DNA from: Negativicutes bacterium
Lineage (GTDB): Bacteria; Bacillota; Negativicutes; JAGPMH01
Assembly: GCA_018052945.1 (NCBI GenBank)
Contig: JAGPMH010000005.1
Span: 1-55,364, forward strand
Direction: 5' to 3'
DNA length: 55,364 bases
Each line of letters opens with the position of its first letter. Position 1 is the first letter of the stretch. Under the pieces are notes generated by a model. That model was given only the letters and a program-made list of their open reading frames with translations, had not been told where the DNA came from and searched no databases. The translations under genes were made by a program, and so were the position numbers. This document shows positions 1 to 55,364 of this stretch, one piece after another.

Positions 1-1
1 G

Positions 2-166
2 ACTTCGTTAATCTTTCCCGGGGTGTTAAAGGTTGATCAGAATTGTTACTGGATTGGACTGCTTGGTTGTGTTGTTGCAATAGTTTTAAGTTGGCTAAGA
101 TTACCATTAACAATGGTTATTTTAGGGGCAGTTTTAGCAGATGTAATTTTATATTGTTTGATGTAG
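2..166 (+). CDS. AzlD-like branched-chain amino acid transporter subunit, 3' end only
   Basis: The window opens inside this gene, and only the last 54 codons are visible, ending at TAG 164-166. The frame gives a hydrophobic C terminus with an FPGVLKVDQN segment followed by two likely membrane helices (YWIGLLGCVVAIVLSWLR and MVILGAVLADVILY). This layout fits the end of the roughly 105-residue AzlD family, the small partner of AzlC in branched-chain amino acid export. The family call rests on pattern only, because the conserved N-terminal half lies outside the window. Confidence 0.6.
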   Translation, partial: TSLIFPGVLKVDQNCYWIGLLGCVVAIVLSWLRLPLTMVILGAVLADVILYCLM

Positions 167-175
167 TACTAAATA

Positions 176-241
176 TTCACCTTTTGCGGTTGTTATGGTA
201 CAATGCTATTAAATGTAAGTTTTATGACATTTAATAGCATT
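176..241 (+). promoter_or_regulatory. Promoter and 15-bp inverted repeat upstream of the hydrogenase gene
   Basis: A -35-like TTCACC (176-181) and a -10-like TACAAT (199-204) are 17 bp apart. A perfect inverted repeat with arms AATGCTATTAAATGT (202-216) and its complement (227-241), separated by 10 nt, begins inside the -10 element and covers the expected transcription start. It ends just before the Shine-Dalgarno sequence. It could be an operator for a dimeric repressor, or a 5' hairpin on the mRNA. There is no U-tract, so it is not a terminator. Confidence 0.5.
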
Positions 242-258
242 GATAGAAGGTGGATGAA

Positions 259-2193
259 GTGGAAGATCGAAAACATATTATTGCACAAGATTCAAAAATA
301 ACTATTTTTAGTGCGTTTAATGACAGTGAATTTGAGAAATATGCTCAAATTAGTGATAGATATGTTGCTGTTCAAGGAAAGGTTAACAACAAAGGATTTA
401 TTGATGTTCCCGAAAATGCCACGTTAAGAGATATTATTGATTTAGCTGGTGGGATGTATAACAAAGCCGCTTTTAAATTAGCACAGATTGGTGTTCCTTA
501 TGGTAGAGTCTTAACGGAAAGTGATTTGGACCAAGTTTTTGATTTTACATTATTTTTCAATGGTGTTAATAAAAACTTAATCATAATGTCGGAAGAAGAT
601 TGTATTGTTCAATATGCAAAATTTTATTTAGAATATTTATCAGGAAAAGTTCAAGAAGGTGTTTTGGAGCGATATCAAAACGTAAGCAAGGAAGTTGAGA
701 AGATCGCGACAATTTTTGATCGAATTTCTAAAGGTAAGGCTAATTTGCGAGATGTTTATTTTACGCGAATTTTAGCAGATAAGATTAAAGATAAGATTAG
801 TTCTGATTATAGTGTTATTTTAGAAATTATTGATAAATTTTACGATGAAGTTGTTGCTCATATTGAAGATCATCGGTGTTATACTGGCTCTTGTCCGCAA
901 CTAGTTAAACTAAGAATTACGAAAAAATGTATTGGCTGTGGCGCTTGTGTTAGAGTTTGCCCGGTAGATTGTATTGATGGAGTCTTGAAGGAACGGCATT
1001 ATTTACATTTTAAGCGTTGTACTCATTGTGGTCAGTGCATAACGGTTTGCCCAGTTGGTGCAATTCATGAAGGTGACAATACTTTAAAATTTTTACGTGA
1101 TATTGTTGTTTCTCATAAAACTGTAATAACACAAATTGCACCGGCGGTCAGAGTTACTATTGGCGAAGCGTTTGGTTTTGAACCGGGGACAAATGTTGAA
1201 CGTAAATTAGCGACAGCATTAAGAATGCTCGGAGTTGATTATGTTTTTGATACAACTTGGGCGGCTGATTTAACGATTAGAGAAGAAGCGGCGGAACTTA
1301 AAGAACGCTTGATGGCCTTTTTAGATGGTGATAAAAATGTTAAATTACCTTTGTTGACTTCGTGTTGTCCGGCTTGGGTTAAATTTATCGAACAAAGTTA
1401 TCCTGATATGCTGGATGTCCCATCTTCAGTAAAATCGCCAATGCAGATTTTTGCTACTATTGCTAAAGATATTTGGGCAAAATATCGTGGTATTAATAGA
1501 GAAGATATTATTTCTGTGGCGATTATGCCTTGTATTGCCAAAAAGTATGAAGCCTCTCGCGAAGAATTTTCTCGTGATGATAATTATGATACGGACTATG
1601 TTATAACGACCAAAGAATTAATCCAAATTTTTAAAGATGCCAATATCGATTTAAAAACTATCGAAGGGCAGGAGTTTGACAGTCCGCTAGGGGAGTATAC
1701 TGGTGCCGGAATAATTTTTGGTCGAACCGGTGGGGTTATTGAAGCGGTAGCCAGAAGCGCGGTTGAAGAAATTACCGGCAGACCTGTTGAAGAAATGGAG
1801 TTTCATTGTCTACGAGGATGGGAAGGGTTCCGTTCTTGTGATATAAAAATCGGAGATTTAGATTTTAAAGTCGGCATTGCCCATGGTCTAAAAGAGGCTG
1901 GAAAAATGCTTGATAAAATTAGAGCCGGTGAAGAATTTTATCATGCGATTGAAATTATGGCCTGCACCGGTGGTTGTATTGGTGGTGGTGGCCAGCCCAA
2001 GACGCAAGGGCGTAAAATTGCCTTGGAAAAAAGAGCGGAAGGTTTAAATAAAATTGATGCAAAATTACGCCATCGCGTATCGCAACAAAATCAATCGGTG
2101 CAAGCGATCTATGATAAATATTTAGAATATCCAATGAGCCGCAAAGCTAAAGAATTAGTGCACACTAAATATTTTCCTAAGTTTAGAAAATAA
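259..2193 (+). CDS. [FeFe]-hydrogenase-like protein with a NuoF-derived N-terminal region
   Basis: This 644-residue protein likely reduces protons or oxidises H2 at an H-cluster. The catalytic motifs are present: TSCCPAW (about residue 363), MPCIAKKYE (about 423) and ACTGGCIGGGGQP (about 567), giving the four H-cluster cysteines plus the adjacent proton-relay cysteine. Two ferredoxin-type [4Fe-4S] motifs, CIGCGACVRVCP and CTHCGQCITVCP, precede them. Residues about 38-210 resemble the C-terminal half of NuoF/HndC (SLBB fold, then the HIEDHRC region), but the CxxCxxC ligands of that subunit's cluster are missing. The FMN/NADH domain is also absent. I chose GTG 259 because AGAAGGTGG lies 5 nt upstream; GTG 250 has no usable ribosome site. 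The physiological electron partner is not encoded nearby. Confidence 0.88.
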   Translation: MEDRKHIIAQDSKITIFSAFNDSEFEKYAQISDRYVAVQGKVNNKGFIDVPENATLRDIIDLAGGMYNKAAFKLAQIGVPYGRVLTESDLDQVFDFTLFFNGVNKNLIIMSEEDCIVQYAKFYLEYLSGKVQEGVLERYQNVSKEVEKIATIFDRISKGKANLRDVYFTRILADKIKDKISSDYSVILEIIDKFYDEVVAHIEDHRCYTGSCPQLVKLRITKKCIGCGACVRVCPVDCIDGVLKERHYLHFKRCTHCGQCITVCPVGAIHEGDNTLKFLRDIVVSHKTVITQIAPAVRVTIGEAFGFEPGTNVERKLATALRMLGVDYVFDTTWAADLTIREEAAELKERLMAFLDGDKNVKLPLLTSCCPAWVKFIEQSYPDMLDVPSSVKSPMQIFATIAKDIWAKYRGINREDIISVAIMPCIAKKYEASREEFSRDDNYDTDYVITTKELIQIFKDANIDLKTIEGQEFDSPLGEYTGAGIIFGRTGGVIEAVARSAVEEITGRPVEEMEFHCLRGWEGFRSCDIKIGDLDFKVGIAHGLKEAGKMLDKIRAGEEFYHAIEIMACTGGCIGGGGQPKTQGRKIALEKRAEGLNKIDAKLRHRVSQQNQSVQAIYDKYLEYPMSRKAKELVHTKYFPKFRK

Positions 2194-2205
2194 AGGGGTG
2201 TCAAA

Positions 2206-2841
2206 GTGAAAATATTATGTAAACTATTGCTGTTTTGTAGTGCTATTTTTTTGATAAACTTTGTGAATCTAACTGAGGCTAAGGGTATGGATGATACTGA
2301 CAAGGTTATTGAACGGTATTATATTAATGATAAATTTAATGTTAAATATCCTGAATTTATTATTGATGACCAAAAAATTGGTTTAGAGAAGGTTAATAAT
2401 AAAGTTCGTAGCGTGGCTGATAAATTTATTAAGGATTTGACCAAGGAAGATAATCTTGTTACTGCTCAATTAGGATATGATATTCATTATTTTGCTAATG
2501 ATATTTGTAGTTTTACCATTAATACTTATGTTTATACTGGTGGTGCACATGGGGTGTCTGAACTGAAAGGTTATAACTATAATATTAAAACTGGCGAAGC
2601 GTTGAGTTTTATAAAAATGTTTGATTTTAGGCCATCGCAAATTAATAAAAATATCTTTGCTAAAGCCAAAGGTGATAATTTGCTGTTGTTTGATCATTTT
2701 AAAGGAATAGAGGAATATCCGGAAAACTTCTATTTGTTAGATGCTAAAACGCCGATTATTATTTTTCAGCAATATGAAATTGCGCCTTACTCTTCTGGAA
2801 TTATTAAAGTCCCAATTGTTGAAGAAACTGAACATATCTAA
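2206..2841 (+). CDS. Secreted DUF4163/DUF3298-type protein
   Basis: This 211-residue protein has an N-terminal signal peptide (MKILCKLLLFCSAIFLINFV, likely cleaved after TEA). The body contains the YVYTGGAHG motif and a later NIKTGEALSF segment typical of DUF4163/DUF3298 proteins, such as the outer parts of RsiV and PdaC. It ends with the family's APYSSGIIKVPI segment. No transmembrane segment follows the signal, so the mature protein is probably extracytoplasmic. The GTG start has AAAGGGGTG just upstream. It lies 12 nt after the hydrogenase gene and is probably cotranscribed with it. The family's molecular role is poorly defined, and I do not assign one. Confidence 0.75.
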   Translation: MKILCKLLLFCSAIFLINFVNLTEAKGMDDTDKVIERYYINDKFNVKYPEFIIDDQKIGLEKVNNKVRSVADKFIKDLTKEDNLVTAQLGYDIHYFANDICSFTINTYVYTGGAHGVSELKGYNYNIKTGEALSFIKMFDFRPSQINKNIFAKAKGDNLLLFDHFKGIEEYPENFYLLDAKTPIIIFQQYEIAPYSSGIIKVPIVEETEHI

Positions 2842-2867
2842 AAAACTGCCTTAGGGCGGTTTTTTTA
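2842..2867 (+). terminator. Intrinsic terminator after the hydrogenase operon
   Basis: A short hairpin, ACTGCC with GGCGGT (one wobble pair) around a TTAG loop, is followed by seven T residues. It separates the hydrogenase transcript from the zinc operon. Confidence 0.85.
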
Positions 2868-2897
2868 TTGTGTATAATAGTGTTAGGAAAATATAAT

Positions 2898-2926
2898 TTG
2901 CTATTATCTGGTTATTGGCGTATAAT
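2898..2926 (+). promoter_or_regulatory. Promoter of the zur-znuACB operon
   Basis: TTGCTA (2898-2903) and a perfect TATAAT (2921-2926) are separated by 17 bp, matching a vegetative sigma-A promoter. The gene start lies about 37 bp downstream. Confidence 0.75.
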
Positions 2927-2927
2927 A

Positions 2928-2951
2928 CTAAATAAGAAAATTATTATTTAG
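2928..2951 (+). promoter_or_regulatory. Candidate operator of the Zur-like regulator
   Basis: An inverted repeat CTAAATAA-N8-TTATTTAG lies directly downstream of the -10 box and runs into the Shine-Dalgarno sequence of the regulator gene. Its position suits autorepression. It does not match the Bacillus Zur box closely, and AT richness raises the chance of coincidence. Confidence 0.4.
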
Positions 2952-2962
2952 GAGGTTTCTTA

Positions 2963-3385
2963 GTGGATGATATTTTGCTAACCTTGAAAGCGAAAGGCTA
3001 TAAAATAACATCACAGCGACGAGCGGTTGTTAATGCGTTACTACAATATGAACACTTTGCAACAGCGCAACAGTTGTTAGAAGATGTCAAGGAAAGTAAC
3101 CCGGATATCAGCCTTGATACAATTTATCGTATTTTAGGTTTATTAATGAAGCTTGATAAAGTGCATAAGGTTGATATGAAAAATTCTGAAGGGGCAGTTT
3201 TTGAATTGATTAAGGATGGACATCATCATCATTTAATTTGTTTAGAATGTGGTCAAACGCAGTGTGTTGAAATATGTCCGATTAATAAAGAGGTTATCGG
3301 AGTGTTGGAAGATAATCAATTTGAAATGTCAGGTCATACTTTTGAAATTTATGGACACTGTAAAAGTTGTCGTCAAAAAATATAA
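2963..3385 (+). CDS. zur: Fur-family regulator, probably Zur
   Basis: This 140-residue protein has the Fur fold. An N-terminal winged helix (about residues 1-80, with the recognition helix near LDTIYRILGLL) is followed by the HHHHLICLECG metal-site segment. Structural zinc cysteines occur as CLEC and CKSC pairs. It opens an operon with znuA, znuC and znuB, which is the main reason for calling it a zinc uptake regulator rather than Fur or PerR. In that role it would repress the operon when zinc is plentiful. The GTG start follows a strong TTAGGAGG site at 6-7 nt spacing. Confidence 0.8.
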   Translation: MDDILLTLKAKGYKITSQRRAVVNALLQYEHFATAQQLLEDVKESNPDISLDTIYRILGLLMKLDKVHKVDMKNSEGAVFELIKDGHHHHLICLECGQTQCVEICPINKEVIGVLEDNQFEMSGHTFEIYGHCKSCRQKI

Positions 3386-3400
3386 TGAGGAGTTGATTTA

Positions 3401-4348
3401 ATGAAAAAAATAGTTCTGTTATTTTTAATGGTGTTTAGTGTTACAGCCTTGGTAGGGTGCGGTAATACTAAAGAGCAAAGTAATGTACAAAGTAAAAAGT
3501 TTACGATTGTAACATCTTTTTATCCGTTGTACCTTTCAACGATTAATATTACGAAAGATATCCCTAATGTGGAAGTTATAAATATGACTAAAAGTCAAAC
3601 CGGCTGTTTGCATGATTATCAATTGACGCCGGAGGACATGATTTTATTGGAAAAAGCTGATGTCTTTGTTATTAATGGTGGTGGGATGGAGAGTTTTCTG
3701 GAAAAAGTCATAACGGCCAATCCTAATTTAAAAATTGTAGAATCAGGGAAAAATATTCCCTTACTCAAAAGTATGGGACATAATCATGAAGAACACGAAC
3801 ATCATGGTGAGGCTGAAGTTAACAATGCTGAAGTTGATCCGCATTTATGGGTGAGTGTTTCTAATAATATTTTACAGGTTCGTAATATTGCTGAACAATT
3901 AGCAAGTATAAATCAAGAAAATGCTGTTAAATTTCAAGGTAATGCTAATCTTTATATTAATAAATTAGAACTGTTACGGGATGAAATGAAGAAGAAGTTA
4001 GCGCCGTTTAAAGGCAGTAATATTTTCACATTCCACGAAGCCTTTGGTTATTTTGCTAAAGAATTTGAATTTAATATTGTAGGTGTTATTGAAAGAGAGC
4101 CTGGCACAGAGCCAAGCCCGAAAGAATTAGAAGAGACTATTGAAAAAGTTAAGCAAACAAAAGTAAAAGCACTATTCACCGAACCACAATATCCGGCAAA
4201 GGCGGCAACCGTGATTTCACAAGAAACCGGAGTGAAGGTATATAGCCTTGATCCGGTGGTAACAGGTGAAAGTAATGCTCAAGCTTATGATGATTATCTT
4301 AACAAAATGAACGCTAATTTAAAGATATTACAAGAGGCGCTGCAATGA
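3401..4348 (+). CDS. znuA: Zinc ABC transporter substrate-binding lipoprotein
   Basis: This 315-residue protein belongs to the cluster A-I metal-binding family (ZnuA/AdcA/TroA). The signal peptide ends in a lipobox (TALVGC), so it should be lipid-anchored outside the cytoplasmic membrane. A histidine- and acid-rich loop, HNHEEHEHHGEAE (about residues 126-138), is typical of zinc rather than manganese binders. Likely ligands lie in DPHLWVS, FHEAFGYF and the C-terminal SLDPV segment. The gene starts 15 nt after the regulator and overlaps znuC by 4 nt (ATGA), so translation is probably coupled. Confidence 0.9.
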   Translation: MKKIVLLFLMVFSVTALVGCGNTKEQSNVQSKKFTIVTSFYPLYLSTINITKDIPNVEVINMTKSQTGCLHDYQLTPEDMILLEKADVFVINGGGMESFLEKVITANPNLKIVESGKNIPLLKSMGHNHEEHEHHGEAEVNNAEVDPHLWVSVSNNILQVRNIAEQLASINQENAVKFQGNANLYINKLELLRDEMKKKLAPFKGSNIFTFHEAFGYFAKEFEFNIVGVIEREPGTEPSPKELEETIEKVKQTKVKALFTEPQYPAKAATVISQETGVKVYSLDPVVTGESNAQAYDDYLNKMNANLKILQEALQ

Positions 4349-5133
4349 AAATAAATCATGTTATTGATAATAAAGGAATTGTCTGCGGTAAAATTTGTTG
4401 TACAAAGATTGAAAATTTTGGAGTGAATTATAACGGCAATCAGGTTTTTGAGAATGTGAATTTACATATTCATTGTGGCGAATTAACAGCTATCATCGGC
4501 CCTAATGGTGCGGGAAAAAGTACGTTGTTAAAAGCTGTTTTAGGTGAAGTTAAGCATAGTGGTAATTTAGCGTATGTTGATGCCAAAGGTGAGCGAACCG
4601 GCAATCCGCTAATCGGTTATGTTCCTCAACACTTGAATTTTGATATCACAATGCCAATCACTGTGTTGGATTTATTTAATGTTTGTTTAAGTAATGAACC
4701 AACGTGGTTGAATGTTAGTAAAAACATAAAAACTAAGGTGAATGAATTATTGATAAAAGTGAAGGCGGAGCATTTAATTAACCGCAAATTAGGGGCGCTT
4801 TCTGGGGGTGAATTACAGCGAGTGTTATTAGCTTTAGCGCTACAGCCTGTTCCGGACTTATTGTTATTAGATGAACCTGTTTCCGGTATTGATAAAAATG
4901 GGCTGGACTTATTTTATAATATTGTTTCTGATTTGCGGATGAAACATGATTTATCAATAATTCTAGTTTCTCATGATTTTAATTTAGTATCAAAATATGC
5001 TGATAGAGTTATTTTGCTTAATAAAACGATTGTTGCTAATGATTCCCCTCAGGTAGTCTTTGCCTCAACGGCAGTTCAAGAAACCTTTGGGCTATATGTT
5101 GAAAAAAAAGCTGAGGAGGAAAGTTTTTGTTAG
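4345..5133 (+). CDS. znuC: Zinc ABC transporter ATP-binding protein
   Basis: This 262-residue ABC ATPase has Walker A GPNGAGKST, signature LSGGELQRV, Walker B LLLLDEP and the switch histidine in VSHDF. It would power ZnuB for zinc import. The first 25 or so residues (including CGKICCTKIENFG) extend beyond the usual ZnuC start. I kept ATG 4345 because it overlaps the znuA stop in the common ATGA arrangement. It overlaps the next gene by 7 nt. Confidence 0.9.
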   Translation: MKINHVIDNKGIVCGKICCTKIENFGVNYNGNQVFENVNLHIHCGELTAIIGPNGAGKSTLLKAVLGEVKHSGNLAYVDAKGERTGNPLIGYVPQHLNFDITMPITVLDLFNVCLSNEPTWLNVSKNIKTKVNELLIKVKAEHLINRKLGALSGGELQRVLLALALQPVPDLLLLDEPVSGIDKNGLDLFYNIVSDLRMKHDLSIILVSHDFNLVSKYADRVILLNKTIVANDSPQVVFASTAVQETFGLYVEKKAEEESFC

Positions 5134-5957
5134 ATTTTTGTTATGGAATAATTGATTTGCTATTACCGTTTCCTTGGCTGGGTTATAATTTTATGAAAAA
5201 TGCCTTTTTAGCTATTTTATTGGTAATGCCGTTGTTTGGCTTGCTAGGAACAATGGTTGTTAATAATAAAATGGCTTTTTTCTCTGATTCTTTGGGACAC
5301 GGTGCTTTCGCTGGTATTGCTATTGGCACCTTGTTAGGTACCGCTAATCCTTTAATTGGGGTGGTATTATTTTCAGTTGTTTTTGCGATTGCGATTATTT
5401 TTATTAAAGATAAAAGTAAAGCGGCTACTGATACTGTCATTGGAGTGTTTTCTTCTACTGCAATTGCTTTAGGGATTATGATGATGTCGCGTGGCGGTAG
5501 TTTCAATAAGTATACCGGGTACCTAATTGGAGATTTATTAAGTATTAAAGTTAGTGACCTAGGGGTATTAATTGGTGTTTTTATTGTGATTGTTACGTTG
5601 TGGTATTTTTTGTTTAATAAACTTTTGTTAATCAGTGTTAATACTTCTTTAGCTAGTAGTAGGGGGTTAGCACCACTGAGAATTGAAATCTGTTTTGCGG
5701 TAGCGTTGGCGATTATCGTGGCAGTTAGTATTCAATGGGTGGGCTTGCTGATTATAAATTCGATGTTGGTTTTACCGGCAGCGGCGGCGAGAAATCTTGC
5801 TGTTAACATTAGACAATATCATTGTTACGCTGTTGGGATAGCGTTGCTCTCCGGCATATTGGGCTTGATGTTATCATATTATTTAAATACTGCTACCGGA
5901 GCAACAATTGTAATTATTGCAGCCTTTATCTTTTTTCTCAGCTTATTTAAAAAATAA
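5127..5957 (+). CDS. znuB: Zinc ABC transporter permease
   Basis: This 276-residue hydrophobic protein of the ABC-3 family (ZnuB/TroC/MntB) has about eight membrane segments. It contains the family segment FSDSLGHGAFAGIAIG near residue 55 and a QWVGLLIINSMLVLPAA helix that forms the channel core. The start is TTG 5127, preceded by GAGGAGG at 7 nt and overlapping the znuC stop. It is the last gene of the zinc operon, and no hairpin follows before the tRNA promoter. Confidence 0.9.
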   Translation: MLDFCYGIIDLLLPFPWLGYNFMKNAFLAILLVMPLFGLLGTMVVNNKMAFFSDSLGHGAFAGIAIGTLLGTANPLIGVVLFSVVFAIAIIFIKDKSKAATDTVIGVFSSTAIALGIMMMSRGGSFNKYTGYLIGDLLSIKVSDLGVLIGVFIVIVTLWYFLFNKLLLISVNTSLASSRGLAPLRIEICFAVALAIIVAVSIQWVGLLIINSMLVLPAAAARNLAVNIRQYHCYAVGIALLSGILGLMLSYYLNTATGATIVIIAAFIFFLSLFKK

Positions 5958-5960
5958 GTA

Positions 5961-5989
5961 TTGACACTATACAATCTCTATGATATTAT
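5961..5989 (+). promoter_or_regulatory. Promoter of tRNA-Leu
   Basis: TTGACA (5961-5966) and TATTAT (5984-5989) are 17 bp apart, and the tRNA begins about 35 bp downstream. The consensus -35 fits a highly transcribed stable RNA. Confidence 0.8.
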
Positions 5990-6023
5990 ATACAAGTAAC
6001 GTGATGATATCGCTGTTGCTGAC

Positions 6024-6106
6024 GCGGGAGTGGCGGAATTGGCAGACGCACCAGACTTAGGATCTGGCGGGTAACCGTGGGGGTTCAAGTCCCTTCTCCC
6101 GCACCA
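6024..6106 (+). tRNA. tRNA-Leu (anticodon UAG)
   Basis: The gene folds into a cloverleaf with acceptor arms GCGGGAG and CTCCCGC, discriminator A and encoded CCA. The anticodon loop is CTTAGGA with TAG at positions 34-36, reading CUN leucine codons. The T arm has GGTTCAAGT. A longer variable arm typical of class II tRNAs lies between the anticodon and T arms. Confidence 0.96.
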
Positions 6107-6117
6107 TTTGTAACGTA

Positions 6118-6148
6118 AACACTGTAATTTATTACAGTGTTTTTTTTA
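6118..6148 (+). terminator. Terminator after tRNA-Leu
   Basis: A perfect 10-bp stem (AACACTGTAA and complement) with loop TTTA is followed by a run of eight T residues. Confidence 0.9.
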
Positions 6149-6163
6149 TTTTAAATAAAAGCA

Positions 6164-6198
6164 ACAAAAAGACGCGGCTTAAGGCTGCGTCTTTTTGT
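6164..6198. terminator. Second, bidirectional terminator
   Basis: The hairpin core is GACGCGGC with GCTGCGTC (one wobble pair) and loop TTAAG. It has an A-run on its 5' side and a T-run on its 3' side, so it could work on both strands. It isolates the tRNA from the efflux operon. Confidence 0.75.
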
Positions 6199-6244
6199 AC
6201 TCTTATATTGGGATTTTTTTATTTTTATTGACAAATACAAGGGT

Positions 6245-6272
6245 TTGAAATTGTTTTAGCGAAATATATAAC
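6245..6272 (+). promoter_or_regulatory. Possible promoter of the RND efflux operon
   Basis: TTGAAA (6245-6250) and TATAAC (6267-6272) are 16 bp apart, about 30 bp before the adaptor gene. A perfect TTGACA at 6228-6233 has no good -10 partner at normal spacing, so the assignment is tentative. Confidence 0.4.
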
Positions 6273-6304
6273 TAATATATTTATCTTAGGGTGGAGGGGT
6301 TAAG

Positions 6305-7420
6305 ATGAAGATTTTTTCTTACAATAGAAATTTCGCAATTTTCACAATATTAGCAATGGTATTGTTGGTTTTAGGCTGTGGAAAAGAAGCTGTACAAGAA
6401 AATATTACAACAATCAGTACGCCACTAGTAGCAAAAAATATCAAAGAAGAAAATCTACCGAAATACTATGAAACATCAGGCACTGTTAAAGCCAACATTA
6501 TTAGTAAAGTTGCCCCAAAACTACTGGGGACCGTTTCAAGCTTATATATTAAGTCGGGTGATTATGTTCAAGCGGGTGCTATTTTAGCAGAAATTAAAGA
6601 TGAAGATATTGTGGCGCAAATTAATATGGCGAAGGCTACTTATTTTGAAGCACAAACTGGCTTGGAGTTAGCTCGGCAAAATTTGACGCTGCAAAGTAGT
6701 ACTTATAACCGTTATGAAAAATTATATCAAGAAGAAGCGATTTCCAGTCAACAAGTTGATGAAGTTAGAAATCAGTTTGAAATTGCTAAACTAGGTTATG
6801 AACAAGCTCAATTTTCTTATGATAAAGCCAGAGCCGGTTTTAATGCAATTAATACTAACAGTAGCTTAATTGCACCGATTAGCGGTGTAATTACCGAAAA
6901 AAATATTGAACTGGGTAATATGCTACAACCGGGAGTACCGGTTATTACAATTGAAGATAATACCTCCTTTTTGGTAGAGTGCAATATTGAAGAAAGCTTT
7001 CAGGCAAAGATTAATATTGGTTTAAAAGCAGACTTTATATTAGATAATGGAGTGAAAATTGCCGGTACGGTAGTTGAGGTTGTACCGGCGATAGATACTT
7101 TTTCTCGCAGTTTTTTAGTTAAAGTAAGGTTGCAGGGTGATAATTTAAAAACAGGGCAATATGGAAAATTATTATTGCCGATTGGCTATGAAAACAAATT
7201 AGCAGTACCTAAAACAGCAATTGTTACTAAGGGGCAACTGACCGGAGTATATGTTATTGATGCAAATAAAAAAGTTTGGTATAGATTAGTACGATTAGGC
7301 AGTGAATATAATAATTTAGTGGAAATAACTACCGGACTAAAAAATGGTGAAATGGTAATTATTGAGGGTTTGAGTAGTGTTGTGGATGGTGGTATCGCTC
7401 AGGAGGTGACTTTCCAATGA
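6305..7420 (+). CDS. RND efflux periplasmic adaptor lipoprotein (membrane fusion protein)
   Basis: This 371-residue protein has a signal peptide ending in the lipobox LVLGC, so it is likely tethered by lipid to the inner membrane. A lipoyl/beta-barrel half (KVAPKLLGTVSSLYIKSGD, then QAGAILAEIKD) flanks a helical hairpin (about residues 110-175) rich in A, E and Q. The second lipoyl half (SLIAPISGVITEKNIELG) and a barrel domain follow. The family bridges an inner-membrane RND pump to an outer-membrane channel. It overlaps the pump gene by 4 nt. Substrate cannot be read from the sequence. Confidence 0.9.
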   Translation: MKIFSYNRNFAIFTILAMVLLVLGCGKEAVQENITTISTPLVAKNIKEENLPKYYETSGTVKANIISKVAPKLLGTVSSLYIKSGDYVQAGAILAEIKDEDIVAQINMAKATYFEAQTGLELARQNLTLQSSTYNRYEKLYQEEAISSQQVDEVRNQFEIAKLGYEQAQFSYDKARAGFNAINTNSSLIAPISGVITEKNIELGNMLQPGVPVITIEDNTSFLVECNIEESFQAKINIGLKADFILDNGVKIAGTVVEVVPAIDTFSRSFLVKVRLQGDNLKTGQYGKLLLPIGYENKLAVPKTAIVTKGQLTGVYVIDANKKVWYRLVRLGSEYNNLVEITTGLKNGEMVIIEGLSSVVDGGIAQEVTFQ

Positions 7421-10400
7421 AAGTCTTAGGGCTAGCTGGGAAAATTGCCAAAGCTTTTATTGATTCTAAATTGACCGCCATTTTAGTTATAGCTTTTTTA
7501 TTGCTAGGTGGCTTTGCCATTACTTTAACACCACGCGAAGAAGAACCACAAATTATTGTACCAATGATGGATGTGATGGTCAGTTATCCTGGAGCCAGTG
7601 CGGCTGAGGTTGAAAATGTAGTGACCAAGCCGATGGAACAATTGTTGTGGGAAATTCCGGGCGTAGAATATGTTTATTCCATAGCCAAACCGCAAAGTAA
7701 TTTAACAATAGTTAGATTTAAAGTTGGAGAAGATAGTGAAGATAGTTTAGTTAAAATTTACAATAAGTTAATGTCTAATTATGATAAGATTCCTAATGGT
7801 GTATCGCAACCGTTGGTTAAAGCCCGGTCAATTGATGATGTTTCGATTTTAGCCTTAACGCTTTGGAATGGGGAAAATAATTATTCTGGCTATGAATTGC
7901 GACGGATTGCGACGGAGGTAGCAGAGCAACTGAAAAAAGATAATTTTGTCGCTGAAATTAATGTTATTGGTGGACAAAAAAGACAAATGCGAGTGGAACC
8001 TGATCTAACGAAATTAAAGGCGTTTAACATATCATTAGATCACCTTACTAACAGTATTAACCAAAACAATGTATTGTTAGAGAATGGGAAAATTCAACAA
8101 AACAATCAAGAATTAAAAGTGAAAACGGGACAGTTTTTAAGTGGAAAGAAAGATTTGGAAAATATAATTATTGGAGTTTACAATAATAAGCCGATTTATT
8201 TGAAACAAATTGCCAAAATCATAGATGGGCCGGCTGAATATAGTCAATATGTTTTTAACGATATTGCTAAAGGTAGTACTAACTTTCAAGAAGGATTTAA
8301 TGCGGGTCCGTATGAAGCGGTGACGATTTCGGTTGCAAAGCAACAAGGGGCGAATGCTACTGACATCGCTACTAGAGCTTTAGCTAAGGTTGAAGCTTTA
8401 CGCGGTGATATTTTACCGCAAGATATTAAGGTTGAAGTTACCAGAAATTATGGTGCAACAGCCAAAGAAAAGTCGGATGAATTACTGGATCATATGTTGA
8501 TTGCTACTATTTCGGTAGTTATTTTGATTATGATTACTCTGGGGTGGCGTGAAGCCGGAGTCGTTGGTGTTGCAGTACCGGTAACATTGGCGATGACTTT
8601 ATTAATAACGTATTTATTAGATTATACGCTAAACAGAGTAACGCTCTTTGCTTTGATTTTTTCAATCGGGATTTTAGTTGATGATGCGATTGTAGTTGTG
8701 GAAAATATTCATCGACATTTTATTTTAGCCGGTAAAGCTAGCAAAGAAATTGCGATTGAGGCAGTAAATGAGGTTGGTAATCCTACAATTTTAGCAACTT
8801 TTACGGTTATTGCTGCGTTACTACCGATGGCGTTTGTTTCAGGGTTGATGGGACCATATATGAAGCCAATTCCAATTGGCGCCTCAGCTGCAATGTTATT
8901 TTCTTTAATTGTGGCATTTGTAGTTAGTCCGTGGCTAGGTTATATTTTACTAAAATCAGCAAAACATAATGCAGTAGAAAAAAATAGTGAAAATAAATTT
9001 TATAAAAAAATATTGACGCCACTATTACAATCAAAGCAAAACCGCAGAAAGGTCATTGGTGGTATTGTTTTATTGTTGTTGGTATCGATGTTGACACTGC
9101 CTTTAAAATTAGTAGAAGTAAAAATGTTGCCGTTTGATAATAAAAGTGAATTGCAAGTAATTATTGATATGCCGGAAGATAGTACCTTAGAACAAACGGC
9201 AGCATTGACCAAAGAAATAGGAAATTATTTAAAACAAGTGCCAGAGATAATGAATTTTCAAACGTACGTCGGTACTTCTTCGCCATATAATTTTAATGGT
9301 TTGGTTAGACATTATTTTCAAAGATCCGGTAGTAGTAGTGCTGATATTCAAGTTAATTTTTTACCGAAAGCAGAGCGGAGTTTACAAAGTCATGATTTAG
9401 CAAAAATGTTGAGACCGGAAATAGAGAAAATAAGTAAACCTTATCAAGCGCGGATTAAAATTGCGGAAGTTCCGCCGGGGCCACCTGTTTTAAGCACAAT
9501 CGTAGCAGAAGTATACGGCCCGAAGCAAAGTGGGCAAATTGAATTAGCACAGCAAATAAAAAATGTCTTCCAGACTACACCAGGAGTGGTTGATGTTGAT
9601 TGGTATGTTGAAACTAATCAAGAGCAGATAACTTTAACAGTTGATAGTGAAAAAGCGGCATATCACGGTATTAGCCCGGCGCTAATTAGTACCACGTTAC
9701 AAACGGCGATTAGTGGTAGTAATCTTGGGTTGGTACATTTACCGCAAGATAAAGAGCCGGTGGAAATATTATTGCGACTACCTTTTGAACAACGCAATAA
9801 GGTGCCGGAACTTGAATTGCAACAAATTTATTTGCAATCCAAGACCGGTCAGCAAATTGCGTTGAGTGAATTGGTGAAAAAGAATAATAATGCGGAAGAA
9901 AAAACTATTTATCATAAAAATTTAAAACCGGTAACTTATGTCATTGGTGATGTTGCTGGTGTGTTAGAAAGCCCGGTTTATGCAATTATGGAGATGAAAG
10001 AGAAAATAGCACAGCTAAAAACTTCGGAAGGTTACAGTATTGAACAGTTTTCTGCAGTGCAACCTTGGTTAGAGCATAATTACAGTATGAAATGGGATGG
10101 CGAATGGCATATTACTTATGAAGTCTTTCGCGATATGGGGATTGCCTTCTTAGCGGTCTTAATTTTGATATATGTCTTAGTGGTGGCTTGGTTTAAAAGT
10201 TTTCTTACACCGATAGTAATTATGGCACCAATTCCTTTAACCTTAGTCGGTATTTTGCCAGGACATTGGTTATTTGGTGCATTTTTCACCGCTACTTCGA
10301 TGATTGGATTTATTGCGCTAGCTGGAATTATTGTCCGCAATTCTATTTTATTAATTGATTTTGTGGAAGGTGAATTAAAGAAAGGGTGTGATTTAAAAGA

Positions 10401-10602
10401 AGCATTAATTGATGCTGGGAGTGTGCGATTTCGTCCGATTGTGTTAACGGCAGCGGCCGTAGTAGTAGGATCATTTGTGATGTTATTTGATCCTATTTTT
10501 CAAGGCTTGGCAATAGCGATGATGTTCGGCGCAGTAGTGGCAACTGGATTGACGCTATTGATTGTACCATTATTGTATTTTGAATTTTTTGGACGGGAGT
10601 GA
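7417..10602 (+). CDS. RND family efflux pump, AcrB-like permease
   Basis: This 1061-residue protein has the RND layout: a first helix, a large periplasmic loop, helices 2-6, a second helix pair with a second loop, and the final helices. The proton-relay aspartates appear in IGILVDDAIVVVENI, equivalent to the AcrB TM4 pair. The TM10 segment reads VRNSILLIDF, with arginine where AcrB has lysine, as in several related subfamilies. It would export hydrophobic or cationic compounds with the adaptor encoded upstream. No outer-membrane TolC-type gene lies in the operon, so a channel must come from elsewhere. Confidence 0.92.
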   Translation: MKVLGLAGKIAKAFIDSKLTAILVIAFLLLGGFAITLTPREEEPQIIVPMMDVMVSYPGASAAEVENVVTKPMEQLLWEIPGVEYVYSIAKPQSNLTIVRFKVGEDSEDSLVKIYNKLMSNYDKIPNGVSQPLVKARSIDDVSILALTLWNGENNYSGYELRRIATEVAEQLKKDNFVAEINVIGGQKRQMRVEPDLTKLKAFNISLDHLTNSINQNNVLLENGKIQQNNQELKVKTGQFLSGKKDLENIIIGVYNNKPIYLKQIAKIIDGPAEYSQYVFNDIAKGSTNFQEGFNAGPYEAVTISVAKQQGANATDIATRALAKVEALRGDILPQDIKVEVTRNYGATAKEKSDELLDHMLIATISVVILIMITLGWREAGVVGVAVPVTLAMTLLITYLLDYTLNRVTLFALIFSIGILVDDAIVVVENIHRHFILAGKASKEIAIEAVNEVGNPTILATFTVIAALLPMAFVSGLMGPYMKPIPIGASAAMLFSLIVAFVVSPWLGYILLKSAKHNAVEKNSENKFYKKILTPLLQSKQNRRKVIGGIVLLLLVSMLTLPLKLVEVKMLPFDNKSELQVIIDMPEDSTLEQTAALTKEIGNYLKQVPEIMNFQTYVGTSSPYNFNGLVRHYFQRSGSSSADIQVNFLPKAERSLQSHDLAKMLRPEIEKISKPYQARIKIAEVPPGPPVLSTIVAEVYGPKQSGQIELAQQIKNVFQTTPGVVDVDWYVETNQEQITLTVDSEKAAYHGISPALISTTLQTAISGSNLGLVHLPQDKEPVEILLRLPFEQRNKVPELELQQIYLQSKTGQQIALSELVKKNNNAEEKTIYHKNLKPVTYVIGDVAGVLESPVYAIMEMKEKIAQLKTSEGYSIEQFSAVQPWLEHNYSMKWDGEWHITYEVFRDMGIAFLAVLILIYVLVVAWFKSFLTPIVIMAPIPLTLVGILPGHWLFGAFFTATSMIGFIALAGIIVRNSILLIDFVEGELKKGCDLKEALIDAGSVRFRPIVLTAAAVVVGSFVMLFDPIFQGLAIAMMFGAVVATGLTLLIVPLLYFEFFGRE

Positions 10603-10607
10603 TTTAT

Positions 10608-10832
10608 ATGTATTTAGCTAATACGAAGAAATGGTATTTGGAACGAGTTATTTGGTTAGTAGCGGGGTTTTTTACATTGCTAAGTGCGGTGCTGGTCCAT
10701 TTTTTTGGCAAAGGCTGGCTTATTTTAACCGCGATTATTGGCTTCAATCTAATGTTTTTTGCAATAACCGGTTATTGTACAATGGCTAATATTTTGTATA
10801 AACTAGGGTTTCGTTCAATAAAAGATGAATAG
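10608..10832 (+). CDS. DUF2892 family small membrane protein
   Basis: This 74-residue protein has two membrane helices (about residues 11-30 and 36-55), followed by a C-terminal TGYCTMANILYKLGF segment characteristic of DUF2892 (YgaP-C-terminal-like) proteins. ATG 10608 is preferred because GGGAG sits 8 nt upstream; an upstream GTG at 10599 lies inside that ribosome site. It directly follows the pump gene and shares its transcript. DUF2892 proteins often accompany transporters and sulfurtransferases, but their role is unknown. Confidence 0.8.
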   Translation: MYLANTKKWYLERVIWLVAGFFTLLSAVLVHFFGKGWLILTAIIGFNLMFFAITGYCTMANILYKLGFRSIKDE

Positions 10833-10839
10833 TAAAAGG

Positions 10840-10872
10840 GCAGCTTTAGCTAATTGAGCTAAAGCTGCTTTA
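10840..10872 (+). terminator. Terminator of the RND operon
   Basis: A perfect 12-bp stem (GCAGCTTTAGCT and complement) with loop AATTG is followed by a short T-tract (TTTAAT). Confidence 0.8.
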
Positions 10873-10987
10873 ATATGAGAAAAGTCAATGTGGAAAAAAA
10901 ACCATATTGTAATATAATGATGTTATAAGAAGTTTTGAAACTTTGCATTAAGGCTGTAAATTAATTTATAAATTAGGTTGTGATATT

Positions 10988-13240
10988 ATGTTACCAACGA
11001 AAAAAACAATCTATCCCATAATATTGGCGGCAATAATTTTGGTAAGTTTTTTTGTAATGGGTATTTTCTATATCAACAATACGGCACGAGTGTTAAACGA
11101 GAATATGCAAAGGCAATTATTAGAGATAGCCGATCAAGGGAAACGGAGATTAGAGGATAATATTAATAATAATTTATCGTTACTCCATACTTTTACTACT
11201 GAATTGACTCAAGAAAACTTAATAGAAGAAGATGTTACGATTAGTCGACAGCTACAAATTATTAAAGAGCAAACAAAAAAAACTGGGTTTGTAAGGTTTA
11301 CTTATATTGAACCGAGTGGTAAAGGTGTTAACACAGATAATAACAGTATTTATTTAGCAGAAGAAGAATATTTCAAACACTCTATTAAGGGTGAAGAATA
11401 TATTTCTATCGATATAAATGAGAGAATGGGTTATGAAGGTAATACAGTAATCGTTTTTAGCGTTCCGGTAAAAAAACATGGTGTGGTGGAAGGTGTTTTG
11501 GCAGGAACATACTTATTAAATCGTTTAACTGACAATTTGAATATTAAATTTTCTGAAGGTTTAGGTTATTCTTATGTTATTAATAATGAAGGGAAAATAA
11601 TCATTCATCCGAACAAAGAATATGTCGGTAAAAATCTTTATGCGTTACTTAAAATAGATAATGAAGATAGCATCATTGATGGGCTTAAGGCCAATTTACT
11701 AAATAACCAAAATTGTCTGGCAAATGTTAAAATAAATGGATTGAATAAGACCATTGCCTATTCTAATATTAGTATTTTAAATAACTGGAAATTTATATCG
11801 ACTTTGCCAACGGGGGCGGCGTTAGAAGAATTAAGTAGCTTCAAAAAAATTGCTAGTTATTTGACGATGTTATTGGGTGCTTTATTTGTTATGTTGGTGT
11901 ACTATGTCATCGTTAGTACTTATAAAAATAAAGAGATAATTTACAACTTGGCTTATGTTGATAATATCACTAATATTTATAATCTTAATAAGTTTAAGTT
12001 GGAGACTTATACTTTACTTAGTAAGCGGGGCGATAAAAAATATGCCTTAATATGTTTTGATATAGATATCTTTAAATTGATAAATGAAACTTTCGGCTAT
12101 GATTTTGGTGATTGTATTTTGAAAATAATTGCTGAAACGTTAAAAAGTGAATTTAAAGATAATATTTATGCCAGAATTCAAAGCGATCACTTTGTCGTAT
12201 TATTTAAATACGAAGAAGAAGATGAGGTAGCGCAAGCTGTAAATAACTTCTTCGAAGACTTTTATCGTCGTAAAGTTACTAATGATATTAGAATTGATGT
12301 GGTATTATCATCAGGAATTTATTTGATTCCTAATGATGAAACGCTACCGGATGTCAGAACAATGATTAGTTATGCTTATACTGCTGCTAATACGATAAAA
12401 GGTATTAATACCGAATTTAAGTATGCCTTCTTTGACTCTAATATCAGAAATAAAATGGTTGAAGAAGTTAAAATAGAAAAAGAAATTAAACTGGCATTAG
12501 AAAAAAATCAGTTTAGAGTTTTTTATCAACCGAAAATTTCGTTATTAAATAATAATAAAATTTCTGGTGCGGAAGCGTTGATTAGGTGGATTCATCCGGA
12601 ACGGGGCATTATCAGTCCGATGGAATTTATTCCGGTAGCAGAAAAGACGCAATTGATTGTAATGATCGGTCGCTTTGTTTTTGAAGAAGTTTGTAAAACT
12701 TTAAGTTTTTGGAGTAAAGAGTATAAAGAAATTTATCCGATTTCAGTTAACTTTTCGATGGTTGAGTTATATCAAAGTGATTTGATTGATTTTATCAAGT
12801 ATATGATTGCTAAGTATGATTTAAATCCGAAGTATTTGGAAATTGAAATAACGGAATCATCTGCACTGGGTGATTTAAAATATGTAGTGCAGGTCATTAA
12901 CGAGTTAAAAGGGATAGGGATTAAAGTATCAATGGATGATTTTGGTACAGGCTTTTCCTCCTTGAGCTATTTGAAAAATATTCCGATTAGTATTGTTAAG
13001 TTGGATAAATCATTTTTTAATGAATTTGAAACTGATAATCGTAGTAAAAACATCATGAAATCAGTTATTGAGTTATCTAAATCTTTAAATTTAGTAGTTG
13101 TTTCCGAAGGTGTTGAAACAAAAGAGCATGTTGAATTTTTAATTGAATGCGGTTGTCACCTGGCACAAGGGTTTTATTTTTCTAGACCAATACCGCAAAA
13201 TGAGTTTGAACAATTGTTATTTAATAATCAGGAAGCTTAA
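10988..13240 (+). CDS. Membrane c-di-GMP phosphodiesterase: Cache-degenerate GGDEF-EAL
   Basis: This 750-residue protein has TM1 at about 10-30, an extracytoplasmic double-Cache-like sensor (about 35-285, with VINNEGKIIIHPN typical of Cache folds), TM2 at about 290-312, then GGDEF and EAL domains. The GGDEF signature reads QSDHF, so cyclase activity is unlikely. The EAL domain looks intact: EALIRW (about 529), N in SVNFS, EITES, DDFGTG, KLDKSF, SEGVET and QGFYFSRP. It should hydrolyse c-di-GMP in response to an external signal, perhaps with the degenerate GGDEF domain binding GTP. It is a single-gene unit between two terminators. Confidence 0.92.
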   Translation: MLPTKKTIYPIILAAIILVSFFVMGIFYINNTARVLNENMQRQLLEIADQGKRRLEDNINNNLSLLHTFTTELTQENLIEEDVTISRQLQIIKEQTKKTGFVRFTYIEPSGKGVNTDNNSIYLAEEEYFKHSIKGEEYISIDINERMGYEGNTVIVFSVPVKKHGVVEGVLAGTYLLNRLTDNLNIKFSEGLGYSYVINNEGKIIIHPNKEYVGKNLYALLKIDNEDSIIDGLKANLLNNQNCLANVKINGLNKTIAYSNISILNNWKFISTLPTGAALEELSSFKKIASYLTMLLGALFVMLVYYVIVSTYKNKEIIYNLAYVDNITNIYNLNKFKLETYTLLSKRGDKKYALICFDIDIFKLINETFGYDFGDCILKIIAETLKSEFKDNIYARIQSDHFVVLFKYEEEDEVAQAVNNFFEDFYRRKVTNDIRIDVVLSSGIYLIPNDETLPDVRTMISYAYTAANTIKGINTEFKYAFFDSNIRNKMVEEVKIEKEIKLALEKNQFRVFYQPKISLLNNNKISGAEALIRWIHPERGIISPMEFIPVAEKTQLIVMIGRFVFEEVCKTLSFWSKEYKEIYPISVNFSMVELYQSDLIDFIKYMIAKYDLNPKYLEIEITESSALGDLKYVVQVINELKGIGIKVSMDDFGTGFSSLSYLKNIPISIVKLDKSFFNEFETDNRSKNIMKSVIELSKSLNLVVVSEGVETKEHVEFLIECGCHLAQGFYFSRPIPQNEFEQLLFNNQEA

Positions 13241-13248
13241 CTTTATAG

Positions 13249-13294
13249 AAAAAGACCTAAAGGCAAATAGTTATAGTTGCTTTTAGGTCTTTTT
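13249..13294. terminator. Terminator after the EAL gene
   Basis: An 18-bp stem, AAAAAGACCTAAAGGCAA with its complement (one wobble pair), is followed by T residues. The A-run at the 5' side could let it act in both directions. Confidence 0.88.
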
Positions 13295-13310
13295 CTTACG
13301 GTAAGACGGT

Positions 13311-13339
13311 TTGACAAAAAAGATAATAAGTTATAAAAT
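13311..13339 (+). promoter_or_regulatory. Promoter of the cobalamin-controlled operon
   Basis: A perfect TTGACA (13311-13316) and TAAAAT (13334-13339) are 17 bp apart. The riboswitch follows directly, so the aptamer would be at the 5' end of the transcript. Confidence 0.8.
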
Positions 13340-13354
13340 TAACAAAGAATTAAA

Positions 13355-13530
13355 TATTGCGGAATAGGTGTCCTACGGACTTAATAGGGAAGATCGGTTA
13401 GAAGCCGACGCGGTCCCGCCACTGTAAAAGGGAATGAACCCACGATATGCCACTGAGAGATTGGGAAGGTGTGGAAGTAATTATGATCTTGAGCCAGGAG
13501 AACTGCCTATTTGACAATCACTGTTTGACC
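13355..13530 (+). promoter_or_regulatory. Cobalamin (adenosylcobalamin-type) riboswitch aptamer
   Basis: The conserved core is easy to read in order: GGAATAGGTG near 13361, TAGGGAAGATCGG, CGCGGTCCCGCCACTGTAA (about 13419-13437), GCCACTGAGA, TGGGAAGGTG, and the B12-box equivalent GAGCCAGGAGAACTGCC (about 13491-13507). One base differs from the usual GACCTGCC. It lies in the leader of a cobalamin synthesis and uptake operon, consistent with repression when cobalamin is bound. Exact aptamer ends are approximate. Confidence 0.95.
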
Positions 13531-13541
13531 TGCGAGCGATG

Positions 13542-13634
13542 GGGAGGGGATTTATGTAAGTATGTTAATACAATTATTAAACATTACGATTAAATAAATC
13601 CTTTTCTATATAGTGTATAGAAAAGGATTTTTGT
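13542..13634 (+). terminator. Riboswitch expression platform: terminator with a competing antiterminator
   Basis: A perfect 15-bp terminator stem (AAATCCTTTTCTATA at 13596-13610 with 13616-13630, loop TAGTG) is followed by T residues. Upstream, 13542-13554 (GGGAGGGGATTTA) can pair over 13 bp, including four G-U pairs, with 13595-13607, the 5' arm of the terminator. The two structures exclude each other. This suggests transcription attenuation, with the terminator favoured when cobalamin is bound. Confidence 0.7.
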
Positions 13635-13714
13635 TTTATCACTTAAAATAGTCCATAGATTATAATATTTATTAGAAATTTACTTTAGAAAAAGCAATGA
13701 GATGAGGTGGACTT

Positions 13715-14027
13715 TTGTTTAATAAGGAATCACTAAATGATACTTTAGAAATGGTTAATGCGTTAAGCGTGGCGTTGGACTTGAAAAGTGAGTATACTTG
13801 TAATCACTCGGCAAGAGTGGCGGAATTATCAGTATTATTGGCAAAAGCATTGCATTTACCGCTAGAAGAACAAATAAGAATTAATTTAGGGGCACATCTT
13901 CATGATATTGGTAAAGTTGGAATTAAAAGAGTTGAAAAGGTGTGCCGGTAAGCAGTTTGAAGAAGGGTTAGTCGATGTTTTCATAAAATTAGCATACGCT
14001 GATTTATATAGAGAAATTTTAAATTAG
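13715..14027 (+). pseudogene. HD-GYP phosphodiesterase gene remnant (internal deletion and frameshift)
   Basis: A frame starting at TTG 13715 (site GAGGTGG upstream) gives an HD-GYP N-terminal half, with NHSARVAELS and HLHDIGKVGI, then stops at 13949-13951. Immediately downstream, in the +1 frame from about 13941, CAGKQFEEGLVDVFIKLAYADLY reproduces the C-terminal end of HD-GYP domains (normally GTQFDPELVxAF) and stops at 14027. The central part with the HHE and GYP motifs is absent, roughly 80-90 residues by family comparison. I read this as a deletion with a frameshift, leaving a non-functional gene in the leader of the cobalamin operon. A working 78-residue truncated HD protein cannot be fully excluded. 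Confidence 0.75.
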
Positions 14028-14040
14028 TAGGAGGTTTATC

Positions 14041-14952
14041 GTGAAAAATTTATTAGTAGGAGCTATGATGATGATGACAACAATAGGTATGATATTAGGT
14101 AGTAGCAATGATGTCTTAGCTTGTGGTAAATGTGGTAATGAAAAAAATCATCAAGCTATTGTAGTAGTGAGTTTTGGGACAACATTTGATGATGCTAGAG
14201 AAAAATGTATTGAAAGCGTAGAAAATAAGATTACGGAAATGTTTCCGTTTTATGAAGTTAGAAGAGCCTTTACTTCTAATATTGTGATGAAGAGGTTGGC
14301 GGAAAAAGGAATTATGGTTGATAATCTGGAACAAGCTTTGACAAAATTGAAAAATGAAGAATATACCGATGTTATTATTCAATCAACACATTTAATTCCG
14401 GGAGAGGAGTACAATACTAAAATTTTAGAAGTTGCTGCAAAACATAAAAATGATTTTCAAACAATTAAAATTGGCAGACCGGTTTTAACTTATAGTGGTG
14501 ATAATAATACTAATGATTACAAAGAATTTGTCAAAGCCTTGAAGAAACAATTGCCGCAAAATCAAGGTAAGGATACACAAATTATTTTTATGGGTCATGG
14601 TTCTAACCATGAAAATGGAACAGTTTATAGCAAATTGCAACTGGAGCTTGATAAGCAAGGGGTTAAAGGTTATGTGGCGGTTGTTGAAGACGGAGCAGAA
14701 CCAAGCTTTGATAGTGTTTTAAAGAAATTGGCTAATAATAAAGAAACTAAAAAGGTTTTATTAATGCCGTTAATGTTAGTAGCTGGTGATCATGCTAATA
14801 ATGATATGGCCGGTGAAGAAGAAGATTCCTGGAAAAGCATTTTAACAGCCAAAGGTTATGCTGTGGAAATTTATATGCATGGCTTAGGGGAAAATAAAGC
14901 TTTTCAAGATATTTATGTAGAGCATATTAAAGATGCAATAGCGGGAAAATAA
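14041..14952 (+). CDS. cbiK: Exported sirohydrochlorin cobaltochelatase, CbiK type
   Basis: This 303-residue protein belongs to the CbiK chelatase family, which inserts Co2+ into sirohydrochlorin on the anaerobic cobalamin route. Family features include VVVSFGTTFDDAREKC, QSTHLIPGEEYN (metal-binding histidine), IFMGHGSNHENG and MLVAGDHANNDM. Unlike cytosolic CbiK, it begins with a signal peptide (about residues 1-27, ending DVLA), and Cys28 and Cys31 follow at the predicted mature end. Exported CbiK paralogues are known in Desulfovibrio, where one is periplasmic and binds haem. GTG 14041 follows AGGAGG at 6 nt. It is the first intact gene behind the cobalamin riboswitch. Confidence 0.9.
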   Translation: MKNLLVGAMMMMTTIGMILGSSNDVLACGKCGNEKNHQAIVVVSFGTTFDDAREKCIESVENKITEMFPFYEVRRAFTSNIVMKRLAEKGIMVDNLEQALTKLKNEEYTDVIIQSTHLIPGEEYNTKILEVAAKHKNDFQTIKIGRPVLTYSGDNNTNDYKEFVKALKKQLPQNQGKDTQIIFMGHGSNHENGTVYSKLQLELDKQGVKGYVAVVEDGAEPSFDSVLKKLANNKETKKVLLMPLMLVAGDHANNDMAGEEEDSWKSILTAKGYAVEIYMHGLGENKAFQDIYVEHIKDAIAGK

Positions 14953-15009
14953 AATTTCAAGATAACATTCTCTGAGGTTGCATTATTAATTTTATAAATG
15001 ATAGAATAA

Positions 15010-15035
15010 TTAAGCAGTCTATATAGACTGCTTAA
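15010..15035 (+). repeat. 26-bp perfect palindrome between cbiK and cbiL
   Basis: The half-site is TTAAGCAGTCTAT followed directly by its complement. A related sequence, TAGACTACTTAA (15067-15078), repeats the second half-site TAGACTGCTTAA (15024-15035) with one change, 43 bp downstream and just before cbiL. Only a weak T-tract follows the palindrome, so a protein-binding site or an mRNA-processing hairpin is as likely as a terminator. Confidence 0.6.
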
Positions 15036-15105
15036 AGTAATTTTTGCTATTGGCATAAAAATATAGTAGACTACTTAAGTAAGAATTTTTGAGGGGGATA
15101 TTTAA

Positions 15106-15807
15106 ATGTCAGGTATTTTTTATGGAATTGGTGTAGGACCGGGAGATCCGGAACTATTAACGTTAAAAGCAATAAACATCATTAAAGAAGTGGATGTAAT
15201 TATTGCACCGAAAACTGAGAAAAAAGAAGATAGTGTCGCTTTATCAATTGCCAGACCTTATTTGAAAAGTGATGTTAATATAGTAAAACAAGTTTTTCCG
15301 ATGGTTGTTGATTTTGAAAAATCACCGGAAAGTTGGGAAGCTAATAAACAAGAAATTTTAACTTATTTGGAACAAGGGAAAAAAGTTGCATTTTTAACTT
15401 TAGGTGATCCAATGTTCTACAGTACTTATATTTATATTTATCGTCTATTAGAAAATACCGGGATTAATATTGAAACTATTCCAGGGGTTAATTCTTTTTG
15501 TGCAATTGGCAGTAAATTAGGCTATCCATTAGTCGAAGGTAATGATATTTTAACGATTATTCCTGCGACAGCACCACAAGAAAAAATAGAGCAAGCGATT
15601 GCTTTATCCGATAATGTCGTTTTAATGAAGGTTTACAAAAATTTTGCGGAAGTAGTCGACAGTTTAGAAAAGCATGGCTTAGTTGATAATTCAGTGATGA
15701 TTAGCCGTTGTGGGTTACCGGAAGAAGAGATAATTTCAGATATTAAATTGGCAAAGGATAAGAAAGTTAATTATCTTTCTACTATCTTGGCGCGTCGTAA
15801 AAAATAA
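15106..15807 (+). CDS. cbiL: Precorrin-2/cobalt-precorrin-2 C20-methyltransferase
   Basis: This 233-residue SAM-dependent tetrapyrrole methylase opens with the family's GIGVGPGDPELLTLKA segment. It has the second conserved loop TLGDPMFYSTY and the ETIPGVNSFCA motif, as expected for CobI/CbiL. It methylates C20 of the (cobalt-)precorrin-2 ring in the cytoplasm. With cbiK upstream it would act on cobalt-precorrin-2, so the cbiL name fits. The length is normal for the family, and GAGGGGG lies upstream of ATG 15106. The remaining cbi genes are not in this window. Confidence 0.92.
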   Translation: MSGIFYGIGVGPGDPELLTLKAINIIKEVDVIIAPKTEKKEDSVALSIARPYLKSDVNIVKQVFPMVVDFEKSPESWEANKQEILTYLEQGKKVAFLTLGDPMFYSTYIYIYRLLENTGINIETIPGVNSFCAIGSKLGYPLVEGNDILTIIPATAPQEKIEQAIALSDNVVLMKVYKNFAEVVDSLEKHGLVDNSVMISRCGLPEEEIISDIKLAKDKKVNYLSTILARRKK

Positions 15808-15832
15808 CTTCTGTTAAGATTGGAGTATCATT

Positions 15833-16792
15833 ATGACGAACTTACAATACAATAAAATTAAAGTTATTTTAATGATAATGTGCATTTTTGCACTGGTCGG
15901 ATCAGGGTGCGGTGTTAATAAGCCGGCAGAGAGCCTAAGTAGCAGAACTTTTCAAGATGATGTCGGACGAAGAGTTCAGATTGAAAAAACTGATAAAATT
16001 GTTGCATTATCAAATTCGTTTTTAGATATTTTACATGGTCTTGATGCTAAAGTTATTGGAATCCCTAATACCAAAGAAACAGACTTAAATCAGTATTTTT
16101 CAACAGCTGAAAAGGTTGGATTTGTTTATAATATTAATATTGAAAAAGTTGTAGCATTACAACCGGACTTAGTAATTGCCTATCAAGGGATTCATGATAA
16201 ATTTATTCCGATATTAGAAGCTAATAATATTCCGGTGCTAGTTATAAAAATGAAAACCTATGATGAGGTTTTGACGAAAATTAAACTATTAGCTGAAATT
16301 TTAAACAATAAAGAGAAAGGTCAAACCTTGATTGAAAATTTGACTAATAGTGTGGCGACGATAAAAAGTAAATTGCCAAGTCAGAGTAAAAGCATAGTGA
16401 TACTACATAGTACTGCTCGTGATGTTACCGTAGAACTAGAAAGTAGTATTGCCGGCTGTAGCGCACAGACTTTAGGATTAAAAAACTTAGCAAATAATCA
16501 AGAAGCTTTAAGTAATAATCCAGAAATGACTCCGTATAGTTTGGAAAAAATGGTAGCGATGAATCCGGAAATAATCTTTGTGACGATTATGGGCAAAGAA
16601 GCTGAATTGAAGACGAAAATGTTGGCGGAAATGAAAAACAATCCGGCGTGGGCGTGTTTGCAAGCAGTAAAAAACAATCAGGTTTATTTTTTAGAGCAGG
16701 ATTTATTTCAAATTAATCCGGGCTTACGCTATCCTGAGGCAATAGCAACAATGGCAAAGTTAGCTTATCCCGAGGTTGATTATGGCAAATGA
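15833..16792 (+). CDS. ABC transporter substrate-binding lipoprotein, BtuF-like
   Basis: This 319-residue protein has a signal peptide with lipobox LVGSGC and the class III binding-protein fold (BtuF/FhuD/HmuT). The start of the fold (RTFQDDVGRRVQIEKT, then KIVALSNSFLDILHGL) and the ALQPDLVIAY segment are typical. It delivers its ligand to the adjoining permease. The cobalamin context, downstream of the riboswitch and beside cbiK and cbiL, makes a corrinoid the likeliest ligand. Siderophore or haem binders share this fold, so that is inference. Confidence 0.82.
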   Translation: MTNLQYNKIKVILMIMCIFALVGSGCGVNKPAESLSSRTFQDDVGRRVQIEKTDKIVALSNSFLDILHGLDAKVIGIPNTKETDLNQYFSTAEKVGFVYNINIEKVVALQPDLVIAYQGIHDKFIPILEANNIPVLVIKMKTYDEVLTKIKLLAEILNNKEKGQTLIENLTNSVATIKSKLPSQSKSIVILHSTARDVTVELESSIAGCSAQTLGLKNLANNQEALSNNPEMTPYSLEKMVAMNPEIIFVTIMGKEAELKTKMLAEMKNNPAWACLQAVKNNQVYFLEQDLFQINPGLRYPEAIATMAKLAYPEVDYGK

Positions 16793-17786
16793 TAATGATG
16801 GTAAAATTAAGTCTAAAACATGGCGAATTTGTGCGATTATAATATTAGTGCTAATTGGTGTAGGTGGTATTTTACTAAGTTTAGCAAAAGGTGCGGTAGA
16901 AATACCGATTACTGAGCTTTTAAATATTTTATTAGGACAAGAAAATAATATTAATAGCCAAATTATCTATAATATTAGATTGCCACGGACGATTGTTGCG
17001 ATTTGTGTAGGGCTTAATTTAGCAGTAGCAGGGGCAATACTGCAAGCGATTATGAGAAATCCGTTGGCTGATCCGCATATTATCGGAATCTCCTCCGGTG
17101 CCGGGTTAGCTGGAATTGCGACGATGATTATTCTGCCTAAATTTGAATATTTAATAACGCCGATATCGTTTTTAGGAGCAATGTTGGCGGCTGTAGTTAT
17201 CTATATTTTAGCCTGGAAAGATGGTATTAGACCCGTGCGGATTATTTTAGCCGGTGTTGCCGTATCAGCTTTTTTTGGCTCAGGAATATCGGCATTGATG
17301 ATTTTTTACAGTGATAGAATCCATAGCGCTTTAATGTGGATGGTGGGCGGTCTAGCGGCCAGAAGTTGGCCTCATGTTGAAATTATTTTGCCTTATACGA
17401 TTTTTGGTTGCATTGTAGCATATTTAGGAGCACGAAACCTCAATATTTTGCAATTAGGCGATGATATAGCAAGAAGCTTAGGCTTAAAGGTGGAAGTGGT
17501 TCGTTTCAGTATGACAGCAATAGCGGCTATCCTGGCGGCTAGTTCTGTTAGTGTGGTCGGGTTATTAGGATTTGTGGGGCTGATTGTTCCACATGCGGCT
17601 AGATTATTAGTCGGTTCTGATTATCGATATTTATTACCGGCTACTGGTTTTTTAGGAATTGCAGTTATTACACTTAGTGATACTTTTGCTAGAGTGGTGT
17701 TTGCACCAATTGAATTACCGGTAGGGATTATTATGGCCTTTATCGGTGCTCCGTTCTTCTTATTTTTATTAAGGAGGGAGTTGTAA
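16782..17786 (+). CDS. ABC transporter permease, BtuC/FecCD family
   Basis: This roughly 334-residue protein has about ten membrane helices. It contains the BtuC/FecCD signature stretches RLPRTIVAICVGLNLAVAGA, AIMRNPLADPHIIGISSGAG, and GFVGLIVPHAARLLVG, which forms the coupling region with the ATPase. It overlaps the binding-protein gene by 11 nt. I chose ATG 16782 because CGAGG lies 6 nt upstream; an in-frame TTG at 16776 is also possible. It is probably the corrinoid channel of the operon. Confidence 0.88.
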   Translation: MANDNDGKIKSKTWRICAIIILVLIGVGGILLSLAKGAVEIPITELLNILLGQENNINSQIIYNIRLPRTIVAICVGLNLAVAGAILQAIMRNPLADPHIIGISSGAGLAGIATMIILPKFEYLITPISFLGAMLAAVVIYILAWKDGIRPVRIILAGVAVSAFFGSGISALMIFYSDRIHSALMWMVGGLAARSWPHVEIILPYTIFGCIVAYLGARNLNILQLGDDIARSLGLKVEVVRFSMTAIAAILAASSVSVVGLLGFVGLIVPHAARLLVGSDYRYLLPATGFLGIAVITLSDTFARVVFAPIELPVGIIMAFIGAPFFLFLLRREL

Positions 17787-18586
17787 TGTGCTTAATTGAA
17801 GCGACTCAGATTAAAGTTTGTTTTGCCGAAAAAACAATTTTAGCCGACCTTAATTTAAAAATTCCAGCTGGTAAAATTACGGCGATTATTGGTCCGAATG
17901 GTTCAGGAAAAAGCACCTTGCTGAAGGCTTTGACTGGATTGGTTAAAGTTAAACAAGGGCAGGTTTTATTTAAAAATAATCCTTTGCAGAAGATTAGTAG
18001 TAAGAAGTTAGCGCAGCAAATGGCTTTTTTGCCACAGTCACCTTTAGTGCCGGCAGATTTAACCGTAAAAGATTTAGTGGCTTATGGTCGGTTTCCTCAT
18101 AGAAGTTGGTGGCAGAACAATGAGGGAGAAGACGCTAAGATTATTGAATGGTCATTGGGTGAGACTGGGATAGAATATTTTAAAGACCGTTTGGTAAGCA
18201 CTTTATCCGGTGGGGAGCGACAACGAGCATGGATTGCGATGGCGCTTGCACAAAAACCGCAGTTGTTAATGTTAGATGAACCAACTACTTATCTTGATAT
18301 TGGACATCAATTAGAAGTGTTAAATATCATTAAAAAATTAAATATTGACCATAAAATTTCGATTGTGATGGTAGTACATGATTTAAATCAAGCGCTACAA
18401 TATGCTGATAATATTGTTGTGATGGCTGAAGGAAAAATTGTTGCGAGTGGTAGCCCGCAGAGTGTTATTACGAAGGATTTATTAAAAGGTATTTTTGGGG
18501 TGGAAGCAGACGAAATCATCAATAGTTTAGGCTATAAAAATTTTCTGCCACTTAAATTGGTGAAGCCGAAAAATAAACAAGACTAA
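17786..18586 (+). CDS. ABC transporter ATP-binding protein, BtuD/FhuC family
   Basis: This 266-residue ATPase has Walker A GPNGSGKST, signature LSGGERQRAW, Walker B LLMLDEP and switch histidine VVHDL. The DIGHQLEVL segment after Walker B is typical of importers of corrinoids, haem and siderophores. Its ATG overlaps the permease stop (TAATG), and AAGGAGGGAG precedes it. It completes a BtuFCD-like importer under cobalamin riboswitch control. No clear terminator follows. Confidence 0.88.
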   Translation: MCLIEATQIKVCFAEKTILADLNLKIPAGKITAIIGPNGSGKSTLLKALTGLVKVKQGQVLFKNNPLQKISSKKLAQQMAFLPQSPLVPADLTVKDLVAYGRFPHRSWWQNNEGEDAKIIEWSLGETGIEYFKDRLVSTLSGGERQRAWIAMALAQKPQLLMLDEPTTYLDIGHQLEVLNIIKKLNIDHKISIVMVVHDLNQALQYADNIVVMAEGKIVASGSPQSVITKDLLKGIFGVEADEIINSLGYKNFLPLKLVKPKNKQD

Positions 18587-18639
18587 ATATTGTAAAAATA
18601 GTATAATTAACTTAAATATCTTTTGATGTGAGGTGTACT

Positions 18640-18870
18640 ATGAATTTTTGCATTTTTTGTGGGCTGGAAATGCCTAAGGACGCAAAATATTGTCAGATGT
18701 GTGGCAAACGTCAGCCGAAAAATAATAATGATCAACAAGAAGTTCAAGAAAGCGAAGATAAAAAGAGCTTGTTGGAGTCACCGCAAAAATTAATTGTGAT
18801 TGGCATAGGAGCTTTTATAGTTTTGATTGCAATTATAACAGGAATTATGATGTTGTTGTTGAAAAAGTAA
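18640..18870 (+). CDS. Small zinc-ribbon membrane protein
   Basis: This 76-residue protein has an N-terminal zinc ribbon formed by CIFC and CQMC pairs (residues about 4-24), a polar linker rich in N, Q, E and K, and one C-terminal membrane helix (LIVIGIGAFIVLIAIITGIM). ATG 18640 is used because TGAGGTG lies 4 nt upstream; an earlier GTG at 18628 lies too close to that site. The next gene encodes a protein of the same design. The function is unknown; the ribbon would face the cytoplasm if the tail anchor follows the usual topology. Confidence 0.75.
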   Translation: MNFCIFCGLEMPKDAKYCQMCGKRQPKNNNDQQEVQESEDKKSLLESPQKLIVIGIGAFIVLIAIITGIMMLLLKK

Positions 18871-18902
18871 TGATATTGATAAAAGCTGATTGAGGTGATT
18901 AT

Positions 18903-19433
18903 ATGTATTGTCCTGCTTGTGGCGTTGAAATAAGTGATGAAGGTAGTTTTTGTGCTAGCTGTGGCAAAAATATTGCTTATTTAACCATTGATCGACAAAG
19001 TTATGTTGGGAAATTAAAACAAAATACTGTGACAGCCAAAAAAGAAACAGTAGCTACAGAGACTGAACCATCGCTGAAAATTAGTCCAATGGAGTTGGCG
19101 TCGTTAGAAACGGTCACTGATGAGCTTGCACCGGCAGAGGGCGAAGTTGCTGGTACAAGCGAAGTAACAGAAAAGAGTACGGTACCACAAGTAGTGGCAG
19201 ATGAAGAAACTGTTATGCCGAAGGGCTTTTATTGTAATAACTGTGGTTCATTTTTGTTTCCGGAAGATAATTATTGTTATGATTGCGGTAAGAAAACGCA
19301 GAAAAAATATTACCATAATGTGGTCAGCTCGAAAAAGAATATGAAAGGGCTACTGCTTGGTTTTAGTGCTTTATTGCTACTAGCGTTAGCTTATTATATT
19401 GTTGTTGCTGTTTTATTAAATGGTATTGAGTAA
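18903..19433 (+). CDS. Double zinc-ribbon membrane protein
   Basis: This 176-residue protein has one zinc ribbon at the N terminus (CPAC and CASC, residues 3-20), a 90-residue acidic, threonine- and glutamate-rich linker, a second ribbon (CNNC and CYDC, about residues 112-132), and one C-terminal membrane helix (LLLGFSALLLLALAYYIVVA). It starts 32 nt after the smaller zinc-ribbon gene, and they are probably cotranscribed. Zinc-ribbon tail-anchored proteins are common in Firmicutes, but their role is not established. The two may act together. Confidence 0.78.
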   Translation: MYCPACGVEISDEGSFCASCGKNIAYLTIDRQSYVGKLKQNTVTAKKETVATETEPSLKISPMELASLETVTDELAPAEGEVAGTSEVTEKSTVPQVVADEETVMPKGFYCNNCGSFLFPEDNYCYDCGKKTQKKYYHNVVSSKKNMKGLLLGFSALLLLALAYYIVVAVLLNGIE

Positions 19434-19444
19434 ATTATAGTGTG

Positions 19445-19484
19445 AAAATTACCCTGAAGAGTTTAGACTCTTTAGGGTAATTTT
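19445..19484. terminator. Terminator after the zinc-ribbon genes
   Basis: An 18-bp stem, AAAATTACCCTGAAGAGT with its complement (one wobble pair) and loop TTAG, ends in TTTTGG. The symmetric A and T runs mean it may act on both strands. Confidence 0.75.
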
Positions 19485-19501
19485 GGTCTAGTGGAGGAAA
19501 A

Positions 19502-20338
19502 ATGATTATTATTGAAAATTTAGTTAAAAATTTTGGCAGTAGAATAGCAGTGAACAAGCTAAGTTTTCAGGTTGCTGAAGGTGAAATTTTTGGTTTGTTG
19601 GGACCTAATGGTGCCGGCAAGACTACAACAATAAAAATGTTATCAATGTTGTTAAGACCTACTGCCGGTGAAATTGCCATCGGTGGGTTTAATCTCAAGC
19701 ACAATGAGCAAGAGATAAAAACGATGATTGGGGTTGTACCGCAACATTTTAATTTGGATTATGATTTGACAGTGTGGGAAAATCTGATATTACATGGTAA
19801 GCTTCATAAAATGGAGGCTAGTTATATCAAACAAAGAAGTACGGAATTACTAGAATACGTAGAATTATTAGACCGCAAGGATGATTTTGTCCAAAAATTA
19901 TCCGGTGGAATGAAACGTAGACTGATGATTGCTCGAGCGCTAATGCATAATCCGAAAATTTTATTTTTGGATGAGCCGACGGTTGGACTAGATCCTCAAG
20001 TGCGAAGAAAACTATGGGATTTGATTAGAAAAATGCACAATGATAATGTGGCAGTATTATTAACGACACATTATATTGAAGAAGCTGAAAATTTATGTAA
20101 TAGAGTAGCAATTATGGAGAAAGGTTCATTAATAGCCTTAGATAGTCCGAAGGAATTATGTAATATGGTTGGAAAATATGTAATAGAATATGAAATAGAA
20201 AATAAACTAGAATATAAATTTTTTGATACCAGAGAAGAAGCGTCAAATTTTGCGTGTACTCTTGTCGATACTGCGATTATCAGAAAATCAAATTTAGAGG
20301 ATGTATTCGTAGAATTGACAGGAAGGACGGTGAATTAA
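19502..20338 (+). CDS. ABC-2 type exporter ATP-binding protein
   Basis: This 278-residue protein is a drug/polysaccharide-exporter type ATPase (NodI/DrrA-like). It has Walker A GPNGAGKTTT, signature LSGGMKRRLMIARAL, Walker B ILFLDEPTVGLDPQ and switch segment LTTHYIEEAE. A short C-terminal domain (about residues 215-278) with NLEDVFVELTGRTV is typical of this group. GTGGAGG precedes the ATG. It pairs with the permease gene 1 nt downstream. Substrate unknown. Confidence 0.9.
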   Translation: MIIIENLVKNFGSRIAVNKLSFQVAEGEIFGLLGPNGAGKTTTIKMLSMLLRPTAGEIAIGGFNLKHNEQEIKTMIGVVPQHFNLDYDLTVWENLILHGKLHKMEASYIKQRSTELLEYVELLDRKDDFVQKLSGGMKRRLMIARALMHNPKILFLDEPTVGLDPQVRRKLWDLIRKMHNDNVAVLLTTHYIEEAENLCNRVAIMEKGSLIALDSPKELCNMVGKYVIEYEIENKLEYKFFDTREEASNFACTLVDTAIIRKSNLEDVFVELTGRTVN

Positions 20339-20339
20339 T

Positions 20340-21080
20340 ATGTTACAAGATATTATGACGGTCTTTTGGCGGGATTGGTTAGTTTTAAAAAGACGACTTG
20401 TAAAATTTATCTTTGCGAGAATGGTTACTCCGATGTTATATCTAATAGCCTTTGGTTGGGGACTAGGTAAAAATATCAATGTTCAAAGTGGCAGTTATCT
20501 TGACTTTTTAGTGCCGGGCATTCTTGCTTTAAATTCTATGAATATTAGTTTTAGTGGAGTGGCTCTACCGCTTCATACTAGCCGGGTTTATCATAAAACT
20601 TTGGAAGAATACTTGGTAGCACCGATTAAATCGATTTCGTTCATTATCGGTAAATTACTCAGCGGAGTTTTAAGAGGCTTAATATCTTCGGTGATTATTA
20701 TTATTATGGCTTATTTATTTGGTGCTAGCTTTGTTATAAATCTAAAATTTGTTATGGTATTGGTTTTAAACTGTTTAATTTTTTCAGCAGTAGGGTTTAT
20801 TGCCGCGTTATTAATTGATGCACACGAAGATATGGGTAATTTTAACACCTATATTTTATTGCCAATGTCATTTTTGTGTGGAACATTTTTTTCTACGGAA
20901 AAATTACCGCAAATAATTCATTACTTCTTAGAACTATTACCATTAACGCATGCTAGTAATGCCTTGAGGGTTTTGGGTAGTAATGGGGATATTACCATTT
21001 TCCCAGTAGCAGTATTGGTAATTTATGCATTTGGTTTATCAATGACCTGTTGGTGGTGTATGGAAAATTTGAAAAAATAA
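20340..21080 (+). CDS. ABC-2 type exporter permease
   Basis: This 246-residue membrane protein of the ABC-2 family (NodJ/DrrB-like) has about six helices. An amphipathic N-terminal segment (DIMTVFWRDWLVLKRRL) is followed by a helix with MLYLIAFGWGLGK, the central LEEYLVAPIKSISFIIGK coupling region, and the MSFLCGTFFSTEKLP loop typical of the family. It works with the ATPase just upstream. No outer component or modification enzyme is adjacent, so the substrate remains open. Confidence 0.88.
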   Translation: MLQDIMTVFWRDWLVLKRRLVKFIFARMVTPMLYLIAFGWGLGKNINVQSGSYLDFLVPGILALNSMNISFSGVALPLHTSRVYHKTLEEYLVAPIKSISFIIGKLLSGVLRGLISSVIIIIMAYLFGASFVINLKFVMVLVLNCLIFSAVGFIAALLIDAHEDMGNFNTYILLPMSFLCGTFFSTEKLPQIIHYFLELLPLTHASNALRVLGSNGDITIFPVAVLVIYAFGLSMTCWWCMENLKK

Positions 21081-21096
21081 AACCAAGTGACAATTA

Positions 21097-21239
21097 TTGC
21101 TTTTTAAAAATTGATTTGTTATACTTTACATAAGGAACTTCATCCCATGCTTATGGCTTGTTGTTAACAAGAAGGTGCTGATCCTTGCTTTTTTTTGTGC
21201 AAGAAGGTACCTCTTAAATAAAAGGAGGGTCTTATAATT
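21097..21239 (+). promoter_or_regulatory. Promoter and structured leader of mdh
   Basis: TTGCTT (21097-21102) and TATACT (21120-21125) with 17-bp spacing form a good promoter, leaving a leader of about 105 nt. The leader has two successive small hairpins, CTTGTT-GTT-AACAAG and CTTGC-(T-rich loop)-GCAAG. Each is followed directly by AAGGTGC or AAGGTAC. AAAGGAGG then precedes the start codon. The duplicated hairpin-AAGGT unit does not match a riboswitch class I recognise. Confidence 0.6.
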
Positions 21240-22175
21240 ATGAAAGTTACTGTTGTTGGAGCTGGTAACGTTGGTGCAACTTGTGCTAATGTGATTGCGC
21301 TAAAAGGTTTTGCTAGCGAATTGGTGTTATTAGACATCAAAGAAGGTATCTCAGAAGGTAAAGCTATGGATATGATGCAAACGTCTCATATGATGGGCTT
21401 TGATACAACTATGATTGGTTGTACTAATGATTACAGCAAAACTGCTGATTCCGCAGTTGTTATTATCACTTCCGGTATTCCTCGTAAACCGGGTATGACT
21501 CGTGAAGAACTAATTGGTACTAATGCTGGTATTGTTAAAAGTGTAGTTGATCAAATTTTGAAATACTCACCAAATGCAATATTTGTAATTATATCAAATC
21601 CAATGGACACAATGACTTACTTGGCATTAAAAGCAAGTGGTGTTCCGAAAAACCGTATTGTTGGTATGGGCGGAATGTTAGATAGCAGCCGTTTCAGATA
21701 CTATATCAGCCAAGCATTAGGATGCACTCCTACTGACGTTGATGGCATGGTAATTGGTGGTCATGGTGATACTACAATGATTCCATTAATCCGTTTTGCA
21801 ACTTATAAAGGAATTCCTGTAACTGAACTTTTAGATAAAGAAACTTTAGATAAAATTGTTGCAGATACTATGGTTGGTGGCGCTACTTTAACAGGCTTAC
21901 TTGGTACTTCTGCTTGGTATGCTCCTGGTGCAGCCGGTGCAACTGTTGCTGAAGCAATTGCTACTGATGCTAAAAAACTTATCCCTAGCTGTGTATACCT
22001 TGAAGGTGAATATGGCGAAGAAGATATTTGTATTGGTGTTCCAGCAGTGCTTGGTGCTAATGGCGTTGAGAAAATCATCGATGTTAAATTAAATGCTGAA
22101 GAAAAAGCTTTATTTGATAAAAGCGTTGCAGCTGTTCGTACAATGAATGCTGCTTTAGCAGATGTTTTAAAATAA
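21240..22175 (+). CDS. mdh: Malate dehydrogenase
   Basis: This 311-residue NAD-dependent dehydrogenase of the lactate/malate family has the Rossmann start VTVVGAGNVGATCANVIA and aspartate LLDI for NAD. The substrate loop RKPGMTR supplies two arginines expected for malate rather than lactate, and the catalytic segment is GGHGDTTMIPL. It interconverts malate and oxaloacetate in the cytoplasm, likely on the route to fumarate and succinate in this anaerobe. Codon choice resembles that of the glycolytic genes here, suggesting high expression. It is a single-gene unit with its own leader and terminator. Confidence 0.93.
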   Translation: MKVTVVGAGNVGATCANVIALKGFASELVLLDIKEGISEGKAMDMMQTSHMMGFDTTMIGCTNDYSKTADSAVVIITSGIPRKPGMTREELIGTNAGIVKSVVDQILKYSPNAIFVIISNPMDTMTYLALKASGVPKNRIVGMGGMLDSSRFRYYISQALGCTPTDVDGMVIGGHGDTTMIPLIRFATYKGIPVTELLDKETLDKIVADTMVGGATLTGLLGTSAWYAPGAAGATVAEAIATDAKKLIPSCVYLEGEYGEEDICIGVPAVLGANGVEKIIDVKLNAEEKALFDKSVAAVRTMNAALADVLK

Positions 22176-22183
22176 TTAAATTT

Positions 22184-22208
22184 AAAAGCAGCCGAAAGGC
22201 TGCTTTTT
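22184..22208 (+). terminator. Terminator of mdh
   Basis: The stem AAAGCAGCC and its complement, closed by a GAAA tetraloop, is followed by five T residues. Confidence 0.9.
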
Positions 22209-22335
22209 CTTGCTTTTTCTTGGGTAATATTGTAAAATATAACTTGTGATGGCTATTAAAAATGATAAGATAACAATTTTATTTTAGAACTGTTGTTCAG
22301 TGGGGAATTTTAAAATAATAATCTTACTTAGAGAT

Positions 22336-22360
22336 ACCGCTAACCTTAGCGGTTTATTTC
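22336..22360 (+). other. Small hairpin in the leader before the Cof-type phosphatase gene
   Basis: ACCGCTA and TAGCGGT form a 7-bp stem with loop ACCT, followed by TTATTTC. It lies 40 nt before the gene. It could be a weak attenuator. The rest of the 190-nt gap after mdh is AT-rich, and I see no other structure. Confidence 0.45.
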
Positions 22361-22399
22361 TATTTTGATAGCTGATGTTATATTTTAGGAGGTTTAGTT

Positions 22400-23203
22400 A
22401 TGGCGATAAAATTATTGGCAACAGATTTAGATGATACTTTGTTAAATGATCAATTTATGGTATCACAGCAAAATAAGGAAGCTATTTTTAAAGCCGTTGA
22501 ACAAGGCGTTATTGTAACTATTGCAACCGGAAGAATGTTTAGTTCGGCCTTGCCATTTGCTAAGCAATTAGGGATTAATGTACCGATTATAACTTATAAT
22601 GGAGCCTTGGTTAAATATTGTAATACTGGTGAAGTTTTATTTGAACAACCAATTGATCCAGAAGTTGTCGGTGAAATTTTAGAATTATTTCGTGAAAAAA
22701 ATTGGTATATTCATTTATATGTTAACGATATTTTGTATGTAAAAGAACATTGTGAAAAAGCACAAGGTTATGAAAAATTAGCTGGGATAAAGGCTGAGGT
22801 TGTCGGTGATAAGATCTATGATTTTCGCGAAGGAATTTTAAAGATGCTCGCTATTGCGGAGCCAGAGCAGATGAAAGAAGTGGCAAAAACCGTGCAAACT
22901 ACTTTTAAAGGTCGTGTTTTTGCGCCACAATCCAAAGAAAATTACTTGGAAATTGTTGATCCTAATATTAATAAAGCCATTGCCTTGGATTTTTTAGCTA
23001 AAAAACTAAATGTAAGACAAGAAGAAGTTATGGCAATTGGTGATTCCAATAATGATTTGGATATGATAAAATATGCCGGGTTTGGAGTAGCGATGGGCAA
23101 TGCTTTTGAAACAGTAAAAGCTGTAGCAGACGTAGTTACCTGTAGTAACGAAGAGTCCGGAGTAGCCGCTGCTATTGAAAAATTCATATTGCAAGCAAAA
23201 TAA
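22400..23203 (+). CDS. Cof-type HAD phosphatase
   Basis: This 267-residue protein of the HAD superfamily, Cof/YidA subgroup, has motif I DLDDTLL (nucleophile Asp near residue 8), motif II ATGR, a large cap domain (about 85-190), the conserved lysine region and motif IV GDSNNDLDMIKYAG. Members dephosphorylate small phosphorylated metabolites such as sugar phosphates or flavin precursors in the cytoplasm. The exact substrate cannot be told from sequence. AGGAGG precedes the ATG, and a bidirectional terminator follows. Confidence 0.9.
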   Translation: MAIKLLATDLDDTLLNDQFMVSQQNKEAIFKAVEQGVIVTIATGRMFSSALPFAKQLGINVPIITYNGALVKYCNTGEVLFEQPIDPEVVGEILELFREKNWYIHLYVNDILYVKEHCEKAQGYEKLAGIKAEVVGDKIYDFREGILKMLAIAEPEQMKEVAKTVQTTFKGRVFAPQSKENYLEIVDPNINKAIALDFLAKKLNVRQEEVMAIGDSNNDLDMIKYAGFGVAMGNAFETVKAVADVVTCSNEESGVAAAIEKFILQAK

Positions 23204-23240
23204 AAAATACTGTAACCAGTTTGCTGGTTACAGTATTTTT
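23203..23240. terminator. Bidirectional terminator between convergent genes
   Basis: A perfect 17-bp stem (AAAAATACTGTAACCAG and complement, loop TTTG) has an A-run and a T-run at its two sides. It serves the phosphatase gene and the pilin-like operon on the opposite strand. Confidence 0.92.
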
Positions 23241-23241
23241 A

Positions 23242-24528
23242 TTATCGCTCGATTTCCCAGCTTCTGATAATGATGGGCTGAATACCGGCAGAGCCATAGT
23301 TTTGAAATTCTGCGTTAGCATTCCAGACTCTTAGACCCGTTAAGCCGGAGCTAAAAACTCTATCGGGCTTGGTGTCTCGATCAATGAAGCGTAAAATTGG
23401 TAGACCATCAAGACTAATAGTGTGTATAACTTTCCCAGAAGCATCAGGCCTAACATCGATTGTTAAAATATGACTTTGGTTAAGCATAGTATTGTTTTTA
23501 TTGGTAACCTTATTTAATTGGTTAAGGGCGGTGCTCATCGGGATACTCATGGTGTCCTGGCCATTAAGTGGATTAGTATTTAAATTATAAGAATTATCGC
23601 TATTTTTACTCCAGGTAGCAGCTTTAGTGCTCTTTTGCCAAGACTGGTTATTGTAATAATTGTTGGAATAAAGTTTCTCGTAATTATTGGAAATTATTTC
23701 ATTATACCAAGGAGTAGTAGTGCTTTTATAATCAGCAACTACTTTTTTTACGAGAATCTGATCTGGTGTTAGACCGGGATCGTATTGCAATACATATCCT
23801 GACAGATTATTAGGATTGCCATTAGCGAGATAATATATACCATAACCACAATCATTAGGATTAGTAGAGCTTGTTGACTTTAAATTTACTTTGTAATTTA
23901 ATGTAAAGCCGAGGTTGCCGGTAGGGTCTAAGTGATTTTCATCATTAGAATAGACTTTTTGGTTGAAGAGAACCTGATAATAATTTTTACCATCGGGAGC
24001 AGTGGCTGAAGCATTTTCGCCGGAACCAGAGATAGACCAAGGTTTATCGGAAAAAGCGGCATTGTTAAAATATGAAGTTAAGACTGGTGGAGTGGCGGAT
24101 GGTATTAATAAATAAGCCACAACAGTTTTGCTGGTACTACCGACGATACCGGTGGAGCTAACTTTATAATACGAATCATTAGCTGTTACTCCAGCGGGAA
24201 GATTTGTTGTTATTTTAGTAATGCTAACAGTAAAGGTTGGAGAATTATCGTTAGTGTTATCAATTTTAATAGGATTACTACTAAGAGTGGCTGTATTCCA
24301 CACTCTGGTATTGTCGGGGGTGTTTTCTAAAGCGTGAGCCCAGACGTATTGAATACCGGCTTCAGCAACAGCTTGAGCAGAATTTTGTTGGCCGTAATTA
24401 AAAGAAAAAGTTTTACTTAAGCCACTGATATTTTTATTGAAATAAACGCCGGCTAAGGACGTCATAATTAGCAACGAGACCATAGCAAGTACGGTCACAG
24501 AACCATGCTGGTTTGATTTAGAATGCAT
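23242..24528 (-). CDS. PilX-like large type IV pilus-associated protein
   Basis: This 428-residue protein has an N-terminal hydrophobic helix (SVTVLAMVSLLIMTSLAGVY) preceded by the short basic leader MHSKSNQHG, in the style of PilX. It lacks Glu5, as PilX-type and GspK-type proteins often vary there. The long C-terminal domain contains many N, S, T and Y residues and resembles an exported beta-rich domain, with DGLPILRFID near the end. It is last in a four-gene pilin-like operon, with GGAGG inside the end of the preceding gene. The role, pilus tip or assembly initiation, is inferred from context. Confidence 0.7.
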   Translation of the reverse strand: MHSKSNQHGSVTVLAMVSLLIMTSLAGVYFNKNISGLSKTFSFNYGQQNSAQAVAEAGIQYVWAHALENTPDNTRVWNTATLSSNPIKIDNTNDNSPTFTVSITKITTNLPAGVTANDSYYKVSSTGIVGSTSKTVVAYLLIPSATPPVLTSYFNNAAFSDKPWSISGSGENASATAPDGKNYYQVLFNQKVYSNDENHLDPTGNLGFTLNYKVNLKSTSSTNPNDCGYGIYYLANGNPNNLSGYVLQYDPGLTPDQILVKKVVADYKSTTTPWYNEIISNNYEKLYSNNYYNNQSWQKSTKAATWSKNSDNSYNLNTNPLNGQDTMSIPMSTALNQLNKVTNKNNTMLNQSHILTIDVRPDASGKVIHTISLDGLPILRFIDRDTKPDRVFSSGLTGLRVWNANAEFQNYGSAGIQPIIIRSWEIER

Positions 24529-24531
24529 TTA

Positions 24532-25038
24532 TTAATTTCCTCCTAACCGAGCTGAATTGTTCATTAGAAAAATAGTTTCAGTAATGGTTTGAGTAACTGC
24601 ACCAGTTGTAAAGGTCATAGTTAGCTTAATAGCTGAATTATTAATATTTTTCACGACAAAGTCGTTATTATTAATGCTGGCGATTGTAGCGTTAGTGATA
24701 GGAACTTTTTTTCCACTGCCGACCTGGCGAGTGAGTTCATTATTTACAATAGCATAAGTGATAGTTTGGGTTAAATTATTGGGTTTGACAAAAGTTAGGC
24801 TATGACCTTCAAAGCTGTTAGAAGGCGTTGAAATACTGTAGCCTGACTTGATATCTTCAGACATTAAGCTCAGTGCCCAGCGTGATTCTTGTAATAAATC
24901 GATATTGTTTGTTCCGGTTTGAATGATATTAATGGTATTTCCTAAAGTTACAGCAGTGGTGGTAATAATGATGATTGATACTGCTAGACCAATCAGTAAT
25001 TCGGCTAAACTAAAGCCTTGTTGATTTGTTTGTTTCAT
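24532..25038 (-). CDS. PilW/PulJ-like pseudopilin
   Basis: This 168-residue protein has a classic prepilin N terminus: leader MKQTNQQG, cleavage before FSLAELLIGLAVSIIIITTT, with Glu5 after the cleavage point. The C-terminal domain has a SRWALSLMSEDIKSGY segment typical of the PilW/GspJ group. It would be processed by prepilin peptidase and inserted in a pilus or pseudopilus tip. TAGAGG precedes the ATG. Part of the four-gene minus-strand operon. Confidence 0.8.
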   Translation of the reverse strand: MKQTNQQGFSLAELLIGLAVSIIIITTTAVTLGNTINIIQTGTNNIDLLQESRWALSLMSEDIKSGYSISTPSNSFEGHSLTFVKPNNLTQTITYAIVNNELTRQVGSGKKVPITNATIASINNNDFVVKNINNSAIKLTMTFTTGAVTQTITETIFLMNNSARLGGN

Positions 25039-25052
25039 ATAAAACCTCTATT

Positions 25053-25532
25053 TTAAGATTTGCCAGAAAGATCGCGGAGGTAGTATTTATCAAGATAAAT
25101 ATTTTCATTTGATTTAGTATTAATAGCAGTTATTTTAGCGTGAATTAGGCGTTCTGCAACATTATTAATATTAGCAATCTTAGCAGTTATGATGATCTTG
25201 GTATTAACAGGGAGTTTGTCAGGATTAAAATTATAGCTTTCGAGCGTGCTCCTTATTAGGGTATCTGAAGAATTTGGTGCTGTTGAGTTATACAGCTCGG
25301 TAAAATCATCTTGCTCAAGAACTAGGTTATGCCAATTATTAATATTGATAGTTTGTAAAGCCTCACCGTAAGAAGTTGCTAATTGATATAATTGAGTTTG
25401 CGAATTGTTTACTCCGAAGGTTTTGCTACTGGTGAAAATTAATAGCAAGATTGCCAGTGAAATTGTAGTAAGCAATAATCCAAGGAGTGAGTCTACTAAG
25501 ACAAAGCCGTTATGTGGTGATAGTTTAATCAT
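25053..25532 (-). CDS. PilV-like pseudopilin with Asp at the +5 position
   Basis: This 159-residue protein begins MIKLSPHNG, with cleavage expected before FVLVDSLLGLLLTTISLA. Position +5 after the cut is Asp instead of the near-universal Glu. The ATG at 25532 is used because GAGGTT lies just upstream and the leader then has normal length; a longer frame would put 16 unlikely residues before it. The C-terminal region has no recognised motif. Its length and operon position fit a minor pilin of the PilV/GspI type. Confidence 0.75.
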   Translation of the reverse strand: MIKLSPHNGFVLVDSLLGLLLTTISLAILLLIFTSSKTFGVNNSQTQLYQLATSYGEALQTININNWHNLVLEQDDFTELYNSTAPNSSDTLIRSTLESYNFNPDKLPVNTKIIITAKIANINNVAERLIHAKITAINTKSNENIYLDKYYLRDLSGKS

Positions 25533-25542
25533 AAGAACCTCA

Positions 25543-26019
25543 TTAATTTTCTTCGGATTTATAAGTAGGATTGCTTTCATTTGATATTCTAATGCGATGG
25601 GTTGTTTTCGCTAAAATAATATGTTGCGATTTATTACTGGTGTTATCCGTTATAGTGATGATATAAGGGGTATTGTTGGTTAAGTTTTTAGCATCAAAGC
25701 TTAATGTTAACGGCAAAGTGCCGTTGTTGTTACTTAGCTTTAAAGTTTGAGGTAAAGGCTGAGTCTTTATGACGACGTTATTGGTTAGTAGTTGATAATA
25801 AGTTTCGGCTAACTTTAACTGGCAGGTTTGAGTGGTGTTGTTTTCAAGTGCTTGGAATTGTAAATTTCTGATATCGGCAGCTAATTGTTCAGTGCTAGTT
25901 GTTAAATAATTATTATTAACTGATTGTTGACCGGAAAATAAGGCAAAGCTACAGATTATTGCTAAAATTGCTAAGGTTATTAGAACTTCCGGCAAGGTAT
26001 AGCCATATTGTTTCGTAAT
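25543..26019 (-). CDS. FimT/GspH-like pseudopilin, apparent ATT start
   Basis: The mature N terminus YTLPEVLITLAILAIICSFA is a textbook prepilin helix with Glu5. The codons immediately before it read TKQYG, a short basic leader. No ATG, GTG or TTG occurs in frame between this leader and the upstream stop. An ATT codon at 26019-26017 would give a leader MTKQYG, with a GGGGGG ribosome-site tract 3 nt upstream. A TTG inside the mature helix (25995) would remove the cleavage site and is unlikely. The protein has about 158 residues, with the FimT/GspH feature TEQLAADIRNLQFQALENN. It is the first gene of the pilin-like operon. Confidence 0.78.
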   Translation of the reverse strand: MTKQYGYTLPEVLITLAILAIICSFALFSGQQSVNNNYLTTSTEQLAADIRNLQFQALENNTTQTCQLKLAETYYQLLTNNVVIKTQPLPQTLKLSNNNGTLPLTLSFDAKNLTNNTPYIITITDNTSNKSQHIILAKTTHRIRISNESNPTYKSEEN

Positions 26020-26205
26020 AAGCCCCCCTAATTTTTAAAAGTTAATTTTACCTTCTACGTAATGAAAAATTTTCCTTTAAGTCTACGCAGTCAGTCTGTT
26101 TAGTCAGTTTTTTTAATAAATAAGAGGAGTAATTTTTGAAAAAGTTGGTGATGATAATTATTAATTATCACCATAGCGATAAATGATAAGCTAGCAGGAG
26201 TAATT

Positions 26206-26234
26206 TTGATTTTTTAGTGAATTTAGCATATAAT
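26206..26234 (+). promoter_or_regulatory. Promoter of the rapZ-yvcK-whiA operon
   Basis: TTGATT (26206-26211) and a perfect TATAAT (26229-26234) are 17 bp apart, about 50 bp before rapZ. The divergent gap also holds an inverted repeat, TGGTGAT (26146-26152) with ATCACCA (26167-26173), of unknown function. Confidence 0.75.
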
Positions 26235-26285
26235 TATTAAATTAGATTAGAAAATTTGTGTTAAGGTAAAATAGAGGTGAATATA

Positions 26286-27191
26286 ATGGAAGAAGTGCGC
26301 TTGGTTATTATCACAGGAATGTCTGGTGGCGGAAAAACACAGGTCAGCAGAATTATGGAGGATCTGGGTTATTTTTGTGTTGACAATTTACCACCAATGT
26401 TTATTCCGAAATTTACGGAACTTTGTAAGCATTCATCTGGTAAAGTCAATAAAGTTGCGTTAGTAATAGATACGAGAAGTAGAGAGTTCTTTAATGCCTT
26501 AGTGCATATTTTAGAGGAACTTGATGTTACCGGTGTACGATATGAGATGTTATTTATGGAAGCCAATGATGAAGCCATTATCAGAAGGTATAAAGAAACC
26601 AGAAGACGGCATCCGATGGCACAACATAATCGAATTGCGGAGGGCATCGCTAAAGAACGGGAAATACTGAAAAAAGTACGAGCGAAAGCGACCCATATTA
26701 TTGATACCTCTTGTATGCCTAAAGGCAAATTAAACGAAACTATTTTAAAGCTTTTTTCTGAAGAAACCGAAACCGAAAGAATGAATATTAATATTGTTTC
26801 CTTTGGGTTTAAATACGGTATGCCAATTGATGCCGATATGGTGTTTGATGTGCGGTTTTTACCTAATCCGTTTTATGTTGAAGAATTAAAACGGAAAAGT
26901 GGAGCAGTGCCGATCGTGGGAGAATATATAGCGAAATGGCCCGTAACCAAAACTTTTTTAGAAAAATTATTTAATATGCTAGAATTTTTAGTGCCTAATT
27001 ATGTGATTGAAGGGAAGCCCCAATTGGTAATTGCTATTGGTTGTACCGGCGGAATGCATCGTTCGGTTTTTACAGCAAATAAGGTTTATGAGTTGCTAAA
27101 AAGTAAAGGCTATAAAGTTAATTTAGAACATCGTGATCTTATGAAAAACAAAGTTGAAGAACATATTGAAGAATACAAGATAGAGGGATAA
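26286..27191 (+). CDS. rapZ: RapZ/YvcJ family nucleotide-binding protein
   Basis: This 301-residue protein has Walker A GMSGGGKT near its N terminus, the family segment GYFCVDNLPP, and a C-terminal RapZ domain with FGFKYGMP, FDVRFLPNPF and GCTGGMHRSV. In E. coli RapZ is an adaptor for small-RNA decay; in Firmicutes the YvcJ orthologue is a GTPase/ATPase whose role is less clear. ATG 26286 is chosen because GAGGTG lies 6 nt upstream. It is followed by yvcK at 2 nt and by whiA, a strongly conserved Firmicute cluster. Confidence 0.93.
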   Translation: MEEVRLVIITGMSGGGKTQVSRIMEDLGYFCVDNLPPMFIPKFTELCKHSSGKVNKVALVIDTRSREFFNALVHILEELDVTGVRYEMLFMEANDEAIIRRYKETRRRHPMAQHNRIAEGIAKEREILKKVRAKATHIIDTSCMPKGKLNETILKLFSEETETERMNINIVSFGFKYGMPIDADMVFDVRFLPNPFYVEELKRKSGAVPIVGEYIAKWPVTKTFLEKLFNMLEFLVPNYVIEGKPQLVIAIGCTGGMHRSVFTANKVYELLKSKGYKVNLEHRDLMKNKVEEHIEEYKIEG

Positions 27192-27193
27192 AT

Positions 27194-28552
27194 ATGCAGT
27201 TTTTAAAATGGCTGTATCCCGGAATGCGCTTTAAACGCTGGCTAGCATTATTTGCAGTTGGTGTTATGATGGCGAGTATCGGGTTGGCAATTGCGTTAAG
27301 TTATAAATATGTCGGCAATATTGAAGAAGCAATTTTTCGGGCGGTTTATATGACTACTGGAACGTATTATTATACAGTTACAGTAGTTGTTGGAATTTCT
27401 TTATTAGGGGTAGGAATAGTAATGATGATCCTATCGTCCCAAATGATTGTTCGTTCGGTAACTAGTGTTATTATTCCGGATAGCTCAGAAAAATTAGTTG
27501 ATTTAATGTTTGAAAAACGGAAATTAAATAAAGGACCAGCTATTACTGTAATTGGCGGTGGAACAGGCTTGTCAGTGTTACTTCGTGGGCTTAAGTGCGT
27601 TACCAGTAATGTTACGGCGGTTGTTACGGTTGCTGATGATGGGGGTTCGTCCGGACGAATCAGACAAGACTTAGGAATAATTCCGCCGGGCGATTTAAGA
27701 AATTGTTTGGTTGCGTTAGCGGACACTGAACCGTTGATGGAAAAATTATTTCAGCATCGCTTTGGTGGAAAAGGCGATTTGGCCGGACATAGTTTTGGGA
27801 ACTTATTTATTGCGGCAATGGCTGAGGTTCTAGGTGATGTTGAAAAGGCATTGAAAGAGTCCAGTAAGGTTTTGGCAGTAAAAGGAAAGGTTCTACCTTC
27901 TAGTACAGAAACAGTAAGGCTATTTGCTGAAATGGCTGATGGAACTATTGTAGAAGGCGAGTCTCAGATACCTTTAGCCAATCAAAAGATTAATAAGGTT
28001 TTTTTAGAGCCGGCAGACGTTGCTCCGGTGAAGAGTTCGTTAGATGCACTAAAAGAATCTGATGCGATAATTTTAGGTCCGGGCAGTTTATATACCAGCG
28101 TTTTGCCTAATTTATTAGTAAATGGTATTGCAGAGACAATCAAAAATAGTAAAGCGATTAAAATTTACATTTGCAATGTTATGACGCAACCTGGAGAAAC
28201 CGATGACTATACCGCTTCAATGCATATTAAGGCACTATTAGATCATGTCGGCCCAGGGATTATTGATTATGTTATAGTTAACTCTAAAGAAATATCATTA
28301 GCAGCGCAAGAAATGTACGCTGATCAAGGTGCGAAAGTTGTAAAAATTGATGAAAGTGAAATTGACAAGTTAGGGGTCAAATTGGTCAAAGCTAATATTA
28401 TTAATGAAACTAATTTAGTGCGACATGATCCGGTTAAATTATCACGAACGATTATGAAAATGGTATATGATTTAAAATCAAACTCTGAGCGCATGAAATT
28501 ATTAGATTATTACTTGATTAATGATAATGTTAAAGAACAAAGGACTGAATAA
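27194..28552 (+). CDS. yvcK: YvcK/CofD-like gluconeogenesis factor with two membrane helices
   Basis: This 452-residue protein has two N-terminal membrane helices (about residues 15-33 and 58-82), then a CofD-like nucleotide-sugar-binding domain beginning VIGGGTGLSVLLRGL, with VADDGGSSGRIR and PPGDLRNCLVAL. YvcK supports cell shape and cell-wall precursor supply during growth on gluconeogenic carbon sources. The membrane-anchored form is longer than the Bacillus protein and is common in Clostridia and Negativicutes. Confidence 0.93.
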   Translation: MQFLKWLYPGMRFKRWLALFAVGVMMASIGLAIALSYKYVGNIEEAIFRAVYMTTGTYYYTVTVVVGISLLGVGIVMMILSSQMIVRSVTSVIIPDSSEKLVDLMFEKRKLNKGPAITVIGGGTGLSVLLRGLKCVTSNVTAVVTVADDGGSSGRIRQDLGIIPPGDLRNCLVALADTEPLMEKLFQHRFGGKGDLAGHSFGNLFIAAMAEVLGDVEKALKESSKVLAVKGKVLPSSTETVRLFAEMADGTIVEGESQIPLANQKINKVFLEPADVAPVKSSLDALKESDAIILGPGSLYTSVLPNLLVNGIAETIKNSKAIKIYICNVMTQPGETDDYTASMHIKALLDHVGPGIIDYVIVNSKEISLAAQEMYADQGAKVVKIDESEIDKLGVKLVKANIINETNLVRHDPVKLSRTIMKMVYDLKSNSERMKLLDYYLINDNVKEQRTE

Positions 28553-28554
28553 AG

Positions 28555-29520
28555 GTGTCATCTTTTTCTGCTGAAGTAAAAAATGAACTGGCTCGTGCTA
28601 ATAATAAAAAGTCTTGCTGTGATGTTGCAGAGTTGGCATCACTGTTACGTATGGGTGGAAATCTGTTGATTGGTACCAATAAGAGCTTTGGTATTAATTT
28701 TACGACTGAAAATGCCGCAATTGCTCGCAAGACTTTAACTTTGATAAAGCAGAGTTTTAATTTAAAAACTGAAGTAATGGTTAGTCGGGCTCGCAGACTT
28801 AAAAAAAATAACAGCTATTTAATTAGAGTTGTTCCGGAACCAAGAGTAAGCGAATTATTGACCTTATTGGGGATTTTACAAGGTGAGAGTTTTAATGCCG
28901 GTAAAGATAAAGGGATTTTACGTAAGAATTGTTGTAAAAGATCTTATTTGAAAGGTGCTTTTTTAGGTGGCGGGTCTGTTAGTAAGCCTGAATCTGATTA
29001 TCATCTAGAATTAGTGACCGGAAGTTTTTCTTTTGCCGAAACTATCGTTAATATTATGAAAAGCTTTAATTTGCCGGTTCGATTAACCGATCGAAAAAAT
29101 GATTATATTATTTACCTCAAAGATGGTGAGGCGATAATTTCGTTTTTACGTAATGTCGGAGCTAATAGTGCACTTTTGGATTTTGAAAATGTCAGAGTAG
29201 TAAAGGAAATGCGTAATCAAATAAATCGAATCGTCAATTGTGAGACGGCAAACTTACAAAAAACAGTGAATGCTTCTTTTCGCCAAGTTGAAAAGATCAA
29301 GTTAATTGATAAAATTATGGGGCTAGATAATTTGCCTGATAAATTAAAAGAAGTAGCCAGACTTAGACTTTCTTTTCCAGAGGCAACCTTGCAAGAGCTA
29401 GTGGCGTGTAATGAACATAAAATTAGTAAATCGGGGATTAATCACCGCTTGCGTAAGTTGGAAGAAATTGCAATTAGTTTAACAAAGGATGAAATTAATG
29501 AAAAAGGTAAGAATGAATAA
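28555..29520 (+). CDS. whiA: WhiA-type DNA-binding protein
   Basis: This 321-residue protein has an N-terminal WhiA domain (FSAEVKNELAR), a LAGLIDADG-like fold (KGAFLGGGSVSKPESDYHLEL), and a C-terminal helix-turn-helix with PEATLQELVACNEHKISKSG. In other Gram-positive bacteria WhiA affects division and chromosome segregation. The GTG start at 28555, 2 nt after yvcK with AAAGGTG just before, suggests translational coupling. The end overlaps the deacetylase gene. Confidence 0.93.
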   Translation: MSSFSAEVKNELARANNKKSCCDVAELASLLRMGGNLLIGTNKSFGINFTTENAAIARKTLTLIKQSFNLKTEVMVSRARRLKKNNSYLIRVVPEPRVSELLTLLGILQGESFNAGKDKGILRKNCCKRSYLKGAFLGGGSVSKPESDYHLELVTGSFSFAETIVNIMKSFNLPVRLTDRKNDYIIYLKDGEAIISFLRNVGANSALLDFENVRVVKEMRNQINRIVNCETANLQKTVNASFRQVEKIKLIDKIMGLDNLPDKLKEVARLRLSFPEATLQELVACNEHKISKSGINHRLRKLEEIAISLTKDEINEKGKNE

Positions 29521-30286
29521 TAAGATAAAAGTTGGTTTGGCACTAGTATTGTTATTAGGTTTAGGTTGGTTATTTAATTATGTATCAAAACCGGCGCAAG
29601 GCATGCCGATACTGTTATATCATATGGTTAATGATGGCAAAAGTTCTTATGCTATTACGCCTACTGAATTTGAAGAACAAATGAAGTACTTAAAGGAAGA
29701 AGGCTATACAACGATATCGTTGTTAGAATATGTTAAAGCACGCAAAGGAAAATTAAATTTGCCGGAAAAACCGTTGGTAATTAGTTTTGATGACGGGTAT
29801 CTTGATAACTATACTGTAGCGTTGCCGATTATGAAAAAATATGATTTTAAAGGGACGGTTTTTGTAGTCGGAAATGATATTGGGAAAAAAGGTTATTTAA
29901 ATTATGAAGATATTAGAAATTTACAAAAACATGATTTTGAAATAGCTTCGCATACTGCCAATCATTTACCACTAAGTAAGTTGTCCTTTGAAGAAAAGAA
30001 ACACGAAATTGAAATATCAAAATTATTTTTAGATTGGAAAACTGATAAAACAGTGTTCTTCATGGCCTATCCTAATGGAAGTTATGATCAGGAATGTCTT
30101 GATATTTTAAAACAAACTAATTATTTAGGGGCGTGTACTACTGATAGTGGTCTTAACACTTTTACAACGGATTTATATGAACTTAAAAGAATCAGTATTC
30201 CTAAACCGATGTTTGGATTAACTGAATTTAAATTGAGATTTTGGCGAGCTAATGCTTATGCCAGGTTAAATGAATTATTTAATTAA
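29498..30286 (+). CDS. Membrane-anchored polysaccharide deacetylase
   Basis: This roughly 262-residue protein has one N-terminal membrane helix (VGLALVLLLGLGWLFNYV) and a NodB-type deacetylase domain. Conserved points are MPILLYHMV, the catalytic and metal aspartates in SFDDGY, and the metal histidines in SHTANH. It likely removes acetyl groups from an extracytoplasmic glycan such as peptidoglycan or an exopolysaccharide. The start is ambiguous: ATG 29498 follows AAAGG at 9 nt, while ATG 29489 and ATG 29513 are alternatives. It overlaps the 3' end of whiA. Confidence 0.85.
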   Translation: MKKVRMNNKIKVGLALVLLLGLGWLFNYVSKPAQGMPILLYHMVNDGKSSYAITPTEFEEQMKYLKEEGYTTISLLEYVKARKGKLNLPEKPLVISFDDGYLDNYTVALPIMKKYDFKGTVFVVGNDIGKKGYLNYEDIRNLQKHDFEIASHTANHLPLSKLSFEEKKHEIEISKLFLDWKTDKTVFFMAYPNGSYDQECLDILKQTNYLGACTTDSGLNTFTTDLYELKRISIPKPMFGLTEFKLRFWRANAYARLNELFN

Positions 30287-30299
30287 CTGGAGGAATATT

Positions 30300-31361
30300 G
30301 TGAAATTATCCAAAATTAAGGTACTTATTTATGCCTTGTTAATAATAGTTTGTTATAGTAGTATAGCTTGGGCTAAAGCAACTACTACCGAGCTTAATAA
30401 TATTGGACAGCTTGCAGTTACCAGCATTGATAACGGTGGTAAATTGCTATTTTCCGATAGCCCGGAATTAGTTGATAAAGATGGAATTATGTATGCTGAT
30501 ACTATTCAAGGTATCGCTAGACTTTATTGTTACCATGTTAATAACACTAATAGCCCAAAAAGAATTTTTATTTTATTAGAAAACAATAGTGCTGAGGGGG
30601 TTAGTGTTGAAGTTGGGAAATATGGCTTAGCGCAACCTAGTGCCGATTATTTGGCAGTAGGAAAACAGGTTCAAGTAGATTATTTTAAAAGTCGTAATTC
30701 CTATATTGTCTATGTACCACCGAAATCAGTACGAGTCTTGTCTAAAGATATGGCGAAGATGATTGCCACTAAAGATATGTTAGTACACGGAATGTTTGAT
30801 ATTAACGCTGAAAAACCTATTACAGTAAAGTTTGTAATGATGGCGGCTAATGGTGAAATTGAAAATTTGGCTAAAAATTTAAAAATATTACCAGCAGATC
30901 AATGGCGCTTGAGAGGAACTTTTGAGCATATGAATCGCCTAATAATAGGCAAGGGTAAATATGATAATAACAATAAACCGGTATTAATTAATTTGGCGGA
31001 TAACAATTTTGATAAATATATTGAAGGAATTGATGCTACTGATGGTAGCAAAACACAAAATTACGGCAATTATGGTTTGCTATATCGTGTTTATATTCCT
31101 ACTAAAGGACAAGGTTCTATTAATTATTACTTGCAACCACGGGGCGGGGTTTATGCCGGAGCATTAAAAATTGAGCAAAATTATAGTAAAAACATTCTTA
31201 AATTAACTCCGAGTAAGCAAACTTGCTTTGGTGATAAGGATATGTTGGATATGGAATGGTTGGGCGAGTATGTCGTTGGTGAACCATTGAGCTTTTATTT
31301 TATGCCACCGGGGGCTTCTAATCTACCGGTAGCGTTGGCCTTAGTACCAAAGAAATCATAA
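30300..31361 (+). CDS. Secreted protein of unknown function
   Basis: This 353-residue protein has a signal peptide (about residues 1-24, hydrophobic core VLIYALLIIVCYSSIAWA). The mature part has no motif I recognise. It is rich in N, K, Y and G, has only two cysteines, and reads like a beta-rich exported domain (segments NNSAEGVSVEVGKYGL, YIVYVPPKSVRVL, GYLL-like RVYIPTKGQG, INYYLQPRGGVYAG). GTG 30300 is chosen because GGAGG lies 6 nt upstream; a longer frame from 30270 lacks a ribosome site. It sits between the deacetylase gene and the SCIFF locus, 14 nt after the former, so an envelope role is plausible. Confidence 0.7.
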   Translation: MKLSKIKVLIYALLIIVCYSSIAWAKATTTELNNIGQLAVTSIDNGGKLLFSDSPELVDKDGIMYADTIQGIARLYCYHVNNTNSPKRIFILLENNSAEGVSVEVGKYGLAQPSADYLAVGKQVQVDYFKSRNSYIVYVPPKSVRVLSKDMAKMIATKDMLVHGMFDINAEKPITVKFVMMAANGEIENLAKNLKILPADQWRLRGTFEHMNRLIIGKGKYDNNNKPVLINLADNNFDKYIEGIDATDGSKTQNYGNYGLLYRVYIPTKGQGSINYYLQPRGGVYAGALKIEQNYSKNILKLTPSKQTCFGDKDMLDMEWLGEYVVGEPLSFYFMPPGASNLPVALALVPKKS

Positions 31362-31367
31362 TAATAC

Positions 31368-31396
31368 TTGAAAAAAATTATAAATAAATGTAGACT
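31368..31396 (+). promoter_or_regulatory. Promoter of the SCIFF locus
   Basis: TTGAAA (31368-31373) and TAGACT (31391-31396) are 17 bp apart, starting right after the secreted-protein gene. A small hairpin, CTGGAT-TTATCCAG type, lies in the 80-nt leader before the peptide gene. Confidence 0.55.
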
Positions 31397-31479
31397 TATC
31401 TTATTGAAAAAAGATATTTAAACTGGATTTATCCAGCTTAAACATATATTGATTAGCCAAATGGCGAGGAGGGATTACA

Positions 31480-31620
31480 ATGGCTAAACGCATTAAAACT
31501 GTAAACAAGGCTTCTCTACAAGCTACTGCTCATACTGGTGGTTGTGGTGAATGTCAAGCATCTTGCCAATCAGCTTGCAAAACTTCATGCACGGTAGGCA
31601 ATCAAGCTTGCCAAAAATAA
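31480..31620 (+). CDS. scfA: SCIFF ribosomal peptide precursor (six cysteines in forty-five)
   Basis: This 46-residue peptide has the SCIFF consensus: a basic start (MAKRIKTVNKASLQ) and six cysteines at positions 22, 25, 29, 33, 37 and 44 within GCGECQASCQSACKTSC and TVGNQAC. AGGAGGG lies 6 nt before the ATG. The adjoining radical SAM/SPASM gene encodes its maturase, which in studied systems forms a thioether between a cysteine and the threonine five residues later; Cys33 and Thr38 here match that spacing. SCIFF is conserved across Clostridia and relatives, and its biological role is unsettled. Confidence 0.96.
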   Translation: MAKRIKTVNKASLQATAHTGGCGECQASCQSACKTSCTVGNQACQK

Positions 31621-31633
31621 GGCACGCAAGGAG

Positions 31634-31668
31634 ATCCTCTTGCCACTATGGTGAGAGGATTACTGTTT
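31634..31668 (+). terminator. Hairpin between SCIFF peptide and maturase genes, possible partial terminator
   Basis: ATCCTCT (31634-31640) pairs with AGAGGAT (31654-31660), with a further CAC/GTG pair inside and loop TATG. A T-rich stretch (TACTGTTTTCTT) follows. The U-tract is interrupted, so it may act as a leaky terminator or an RNA stability element that keeps peptide expression above enzyme expression. Confidence 0.6.
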
Positions 31669-31703
31669 TCTTAGAGAAGTATGTTGTAAAGAGGAGTTTT
31701 GAA

Positions 31704-33053
31704 GTGAAAATTCATAAGTTTCAACTAAATGGCATGTATATAATGCTAGATATAAATAGTGGTGTTGTCCATATTATTGATGAGATGATTGATAAGATTA
31801 TGGATATCTATAATGGTAGTAATAAGGCAGAGGTTATTGATGCTTTATCCACCTTTTATCCTGAGAGTGAATTAAATGAAGCGTTACTTGAACTGGATGA
31901 ATTAATTGATAATAAAGAATTGTTTGCCGAAGACTTATCGCTTCCTCCAACTTTTAGTGAGGAGCCACTGGTAAAATCATTGTGTCTACATGTCGCTCAT
32001 GATTGTAATTTGCGTTGTCAATATTGTTTTGCGAGCACCGGTGATTTTGGGTTAGATCGTAGTATGATGACTACAGACATTGGTGAAAAGGCGGTTGACT
32101 TTATTATTGCCAATAGTGGCAATCGAACTAATTGTGAGATGGATTTTTTTGGTGGCGAGCCACTGATGAACATGCCGGTGGTAAAGCATGTTGTTTCTTA
32201 TATTAGAAAGCGTGAAATTGAAAGTGGGAAAAAATTCAAACTTACGTTGACTACGAATGGTGTTTTGTTAAATGATGATAATATTAATTATTTAAAGGAT
32301 AATGACATCAGTTTGGTGTTGAGTTTAGATGGACGGAAAGAAGTCCATGATAAAATGCGTCCGAATATGGCGGGACAAGGTAGCTATGAGAAATCATTAG
32401 CTAATTTTAAACAAGCAGTAGTGGCTAACAATGGGCAAAATTATGTTTTGCGCGGAACGTTTACAGCGTATAATTTAGATTTCATGGCAGATGTGCTTGA
32501 TATGGTAGATAAAGGCTTTGCTAATGTTTCAGTTGAGCCGGTAGTATCTAAAGATGTTCCTTATGCCTTAGAGCAAGAACACTTACCACAACTTTTTGCC
32601 GAGTATGAAAAATTGGCGATTGAATTTATCAATCGCAAAAATACTGATAAAGACTTTGCTTTTTTCCATTTTAATATGGATATTCATAACGGCCCTTGTA
32701 TTGCAAAACGCCTTAGTGGCTGTGGCGCCGGACATGAATATTTCGCAGTAGCACCAAATGGTGATTTATATCCGTGTCATCAATTTGTTGGTCGAGAAAA
32801 TTATCTAATGGGTAATATTTTTGACGGTGTGAAGAAAAAGGAAGTTTCAGCAGATTTTCGTAACGCTCATGTATTAAATAAAGAAGAATGTAGCAAGTGT
32901 TGGGCAAGATTTTTCTGTAGCGGAGGCTGTCACGCTAATGCTGATTTATTTAATAGCAATATCTATCAACCATATGAAATAGGTTGTGAATTGCAAAAGA
33001 AAAGATTAGAATGTGCACTAATGATTCAAGCTCAGCTGGCAATAGTCGATTAA
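31704..33053 (+). CDS. scfB: SCIFF maturase, radical SAM/SPASM protein
   Basis: This 449-residue enzyme has an N-terminal peptide-binding region (about residues 1-90), then the radical SAM motif CNLRCQYCF (a CxxxCxxC cluster), SAM-binding GGEPLM and a TIM-barrel core. A SPASM domain with auxiliary cluster cysteines follows (GCGAGHEYFAVAPNGDLYPC, then CSKCWARFFCSGGCHAN and a terminal CELQKKR). It would install the thioether crosslink on the SCIFF peptide in the cytoplasm. GTG 31704 follows GAGGAG at 7 nt. An in-frame extension to 31551 would overlap the peptide gene and is unlikely. Confidence 0.95.
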   Translation: MKIHKFQLNGMYIMLDINSGVVHIIDEMIDKIMDIYNGSNKAEVIDALSTFYPESELNEALLELDELIDNKELFAEDLSLPPTFSEEPLVKSLCLHVAHDCNLRCQYCFASTGDFGLDRSMMTTDIGEKAVDFIIANSGNRTNCEMDFFGGEPLMNMPVVKHVVSYIRKREIESGKKFKLTLTTNGVLLNDDNINYLKDNDISLVLSLDGRKEVHDKMRPNMAGQGSYEKSLANFKQAVVANNGQNYVLRGTFTAYNLDFMADVLDMVDKGFANVSVEPVVSKDVPYALEQEHLPQLFAEYEKLAIEFINRKNTDKDFAFFHFNMDIHNGPCIAKRLSGCGAGHEYFAVAPNGDLYPCHQFVGRENYLMGNIFDGVKKKEVSADFRNAHVLNKEECSKCWARFFCSGGCHANADLFNSNIYQPYEIGCELQKKRLECALMIQAQLAIVD

Positions 33054-33062
33054 ATGAGCTTT

Positions 33063-33105
33063 AAATAATAACTTAGGAAAGTTTGCTCTAGGTTATTATT
33101 TTTTT
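33063..33105. terminator. Terminator of the SCIFF operon
   Basis: A 13-bp stem, AAATAATAACTTA with TAGGTTATTATTT (one wobble pair), is followed by a run of T residues. Confidence 0.85.
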
Positions 33106-33303
33106 CAATAAAGACCGGATGTTAAAGATTTTTGCATAAAAAAACAGATAACCTAGTTAAATAAGCAAGAAATTAATTATAAGATAATTGATTTTTATGT
33201 TACTTTTTTGTTATTATATTTAGGAGAGTTAACATAAGATGAGCTTGAATATTTTTCTTTGTTAAAGATTAATGAGTTTTATTAAAAGCAAAGGAATTTT
33301 TTT

Positions 33304-33957
33304 ATGAATTTAGAATGGGATTTGGCACTGCGCATTGTGTTATCAGGAATTTTAGGTGCAGTCATCGGCTATGAACGACAAGCTCGGCATAAAGCGGCAG
33401 GACTGAGAACTCATATGCTGGTTAGTATGGGCTCTTGCTTAATTATGATTTTATCATATAAAATTTATTATATGGTGGAAGGTCATACCAATGCTGATCC
33501 GGCGAGGTTAGCGGCACAAGTGGTTAGTGGTATTGGTTTTTTGGGTGCAGGCAGTATTATGAAGGACGGACTGAACGTTCGGGGCTTGACTACTGCTGCT
33601 AGCTTATGGGTAGTTTCAGCCGTAGGCTTAACTGTGGGAGCTGGTTTTTATGAAGGGGCAATCTTCGTAACAGTGATGATTTTAGTAGTGCTTGGGATTT
33701 TAACTAAAATTGAATATCGTACATATGATTCCAGTACTTTTTTATTAATCGTAGAAGGTGATGAAAATGAGGAGTTGTTAGGGCAGATTTGTAAAACTCT
33801 GGTCGAACACAATGTGGCAATTTTAGATGTAAAAATTGAAAGTAAATCACCATTTGTGGCAAGCTTCTTAATAAAGTCTTCTAAAGAATTTAAAAACCAA
33901 CAAATTATCGCACAAATTTTAACAATTGAAGGGATTAGAGCTGCGAGAAGAGAGTAA
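33304..33957 (+). CDS. MgtC/SapB family membrane protein
   Basis: This 217-residue protein has four or five N-terminal helices with the family signature GAVIGYERQARHKAAGLRTH and GIGFLGAGSIMKDG, and ends in a cytoplasmic ACT-like domain (about residues 145-217). MgtC proteins are linked to growth at low Mg2+ and to control of ATP synthase in some pathogens; here the role is not determined. The gene has its own weak promoter (TTGATT near 33188 and TATTAT near 33212). AAAGGA precedes the ATG. It is monocistronic. Confidence 0.88.
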   Translation: MNLEWDLALRIVLSGILGAVIGYERQARHKAAGLRTHMLVSMGSCLIMILSYKIYYMVEGHTNADPARLAAQVVSGIGFLGAGSIMKDGLNVRGLTTAASLWVVSAVGLTVGAGFYEGAIFVTVMILVVLGILTKIEYRTYDSSTFLLIVEGDENEELLGQICKTLVEHNVAILDVKIESKSPFVASFLIKSSKEFKNQQIIAQILTIEGIRAARRE

Positions 33958-34103
33958 ATTTTTATAAAAACATAAAAATATATAATGAAACGCTGAAAAA
34001 TTGGCAGGATTTTAGATTTTAATGTCGAATTTGATTAAGGTATCAGTAAAATAATAATAAACTAGTTTACGTCTGAATGATTTGGTGTTAAGCTAAAAAT
34101 GTT

Positions 34104-34135
34104 AATTGACACTAAGTCAGTCAGTCAATTATATT
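34104..34135 (+). promoter_or_regulatory. Promoter and inverted repeat upstream of gap
   Basis: TTGACA (34106-34111) and TATATT (34130-34135), 18 bp apart, form the promoter. AATTGAC (34104-34110) and GTCAATT (34124-34130) make an inverted repeat with a 13-bp spacer that covers the -35 and touches the -10. The spacer contains AGTCAGTCA. This arrangement suits a repressor operator. No regulator gene of CggR type lies upstream of gap. Confidence 0.6.
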
Positions 34136-34179
34136 AATCTGGAAAAATCCAGAAAAATTTTTAGGGGGTAATTTTTATT

Positions 34180-35193
34180 ATGGCAGTAAAAGTAGCGATC
34201 AATGGTTTTGGACGTATTGGACGTCTTGCGTTCAGACAAATGTTCGGAGCAGAAGGATATGAGATTGTAGCAATCAATGACTTAACAAGTCCTACAATGC
34301 TAGCTCACTTATTAAAATACGATTCAGCTCAAGGCAGATACGCATTAGGTGATACAGTAGTAGCTGGTGAAGATTCAATCACAGTTGATGGCAAAGAAAT
34401 TAAAATCTATGCAAAACCAAACCCTGAAGAATTACCTTGGGGCGAATTAAACGTAGATGTAGTACTTGAATGTACTGGTTTCTTCGCTTCTAAAGACAAA
34501 GCAGCAGCTCACATTAAAGCAGGCGCTAAAAAAGTTGTTATCTCAGCTCCAGCTGGTAACGACCTTCCAACAGTAGTATTCAATGTTAACCATGAAGTGT
34601 TAAAAGCTAGCGATACAGTTATTTCCGCAGCTTCTTGCACAACTAACTGTTTAGCTCCAATGGCGCAAGCTCTTAACGACTTAGCTAAAATCAAAAGTGG
34701 TATCATGTCAACAATTCATGCTTACACTGGCGACCAAATGGTTCTTGATGGCCCTCAAAGAAAAGGTGACTTAAGAAGATCCCGTGCGGCTGCAGTTAAT
34801 ATCGTTCCTAACTCCACTGGTGCTGCAAAAGCTATCGGTTTAGTTATTCCTGAATTAAATGGTAAATTAATTGGTTCTGCACAACGTGTTCCAACTCCAA
34901 CTGGTTCAACTACTATCTTAGTTGCTGTTGTAGAAGGTACTGTTACTAAAGATCAAGTTAATGCTGCTATGAAAGCTGCTGCTAACGAATCTTTCGGTTA
35001 CACTGAAGAAGAATTAGTATCAAGCGATATCATCGGTATTAAATTTGGTTCATTATTTGATGCAACTCAAACAATGGTTTCTCCAATGGATAACGGTTGC
35101 ACTCAAGTTCAAGTTGTTTCATGGTATGACAATGAAAACAGCTACACTAGCCAAATGGTTCGTACAATCAAATACTTTGCAGAACTTGCATAA
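34180..35193 (+). CDS. gap: Glyceraldehyde-3-phosphate dehydrogenase
   Basis: This 337-residue enzyme oxidises and phosphorylates glyceraldehyde 3-phosphate with NAD+. The NAD fold starts [15 protein letters not shown], the catalytic cysteine lies in [13 protein letters not shown] (near residue 153), and the loop HAYTGDQ is typical. The third-position bias is that of a highly expressed gene. AGGGGG precedes the ATG. It opens the lower glycolysis cluster, but a strong hairpin lies before pgk. Confidence 0.97.
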
Positions 35194-35208
35194 TTATTAA
35201 ATAATTAA

Positions 35209-35240
35209 GGTCCGGCCGTGTTGGGCCGGACCATTTTTTT
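35209..35240 (+). terminator. Strong terminator between gap and pgk
   Basis: A perfect 9-bp GC-rich stem (GGTCCGGCC and complement, loop GTGTTG) is followed by A and seven T residues, directly next to the pgk ribosome site AGGAGG. It should reduce transcription of the downstream glycolytic genes relative to gap. Confidence 0.92.
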
Positions 35241-35253
35241 AGGAGGAAGAGAA

Positions 35254-36441
35254 ATGCTAAACAAAAAAAGCATTAGAGACATTGATGTAAATGGTAAAAA
35301 AGTTTTTATCCGTGTAGATTATAATGTACCAATGGATGAAAACCAAAACATTACTAATGATAAAAGAATTGTTGCTACATTACCTACTTTAAATTATTTA
35401 TTGGAAAATAATGCGGCACTTATTATTGCGTGTCATTTAGGTCGTCCAAAAGGTGAAAGAGTTCCTGAGTTTTCAGTTGCTCCGGTTGCTAAAAAATTAG
35501 GCGAAATCATGGGCAAAGAAGTTAAATTTGCATCTGATTGTGTTGGTCCGGAAGCTGAAAAAATGGCTGCAGACTTAAAGCCTGGCGAAATTTTAGTATT
35601 AGAAAATCTTCGTTATCATAAGGAAGAAGAAAAAAATGATCCTAAATTTGCTGAGCAATTAGCTAAATTAGCTGATATTGTAGTAAATGATGCTTTTGGT
35701 GTTTCGCATAGAGCCCATGCTTCAGTAGAAGGAATTACAAAATTCATTCCTGCTGTTGCTGGTTTCTTAATGGAAAACGAAATTAAATTCGTTGGACAAG
35801 CGGTTGCTAATCCTGTTAGACCATTCGTTGCGATTATTGGTGGAGCTAAAGTTTCTGATAAAATTGGTGTAATCTCCAACTTGTTAGAAAAAGTTGACAC
35901 TTTGATCATTGGTGGCGGCATGGCGAATACTTTTGTTGCTGCTCAAGGCTTCAATACAGGAAAATCTTTAGTGGAAGCTGATAAATTAGAACTTGCACGC
36001 GAGCTAATTGAAAAAGCAAAAGCGACTAAGGTTAATTTATTATTACCAACTGATATGGTTATTGCTGATAAATTTGCTGCTGATGCACAAACAGCAGTAG
36101 TTGGCTTAGATGGTATTAAAGATGAGTGGATGGCACTTGATATCGGACCTGAAACTGCAAAAACTTATGCTAAATCTTTAGTTGATGCGAAAACTGTAGT
36201 GTGGAACGGACCAATGGGCGTATTTGAAATCGATGCTTTTGCTAAAGGTACTGAAGCTGTTGCAAAAGCTGTTGCCGATTCAAGCGCAACTAGTATTGTT
36301 GGTGGTGGCGATTCTATTGCTGCCCTTAAAAAGACTGGTCTTTCTGATAAAATTTCTCATATTTCCACAGGTGGCGGAGCTTCCTTGGAATTCTTAGAAG
36401 GTAAAGTATTACCTGGTATTGCAGCACTTGCTGATAAATAA
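35254..36441 (+). CDS. pgk: Phosphoglycerate kinase
   Basis: This 395-residue enzyme transfers phosphate from 1,3-bisphosphoglycerate to ADP. It has the N-domain motif [10 protein letters not shown], substrate arginines in HLGRPKG and [10 protein letters not shown], and the nucleotide-side NGPMGVFE and GGGDSIAAL loops. ATG 35254 follows AGGAGG at 7 nt; a longer frame from 35218 starts inside the terminator hairpin. It has no obvious promoter of its own between the terminator and the start. Confidence 0.97.
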
Positions 36442-36446
36442 TTTAA

Positions 36447-36475
36447 TAGGTTTAGATGCTTAGTATCTAAACCTA
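36447..36475 (+). other. Hairpin between pgk and tpiA
   Basis: TAGGTTTAGAT and its complement form a perfect 11-bp stem with a 7-nt loop, followed by TATTTATAATTTT without a clean U-run. It may be a weak terminator, a processing site or a stability element. Confidence 0.65.
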
Positions 36476-36521
36476 TATTTATAATTTTAAAAATAAATAT
36501 AAATTTTAGGGGGATTTTATA

Positions 36522-37268
36522 ATGCGTAAACCAATAATTGCTGGTAACTGGAAAATGCACAATACAATGGCTGAGGCTAAAACTTTAGTTAAAGATTTAG
36601 CGGCATTAGTAGCTGATGCTCAAGCGGAAGTAGTAGTATGCGCGCCTTTCACTGCTCTTGCAGCAGCTAAAGAAGCAGCTCAAGGTACTAACGTTAAAGT
36701 TGGAGCACAAAATATTCATTGGGAAGCTAAAGGTGCTTTTACTGGTGAAATTTCTGCTGCGATGTTAAAAGAAATCGGCGTAGAATATGTTGTAGTTGGT
36801 CACAGCGAACGTCGTCAATACTTTGCTGAAACTGATGAAACTGTAAATAAAAGAACTAAAGCGGCATTAGCGGCTGGAATTATTCCAATCGTATGTTGTG
36901 GTGAAACATTAGAAGAGCGTGAAGCTAATATCACTGAAAAAATCGTTGGCGATCAAGTTAAAGCTGATTTAGCTGATTTAACAGCTGCAGAAGTTGCAAG
37001 CTTAGTAATTGCTTACGAACCAGTTTGGGCTATTGGTACAGGTAAAACTGCTACTGATGATCAAGCTAATGAAGTTTGTACTTTTATCCGTAAAACAATT
37101 GCTGATCTTTTTGGTCAAGAAGCTGCTGATAAAGTTAGAATTCAATACGGCGGTAGTGTAAAACCTGCGACTATTAGCAACCTAATGGCGAAAAGCGATA
37201 TCGATGGTGCTTTAGTTGGTGGTGCTTCTCTTAAAGCTGAAGACTTCAGTCAAATCGTGAAATTTTAA
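36522..37268 (+). CDS. tpiA: Triosephosphate isomerase
   Basis: This 248-residue TIM barrel has the N-terminal GNWKMHNT motif, catalytic histidine in VVGHSERR, catalytic glutamate in [14 protein letters not shown], and the phosphate loop YGGSVKP. It interconverts dihydroxyacetone phosphate and glyceraldehyde 3-phosphate. It links the glycerol 3-phosphate route encoded at 42.8-46.9 kb to lower glycolysis. AGGGGG precedes the ATG. Confidence 0.97.
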
Positions 37269-37285
37269 TTTAGGTGGATGAAAAT

Positions 37286-38818
37286 ATGAGTACATTAAAA
37301 GCTCCGGTTGCTTTGGTTATTTTAGATGGATGGGGTCTAGGTAAACAAGATGATCCATCAAATGCCATTGTTGCTGCTAAAACGCCTAATATGACAGCAT
37401 TACTACAAGAATATCCAACAACTGCGCTTGAATGTTCTGGTGAAGCAGTTGGCTTGCCGGATGGACAAATGGGTAACTCTGAAGTTGGTCACTTAAACAT
37501 CGGGGCAGGTCGCGTAGTATATCAAGAATTAACTAGAATCACTAAAGCAATTCGCGAAGGTGAATTTTATAATAATGATGTTTTAAAATCAGTAGTAGAA
37601 AATGTTAAGAAAAATAATTCTGCACTTCATTTAATGGGGTTGGTATCTAATGGTGGTGTTCATAGCCATATTAATCATTTAGTTGCCTTGATTGAGTTAG
37701 CAAAAAGAAATTCCGTTGAGAAAGTTTATATTCATGCCTTTTTGGATGGACGCGATGTTCCGCCGTCTAGTGCAGAGAAATTTGTTGCTCAATTGGAAGA
37801 GAAAATTGCTGAAATTGGTGCAGGACAAATTGCTACTGTAGCAGGTCGTTATTATGCAATGGATCGTGACAAACGTTGGGATAGAGTTGAAAAAGCATAT
37901 TTAGCAATAGCTTGTGCTGAAGGCAATAAAGCTCTTAGTGCAACTGAAGCTGTTAAAGCATCGTATCAAGCTGAAGTTACGGATGAGTTTGTTCTTCCGA
38001 CTGCTATTGGTAATTATGACGGGATGCAAGAAAATGATGGTGTTATTTTCTTTAACTTCCGTCCGGACAGAGCTAGACAATTAACAAGAGTGTTTACTGA
38101 TCTTGAATTTGACGGTTTTGCTCGCAAAAAAGGCTATTTGCCACTTGCTTTTGCTACATTAACTCAATATGAAGATGGACTGAATGTTGAAGTTGCTTAC
38201 AAGCCACAACGTTTAACTAATACGTTAGGTGAGGTTTTGGCAAAAGAAAATTTAAAACAACTTCGTATTGCGGAAACTGAAAAATACGCTCATGTAACTT
38301 TCTTCTTCAATGGCGGAGAAGAAACAAGCTTGGCAGGTGAAGAAAGAATTTTAGTTTCCTCACCGAAAGTTGCAACTTATGATTTGCAACCAGAAATGAG
38401 TGCGATTGAAGTAACTGATAAAGTTGTAGCAGAAATAACAGCAAAAAATCATGATGTTATTATCTTGAATTTTGCTAACTGTGATATGGTTGGTCATACT
38501 GGTGTTATGAGTGCTGCGGTGAAAGCTGTAGAAACTGTTGACACTTGTTTGGGAAGAGTTGTAGCAGCAATGCAAGACGTTGGTGGAGCGGTATTTATTA
38601 CAGCTGACCATGGTAATGCAGAGTTGATGGAAGACCCTGTAACGCACGGTCCATTCACTGCTCATACAACTAATAAAGTTCCATTTGTGGCAGTTGGCGA
38701 AACTTTAAAAGGCAAAACTTTACAACCAGGTAGTTTAGCTGATATTGCACCAACAATATTGACGTTTGCTGGTGTAACTGTTCCAACTGAAATGACTGGA
38801 AAAAGTTTAATAAAATAG
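37286..38818 (+). CDS. gpmI: 2,3-bisphosphoglycerate-independent phosphoglycerate mutase
   Basis: This 510-residue Mn-dependent enzyme interconverts 3- and 2-phosphoglycerate. It opens with LVILDGWGLG, has the phosphoserine segment NSEVGHLNIGAGR, substrate-site DGRDVPPSS and the C-terminal metal sites NCDMVGHTG and ADHGNAE. ATG 37286 follows TTAGGTGG at 8 nt. It lies 17 nt after tpiA in the same transcript and is followed by a terminator, so eno is separate. Confidence 0.97.
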   Translation: MSTLKAPVALVILDGWGLGKQDDPSNAIVAAKTPNMTALLQEYPTTALECSGEAVGLPDGQMGNSEVGHLNIGAGRVVYQELTRITKAIREGEFYNNDVLKSVVENVKKNNSALHLMGLVSNGGVHSHINHLVALIELAKRNSVEKVYIHAFLDGRDVPPSSAEKFVAQLEEKIAEIGAGQIATVAGRYYAMDRDKRWDRVEKAYLAIACAEGNKALSATEAVKASYQAEVTDEFVLPTAIGNYDGMQENDGVIFFNFRPDRARQLTRVFTDLEFDGFARKKGYLPLAFATLTQYEDGLNVEVAYKPQRLTNTLGEVLAKENLKQLRIAETEKYAHVTFFFNGGEETSLAGEERILVSSPKVATYDLQPEMSAIEVTDKVVAEITAKNHDVIILNFANCDMVGHTGVMSAAVKAVETVDTCLGRVVAAMQDVGGAVFITADHGNAELMEDPVTHGPFTAHTTNKVPFVAVGETLKGKTLQPGSLADIAPTILTFAGVTVPTEMTGKSLIK

Positions 38819-38828
38819 TATTGTTACT

Positions 38829-38867
38829 AAAAGGTTATGGAAAAATTTATTTTTTCATAACCTTTTT
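38829..38867. terminator. Terminator after gpmI
   Basis: A 17-bp stem, AAAAGGTTATGGAAAAA with its complement (one wobble pair) around a small AT loop, ends in five T residues. Confidence 0.88.
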
Positions 38868-38914
38868 ATTTTAATAATTATTTTTAAATAGGTCTTAAAA
38901 TTTTCAGAAAAGTG

Positions 38915-38923
38915 TGATATATT
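38915..38923 (+). promoter_or_regulatory. Extended -10 promoter of eno
   Basis: TGATATATT reads as an extended -10 (TGN followed by TATATT) about 33 bp before the start codon. No strong -35 is visible at normal spacing. Confidence 0.5.
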
Positions 38924-38943
38924 TAAAAAGAAGTTATTTATAG

Positions 38944-40245
<1,302 letters not shown>

Positions 40246-40270
40246 TAGCAGTTTTTAAGGTTCAAAGGAT

Positions 40271-40318
40271 AAATGTCGAAAATTAGCAAAAAACACAATG
40301 CTATTTTCGACATTTTTT
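40271..40318. terminator. Terminator of eno
   Basis: AAATGTCGAAAATTAGCA pairs with TGCTATTTTCGACATTT (one bulge) around a 10-nt loop, followed by T residues. Confidence 0.88.
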
Positions 40319-40450
40319 CTATTTTTTAATACTTTTTTTGATTAATTAGAAGGAAAAATCAAAAACGCGTATAAATATATATTAAAGATAAAAATAAGGT
40401 TAAAAGACCTATAAATCCCTCATAGTTTACTAGTTAGTGAAGGAGGCTTT

Positions 40451-40480
40451 TGACAAATAAAATCTTCTGTCTTGATATTT
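40451..40480 (+). promoter_or_regulatory. Possible promoter of the chemoreceptor gene
   Basis: A perfect TTGACA (40451-40456) is 18 bp from GATATT (40475-40480). AGGAGG at 40442-40447 belongs to no gene I can see. No flagellar-sigma-type promoter was recognised. Confidence 0.45.
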
Positions 40481-40502
40481 AACAATTTAGGGGGTAGAAC
40501 AA

Positions 40503-42422
40503 ATGCAAATCGCGGTTAAACAAGCAATAGTTACTATTGTAGTTGGCATTATTAGTATTTTTACTTATGGACAAACTAATAGTTTTATGGCAGCACTGGC
40601 CTTATTAGTAATATTGGCAGGTGTAGTAGCTTTTTTTGTGAATAAAAATGAACCAGCTCCACCAATCAAAGCCGAAGTAAAACCTGTTTCTTCAGCTCGA
40701 CCAATGGTGAAAAAATCAACAAATGAGATATCAGATTTTAATATGTTGGATATGGCTGAAAATTTAGCATTTTCATCACAACAATTAGCGTGGGGTGTTA
40801 ATCAATATAAAGCATTGTTAAGTAAGGTTGCTGATTTATCAGTTTCGATCAGAAATCAAACTGAGGTAAATGCTAGTAATATTGAAGAAGCAACTGCAGG
40901 GTTAGAAGAAATTGCTTCTTCTGCCGGCAATGTTTCAAAATCATCGCTGGAAACCTTTGAACAGTGTAAAGCATCATCAAGCTTGGCTCAAAAACACCAA
41001 GTTCATATTAGCGAAGTAAGTCAAACAATGCAAAATGTTACTAACATTGTGCAAACGGCAGTTAATGATGTAGAAAAGCTAAATATTGCCTCGGCTAAAA
41101 TTAATGACTTCGTTGTTAAAATAAGAGGAATTGCCAGCCAAACAAATTTATTAGCACTTAATGCGGCGATTGAAGCAGCACGTGCCGGTGAAAATGGCAG
41201 AGGGTTTGCCGTAGTGGCGGATGAAGTTAGAAAACTTGCCGGTGAAAGTGAATTGACTACTAAAGAAATTGAAGATATCGTTACCGAAATAACTTCACAA
41301 ACTCAAGAAATTACGAAAAACATGCAAGCTGGTAATAACAAATTAAAAGAAGTAGAAGAGTTAACAAGAAATTCAGCTGATGCAATGCGCGGTTTGGTTA
41401 GTGATGTTCACACGATGGAAAATACAGTAAATGGCTTATGTGAGCTTTCGGAAAATCAACGCGAAACGACTGAACAAATGGCTAAAGTGATTGAAACAAT
41501 TGGCCATGCTACTGTAGAAATTGCCGGTAGCACTCAAGAATCATTAACAAGAGTTCAAGGGCAAGAACAAAGTATTGAAGATATCTTAGGCTATGCTAAA
41601 AGCATGCTAGTTACCTCCGATACTTTACAAGAAATAGCTGTTAAATTTAAGAAAGATAATGAAATCATCTTTGGGGTAAATCCGTTTGTGGCGCCAAGTG
41701 TGATTAAAGAACAATATGTACCGATTTTAGAGTTAGTAGCAGAAAAAATTGGCTATAAAGCAAGAGTTATTATCGTAACTGATTATGATGCCTTAGGCCG
41801 TACCTTATTACAAGGAACGGTTGATATTGGTTGGTTCTCGCCATTTGCTTATGTTTCTGCAAAAGAAAAAGGAAACGTATTACCATTGGTTACTCCGATT
41901 GTTAATAAAGCAACATCATATACGGGCTATATTATTGCCCGTAAAGATAAGGGTTATAAAACCATTGATGATTTAAAAGGAAAACGTTTCGGTTTTGTTG
42001 ACTCGAAATCTGCTTCTGGGTATGTATATCCTAGAGCATTATTAGCAGCTAGTGGTAAAGATCCGAAATCTTTCTTTGGCGAAACTTTATTTGTGGGTAG
42101 CCATGATCGAGTAATCGAAGGTGTATTAAATGGCTCGTTAGATGCTGGCGCGACGTACTCCGAAGCATTAGAAAGAGTTGGTGCGTCTGGTGTTAACTTA
42201 AATGATTTTGAAATTATCTCCAGCACTGATCCGATTCCAAAAGATGCGATTGCGGCTAGACCTGGCTTTGAGCAAGAATTGGCAGATAAAATTAATGAAG
42301 CCTTTATGGCAACAACAGATAAAGAAAATCCATTTATGACTAAAACTCATATTAATGGTTTCGTAAAAGCAAAAGATGCCGATTATGAAGTAGTAAGAAA
42401 AGCGGCAGCCTTAGTGAAATAA
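40503..42422 (+). CDS. Methyl-accepting chemotaxis protein with C-terminal PhnD-like binding domain
   Basis: This 639-residue protein has two closely spaced membrane helices (about 6-22 and 27-46) with only a few residues between them. The chemoreceptor signalling domain follows (about 80-370), including the tip [20 protein letters not shown] and [14 protein letters not shown]. Residues about 385-639 form a PhnD/SsuA-type binding protein fold: [49 protein letters not shown] and [14 protein letters not shown]. No membrane helix lies between the domains, so the binding domain should be cytoplasmic. It may sense an intracellular anion or phosphonate-like ligand and signal to CheA. The gene is monocistronic. 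Confidence 0.9.
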
Positions 42423-42440
42423 TTTCATTTTAATAATAAT

Positions 42441-42470
42441 GAAACAGGGGATTTACCCCTGTTTCGTTTT
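42441..42470. terminator. Terminator of the chemoreceptor gene
   Basis: A perfect 10-bp stem (GAAACAGGGG and complement, loop ATTTA) is followed by GTTTTG. Confidence 0.82.
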
Positions 42471-42580
42471 GTGAAAGTTTAAAAATCCTTATATAATAAA
42501 GATTTTGCAACCGATAATTTAAGTTATTTATTTACAACGCTTTAAAATGCTAAAATAATGAATAATTTAAGATAAAAGTA

Positions 42581-42674
42581 TTGCCCTAAATTACATAACC
42601 TATTATAATAATATATGGCGTAAATATTTGCGCTAAATAAGACTTTATAATCCGAAACGGACAACATTGTTGTC
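42581..42674 (+). promoter_or_regulatory. Promoter and two palindromes in the glpABC leader
   Basis: TTGCCC (42581-42586) and a perfect TATAAT (42604-42609) are 17 bp apart. GCGTAAATATTTGCGC (42618-42633), an almost perfect palindrome, starts near the expected transcription start. A second, perfect palindrome, GACAACATTGTTGTC, lies at 42660-42674. Both could be operators for control of glycerol 3-phosphate oxidation. The remaining leader to 42804 is AT-rich, with a TTGCAGGTTGCAG direct repeat. No coding sequence was seen in this 380-bp gap. Confidence 0.65.
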
Positions 42675-42804
42675 TTGTTTTGGTTTGCTTATTTTGCAGG
42701 TTGCAGTGAAATAAGACAGTATTAACTTAATTAAGAGCAAGCGTTAAATTATTAATTAAAAATTAATATGTTTGTTCTATTTTTTTACAAAGGAGAGTCA
42801 AAGA

Positions 42805-44430
42805 ATGCAAAAAGCAACAGTTGTGGTAATTGGTGGTGGAGCTACTGGAGTTGGTATCCTTCGTGACTTATCAATGCGCGGAGTTGATGCTCTTTTAATC
42901 GAAAGAGATGATCTTGGCTACGGAACAAGCTCGAGGTACCATGGTTTACTTCATAGTGGTGGTCGTTATGCAGTTAAGGATGCAGAAGCGGCAAGAGAGT
43001 GTATTGAAGAAAATACAATCTTACGTAGAATTGGTAAGCACTGTGTAGAGGCTACAGAAAGTTTATTCGTACGCGCTCCGGAAGATGATGAAGCGTTTGA
43101 ACACGAATGGTTAAAAGCTTGTGCTGCAGTAGGTATTCCAACTATCCCTGTTACAATGGAAGAGGCTTTCAAAATGGAGCCAAACTTAAGCCGTAAATTA
43201 TTATCAGCATATCGTTTACCGGGTGCTGCTATTGATGGCTTCAGAATGACTTGGCAAAATGTTGAGTCAGCAAAAAAATATGGCGGTCGTTGCATAACTT
43301 ACAAAGAGGTTACTAATGTTGATAGCACTAATGGTGTAGTAACTGGCGTAACGATAAAAGATCGCTTTACTGGTGAAGTTGAGAAAATTGCCTGTGACTT
43401 TGTTATTAATGCAGCTGGCTCTTGGGCCGGAGAAATTGCTAACATGGCTGGTATTAAAGTTAATGTTAAACCGGATAAAGGTACATTGATTGCGTTCAAT
43501 CATCGTATTTGTAACCGCGTGGTACATAGACTACATAAACCATCTGATGCAGATATCTTCGTTCCACATGGTTCAATAACTATTTTAGGTACAAGTTCAA
43601 TTCCAACGACTCCAGATGATACGTCTTCAACTACTGAAGAAGTAATCAAAATGATGGAAGTTGGTAAAGTAACTTTCGAAAATATTTATGATTATCGTAT
43701 TTTACGTGTGTTTGCTGGTACTCGTCCACTTTATAGTGCTGACCCTAATGCAGCAGGTCGTGGAGCATCACGTGGTTTCGTATGCTTAGATCATGCTCAT
43801 GATGGTGTTAAACACTTTATCAGTGTATGTGGTGGTAAATTCACAACTTATAGATTAATGGCAGAAAAAGTATGTGATTTAGTATGTGGTCAATTAGGCA
43901 ATACTGTTAAATGTACTACTGCTGAAGTGCCAATCGTTGAAGATCCAAGCCGTGAGTTAATGGGTAAAGCGAAAAAAGTATTCCCAGCTTATGCTTCTGA
44001 GCTTGCTGCTTCACGTTTAGGTAATGAAAGATTAGAACGAGTTATCAATCGCATGAATGAGAAACCAGAAACAAAAGAATTGGTTTGCGAATGCGAAAAC
44101 GTAACTATGGCTGAAGTTGAAGAGATTGCTAAAGAATCTCATACTAGAACAATCAGTGACATTCGTCGCAGAACTCGTATCGGTATGGGAACTTGCCAAG
44201 GTGCATTCTGTGGTTATCGTGCAATTGGTGTTGTTGGTGACTTAGATGCAGTTGATTTAAAATCCAAAAGTAAGATGGATACTAAAGGTCTATTTAAAGA
44301 CTTCGTAGAGCAACGTTGGAAAGGTATTCGTCCAGTCCTTTGGGGTAATATGGCTAGAGAAACAGAACTTACGCGCGGAATTTATGATGCGACTTTAAAC
44401 ATAAATGGAGCGATTGATAATGAAGAATAA
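42805..44430 (+). CDS. glpA: Anaerobic glycerol-3-phosphate dehydrogenase subunit A
   Basis: This 541-residue FAD protein catalyses oxidation of glycerol 3-phosphate to dihydroxyacetone phosphate. The FAD motif VVIGGGATGVGILRDL opens the protein, HGLLHSGGRYAV follows, and VINAAGSWAGE lies mid-protein. A C-terminal BFD-like iron-sulfur domain has CECENVTMAE and GTCQGAFCG. ATG 42805 follows AAAGGAGAG at 8 nt. It works with GlpB and GlpC, which follow, passing electrons to the membrane quinone pool. Confidence 0.95.
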   Translation: MQKATVVVIGGGATGVGILRDLSMRGVDALLIERDDLGYGTSSRYHGLLHSGGRYAVKDAEAARECIEENTILRRIGKHCVEATESLFVRAPEDDEAFEHEWLKACAAVGIPTIPVTMEEAFKMEPNLSRKLLSAYRLPGAAIDGFRMTWQNVESAKKYGGRCITYKEVTNVDSTNGVVTGVTIKDRFTGEVEKIACDFVINAAGSWAGEIANMAGIKVNVKPDKGTLIAFNHRICNRVVHRLHKPSDADIFVPHGSITILGTSSIPTTPDDTSSTTEEVIKMMEVGKVTFENIYDYRILRVFAGTRPLYSADPNAAGRGASRGFVCLDHAHDGVKHFISVCGGKFTTYRLMAEKVCDLVCGQLGNTVKCTTAEVPIVEDPSRELMGKAKKVFPAYASELAASRLGNERLERVINRMNEKPETKELVCECENVTMAEVEEIAKESHTRTISDIRRRTRIGMGTCQGAFCGYRAIGVVGDLDAVDLKSKSKMDTKGLFKDFVEQRWKGIRPVLWGNMARETELTRGIYDATLNINGAIDNEE

Positions 44431-45664
44431 TGATTTAGTTGTTATTGGTAGTGGTTTATCCGGATTATTAACTGCTTGTGTTGCAGCAGGAAAAGGCAAG
44501 AAAGTAACTGTACTTAGCTATGGTGCTGGTACATTAACAATCGGTGGCGGTATTGTTGACTTTATCGGTTATGATGATAATGCTCAACCTGTTAAAAATC
44601 CGTTAGCGGCTTTAAATGAAATCAACCCTGAGCATCCTTATGCAAAAGTTGGTAAAGCAGTAGCAAGTGCAGCGTTCAATGATTTCAAAAAAATCACTGA
44701 AAATGAAGGCTATGCTTACTTAGGTGATGTGAAAAAAAATCGTTGGGTTCCAACAGCAGTTGGCTCCTTTAAACCAACTTGTCTTGTGCCAAAAACAATG
44801 GATACTGACGCTTTAAAATCAGCTAAAGAAGTTTTAGTTGTTGGCGTAAATGGCTTAAAAGATTTCTATGCAAAATTAGTAGCTAAAAACTTACAAGAGT
44901 TTTATGGCGAAGCGAAAAAAGTTACATTTGTAAATGTTGGCTTAGATCTTACTAATGGTCGCGATATCAGTTGTATGGATGTGGCACGTTACTTAGATAC
45001 TAAAGAAGGTCAAACTGAATTTGCTGATAAATTAAAAGCAACAGCTAAACCTGGAATGGTATTAATTGTTCCTCCAGTATTAGGAACTAAACCAGATTAC
45101 AAAGTTTTAAATACTTTAGAGCAAGGATTATCATGTCGCTTTGTAGAAAGTGCAGCAGTTCCTCCATCGGTAACTGGTTACAGATTATGGACGATGATGA
45201 CTAATTATGCTAAAAAATTAGGCGTAAACATTGTAGAAAAAGCTAAAGTTGTTAGTGCTCACGTTGAAAATGGTGAATGTGTTTATGTTGAAACTGAAGG
45301 TTTTGACAGAAAACGTAAATATTATGCTAAATCCTTTATTTTAGCTAATGGTGGAGTTTACGGTGGTGGCTTGGAAGCTCAAATCGGTAAAATGGTAGAA
45401 CCAATTTTTGGTTTTGACATTCCAGCACCAGCAGACCAAGTTCAATGGTCCAATAAAGATTTGATTTCCAATAAAAAACAATTGTTTGCATTGATGGGTG
45501 TTAAAGTTAATACCGGTTTAGTGCCAGTTGATGAACAAGATATGGAAGTAGTTAAAAATGTAAAAGTAGTTGGTCGTAGCTTAGCTGGTTATGATTTCTG
45601 CTTTGAAAAATCTGGTAATGGTGTCGCAATAGCAACTGCTTATAAAGCAGCATTATCGTTATAA
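44420..45664 (+). CDS. glpB: Anaerobic glycerol-3-phosphate dehydrogenase subunit B
   Basis: This 414-residue flavoprotein subunit begins with the nucleotide-binding motif LVVIGSGLSGLLTACVAA and then LTIGGGIVDFIGYD. The segment GFDIPAPADQVQWSN in the C-terminal third is family-typical. It joins GlpA to the membrane-associated GlpC. ATG 44420 overlaps the glpA stop by 11 nt, with GGAG about 9 nt upstream; ATG 44405 would also be in frame. Length fits E. coli GlpB. Confidence 0.92.
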   Translation: MKNNDLVVIGSGLSGLLTACVAAGKGKKVTVLSYGAGTLTIGGGIVDFIGYDDNAQPVKNPLAALNEINPEHPYAKVGKAVASAAFNDFKKITENEGYAYLGDVKKNRWVPTAVGSFKPTCLVPKTMDTDALKSAKEVLVVGVNGLKDFYAKLVAKNLQEFYGEAKKVTFVNVGLDLTNGRDISCMDVARYLDTKEGQTEFADKLKATAKPGMVLIVPPVLGTKPDYKVLNTLEQGLSCRFVESAAVPPSVTGYRLWTMMTNYAKKLGVNIVEKAKVVSAHVENGECVYVETEGFDRKRKYYAKSFILANGGVYGGGLEAQIGKMVEPIFGFDIPAPADQVQWSNKDLISNKKQLFALMGVKVNTGLVPVDEQDMEVVKNVKVVGRSLAGYDFCFEKSGNGVAIATAYKAALSL

Positions 45665-45680
45665 GGGGTGCACAAGAGAA

Positions 45681-46880
45681 ATGAGTAAACATTTGATTGA
45701 TCCAGATAAATGTACTGCTTGTACAGTATGTGTTGCACATTGTCCTGTAACTGCAGCAACAAGAAAATTCCGTGGACCGAAAATAACTGGTCCAGCTTTA
45801 GAAAGAATTAGAATGCAAGTAACGGATGAAGATAATTCATTACAATACTGCTCAAACTGTAAAAATTGCGATATGTCCTGTCCGTCAGGAGTACCAATTT
45901 CTACATTAAATATGATTGCTCGTGCAAATTACCATAAAAAACATAAACAACAAACATGTGATGATATGTTAGCACATGGTGAAGGTATGGGTAAACTTGC
46001 AACAGCTGTACCTGGTTTATCTTCAATGATTAACTTAGGGATGAAAGTTGGTAAAGGTTTAGGAATGATGGGTGTTGTTGGTCTTGCTAACGAAGCACCA
46101 CTTCCTCCATTTGCTAGTGAATCGTTCTATGCAAAATTCAAAAGAATTAAACAAACTAGCTTCCCACAAAAAGTTGTATTTTATCCAGGATGTTTCATTA
46201 ATACTAACCAACCTGAAGTTGGCGTAGCATTAGTGGAAGTATTCCAAAAAAATAACATTGAAGTTATTGTTGATGAAGACTTTGTTTGTTGTGGTTCTCC
46301 ATTAGTAACTGGTGGTTATTTAGATGAAGCAAAACAAAATGCTGACAAAAATCTTTCCATCATTAAAAAATGGACTGAAAAAGGATATCCTGTTATTACG
46401 GCTTGTACTAGCTGTGGCTTAATGCTTAAACAAGAATATCAAGAATTATTCCATTTAGATGCTGATGAAGTAAATGCTAAGAATATGTATGATGCTATTG
46501 AATATCTTGAAATCTTAAATGAAGAAGGTAAATTAAATACAGAATTTAAAACAACAAATGCTAAATTAATGTACCATCCTCCATGTCATTTAAGAGCACA
46601 AGGTTTTGGTTTACCTTCAATGGAAGTATTAAGCTTAGTGCCAGGTGTAGAAATTGAAAACGCTGATGCTGGTTGTTGCGGTATCTCTGGAAGCTATGGT
46701 ATGAAAGCTGATAAATACGAAATTGGTATGAAAGTTGGTTCCAAATTATTTAATCGTATTAAGGAATCAAGTGCGGAAACTGTTGTTTGTGAGTGCGGTA
46801 CTTGCCGTATTCAAATCACTCATGGTTCCGGTACGAAAGCAATTCATCCATTACAATTATTAAACCAAGCTTATAAATAA
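45681..46880 (+). CDS. glpC: Anaerobic glycerol-3-phosphate dehydrogenase subunit C
   Basis: This 399-residue iron-sulfur subunit has two [4Fe-4S] motifs near the N terminus (CTACTVCVAHCP and CSNCKNCDMSCP) and two CCG domains (CCGSPLVTGG and CCGISGSYGMK, with HPPCHLRAQG between). It anchors the complex to the membrane side and delivers electrons to menaquinone. The spacing of 16 nt after glpB and its conserved order support a single complex. Length matches E. coli GlpC (about 396). Confidence 0.95.
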   Translation: MSKHLIDPDKCTACTVCVAHCPVTAATRKFRGPKITGPALERIRMQVTDEDNSLQYCSNCKNCDMSCPSGVPISTLNMIARANYHKKHKQQTCDDMLAHGEGMGKLATAVPGLSSMINLGMKVGKGLGMMGVVGLANEAPLPPFASESFYAKFKRIKQTSFPQKVVFYPGCFINTNQPEVGVALVEVFQKNNIEVIVDEDFVCCGSPLVTGGYLDEAKQNADKNLSIIKKWTEKGYPVITACTSCGLMLKQEYQELFHLDADEVNAKNMYDAIEYLEILNEEGKLNTEFKTTNAKLMYHPPCHLRAQGFGLPSMEVLSLVPGVEIENADAGCCGISGSYGMKADKYEIGMKVGSKLFNRIKESSAETVVCECGTCRIQITHGSGTKAIHPLQLLNQAYK

Positions 46881-46895
46881 AATATGCTGTTAAAC

Positions 46896-46926
46896 TTCTG
46901 GCTTTGAGTTATGCTCAAAGCCAGAA
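46896..46926 (+). other. Perfect 13-bp hairpin between glpC and pyk
   Basis: TTCTGGCTTTGAG and its complement enclose loop TTATG. It is followed by TAAATTAAAAATAA, not a U-tract, so it is unlikely to terminate transcription. It may protect the 3' end of the glp message or mark a processing site, leaving pyk partly cotranscribed. Confidence 0.7.
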
Positions 46927-46958
46927 TAAATTAAAAATAATATAAAGAGGTTATTTGA

Positions 46959-48377
46959 ATGCTTAAAAAAACAAAAATCGTTTGTACAATGGGTCCAAGT
47001 ACAGAAAAACAAGAAATTATTGAGAATTTATTAAACTCCGGTATGAATGTTGCTCGTTTCAACTTTTCACATGGTGACCATGCTGAACACGGTAACAGAA
47101 TTAACTTAGTAAAAGCAGCTGGTAAAGCTACTGGTAAAACAGTTTCTTTAATGCTTGATACTAAAGGTCCTGAAATGCGTCTTGGTAAATTCGCTGCTGG
47201 TAAAGTGCAATTAGTTGCTGGCAAAAAATTAATCCTTACAGCAGATCAAGATTTCGTTGGTGATGAAACTAAAGTTGCAGTTAGCCATAAAGGTCTGTGC
47301 ACAGAAGTTAAACCTGGCGATACAATCTTACTTTCTGATGGTTTAGTAAGCTTAACAGTTGAAGAAATTCAAGGTACTGATATCGTTACTACTATCATGA
47401 ACAGTGGTATTATGGGAACTTTAAAAAGAGTTGCAGCACCTGGCGTGTCTGTAAACTTACCACCACTTTCTGATAGAGACGTGAAAGACGTTATTTTCGG
47501 TATTTCTCAAGATATGGACTTCATTGCCGCTTCTTTCGTACAAAGAGCAGCTGATGTTAATGCAATCCGTAAAGTTATTACTGATAACAACGGCAAAATG
47601 GAAATCATCTCTAAAATTGAAAACATGGAAGGCGTTGACAATATCGACGAAATCATCGAAGCTTCCGACGGAATCATGGTAGCTCGTGGTGATCTTGGTG
47701 TTGAAATTCCTGCTGAAGATGTACCATTAATTCAAAAAATGATTATTAATAAATGTAATACTGTTGGGAAACCAGTTATCGTTGCAACACAAATGCTTGA
47801 GTCCATGATTAATAATCCACGTCCAACAAGAGCAGAAGCAAGTGATGTTGCTAATGCTATTATGGATGGCACTGATGCAATCATGTTAAGTGGTGAAACT
47901 GCTTCCGGTGATTATCCTGAAGAAGCCGTAAAAACAATGAATAAAATTGCTAACCGTATTGAGTCTTCATTACAATACAATGCATTATTATTAAACAAAG
48001 GTATTGCATTACAACCTACTACAACTGATGCAATCAGCCATGCAACAGTACAAGTTGCTTATGAAATTGATGCTAAAGCAATTGTTACCCCTACTGAAAG
48101 TGGTTATACAACTAAAATGGTATCAAAATATCGTCCAAAAGCTCCAATCATTGCTGTTGCTCCAGACGAAAAAACAGCTAGAAGCTTAAATCTTCGTTGG
48201 GGTGTATATCCAATTATCGGTTCTCGTTGGAGCGATACTGACGAAATGATTATTGGTTCAGTACAAAACTCCGTTGAAGCTGGTTACTTAACATCAGGTG
48301 ATTTAGTAGTTGTAACTGCAGGTATCACTTTAGGTGCTCCTGGCAACACTAACATGATTAAAGTTCACACAGTTTAA
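46959..48377 (+). CDS. pyk: Pyruvate kinase
   Basis: This 472-residue enzyme makes pyruvate and ATP from phosphoenolpyruvate. It has KIVCTMGPST, MLDTKGPEMRLG, the catalytic lysine segment ISKIENMEG, VARGDLGVEIP and PTRAEASDVANAIMDGTD. It lacks the extra C-terminal PEP-utiliser domain found in many Bacillus enzymes. It follows glpABC by 78 nt, past a hairpin, which suggests partial coregulation with glycerol use. Confidence 0.96.
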   Translation: MLKKTKIVCTMGPSTEKQEIIENLLNSGMNVARFNFSHGDHAEHGNRINLVKAAGKATGKTVSLMLDTKGPEMRLGKFAAGKVQLVAGKKLILTADQDFVGDETKVAVSHKGLCTEVKPGDTILLSDGLVSLTVEEIQGTDIVTTIMNSGIMGTLKRVAAPGVSVNLPPLSDRDVKDVIFGISQDMDFIAASFVQRAADVNAIRKVITDNNGKMEIISKIENMEGVDNIDEIIEASDGIMVARGDLGVEIPAEDVPLIQKMIINKCNTVGKPVIVATQMLESMINNPRPTRAEASDVANAIMDGTDAIMLSGETASGDYPEEAVKTMNKIANRIESSLQYNALLLNKGIALQPTTTDAISHATVQVAYEIDAKAIVTPTESGYTTKMVSKYRPKAPIIAVAPDEKTARSLNLRWGVYPIIGSRWSDTDEMIIGSVQNSVEAGYLTSGDLVVVTAGITLGAPGNTNMIKVHTV

Positions 48378-48392
48378 TTTTAAGTTATTATT

Positions 48393-48424
48393 TAGACCTC
48401 TACTATGTAGAGGTCTATTTTATT
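48393..48424 (+). terminator. Terminator of pyk
   Basis: A perfect 11-bp stem (TAGACCTCTAC and complement, loop TAT) is followed by ATTTTATTT. Confidence 0.82.
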
Positions 48425-48453
48425 TGCTAATTTATTGTAAACTGTGGTAAAAT
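48424..48453 (+). promoter_or_regulatory. Promoter of secG
   Basis: TTGCTA (48424-48429) and TAAAAT (48448-48453) are 18 bp apart, with TGG just before the -10 (extended -10 form). Confidence 0.55.
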
Positions 48454-48484
48454 ATATAGAGAAGATTTTGAGGAGGTGCGAATT

Positions 48485-48709
48485 TTGAGCACAGCTTTAA
48501 TGGTGATTGAAGCAATTCTTTGTATTGCTTTAATAATAGTAGTTGTAATGCAATCAAGCAAAAGTGCAGGAATGTCCGGTTCTATTGGCGGTGGTGCTGA
48601 ATCTATTTTTGGTGGCAAAGCAAGAGGACTTGATGCAGTACTTGCAAAAGCAACGATGATTTTAGCAGCAGCTTTTGCAGTAGTAACAATTCTTTTAGCA
48701 AAAAATTAG
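48485..48709 (+). CDS. secG: Preprotein translocase subunit SecG
   Basis: This 74-residue protein has two helices (about residues 3-22 and 52-71) joined by the family loop VVMQSSKSAGMSGSIGGGAE. It assists SecYE in protein export. The start is TTG 48485 with GAGGAGGTG 6 nt upstream; a GTG at 48476 falls within that site. In many Firmicutes secG precedes an esterase gene and rnr; here a pyrophosphatase gene lies between. Confidence 0.92.
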   Translation: MSTALMVIEAILCIALIIVVVMQSSKSAGMSGSIGGGAESIFGGKARGLDAVLAKATMILAAAFAVVTILLAKN

Positions 48710-48728
48710 TATAAAATATTTGGCATTT

Positions 48729-48772
48729 ACGCTCATAGCAACTAAGGTTAGCATTATGAGCGTTTTGTTTTT
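48729..48772 (+). terminator. Terminator between secG and hppA
   Basis: ACGCTCATA (48729-48737) pairs with TATGAGCGT (48755-48763), with a smaller inner stem, and TTTGTTTTT follows. It ends next to the hppA ribosome site GGAGGG, so hppA is reached by readthrough or by a promoter I did not see. Confidence 0.82.
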
Positions 48773-48785
48773 ATGGAGGGATTTT

Positions 48786-50786
48786 ATGGAACTAGTATAT
48801 TTGGCACCATTAGCAGGATTAATTTCTTTACTTTTTGCTGCCTGTTTATTGAAAAATGTTTTAGCTCAAAATCCTGGCAATGAAAGAATGCAATATTTAT
48901 CAAATATAATATTTCAAGGAGCGATGACGTTTTTAAATCGGCAATATAAAACTTTATTGCCCTTTACACTGGTTATTGCAGTGATTTTATTAATAGTGGG
49001 AAACTATAAAATTAGTATTTCTTTTGCAGTTGGAGCGTTGTGCTCAGCCTTAGCAGGCTATATTGGAATGACTGCAACTACAAAAGCGAATGCGAGAACG
49101 GCTCAAGCTGCAACTGTGGGTATTAGTCAAGCCCTGAGTGTTTCTTTTAAAGCCGGCAGTATCATGGGGATGTCGGTTGTCGGGTTAGGCTTATTAGGTG
49201 TATCAATGCTGTATATAATTTTCAGAGATACTGTAATTATCAATAGTTTTGCTTTTGGGGCAAGTGCAATAGCTTTTTTTGCTAGAGTTGGTGGTGGGAT
49301 ATTTACCAAAGCAGCTGATGTTGGTGCTGATTTAGTTGGAAAAGTTGAAGCTGGTATTCCAGAAGACGATCCTCGTAATCCCGCAGTAATTGCTGATAAT
49401 GTTGGTGATAATGTCGGTGATACGGCTGGGATGGGGGCAGACTTATTTGAATCTTATGGTGCTACTACTATTGCCGCTATGCTTATCGGTAATAGTGTTT
49501 ATGGCCTTAATGGTGTTATTTATCCGCTCTTATTGGGCGCTATTGGGATTATGGCAACTTTAATTAGTTTCTTTTTTGTTAATCTTAATGGTGATACTAA
49601 TGTTCAAAGAGCTCTTAATACAGGGATTTGGGGAACAAATTTAATTACAGCTCTGGCGGCATATGTCTTGGCAGTTGATATTTTCGGCAATAAGGGGCAA
49701 GAAATATTTTTAGCAATTGCTGCCGGTTTATTTGTTAATTTTACAATTGGCTTAGTGACAGAGTATTATACCTCAAGTGCTTATAAACCTACGCAAAAAA
49801 TTGCCGAAGCATCACAGATGGGGGTAGCTACCAATATTTTAAGTGGTTTATCAACCGGTTTAAAAAGCACAGTAATACCGATTATTGTAATTTTAGGAGC
49901 AACTTTATGGTCGTTTCACTTTGCCGGAATTTATGGTATTGCGATGGCGGCAATGGGGATGTTATGTACAGCCGGAATGGTGGTGGCAATTGATTCGTTT
50001 GGTCCGGTTGCTGATAATGCCGGGGGCATTGCTGAAATGGCAAAACTAGATTATAAGGTAAGAGTGGTGACCGATAAACTGGATTCTGTTGGTAACACCA
50101 CCGCCGCGATTGCGAAGGGCTTTGCAATTGGTTCGGCAGCATTGACGGCAATGGCCTTATTTAGCGCGTTTGCGGAAGAAATAACGAAAAACCATAACTT
50201 AAAAAGCTTGATTGTGGATGGTCATTTCACAGTTAATTTACTAGATCCCGGTGTGTTTATTGGGGTGTTTTTAGGTGGAACTTTACCGTTTTTAATTTGT
50301 GCACTAACGATTGAAGCTGTGAGCAAGGCCGCTTATGAAATGATTGCTGAAGTACGGCGACAGTTTAAAGAAATTTCGGGACTGTTTGAAGGTGAAGAGA
50401 GTCCCGATTATGCTAAATGTATTGATATCAGCACTAAAGCTGCGATTAAAGAAATGATGATTCCGGGGTTATTAGCGGTAGCTACTCCGATTATTGTAGG
50501 GTTCTTGTTAGGATCAAAAGCATTAGCTGGTTTTTTAGTAGGAATAACAATTACTGGAATCTTATTAGCAATATTTATGTCAAACGCCGGTGGGGCTTGG
50601 GATAATGCTAAAAAATATATTGAAGCGGGACAATATGGCGGTAAGGGTAGTATTGCTCATAGTGCAGCCGTTATTGGAGATACGATTGGTGATCCTTTTA
50701 AAGATACAGCAGGCCCGGCCATGAATCCATTAATAAAGGTTGCCGGGACTATTTCATTGATTATTGCACCATTTTTACTGTTCTAG
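48786..50786 (+). CDS. hppA: Membrane-bound ion-translocating pyrophosphatase
   Basis: This 666-residue protein has about 16 helices and the M-PPase motifs DVGADLVGKVE, NVGDNVGDTAGMGADLFESY and a C-terminal GDTIGDPFKDTAGPAMNP. It hydrolyses pyrophosphate and pumps H+ or Na+ across the membrane. The segment GNTTAAIAKGFAIG has alanine where K+-independent enzymes have lysine, so it is likely K+-dependent. Whether H+ or Na+ is pumped I cannot decide. ATG 48786 follows GGAGGG at 7 nt; an upstream extension lacks a ribosome site. Confidence 0.95.
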   Translation: MELVYLAPLAGLISLLFAACLLKNVLAQNPGNERMQYLSNIIFQGAMTFLNRQYKTLLPFTLVIAVILLIVGNYKISISFAVGALCSALAGYIGMTATTKANARTAQAATVGISQALSVSFKAGSIMGMSVVGLGLLGVSMLYIIFRDTVIINSFAFGASAIAFFARVGGGIFTKAADVGADLVGKVEAGIPEDDPRNPAVIADNVGDNVGDTAGMGADLFESYGATTIAAMLIGNSVYGLNGVIYPLLLGAIGIMATLISFFFVNLNGDTNVQRALNTGIWGTNLITALAAYVLAVDIFGNKGQEIFLAIAAGLFVNFTIGLVTEYYTSSAYKPTQKIAEASQMGVATNILSGLSTGLKSTVIPIIVILGATLWSFHFAGIYGIAMAAMGMLCTAGMVVAIDSFGPVADNAGGIAEMAKLDYKVRVVTDKLDSVGNTTAAIAKGFAIGSAALTAMALFSAFAEEITKNHNLKSLIVDGHFTVNLLDPGVFIGVFLGGTLPFLICALTIEAVSKAAYEMIAEVRRQFKEISGLFEGEESPDYAKCIDISTKAAIKEMMIPGLLAVATPIIVGFLLGSKALAGFLVGITITGILLAIFMSNAGGAWDNAKKYIEAGQYGGKGSIAHSAAVIGDTIGDPFKDTAGPAMNPLIKVAGTISLIIAPFLLF

Positions 50787-50787
50787 T

Positions 50788-50827
50788 AAAAAGCAGATTA
50801 ACTTACTTTGCAAGTTAATCTGCTTTT
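50788..50827. terminator. Terminator of hppA
   Basis: A perfect 16-bp stem (AAAAGCAGATTAACTT and its complement, loop ACTTTGC) has A and T runs at its sides. Confidence 0.85.
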
Positions 50828-50895
50828 AAATATAATATTATTATGATGAAGTTAAAGAAATAGAGATAGCTTACATTACTTTGGAGGTTTTTATA

Positions 50896-51627
50896 TTGTC
50901 GATCTTAAAAGGAGCAGAGCCGTTTATTTTAAAAGGCGGCAATACTGGGATATTATTAGTACATGGCTTTACCGGTTCACCGGCGGAGATAGCACTATTA
51001 GGTGAATTTTTACATAATCATCAATATACAGTTATGGCACCACGATTAACCGGACATGGTACCAGCGTTGAAGATTTGGAACATACAACCAAAGAAGATT
51101 GGTATAACAGTGTAGTAGATGCTTACCATTTATTAAAAAATTGTTGTAATGAAATTCATGTGATGGGTTTATCAATGGGGGGCTTATTAGCCATTAAGTT
51201 AAGCCTTGAATTTAACATAAAAAAAGTACTGGTGATGAGTACGCCTTTTAATATTATTACTAGAGGACGGGAGTTGCCACCAAAAGAGTATTGCCAAGGT
51301 CAATTTATTCCCAAATTAAGACGTGAATTTGCTGTTGAACCGAAATACTTAGTGGCCTATAACCAAATGCCATTATTATCAATTCATCAGTTGTTTGAGT
51401 TGGTAGCAGAAACAAAAAATAGCTTGCCGAAATTTAATAATAAGATTCTTATTATGCAAAGTAAAAAAGACCATACGATAAAAGTAAACAGTGCAAAATG
51501 TTTATATCAAAATATCGCTTCAACTGAGAAAAAAATAGTATGGCTTGAGGAATCAGGTCATGTAATAACCTTAGATAAAGAACGTGATATTGTCTTTAAG
51601 GAAGCCTTAAGATTTATCGAAAAATAA
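50896..51627 (+). CDS. Carboxylesterase, Est30-like alpha/beta hydrolase
   Basis: This 243-residue hydrolase has oxyanion segment LLVHGFTGSPAE, nucleophile GLSMGG, Asp in SKKDHTI and His in ESGHVI. This fits the Est30 group of short-chain esterases often found beside rnr in Firmicutes. The cytoplasmic substrate is unknown. TTG 50896 is preferred because GGAGG lies 8 nt upstream; an earlier TTG at 50881 overlaps that site. Confidence 0.88.
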   Translation: MSILKGAEPFILKGGNTGILLVHGFTGSPAEIALLGEFLHNHQYTVMAPRLTGHGTSVEDLEHTTKEDWYNSVVDAYHLLKNCCNEIHVMGLSMGGLLAIKLSLEFNIKKVLVMSTPFNIITRGRELPPKEYCQGQFIPKLRREFAVEPKYLVAYNQMPLLSIHQLFELVAETKNSLPKFNNKILIMQSKKDHTIKVNSAKCLYQNIASTEKKIVWLEESGHVITLDKERDIVFKEALRFIEK

Positions 51628-51642
51628 AAGAGGGTGAAGATT

Positions 51643-52038
51643 GTGGCACAAGGAGCAGAAAATAGCAATTGTTTTGTTTGTGGAGAAAATAACCCAATTG
51701 GCTTGAAATTAAAATTTCGCGAAGAGAATAACAAGTATTTGGCTGATTTTATTCCTACTACTAATTATCAGGGCTATGATGGTGTTTTACATGGTGGCAT
51801 TGTCAGTACGCTTATTGATGAAATAACAGCCGGCTATATGTACTATAAAGGTTATAAAGCAGTTACTGCTAAGCTGGAGGTGCGCTTTCGGCGACCAACG
51901 CCGATTGGTGAAAAACTAACAGTACAAGGTGAAGTTATCAATCAAAAAGGAAAAATGGTAGAGATGCTAGGCAAAATAATTTTAGCCGATGGTAGTGTTA
52001 CGGCTGAGGGAAAAACTATCGTAGCTCTACAAGATTAA
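51643..52038 (+). CDS. PaaI-type hotdog thioesterase
   Basis: This 131-residue protein has the hotdog fold segment YDGVLHGGIVSTLIDEI, with catalytic Asp/Glu candidates. An N-terminal CFVCGENNPIGLKL segment occurs in a subgroup of acyl-CoA thioesterase-like proteins. It may hydrolyse an acyl- or aryl-CoA. GTG 51643 follows AGAGGGTG at 5-6 nt. It lies between the esterase gene and rnr, and all appear to share a transcript. Confidence 0.82.
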   Translation: MAQGAENSNCFVCGENNPIGLKLKFREENNKYLADFIPTTNYQGYDGVLHGGIVSTLIDEITAGYMYYKGYKAVTAKLEVRFRRPTPIGEKLTVQGEVINQKGKMVEMLGKIILADGSVTAEGKTIVALQD

Positions 52039-52071
52039 AAGAAAGCTAGGCGCTAGCCTGGAGGAAAGTAT

Positions 52072-54456
52072 ATGAATTTAAAAGAGAAGATTCTTTTATT
52101 TATGCAAGAAAGTGCTTATAAACCGTTAAATGCCGAAGATTTAGCACTGGAAATGGAAATTAGAGGCAAAGAATTAATAGAATTTTGGCGTGCACTGGAA
52201 GAATTAGAGCATGACGCTAAAATATTTAAAACACGCTATGATAAATATGGGATACCAGAAAAAATGAGTTTGGTAGTCGGGCGTTTAAGTCTTAGCAGTA
52301 AGGGCTTTGGGTTTGTTATCCCTGAAAATCCATTAACTGAAGATGAAAGTGATTTATATATTGCGCAAGATGATTTAAAAACCGCAATGCATAATGATGT
52401 TGTTATTGCCAGAGTTAATCGACAAAATTTAGCCGGACGTTCACGCGAAGGTGAAATTGTTCGGATTGTAAACAGAGCCAATAAAAAAATTATTGGAACC
52501 TTTGATGCCAGTAAAAACTTCGGCTTTGTAATTCCCGATGACAAAAGAATTGGTCAAGATATTTTTGTTGCTCGAGAAAACTTTAACAAAGCCAAAGTTG
52601 GAGCAAAAGTAGTTGTTGAAATTATTAATTGGCCGGACAAACAACGTAGTGCCGAAGGGAAAATTGTAGAAGTTTTAGGCTATAAAGGTGACGTTGGTAT
52701 TGAGATTTTGTCAATAATTAAAAAACACGATTTAGCAATGGAGTTTCCAGCTGAAGTTGAGCAAGAAGCTAACAAAGTGCCGGAGCAGGTACTGGTGGAT
52801 GAGAGTGAGAATCGTCGGGATTTGCGCGATAAGATCATTGTAACAATTGACGGCGATGATGCTAAAGATTTGGATGATGCAATCTACATTGAACGACTAG
52901 CTAACGGCAATTTTTTACTGGGAGTTCACATTGCTGATGTTAGTTACTACGTTAGAGAGAATACGCCACTTGATAAAGAAGCGAGAGAACGAGGAACTAG
53001 TGTATATTTAGTGGATCGAGTATTACCAATGTTACCGCGCCGATTATCAAACGGAATTTGTAGCTTAAATGCCGGTGAAGATAGATTGGCAATGTCAATT
53101 GAAATGGAAATAGATTATCGTGGTAAAGTTTTAAAATATGAGATTTTCCCTAGTATTATAAAAGTTCATACTAGATTAACCTATAACATTGTTCGGCAAA
53201 TATTAGTTGATAATGATGAAGCCTTACGCCAAGAGCATGCTAAGCTAATGGAACCACTAGAAAATATGGAACGACTATGTCATATCTTGCGTAATCATAG
53301 AATGCAACGAGGCGCGGTAGATTTTGATTTCCCGGAAATAAAAGTGAAGTTAGATGATACCGGAAAACCGATTGAACTAGTAAAAAGAGTTCGTTCCCTT
53401 TCAGAATCAATTATTGAAGAGTTTATGTTAATTGCCAATGAAACTATTGCGCAACATATGCACAAAATTAAAATGCCATTTGTTTTTAGGGTTCATGAAC
53501 AACCGGAGCAAGGGAAAATTGATAAGTTAAATAACTTATTACATAACTTTGGTCAAAATATTCCGAAAAGTGATGAAATCAGACCAAAGGAATTGCAAAA
53601 TATCTTAAAAAAGGTTGCCGGTAAACCGGAAGAACGAATTATCAGCACTGTAATGTTAAGATCATTAAAGCAGGCGCGGTATGAGGCTGAAAATATTGGT
53701 CATTTTGGGTTGGCAGCCACATATTATACGCACTTTACTTCACCGATCAGGCGTTATCCGGACTTAATTGTCCATCGCTTATTACGTGAAACTTTTAGAA
53801 CCGGTGATATTTCCGAGAAGCGCAAACAAAAATTAACAGCAATTTTACCGGAAATAGCCCTTCACGCTTCACAACGAGAACGGGCTGCAGCTGAGGCAGA
53901 ACGCGAAACTGTTGACTTGAAAAAAGTGGAGTATATGACGCAATTTATTGGTCAACATTTTATGGGTATTATCAACGGTGTTACAGCCTTTGGTATCTTT
54001 GTAGAATTAGAAAGTGGTGTTGAAGGCTTGGTACGAGTTTCTTCAATGCAAAATGATTACTATGTATATGTGGAAGAGCAATATGCCTTAATTGGAGAAC
54101 ATACGAAAAAAGTTTACCGTTTAGGCGATCAAGTCGAAATAATCGTTGCAAATGCTAATATTGAAGAACGCAATATTGATTTTATTATTGCTGACAATGG
54201 TCAATATATTCCAAGACCAATGCCGGAGAAAAAATTCTTAGGAAAATCAAAATCAGCTAAGAAAAATAAAGATGATAACAAGCAAAGGCGGAGTAATGGT
54301 AACAAACCTAAAGCAAGTGGCGATAGCATAATTGTAGATTTTGGTGAAGCCAAAGAAAATAAGAAAAACTATAATGGTATCAAACCTAAAGTTAAGAGTA
54401 GTAAAAAACAGAAAAAACGCAAACCACTACCGCATAAAAATAAGAAGAAAAAATAA
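52072..54456 (+). CDS. rnr: Ribonuclease R
   Basis: This 794-residue 3'-5' exoribonuclease has an N-terminal winged helix (about 1-65), two cold-shock domains (about 68-215), an RNB domain with the metal aspartates in [15 protein letters not shown] (about 265), an S1 domain (about 640-715), and a lysine-rich tail. It degrades structured RNAs and works with tmRNA in removing faulty messages. GGAGGAAAG precedes the ATG. It is followed by smpB at 17 nt and then ssrA, matching that functional link. Confidence 0.95.
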
Positions 54457-54473
54457 TTATAAATGGTGATAAT

Positions 54474-54950
54474 ATGGAAAAGAAGAAAGATGGAATAAAA
54501 ATCGCAACAGAAAACCGCAAAGCACGCCATGATTTTCATATCCATGAAGTGTTTGAGGTCGGCATGGTTTTAACCGGTACCGAAGTAAAATCACTACGTG
54601 CCGGCAAAGCTAATTTAAAAGACAGCTTTGCCTTGGTGCGAGATGGTGAAATCAGCTTGCATAATATGCACATCAGCCCGTATGAAGAAGGAAATAGATT
54701 TAATCATGAACCGCTGAGAATAAGAAAGCTGTTAATGCATAAAGCCGAGATTATAAAATTATTTAGTCAAACCAAAGAAAAAGGTTATACTTTAGTTCCG
54801 CTAAAGATTTACTTTAAAAAAGGTAAAGCTAAACTGGAATTAGGCTTAGCAAGCGGTAAGAAAAATTATGACAAACGACAAGATTTAGCAGAAAAAGATG
54901 CTAAGCGTGAAATTGATAGAGCGTTTAAAGAACGACAACGCGATTATTAA
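54474..54950 (+). CDS. smpB: tmRNA-binding protein SmpB
   Basis: This 158-residue protein has the SmpB OB-fold with [54 protein letters not shown] and a C-terminal [15 protein letters not shown] tail. The tail inserts into the ribosome's mRNA channel. It forms a complex with the tmRNA encoded directly downstream. A GGTGAT site lies upstream of ATG 54474, which is weak. Length is normal for the family. Confidence 0.95.
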
Positions 54951-54956
54951 GCTAAG

Positions 54957-54985
54957 TTGTCTTTTAAGCTTAAATATGGTATATT
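54957..54985 (+). promoter_or_regulatory. Promoter of ssrA
   Basis: TTGTCT (54957-54962) and TATATT (54980-54985) are 17 bp apart with TGG in front of the -10. The tmRNA starts 28 bp after the -10. Confidence 0.72.
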
Positions 54986-55013
54986 TAGTAGGCAATGAAA
55001 TGTTGCACCACCT

Positions 55014-55364
55014 GGGGGCGTAAAGGTTTCGACAGGGGTAGGTGTAGCATAGGTAGCGAGTCGGGGGTTCATCAACCCGTTAGTAAGGTGAAACTTTTAT
55101 TAAATATAAAAGCAAACAACGAATACGCTTTAGCAGCTTAATGCTAACCCTTTGTTTATCTAATCCCGCGGGATTTACAAAGGGCCAATAGTGGGATACC
55201 TAATAGCCAATTCTCGGAGGCTACCATGGGAATTTTATCGAGATAGCAACTAAGAAGCCTGTTTGTAGGCGTCAAAGGAGCGAATTTCAAAATACAAACT
55301 GCACTCGGAGAAACTTATGATACAATGCTTTTGGACAGGAGTTCGACTCTCCTCGCCTCCACCA
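55014..55364 (+). ncRNA. ssrA: Transfer-messenger RNA
   Basis: The 5' end GGGGGCGTAAAGGTTTCGAC and the 3' end GTTCGACTCTCCTCGCCTCC with ACCA form the tRNA-like domain; the acceptor pairs GGGGGCG with CGCCTCC (one wobble pair). The tag reading frame runs from GCA 55112 to TAA 55141 and encodes ANNEYALAA, ending in the usual ALAA degradation signal. Pseudoknot-forming sequence follows it. The gene ends on the last base of the window. Confidence 0.97.

Follow-up and report, generated by a model that had tools for sequence, protein, structure and literature searches.

Chemotaxis that depends on metabolism has long been known, and chemoreceptors with internal sensors have already been described, as in E. 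coli Aer, where a cytosolic PAS/FAD sensor held by a hairpin anchor responds to redox. To our knowledge, few receptors bind a defined central metabolite within the cell. Only in 2025 were chemoreceptors for phosphorylated compounds reported, as a first: PacP of Pectobacterium, of the sCache_PC3 type, senses outside the cell and prefers sn-glycerol 3-phosphate (G3P) (PMC12395807). GpxB, described in the same year, is a PhnD-fold protein that binds both G1P and G3P (PMC12718374).

Here we analysed a chemoreceptor gene in a 55,364-nucleotide stretch of DNA from a Negativicutes bacterium (hereafter the window), in which a PhnD-type binding domain follows the signalling coil (Table 1). The receptor is real, conserved and cytosolic in its sensing part, and is probably functional. 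On balance, we favour a role for it as a cytosolic sensor whose ligand is a phosphorylated C3 metabolite, with G3P the most likely candidate, and which reports glycerol use to CheA.

Table 1. Features of the receptor gene and its surroundings, in window coordinates.
Feature	Position	Strand	Basis and remarks
Glycolytic cluster gap-pgk-tpiA-gpmI-eno	34180..40245	+	Upstream; translations and clusters common to relatives; names by sequence reading
Sigma-70-like promoter TTGACA-18-GATATT	40450..40479	+	Weak: the scan yields no more sites than shuffled sequence
Shine-Dalgarno-like AGGGGG	40489..40494	+	5' of the ATG; read from sequence
Chemoreceptor gene	40503..42422	+	639 aa; membrane hairpin at the N terminus, then signalling coil and, C-terminally, PhnD-type binding domain
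Two-helix membrane hairpin, residues 2-48	40506..40646	+	Hydropathy and AlphaFold2; without periplasmic domain
Helical signalling coil, residues 81-382	40743..41648	+	AlphaFold2 and Foldseek; PF00015 at 158-334
F-x-x-Q-Q-L-x-W family motif, residues 90-97	40770..40793	+	Coil start; at least 90% conserved
PhnD/PtxB/HtxB-type two-lobed binding domain, residues 386-639	41658..42419	+	Pfam, AlphaFold2 and Foldseek; cytosolic
Inverted repeat GAAACAGGGGATTTACCCCTGTTTC, likely terminator	42441..42465	+	3' of the stop codon; scan called the - strand; GTTTTG follows on +
glpA-glpB-glpC, anaerobic glycerol-3-phosphate dehydrogenase	42808..46880	+	Downstream; NCBIfam TIGR03377, TIGR03378 and TIGR03379 above cut-offs
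pyk, pyruvate kinase	46959..48377	+	Name by sequence reading

Domain organisation and predicted structure

The open reading frame starts with an ATG just 3' of AGGGGG. Pfam analysis of its product identified an MCPsignal domain (PF00015) at residues 158-334 (2.2e-37) and a Phosphonate-bd domain (PF12974) at residues 390-628 (1.1e-66), the latter covering the full profile (1-242/242), with no Cache match in the protein. The NCBIfam model TIGR01098 also scored above its cut-off (1.6e-54), with the PhnD equivalog TIGR03431 scoring only below its own, and since transporter models rate the receptor so highly the gene is easily misnamed as part of an ABC transporter.

An AlphaFold2 model of the receptor, built on 40 orthologues, showed helices at residues 2-25 and 28-48 with a two-residue turn between them and no periplasmic segment, then a linker predicted with low confidence (50-77), a long helical coil (81-382) and, from residue 386, a two-lobed domain predicted with confidence. 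Using Foldseek, the coil matched the cytoplasmic domain of a T. maritima chemoreceptor (2ch7), and tip residues such as N215, N220, A221 and E241 were invariant in 40 members, which together with the PF00015 match indicates a conserved hairpin tip of the kind that contacts CheA and CheW. Structure prediction of the binding domain, proposed at the outset as a check, gave a confident two-lobed fold spanning the full Pfam profile (pLDDT 94.3 when modelled alone), with HtxB and PtxB as the best Foldseek matches (E down to 6e-27) and ArrX, PhnD, AioX and GpxB in the same group. The original prediction of a signalling domain followed by a binding-protein fold of the phosphonate/phosphite type is thus borne out by Pfam, AlphaFold2 and Foldseek. 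We also observed that F-x-x-Q-Q-L-x-W at the start of the coil is conserved in nearly all family members.

Location of the binding domain

Kyte-Doolittle hydropathy analysis of the receptor detected only two segments above 1.4, at residues 3-21 and 28-46, in agreement with AlphaFold2 and with the earlier claim that the two N-terminal helices are the only membrane helices. No hydrophobic stretch was found after residue 60, where the best 19-mer reached 1.06, and no membrane segment was seen between the coil and the binding domain. When the N terminus was judged in 92 homologues, a hairpin was present in 72, no membrane segment in 19 and one was ambiguous, the 19 including one gene fragment (L098) and a single case inside a hairpin-bearing group (L131). 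Among these anchorless members are Clostridium L054, Synergistota L136-L142 and L083, which a relative from the window's class encodes between glpC and pyk, and a signal peptide-like N terminus is absent from all 19. Gain or loss of the anchor accounts for seven changes on the family tree, and the hairpin is dispensable, since natural members exist without it.

With no helix past residue 60 and 19/92 homologues lacking a membrane segment, it is nearly certain that the binding domain is cytosolic, as had been claimed from the sequence at the start, and the hidden membrane helix that might have placed it outside did not appear. An ordinary periplasmic receptor, with its binding domain brought outside by export or by a membrane crossing that escaped detection, would be in keeping with the export of close fold relatives, and a misreading of the hairpin is possible in principle. 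However, we consider this very unlikely indeed, because some members have no anchor, because of hairpin parity and because the signalling domain has to reach CheA; export was rejected, given the lack of a hydrophobic stretch ahead of the domain and of signal peptide-like N termini in members without an anchor.

Distribution of the receptor family

The family has apparently not been described before, and a literature search covering open-access papers returned no combination of Phosphonate-bd with MCPsignal; two papers that mention a chemoreceptor together with PhnD appeared unrelated. We found the fusion in Negativicutes, Clostridia, Synergistota and one Spirochaeta MAG, with fused domains 37-64% identical to that of the window, as against at most 32% for stand-alone PhnDs. 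A hand count in the window's class gave 44/380 genomes with a domain closely related to this one (46-64% identity), in nearly every case within a 600-690 aa open frame; in one further genome the domain is in two pieces. Elsewhere, fusions were present in 21/207 genomes of Clostridium magnum's family, 11/198 of Alkaliphilus's order, 13/151 of Acetomicrobium's phylum (Synergistota) and 8/391 sampled evenly across that Clostridia class. As the same fusion recurs across dozens of genomes, a chance event is ruled out. When the tree was rooted on two stand-alone proteins, a supported branch set the fused domains apart, the outgroup branches being very long. At L098 (G092:C3:265744-266513) the fusion gene is split over two frames, through a frameshift or a sequencing error.

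Ligand pocket of the binding domain

Pocket positions were mapped through alignments to E. coli PhnD, whose Y47, Y93, S127, S129, H157, E177 and D205 correspond to Y428, Y473, S503, S505, H534, E554 and D581 of the receptor. In 91 members these are conserved at 99% (Y428), 100% (Y473, S503, S505 and H534), 84% (E554) and 99% (D581), with a domain mean of 61%, and the Tyr, Tyr, Ser-x-Ser and His that form the phosph(on)ate-head pocket are kept in 90-91/91, so that the phosphorus-head residues of PhnD are present. Loss of pocket residues had been named as grounds for abandoning the idea, and the equivalents of Y47, Y93, S127, S129, H157 and D205 instead proved invariant or nearly so.

Conservation within the binding domain peaks at the cleft residues, eight pocket positions averaging 0.975 vs 0.61 overall, a value unmatched in 20,000 random draws. 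This speaks against the domain having lost small-ligand binding and become a protein-protein or scaffold module, or a sensor of redox or energy state. Two-lobed folds of binding proteins have been adapted to other functions, and binding of a small ligand by this domain is itself a prediction, but we regard such a role as distinctly improbable.

A third oxygen is held by His and Ser in PtxB, PhnD and GpxB, which sets these apart from hypophosphite-binding HtxB (PMC12718374), and the head residues of the receptor correspond to this three-oxygen head site. The capping tyrosine of PtxB (Tyr208, on an inferred numbering offset) aligns with D581, so that a phosphite-type pocket was rejected and there is room for a ligand tail. 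GpxB tail residues Arg223/Thr247 align with Glu554/Asp581, as mapped through PhnD and HtxB rather than directly, the GpxB structure 9lf9 ranking below the best five Foldseek matches. Glu554/Asp581 resemble instead the Glu177/Asp205 pair of E. coli PhnD, and HtxB likewise has Asp at the second tail position (D206; PMC6629693). Taken together, the pocket favours a ligand that has a phosphate or phosphonate head and a polar tail, although the sequence alone does not name it.

Residues 554 and 580 covary in the 91 members (E/K 75, D/K 7, E/R 1, V/A 4, T/T 3 and F/K 1), a pattern that rests on about two independent events. Because the two positions change together, a Glu554-Lys580 salt bridge is suggested rather than a free amine site, which would leave Asp581 for the ligand. 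This bears on whether the receptor is a cytosolic sensor of some other phospho-compound, such as phosphoethanolamine or 2-aminoethylphosphonate (2-AEP) with an amine tail, acetyl phosphate, inorganic phosphate or a phosphonate after uptake. In E. coli PhnD, Glu177/Asp205 bind the 2-AEP amine, and the receptor's match to this amine-binding pair, rather than to the Arg/Thr of G3P-binding GpxB, counts against G3P; the putative salt bridge argues the other way, and we see a sensor of another such compound as a possible but doubtful account. PEP and phosphoglycerates seem less likely ligands than G3P or DHAP, as two acidic residues line the tail side.

In the fast-evolving L097 (3672-5642, - strand), Phe replaces Glu554 and Glu replaces Asp581, and the pocket may possibly have changed to another ligand. 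The deep-branching Clostridia members L129-L132 have Val/Ala at 554/580 and adjoin glpA and a PAS-like protein.

Genomic context and linkage to glycerol genes

In the window, the receptor gene is placed between the glycolytic cluster and glpABC-pyk, and GlpABC consumes G3P. We found glpA, glpK, glpF or glpP at most 6.5 kb from the receptor at 23/93 fusion loci, compared with 0/40 control loci, these being other chemoreceptors drawn from genomes carrying the fusion (Fisher p 1.2e-4, kinship ignored); an FGGY kinase gene next to the L062 receptor was left out of this count, as its product is only ~23% identical to GlpK. The linkage occurs in at least six gene orders, those in relatives including glpK-glpABC-receptor-pyk-gap-pgk-tpi-gpmI, glpF-glpP-glpK-receptor and glpP-glpK-glpF-receptor, with glpK-glpF-receptor, glpF-glpK-receptor-glpP-glpA, glpP-receptor...glpK-glpA and glpA-x-x-PAS-receptor as further arrangements, and gaps from the receptor to the next gene in relatives are often 24-90 bp. 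In several Clostridia the neighbour is GlpP (PF04309), a G3P-responsive antiterminator. As the glp-neighbour label is scattered over the tree, with 12 changes, the link is either ancestral or was made repeatedly.

This recurrent linkage is left unexplained if the ligand is another phospho-compound. On the other hand, no glp gene lies nearby at 70/93 loci, some owing to short flanks, and many of these members keep the same pocket, which favours such a compound. The window gene also seems to form its own transcription unit, a further point against a G3P sensor. An inverted repeat followed by T occurs 3' of eno and another repeat after the receptor gene, and with the promoter-like site before the receptor this makes a separate unit probable; no Rfam elements were detected within 40000-43000. 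Neighbours at some of the loci lacking glp genes include mannitol, MurNAc or chemotaxis genes, and in one group of relatives (L080, L081, L084, L085, L087, L088, L090, L092-L094 and L097) the receptor gene faces MurNAc PTS-like and MurQ-like genes, named by sequence reading.

The window's genome encodes a GlpK (86% identical to that of a relative) and eight CheW-domain proteins, so that chemotaxis partners are available. No permease or ATPase gene adjoins the receptor in the window, and with no export signal either, it lacks the hallmarks of an ABC substrate-binding protein. Two or more of the CheW-domain proteins are of CheA size, and more than one CheA pathway is therefore possible, one of which could control something other than flagellar motility. 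We think it unlikely that the receptor feeds such a pathway, as its neighbourhood offers nothing specific and L053, L117, L118 and L121 lie near homologues of cheB, cheR and cheA. These four and L064, from a Proteiniclasticum group, share this arrangement, and L053 and L064 have a second receptor-like ORF near the receptor gene.

Two other regions of the window drew our attention. An ORF at 31551-33053 reads like a radical SAM/SPASM peptide-maturing enzyme, and a small precursor peptide may be nearby, while four adjacent ORFs at 23242-25995 (- strand) have prepilin-like N termini and are perhaps minor pilins.

Proposed mechanism and significance

G3P is the most economical ligand, since it combines a phosphate head and a polar tail with the glp neighbourhood, members lacking glp neighbours keeping the same pocket, and we hold this identity to be somewhat better than an even bet. 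The receptor is anchored in the membrane and carries its sensor on the cytoplasmic face, where the PhnD-type domain would sit next to that end of the signalling hairpin which is closest to the membrane. Its lobes would close around the phosphorylated C3 metabolite, closure would alter coil packing at the adjacent end and, in turn, CheA activity, and the cell would follow gradients of glycerol or related C3 substrates by gauging how much of the phosphorylated form it contains. In a chemoreceptor hairpin the first arm begins on the side where the second one finishes, so F-x-x-Q-Q-L-x-W should lie near the binding domain and may well be the coupling site.

If this is true, the cell steers by the level of a central metabolite in its cytosol rather than by an external nutrient or by redox state. 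The family is widespread and many of its carriers are anaerobes. The idea is directly testable with purified protein, as the domain is soluble and well folded, a ligand candidate can be named and some natural members have no anchor. That a transporter-type binding domain has been turned, in a family spanning at least three phyla, into an internal chemotaxis sensor that reads cytosolic G3P directly is a proposal to which we give even chances.

Comparison with known systems

The binding proteins PhnD, PtxB, HtxB and GpxB (PF12974, PhnT family) share the fold and phosphorus-head residues of the receptor domain. However, they are exported parts of ABC transporters, whereas the receptor domain lacks a signal peptide, follows a chemoreceptor coil in the same polypeptide and is cytosolic. 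PacP is likewise a chemoreceptor for phosphorylated C3 compounds, with G3P preferred there and proposed here, but its sCache domain is periplasmic and lies between two membrane helices; the receptor has no periplasmic sCache domain and carries a C-terminal PhnD fold inside the cell. GlpP, encoded next to the receptor in several Clostridia, would share with it a cytosolic response to G3P, although GlpP belongs to an unrelated protein family and controls transcription, not motility. Cytosolic sensors also occur in Aer, which is held by a hairpin anchor, and in H. pylori TlpD, which has no anchor, as well as in soluble receptors. While Aer and TlpD use PAS/FAD or zinc-binding domains to detect redox or oxidants, the receptor described here uses a substrate-binding-protein fold that is predicted to bind its metabolite directly.
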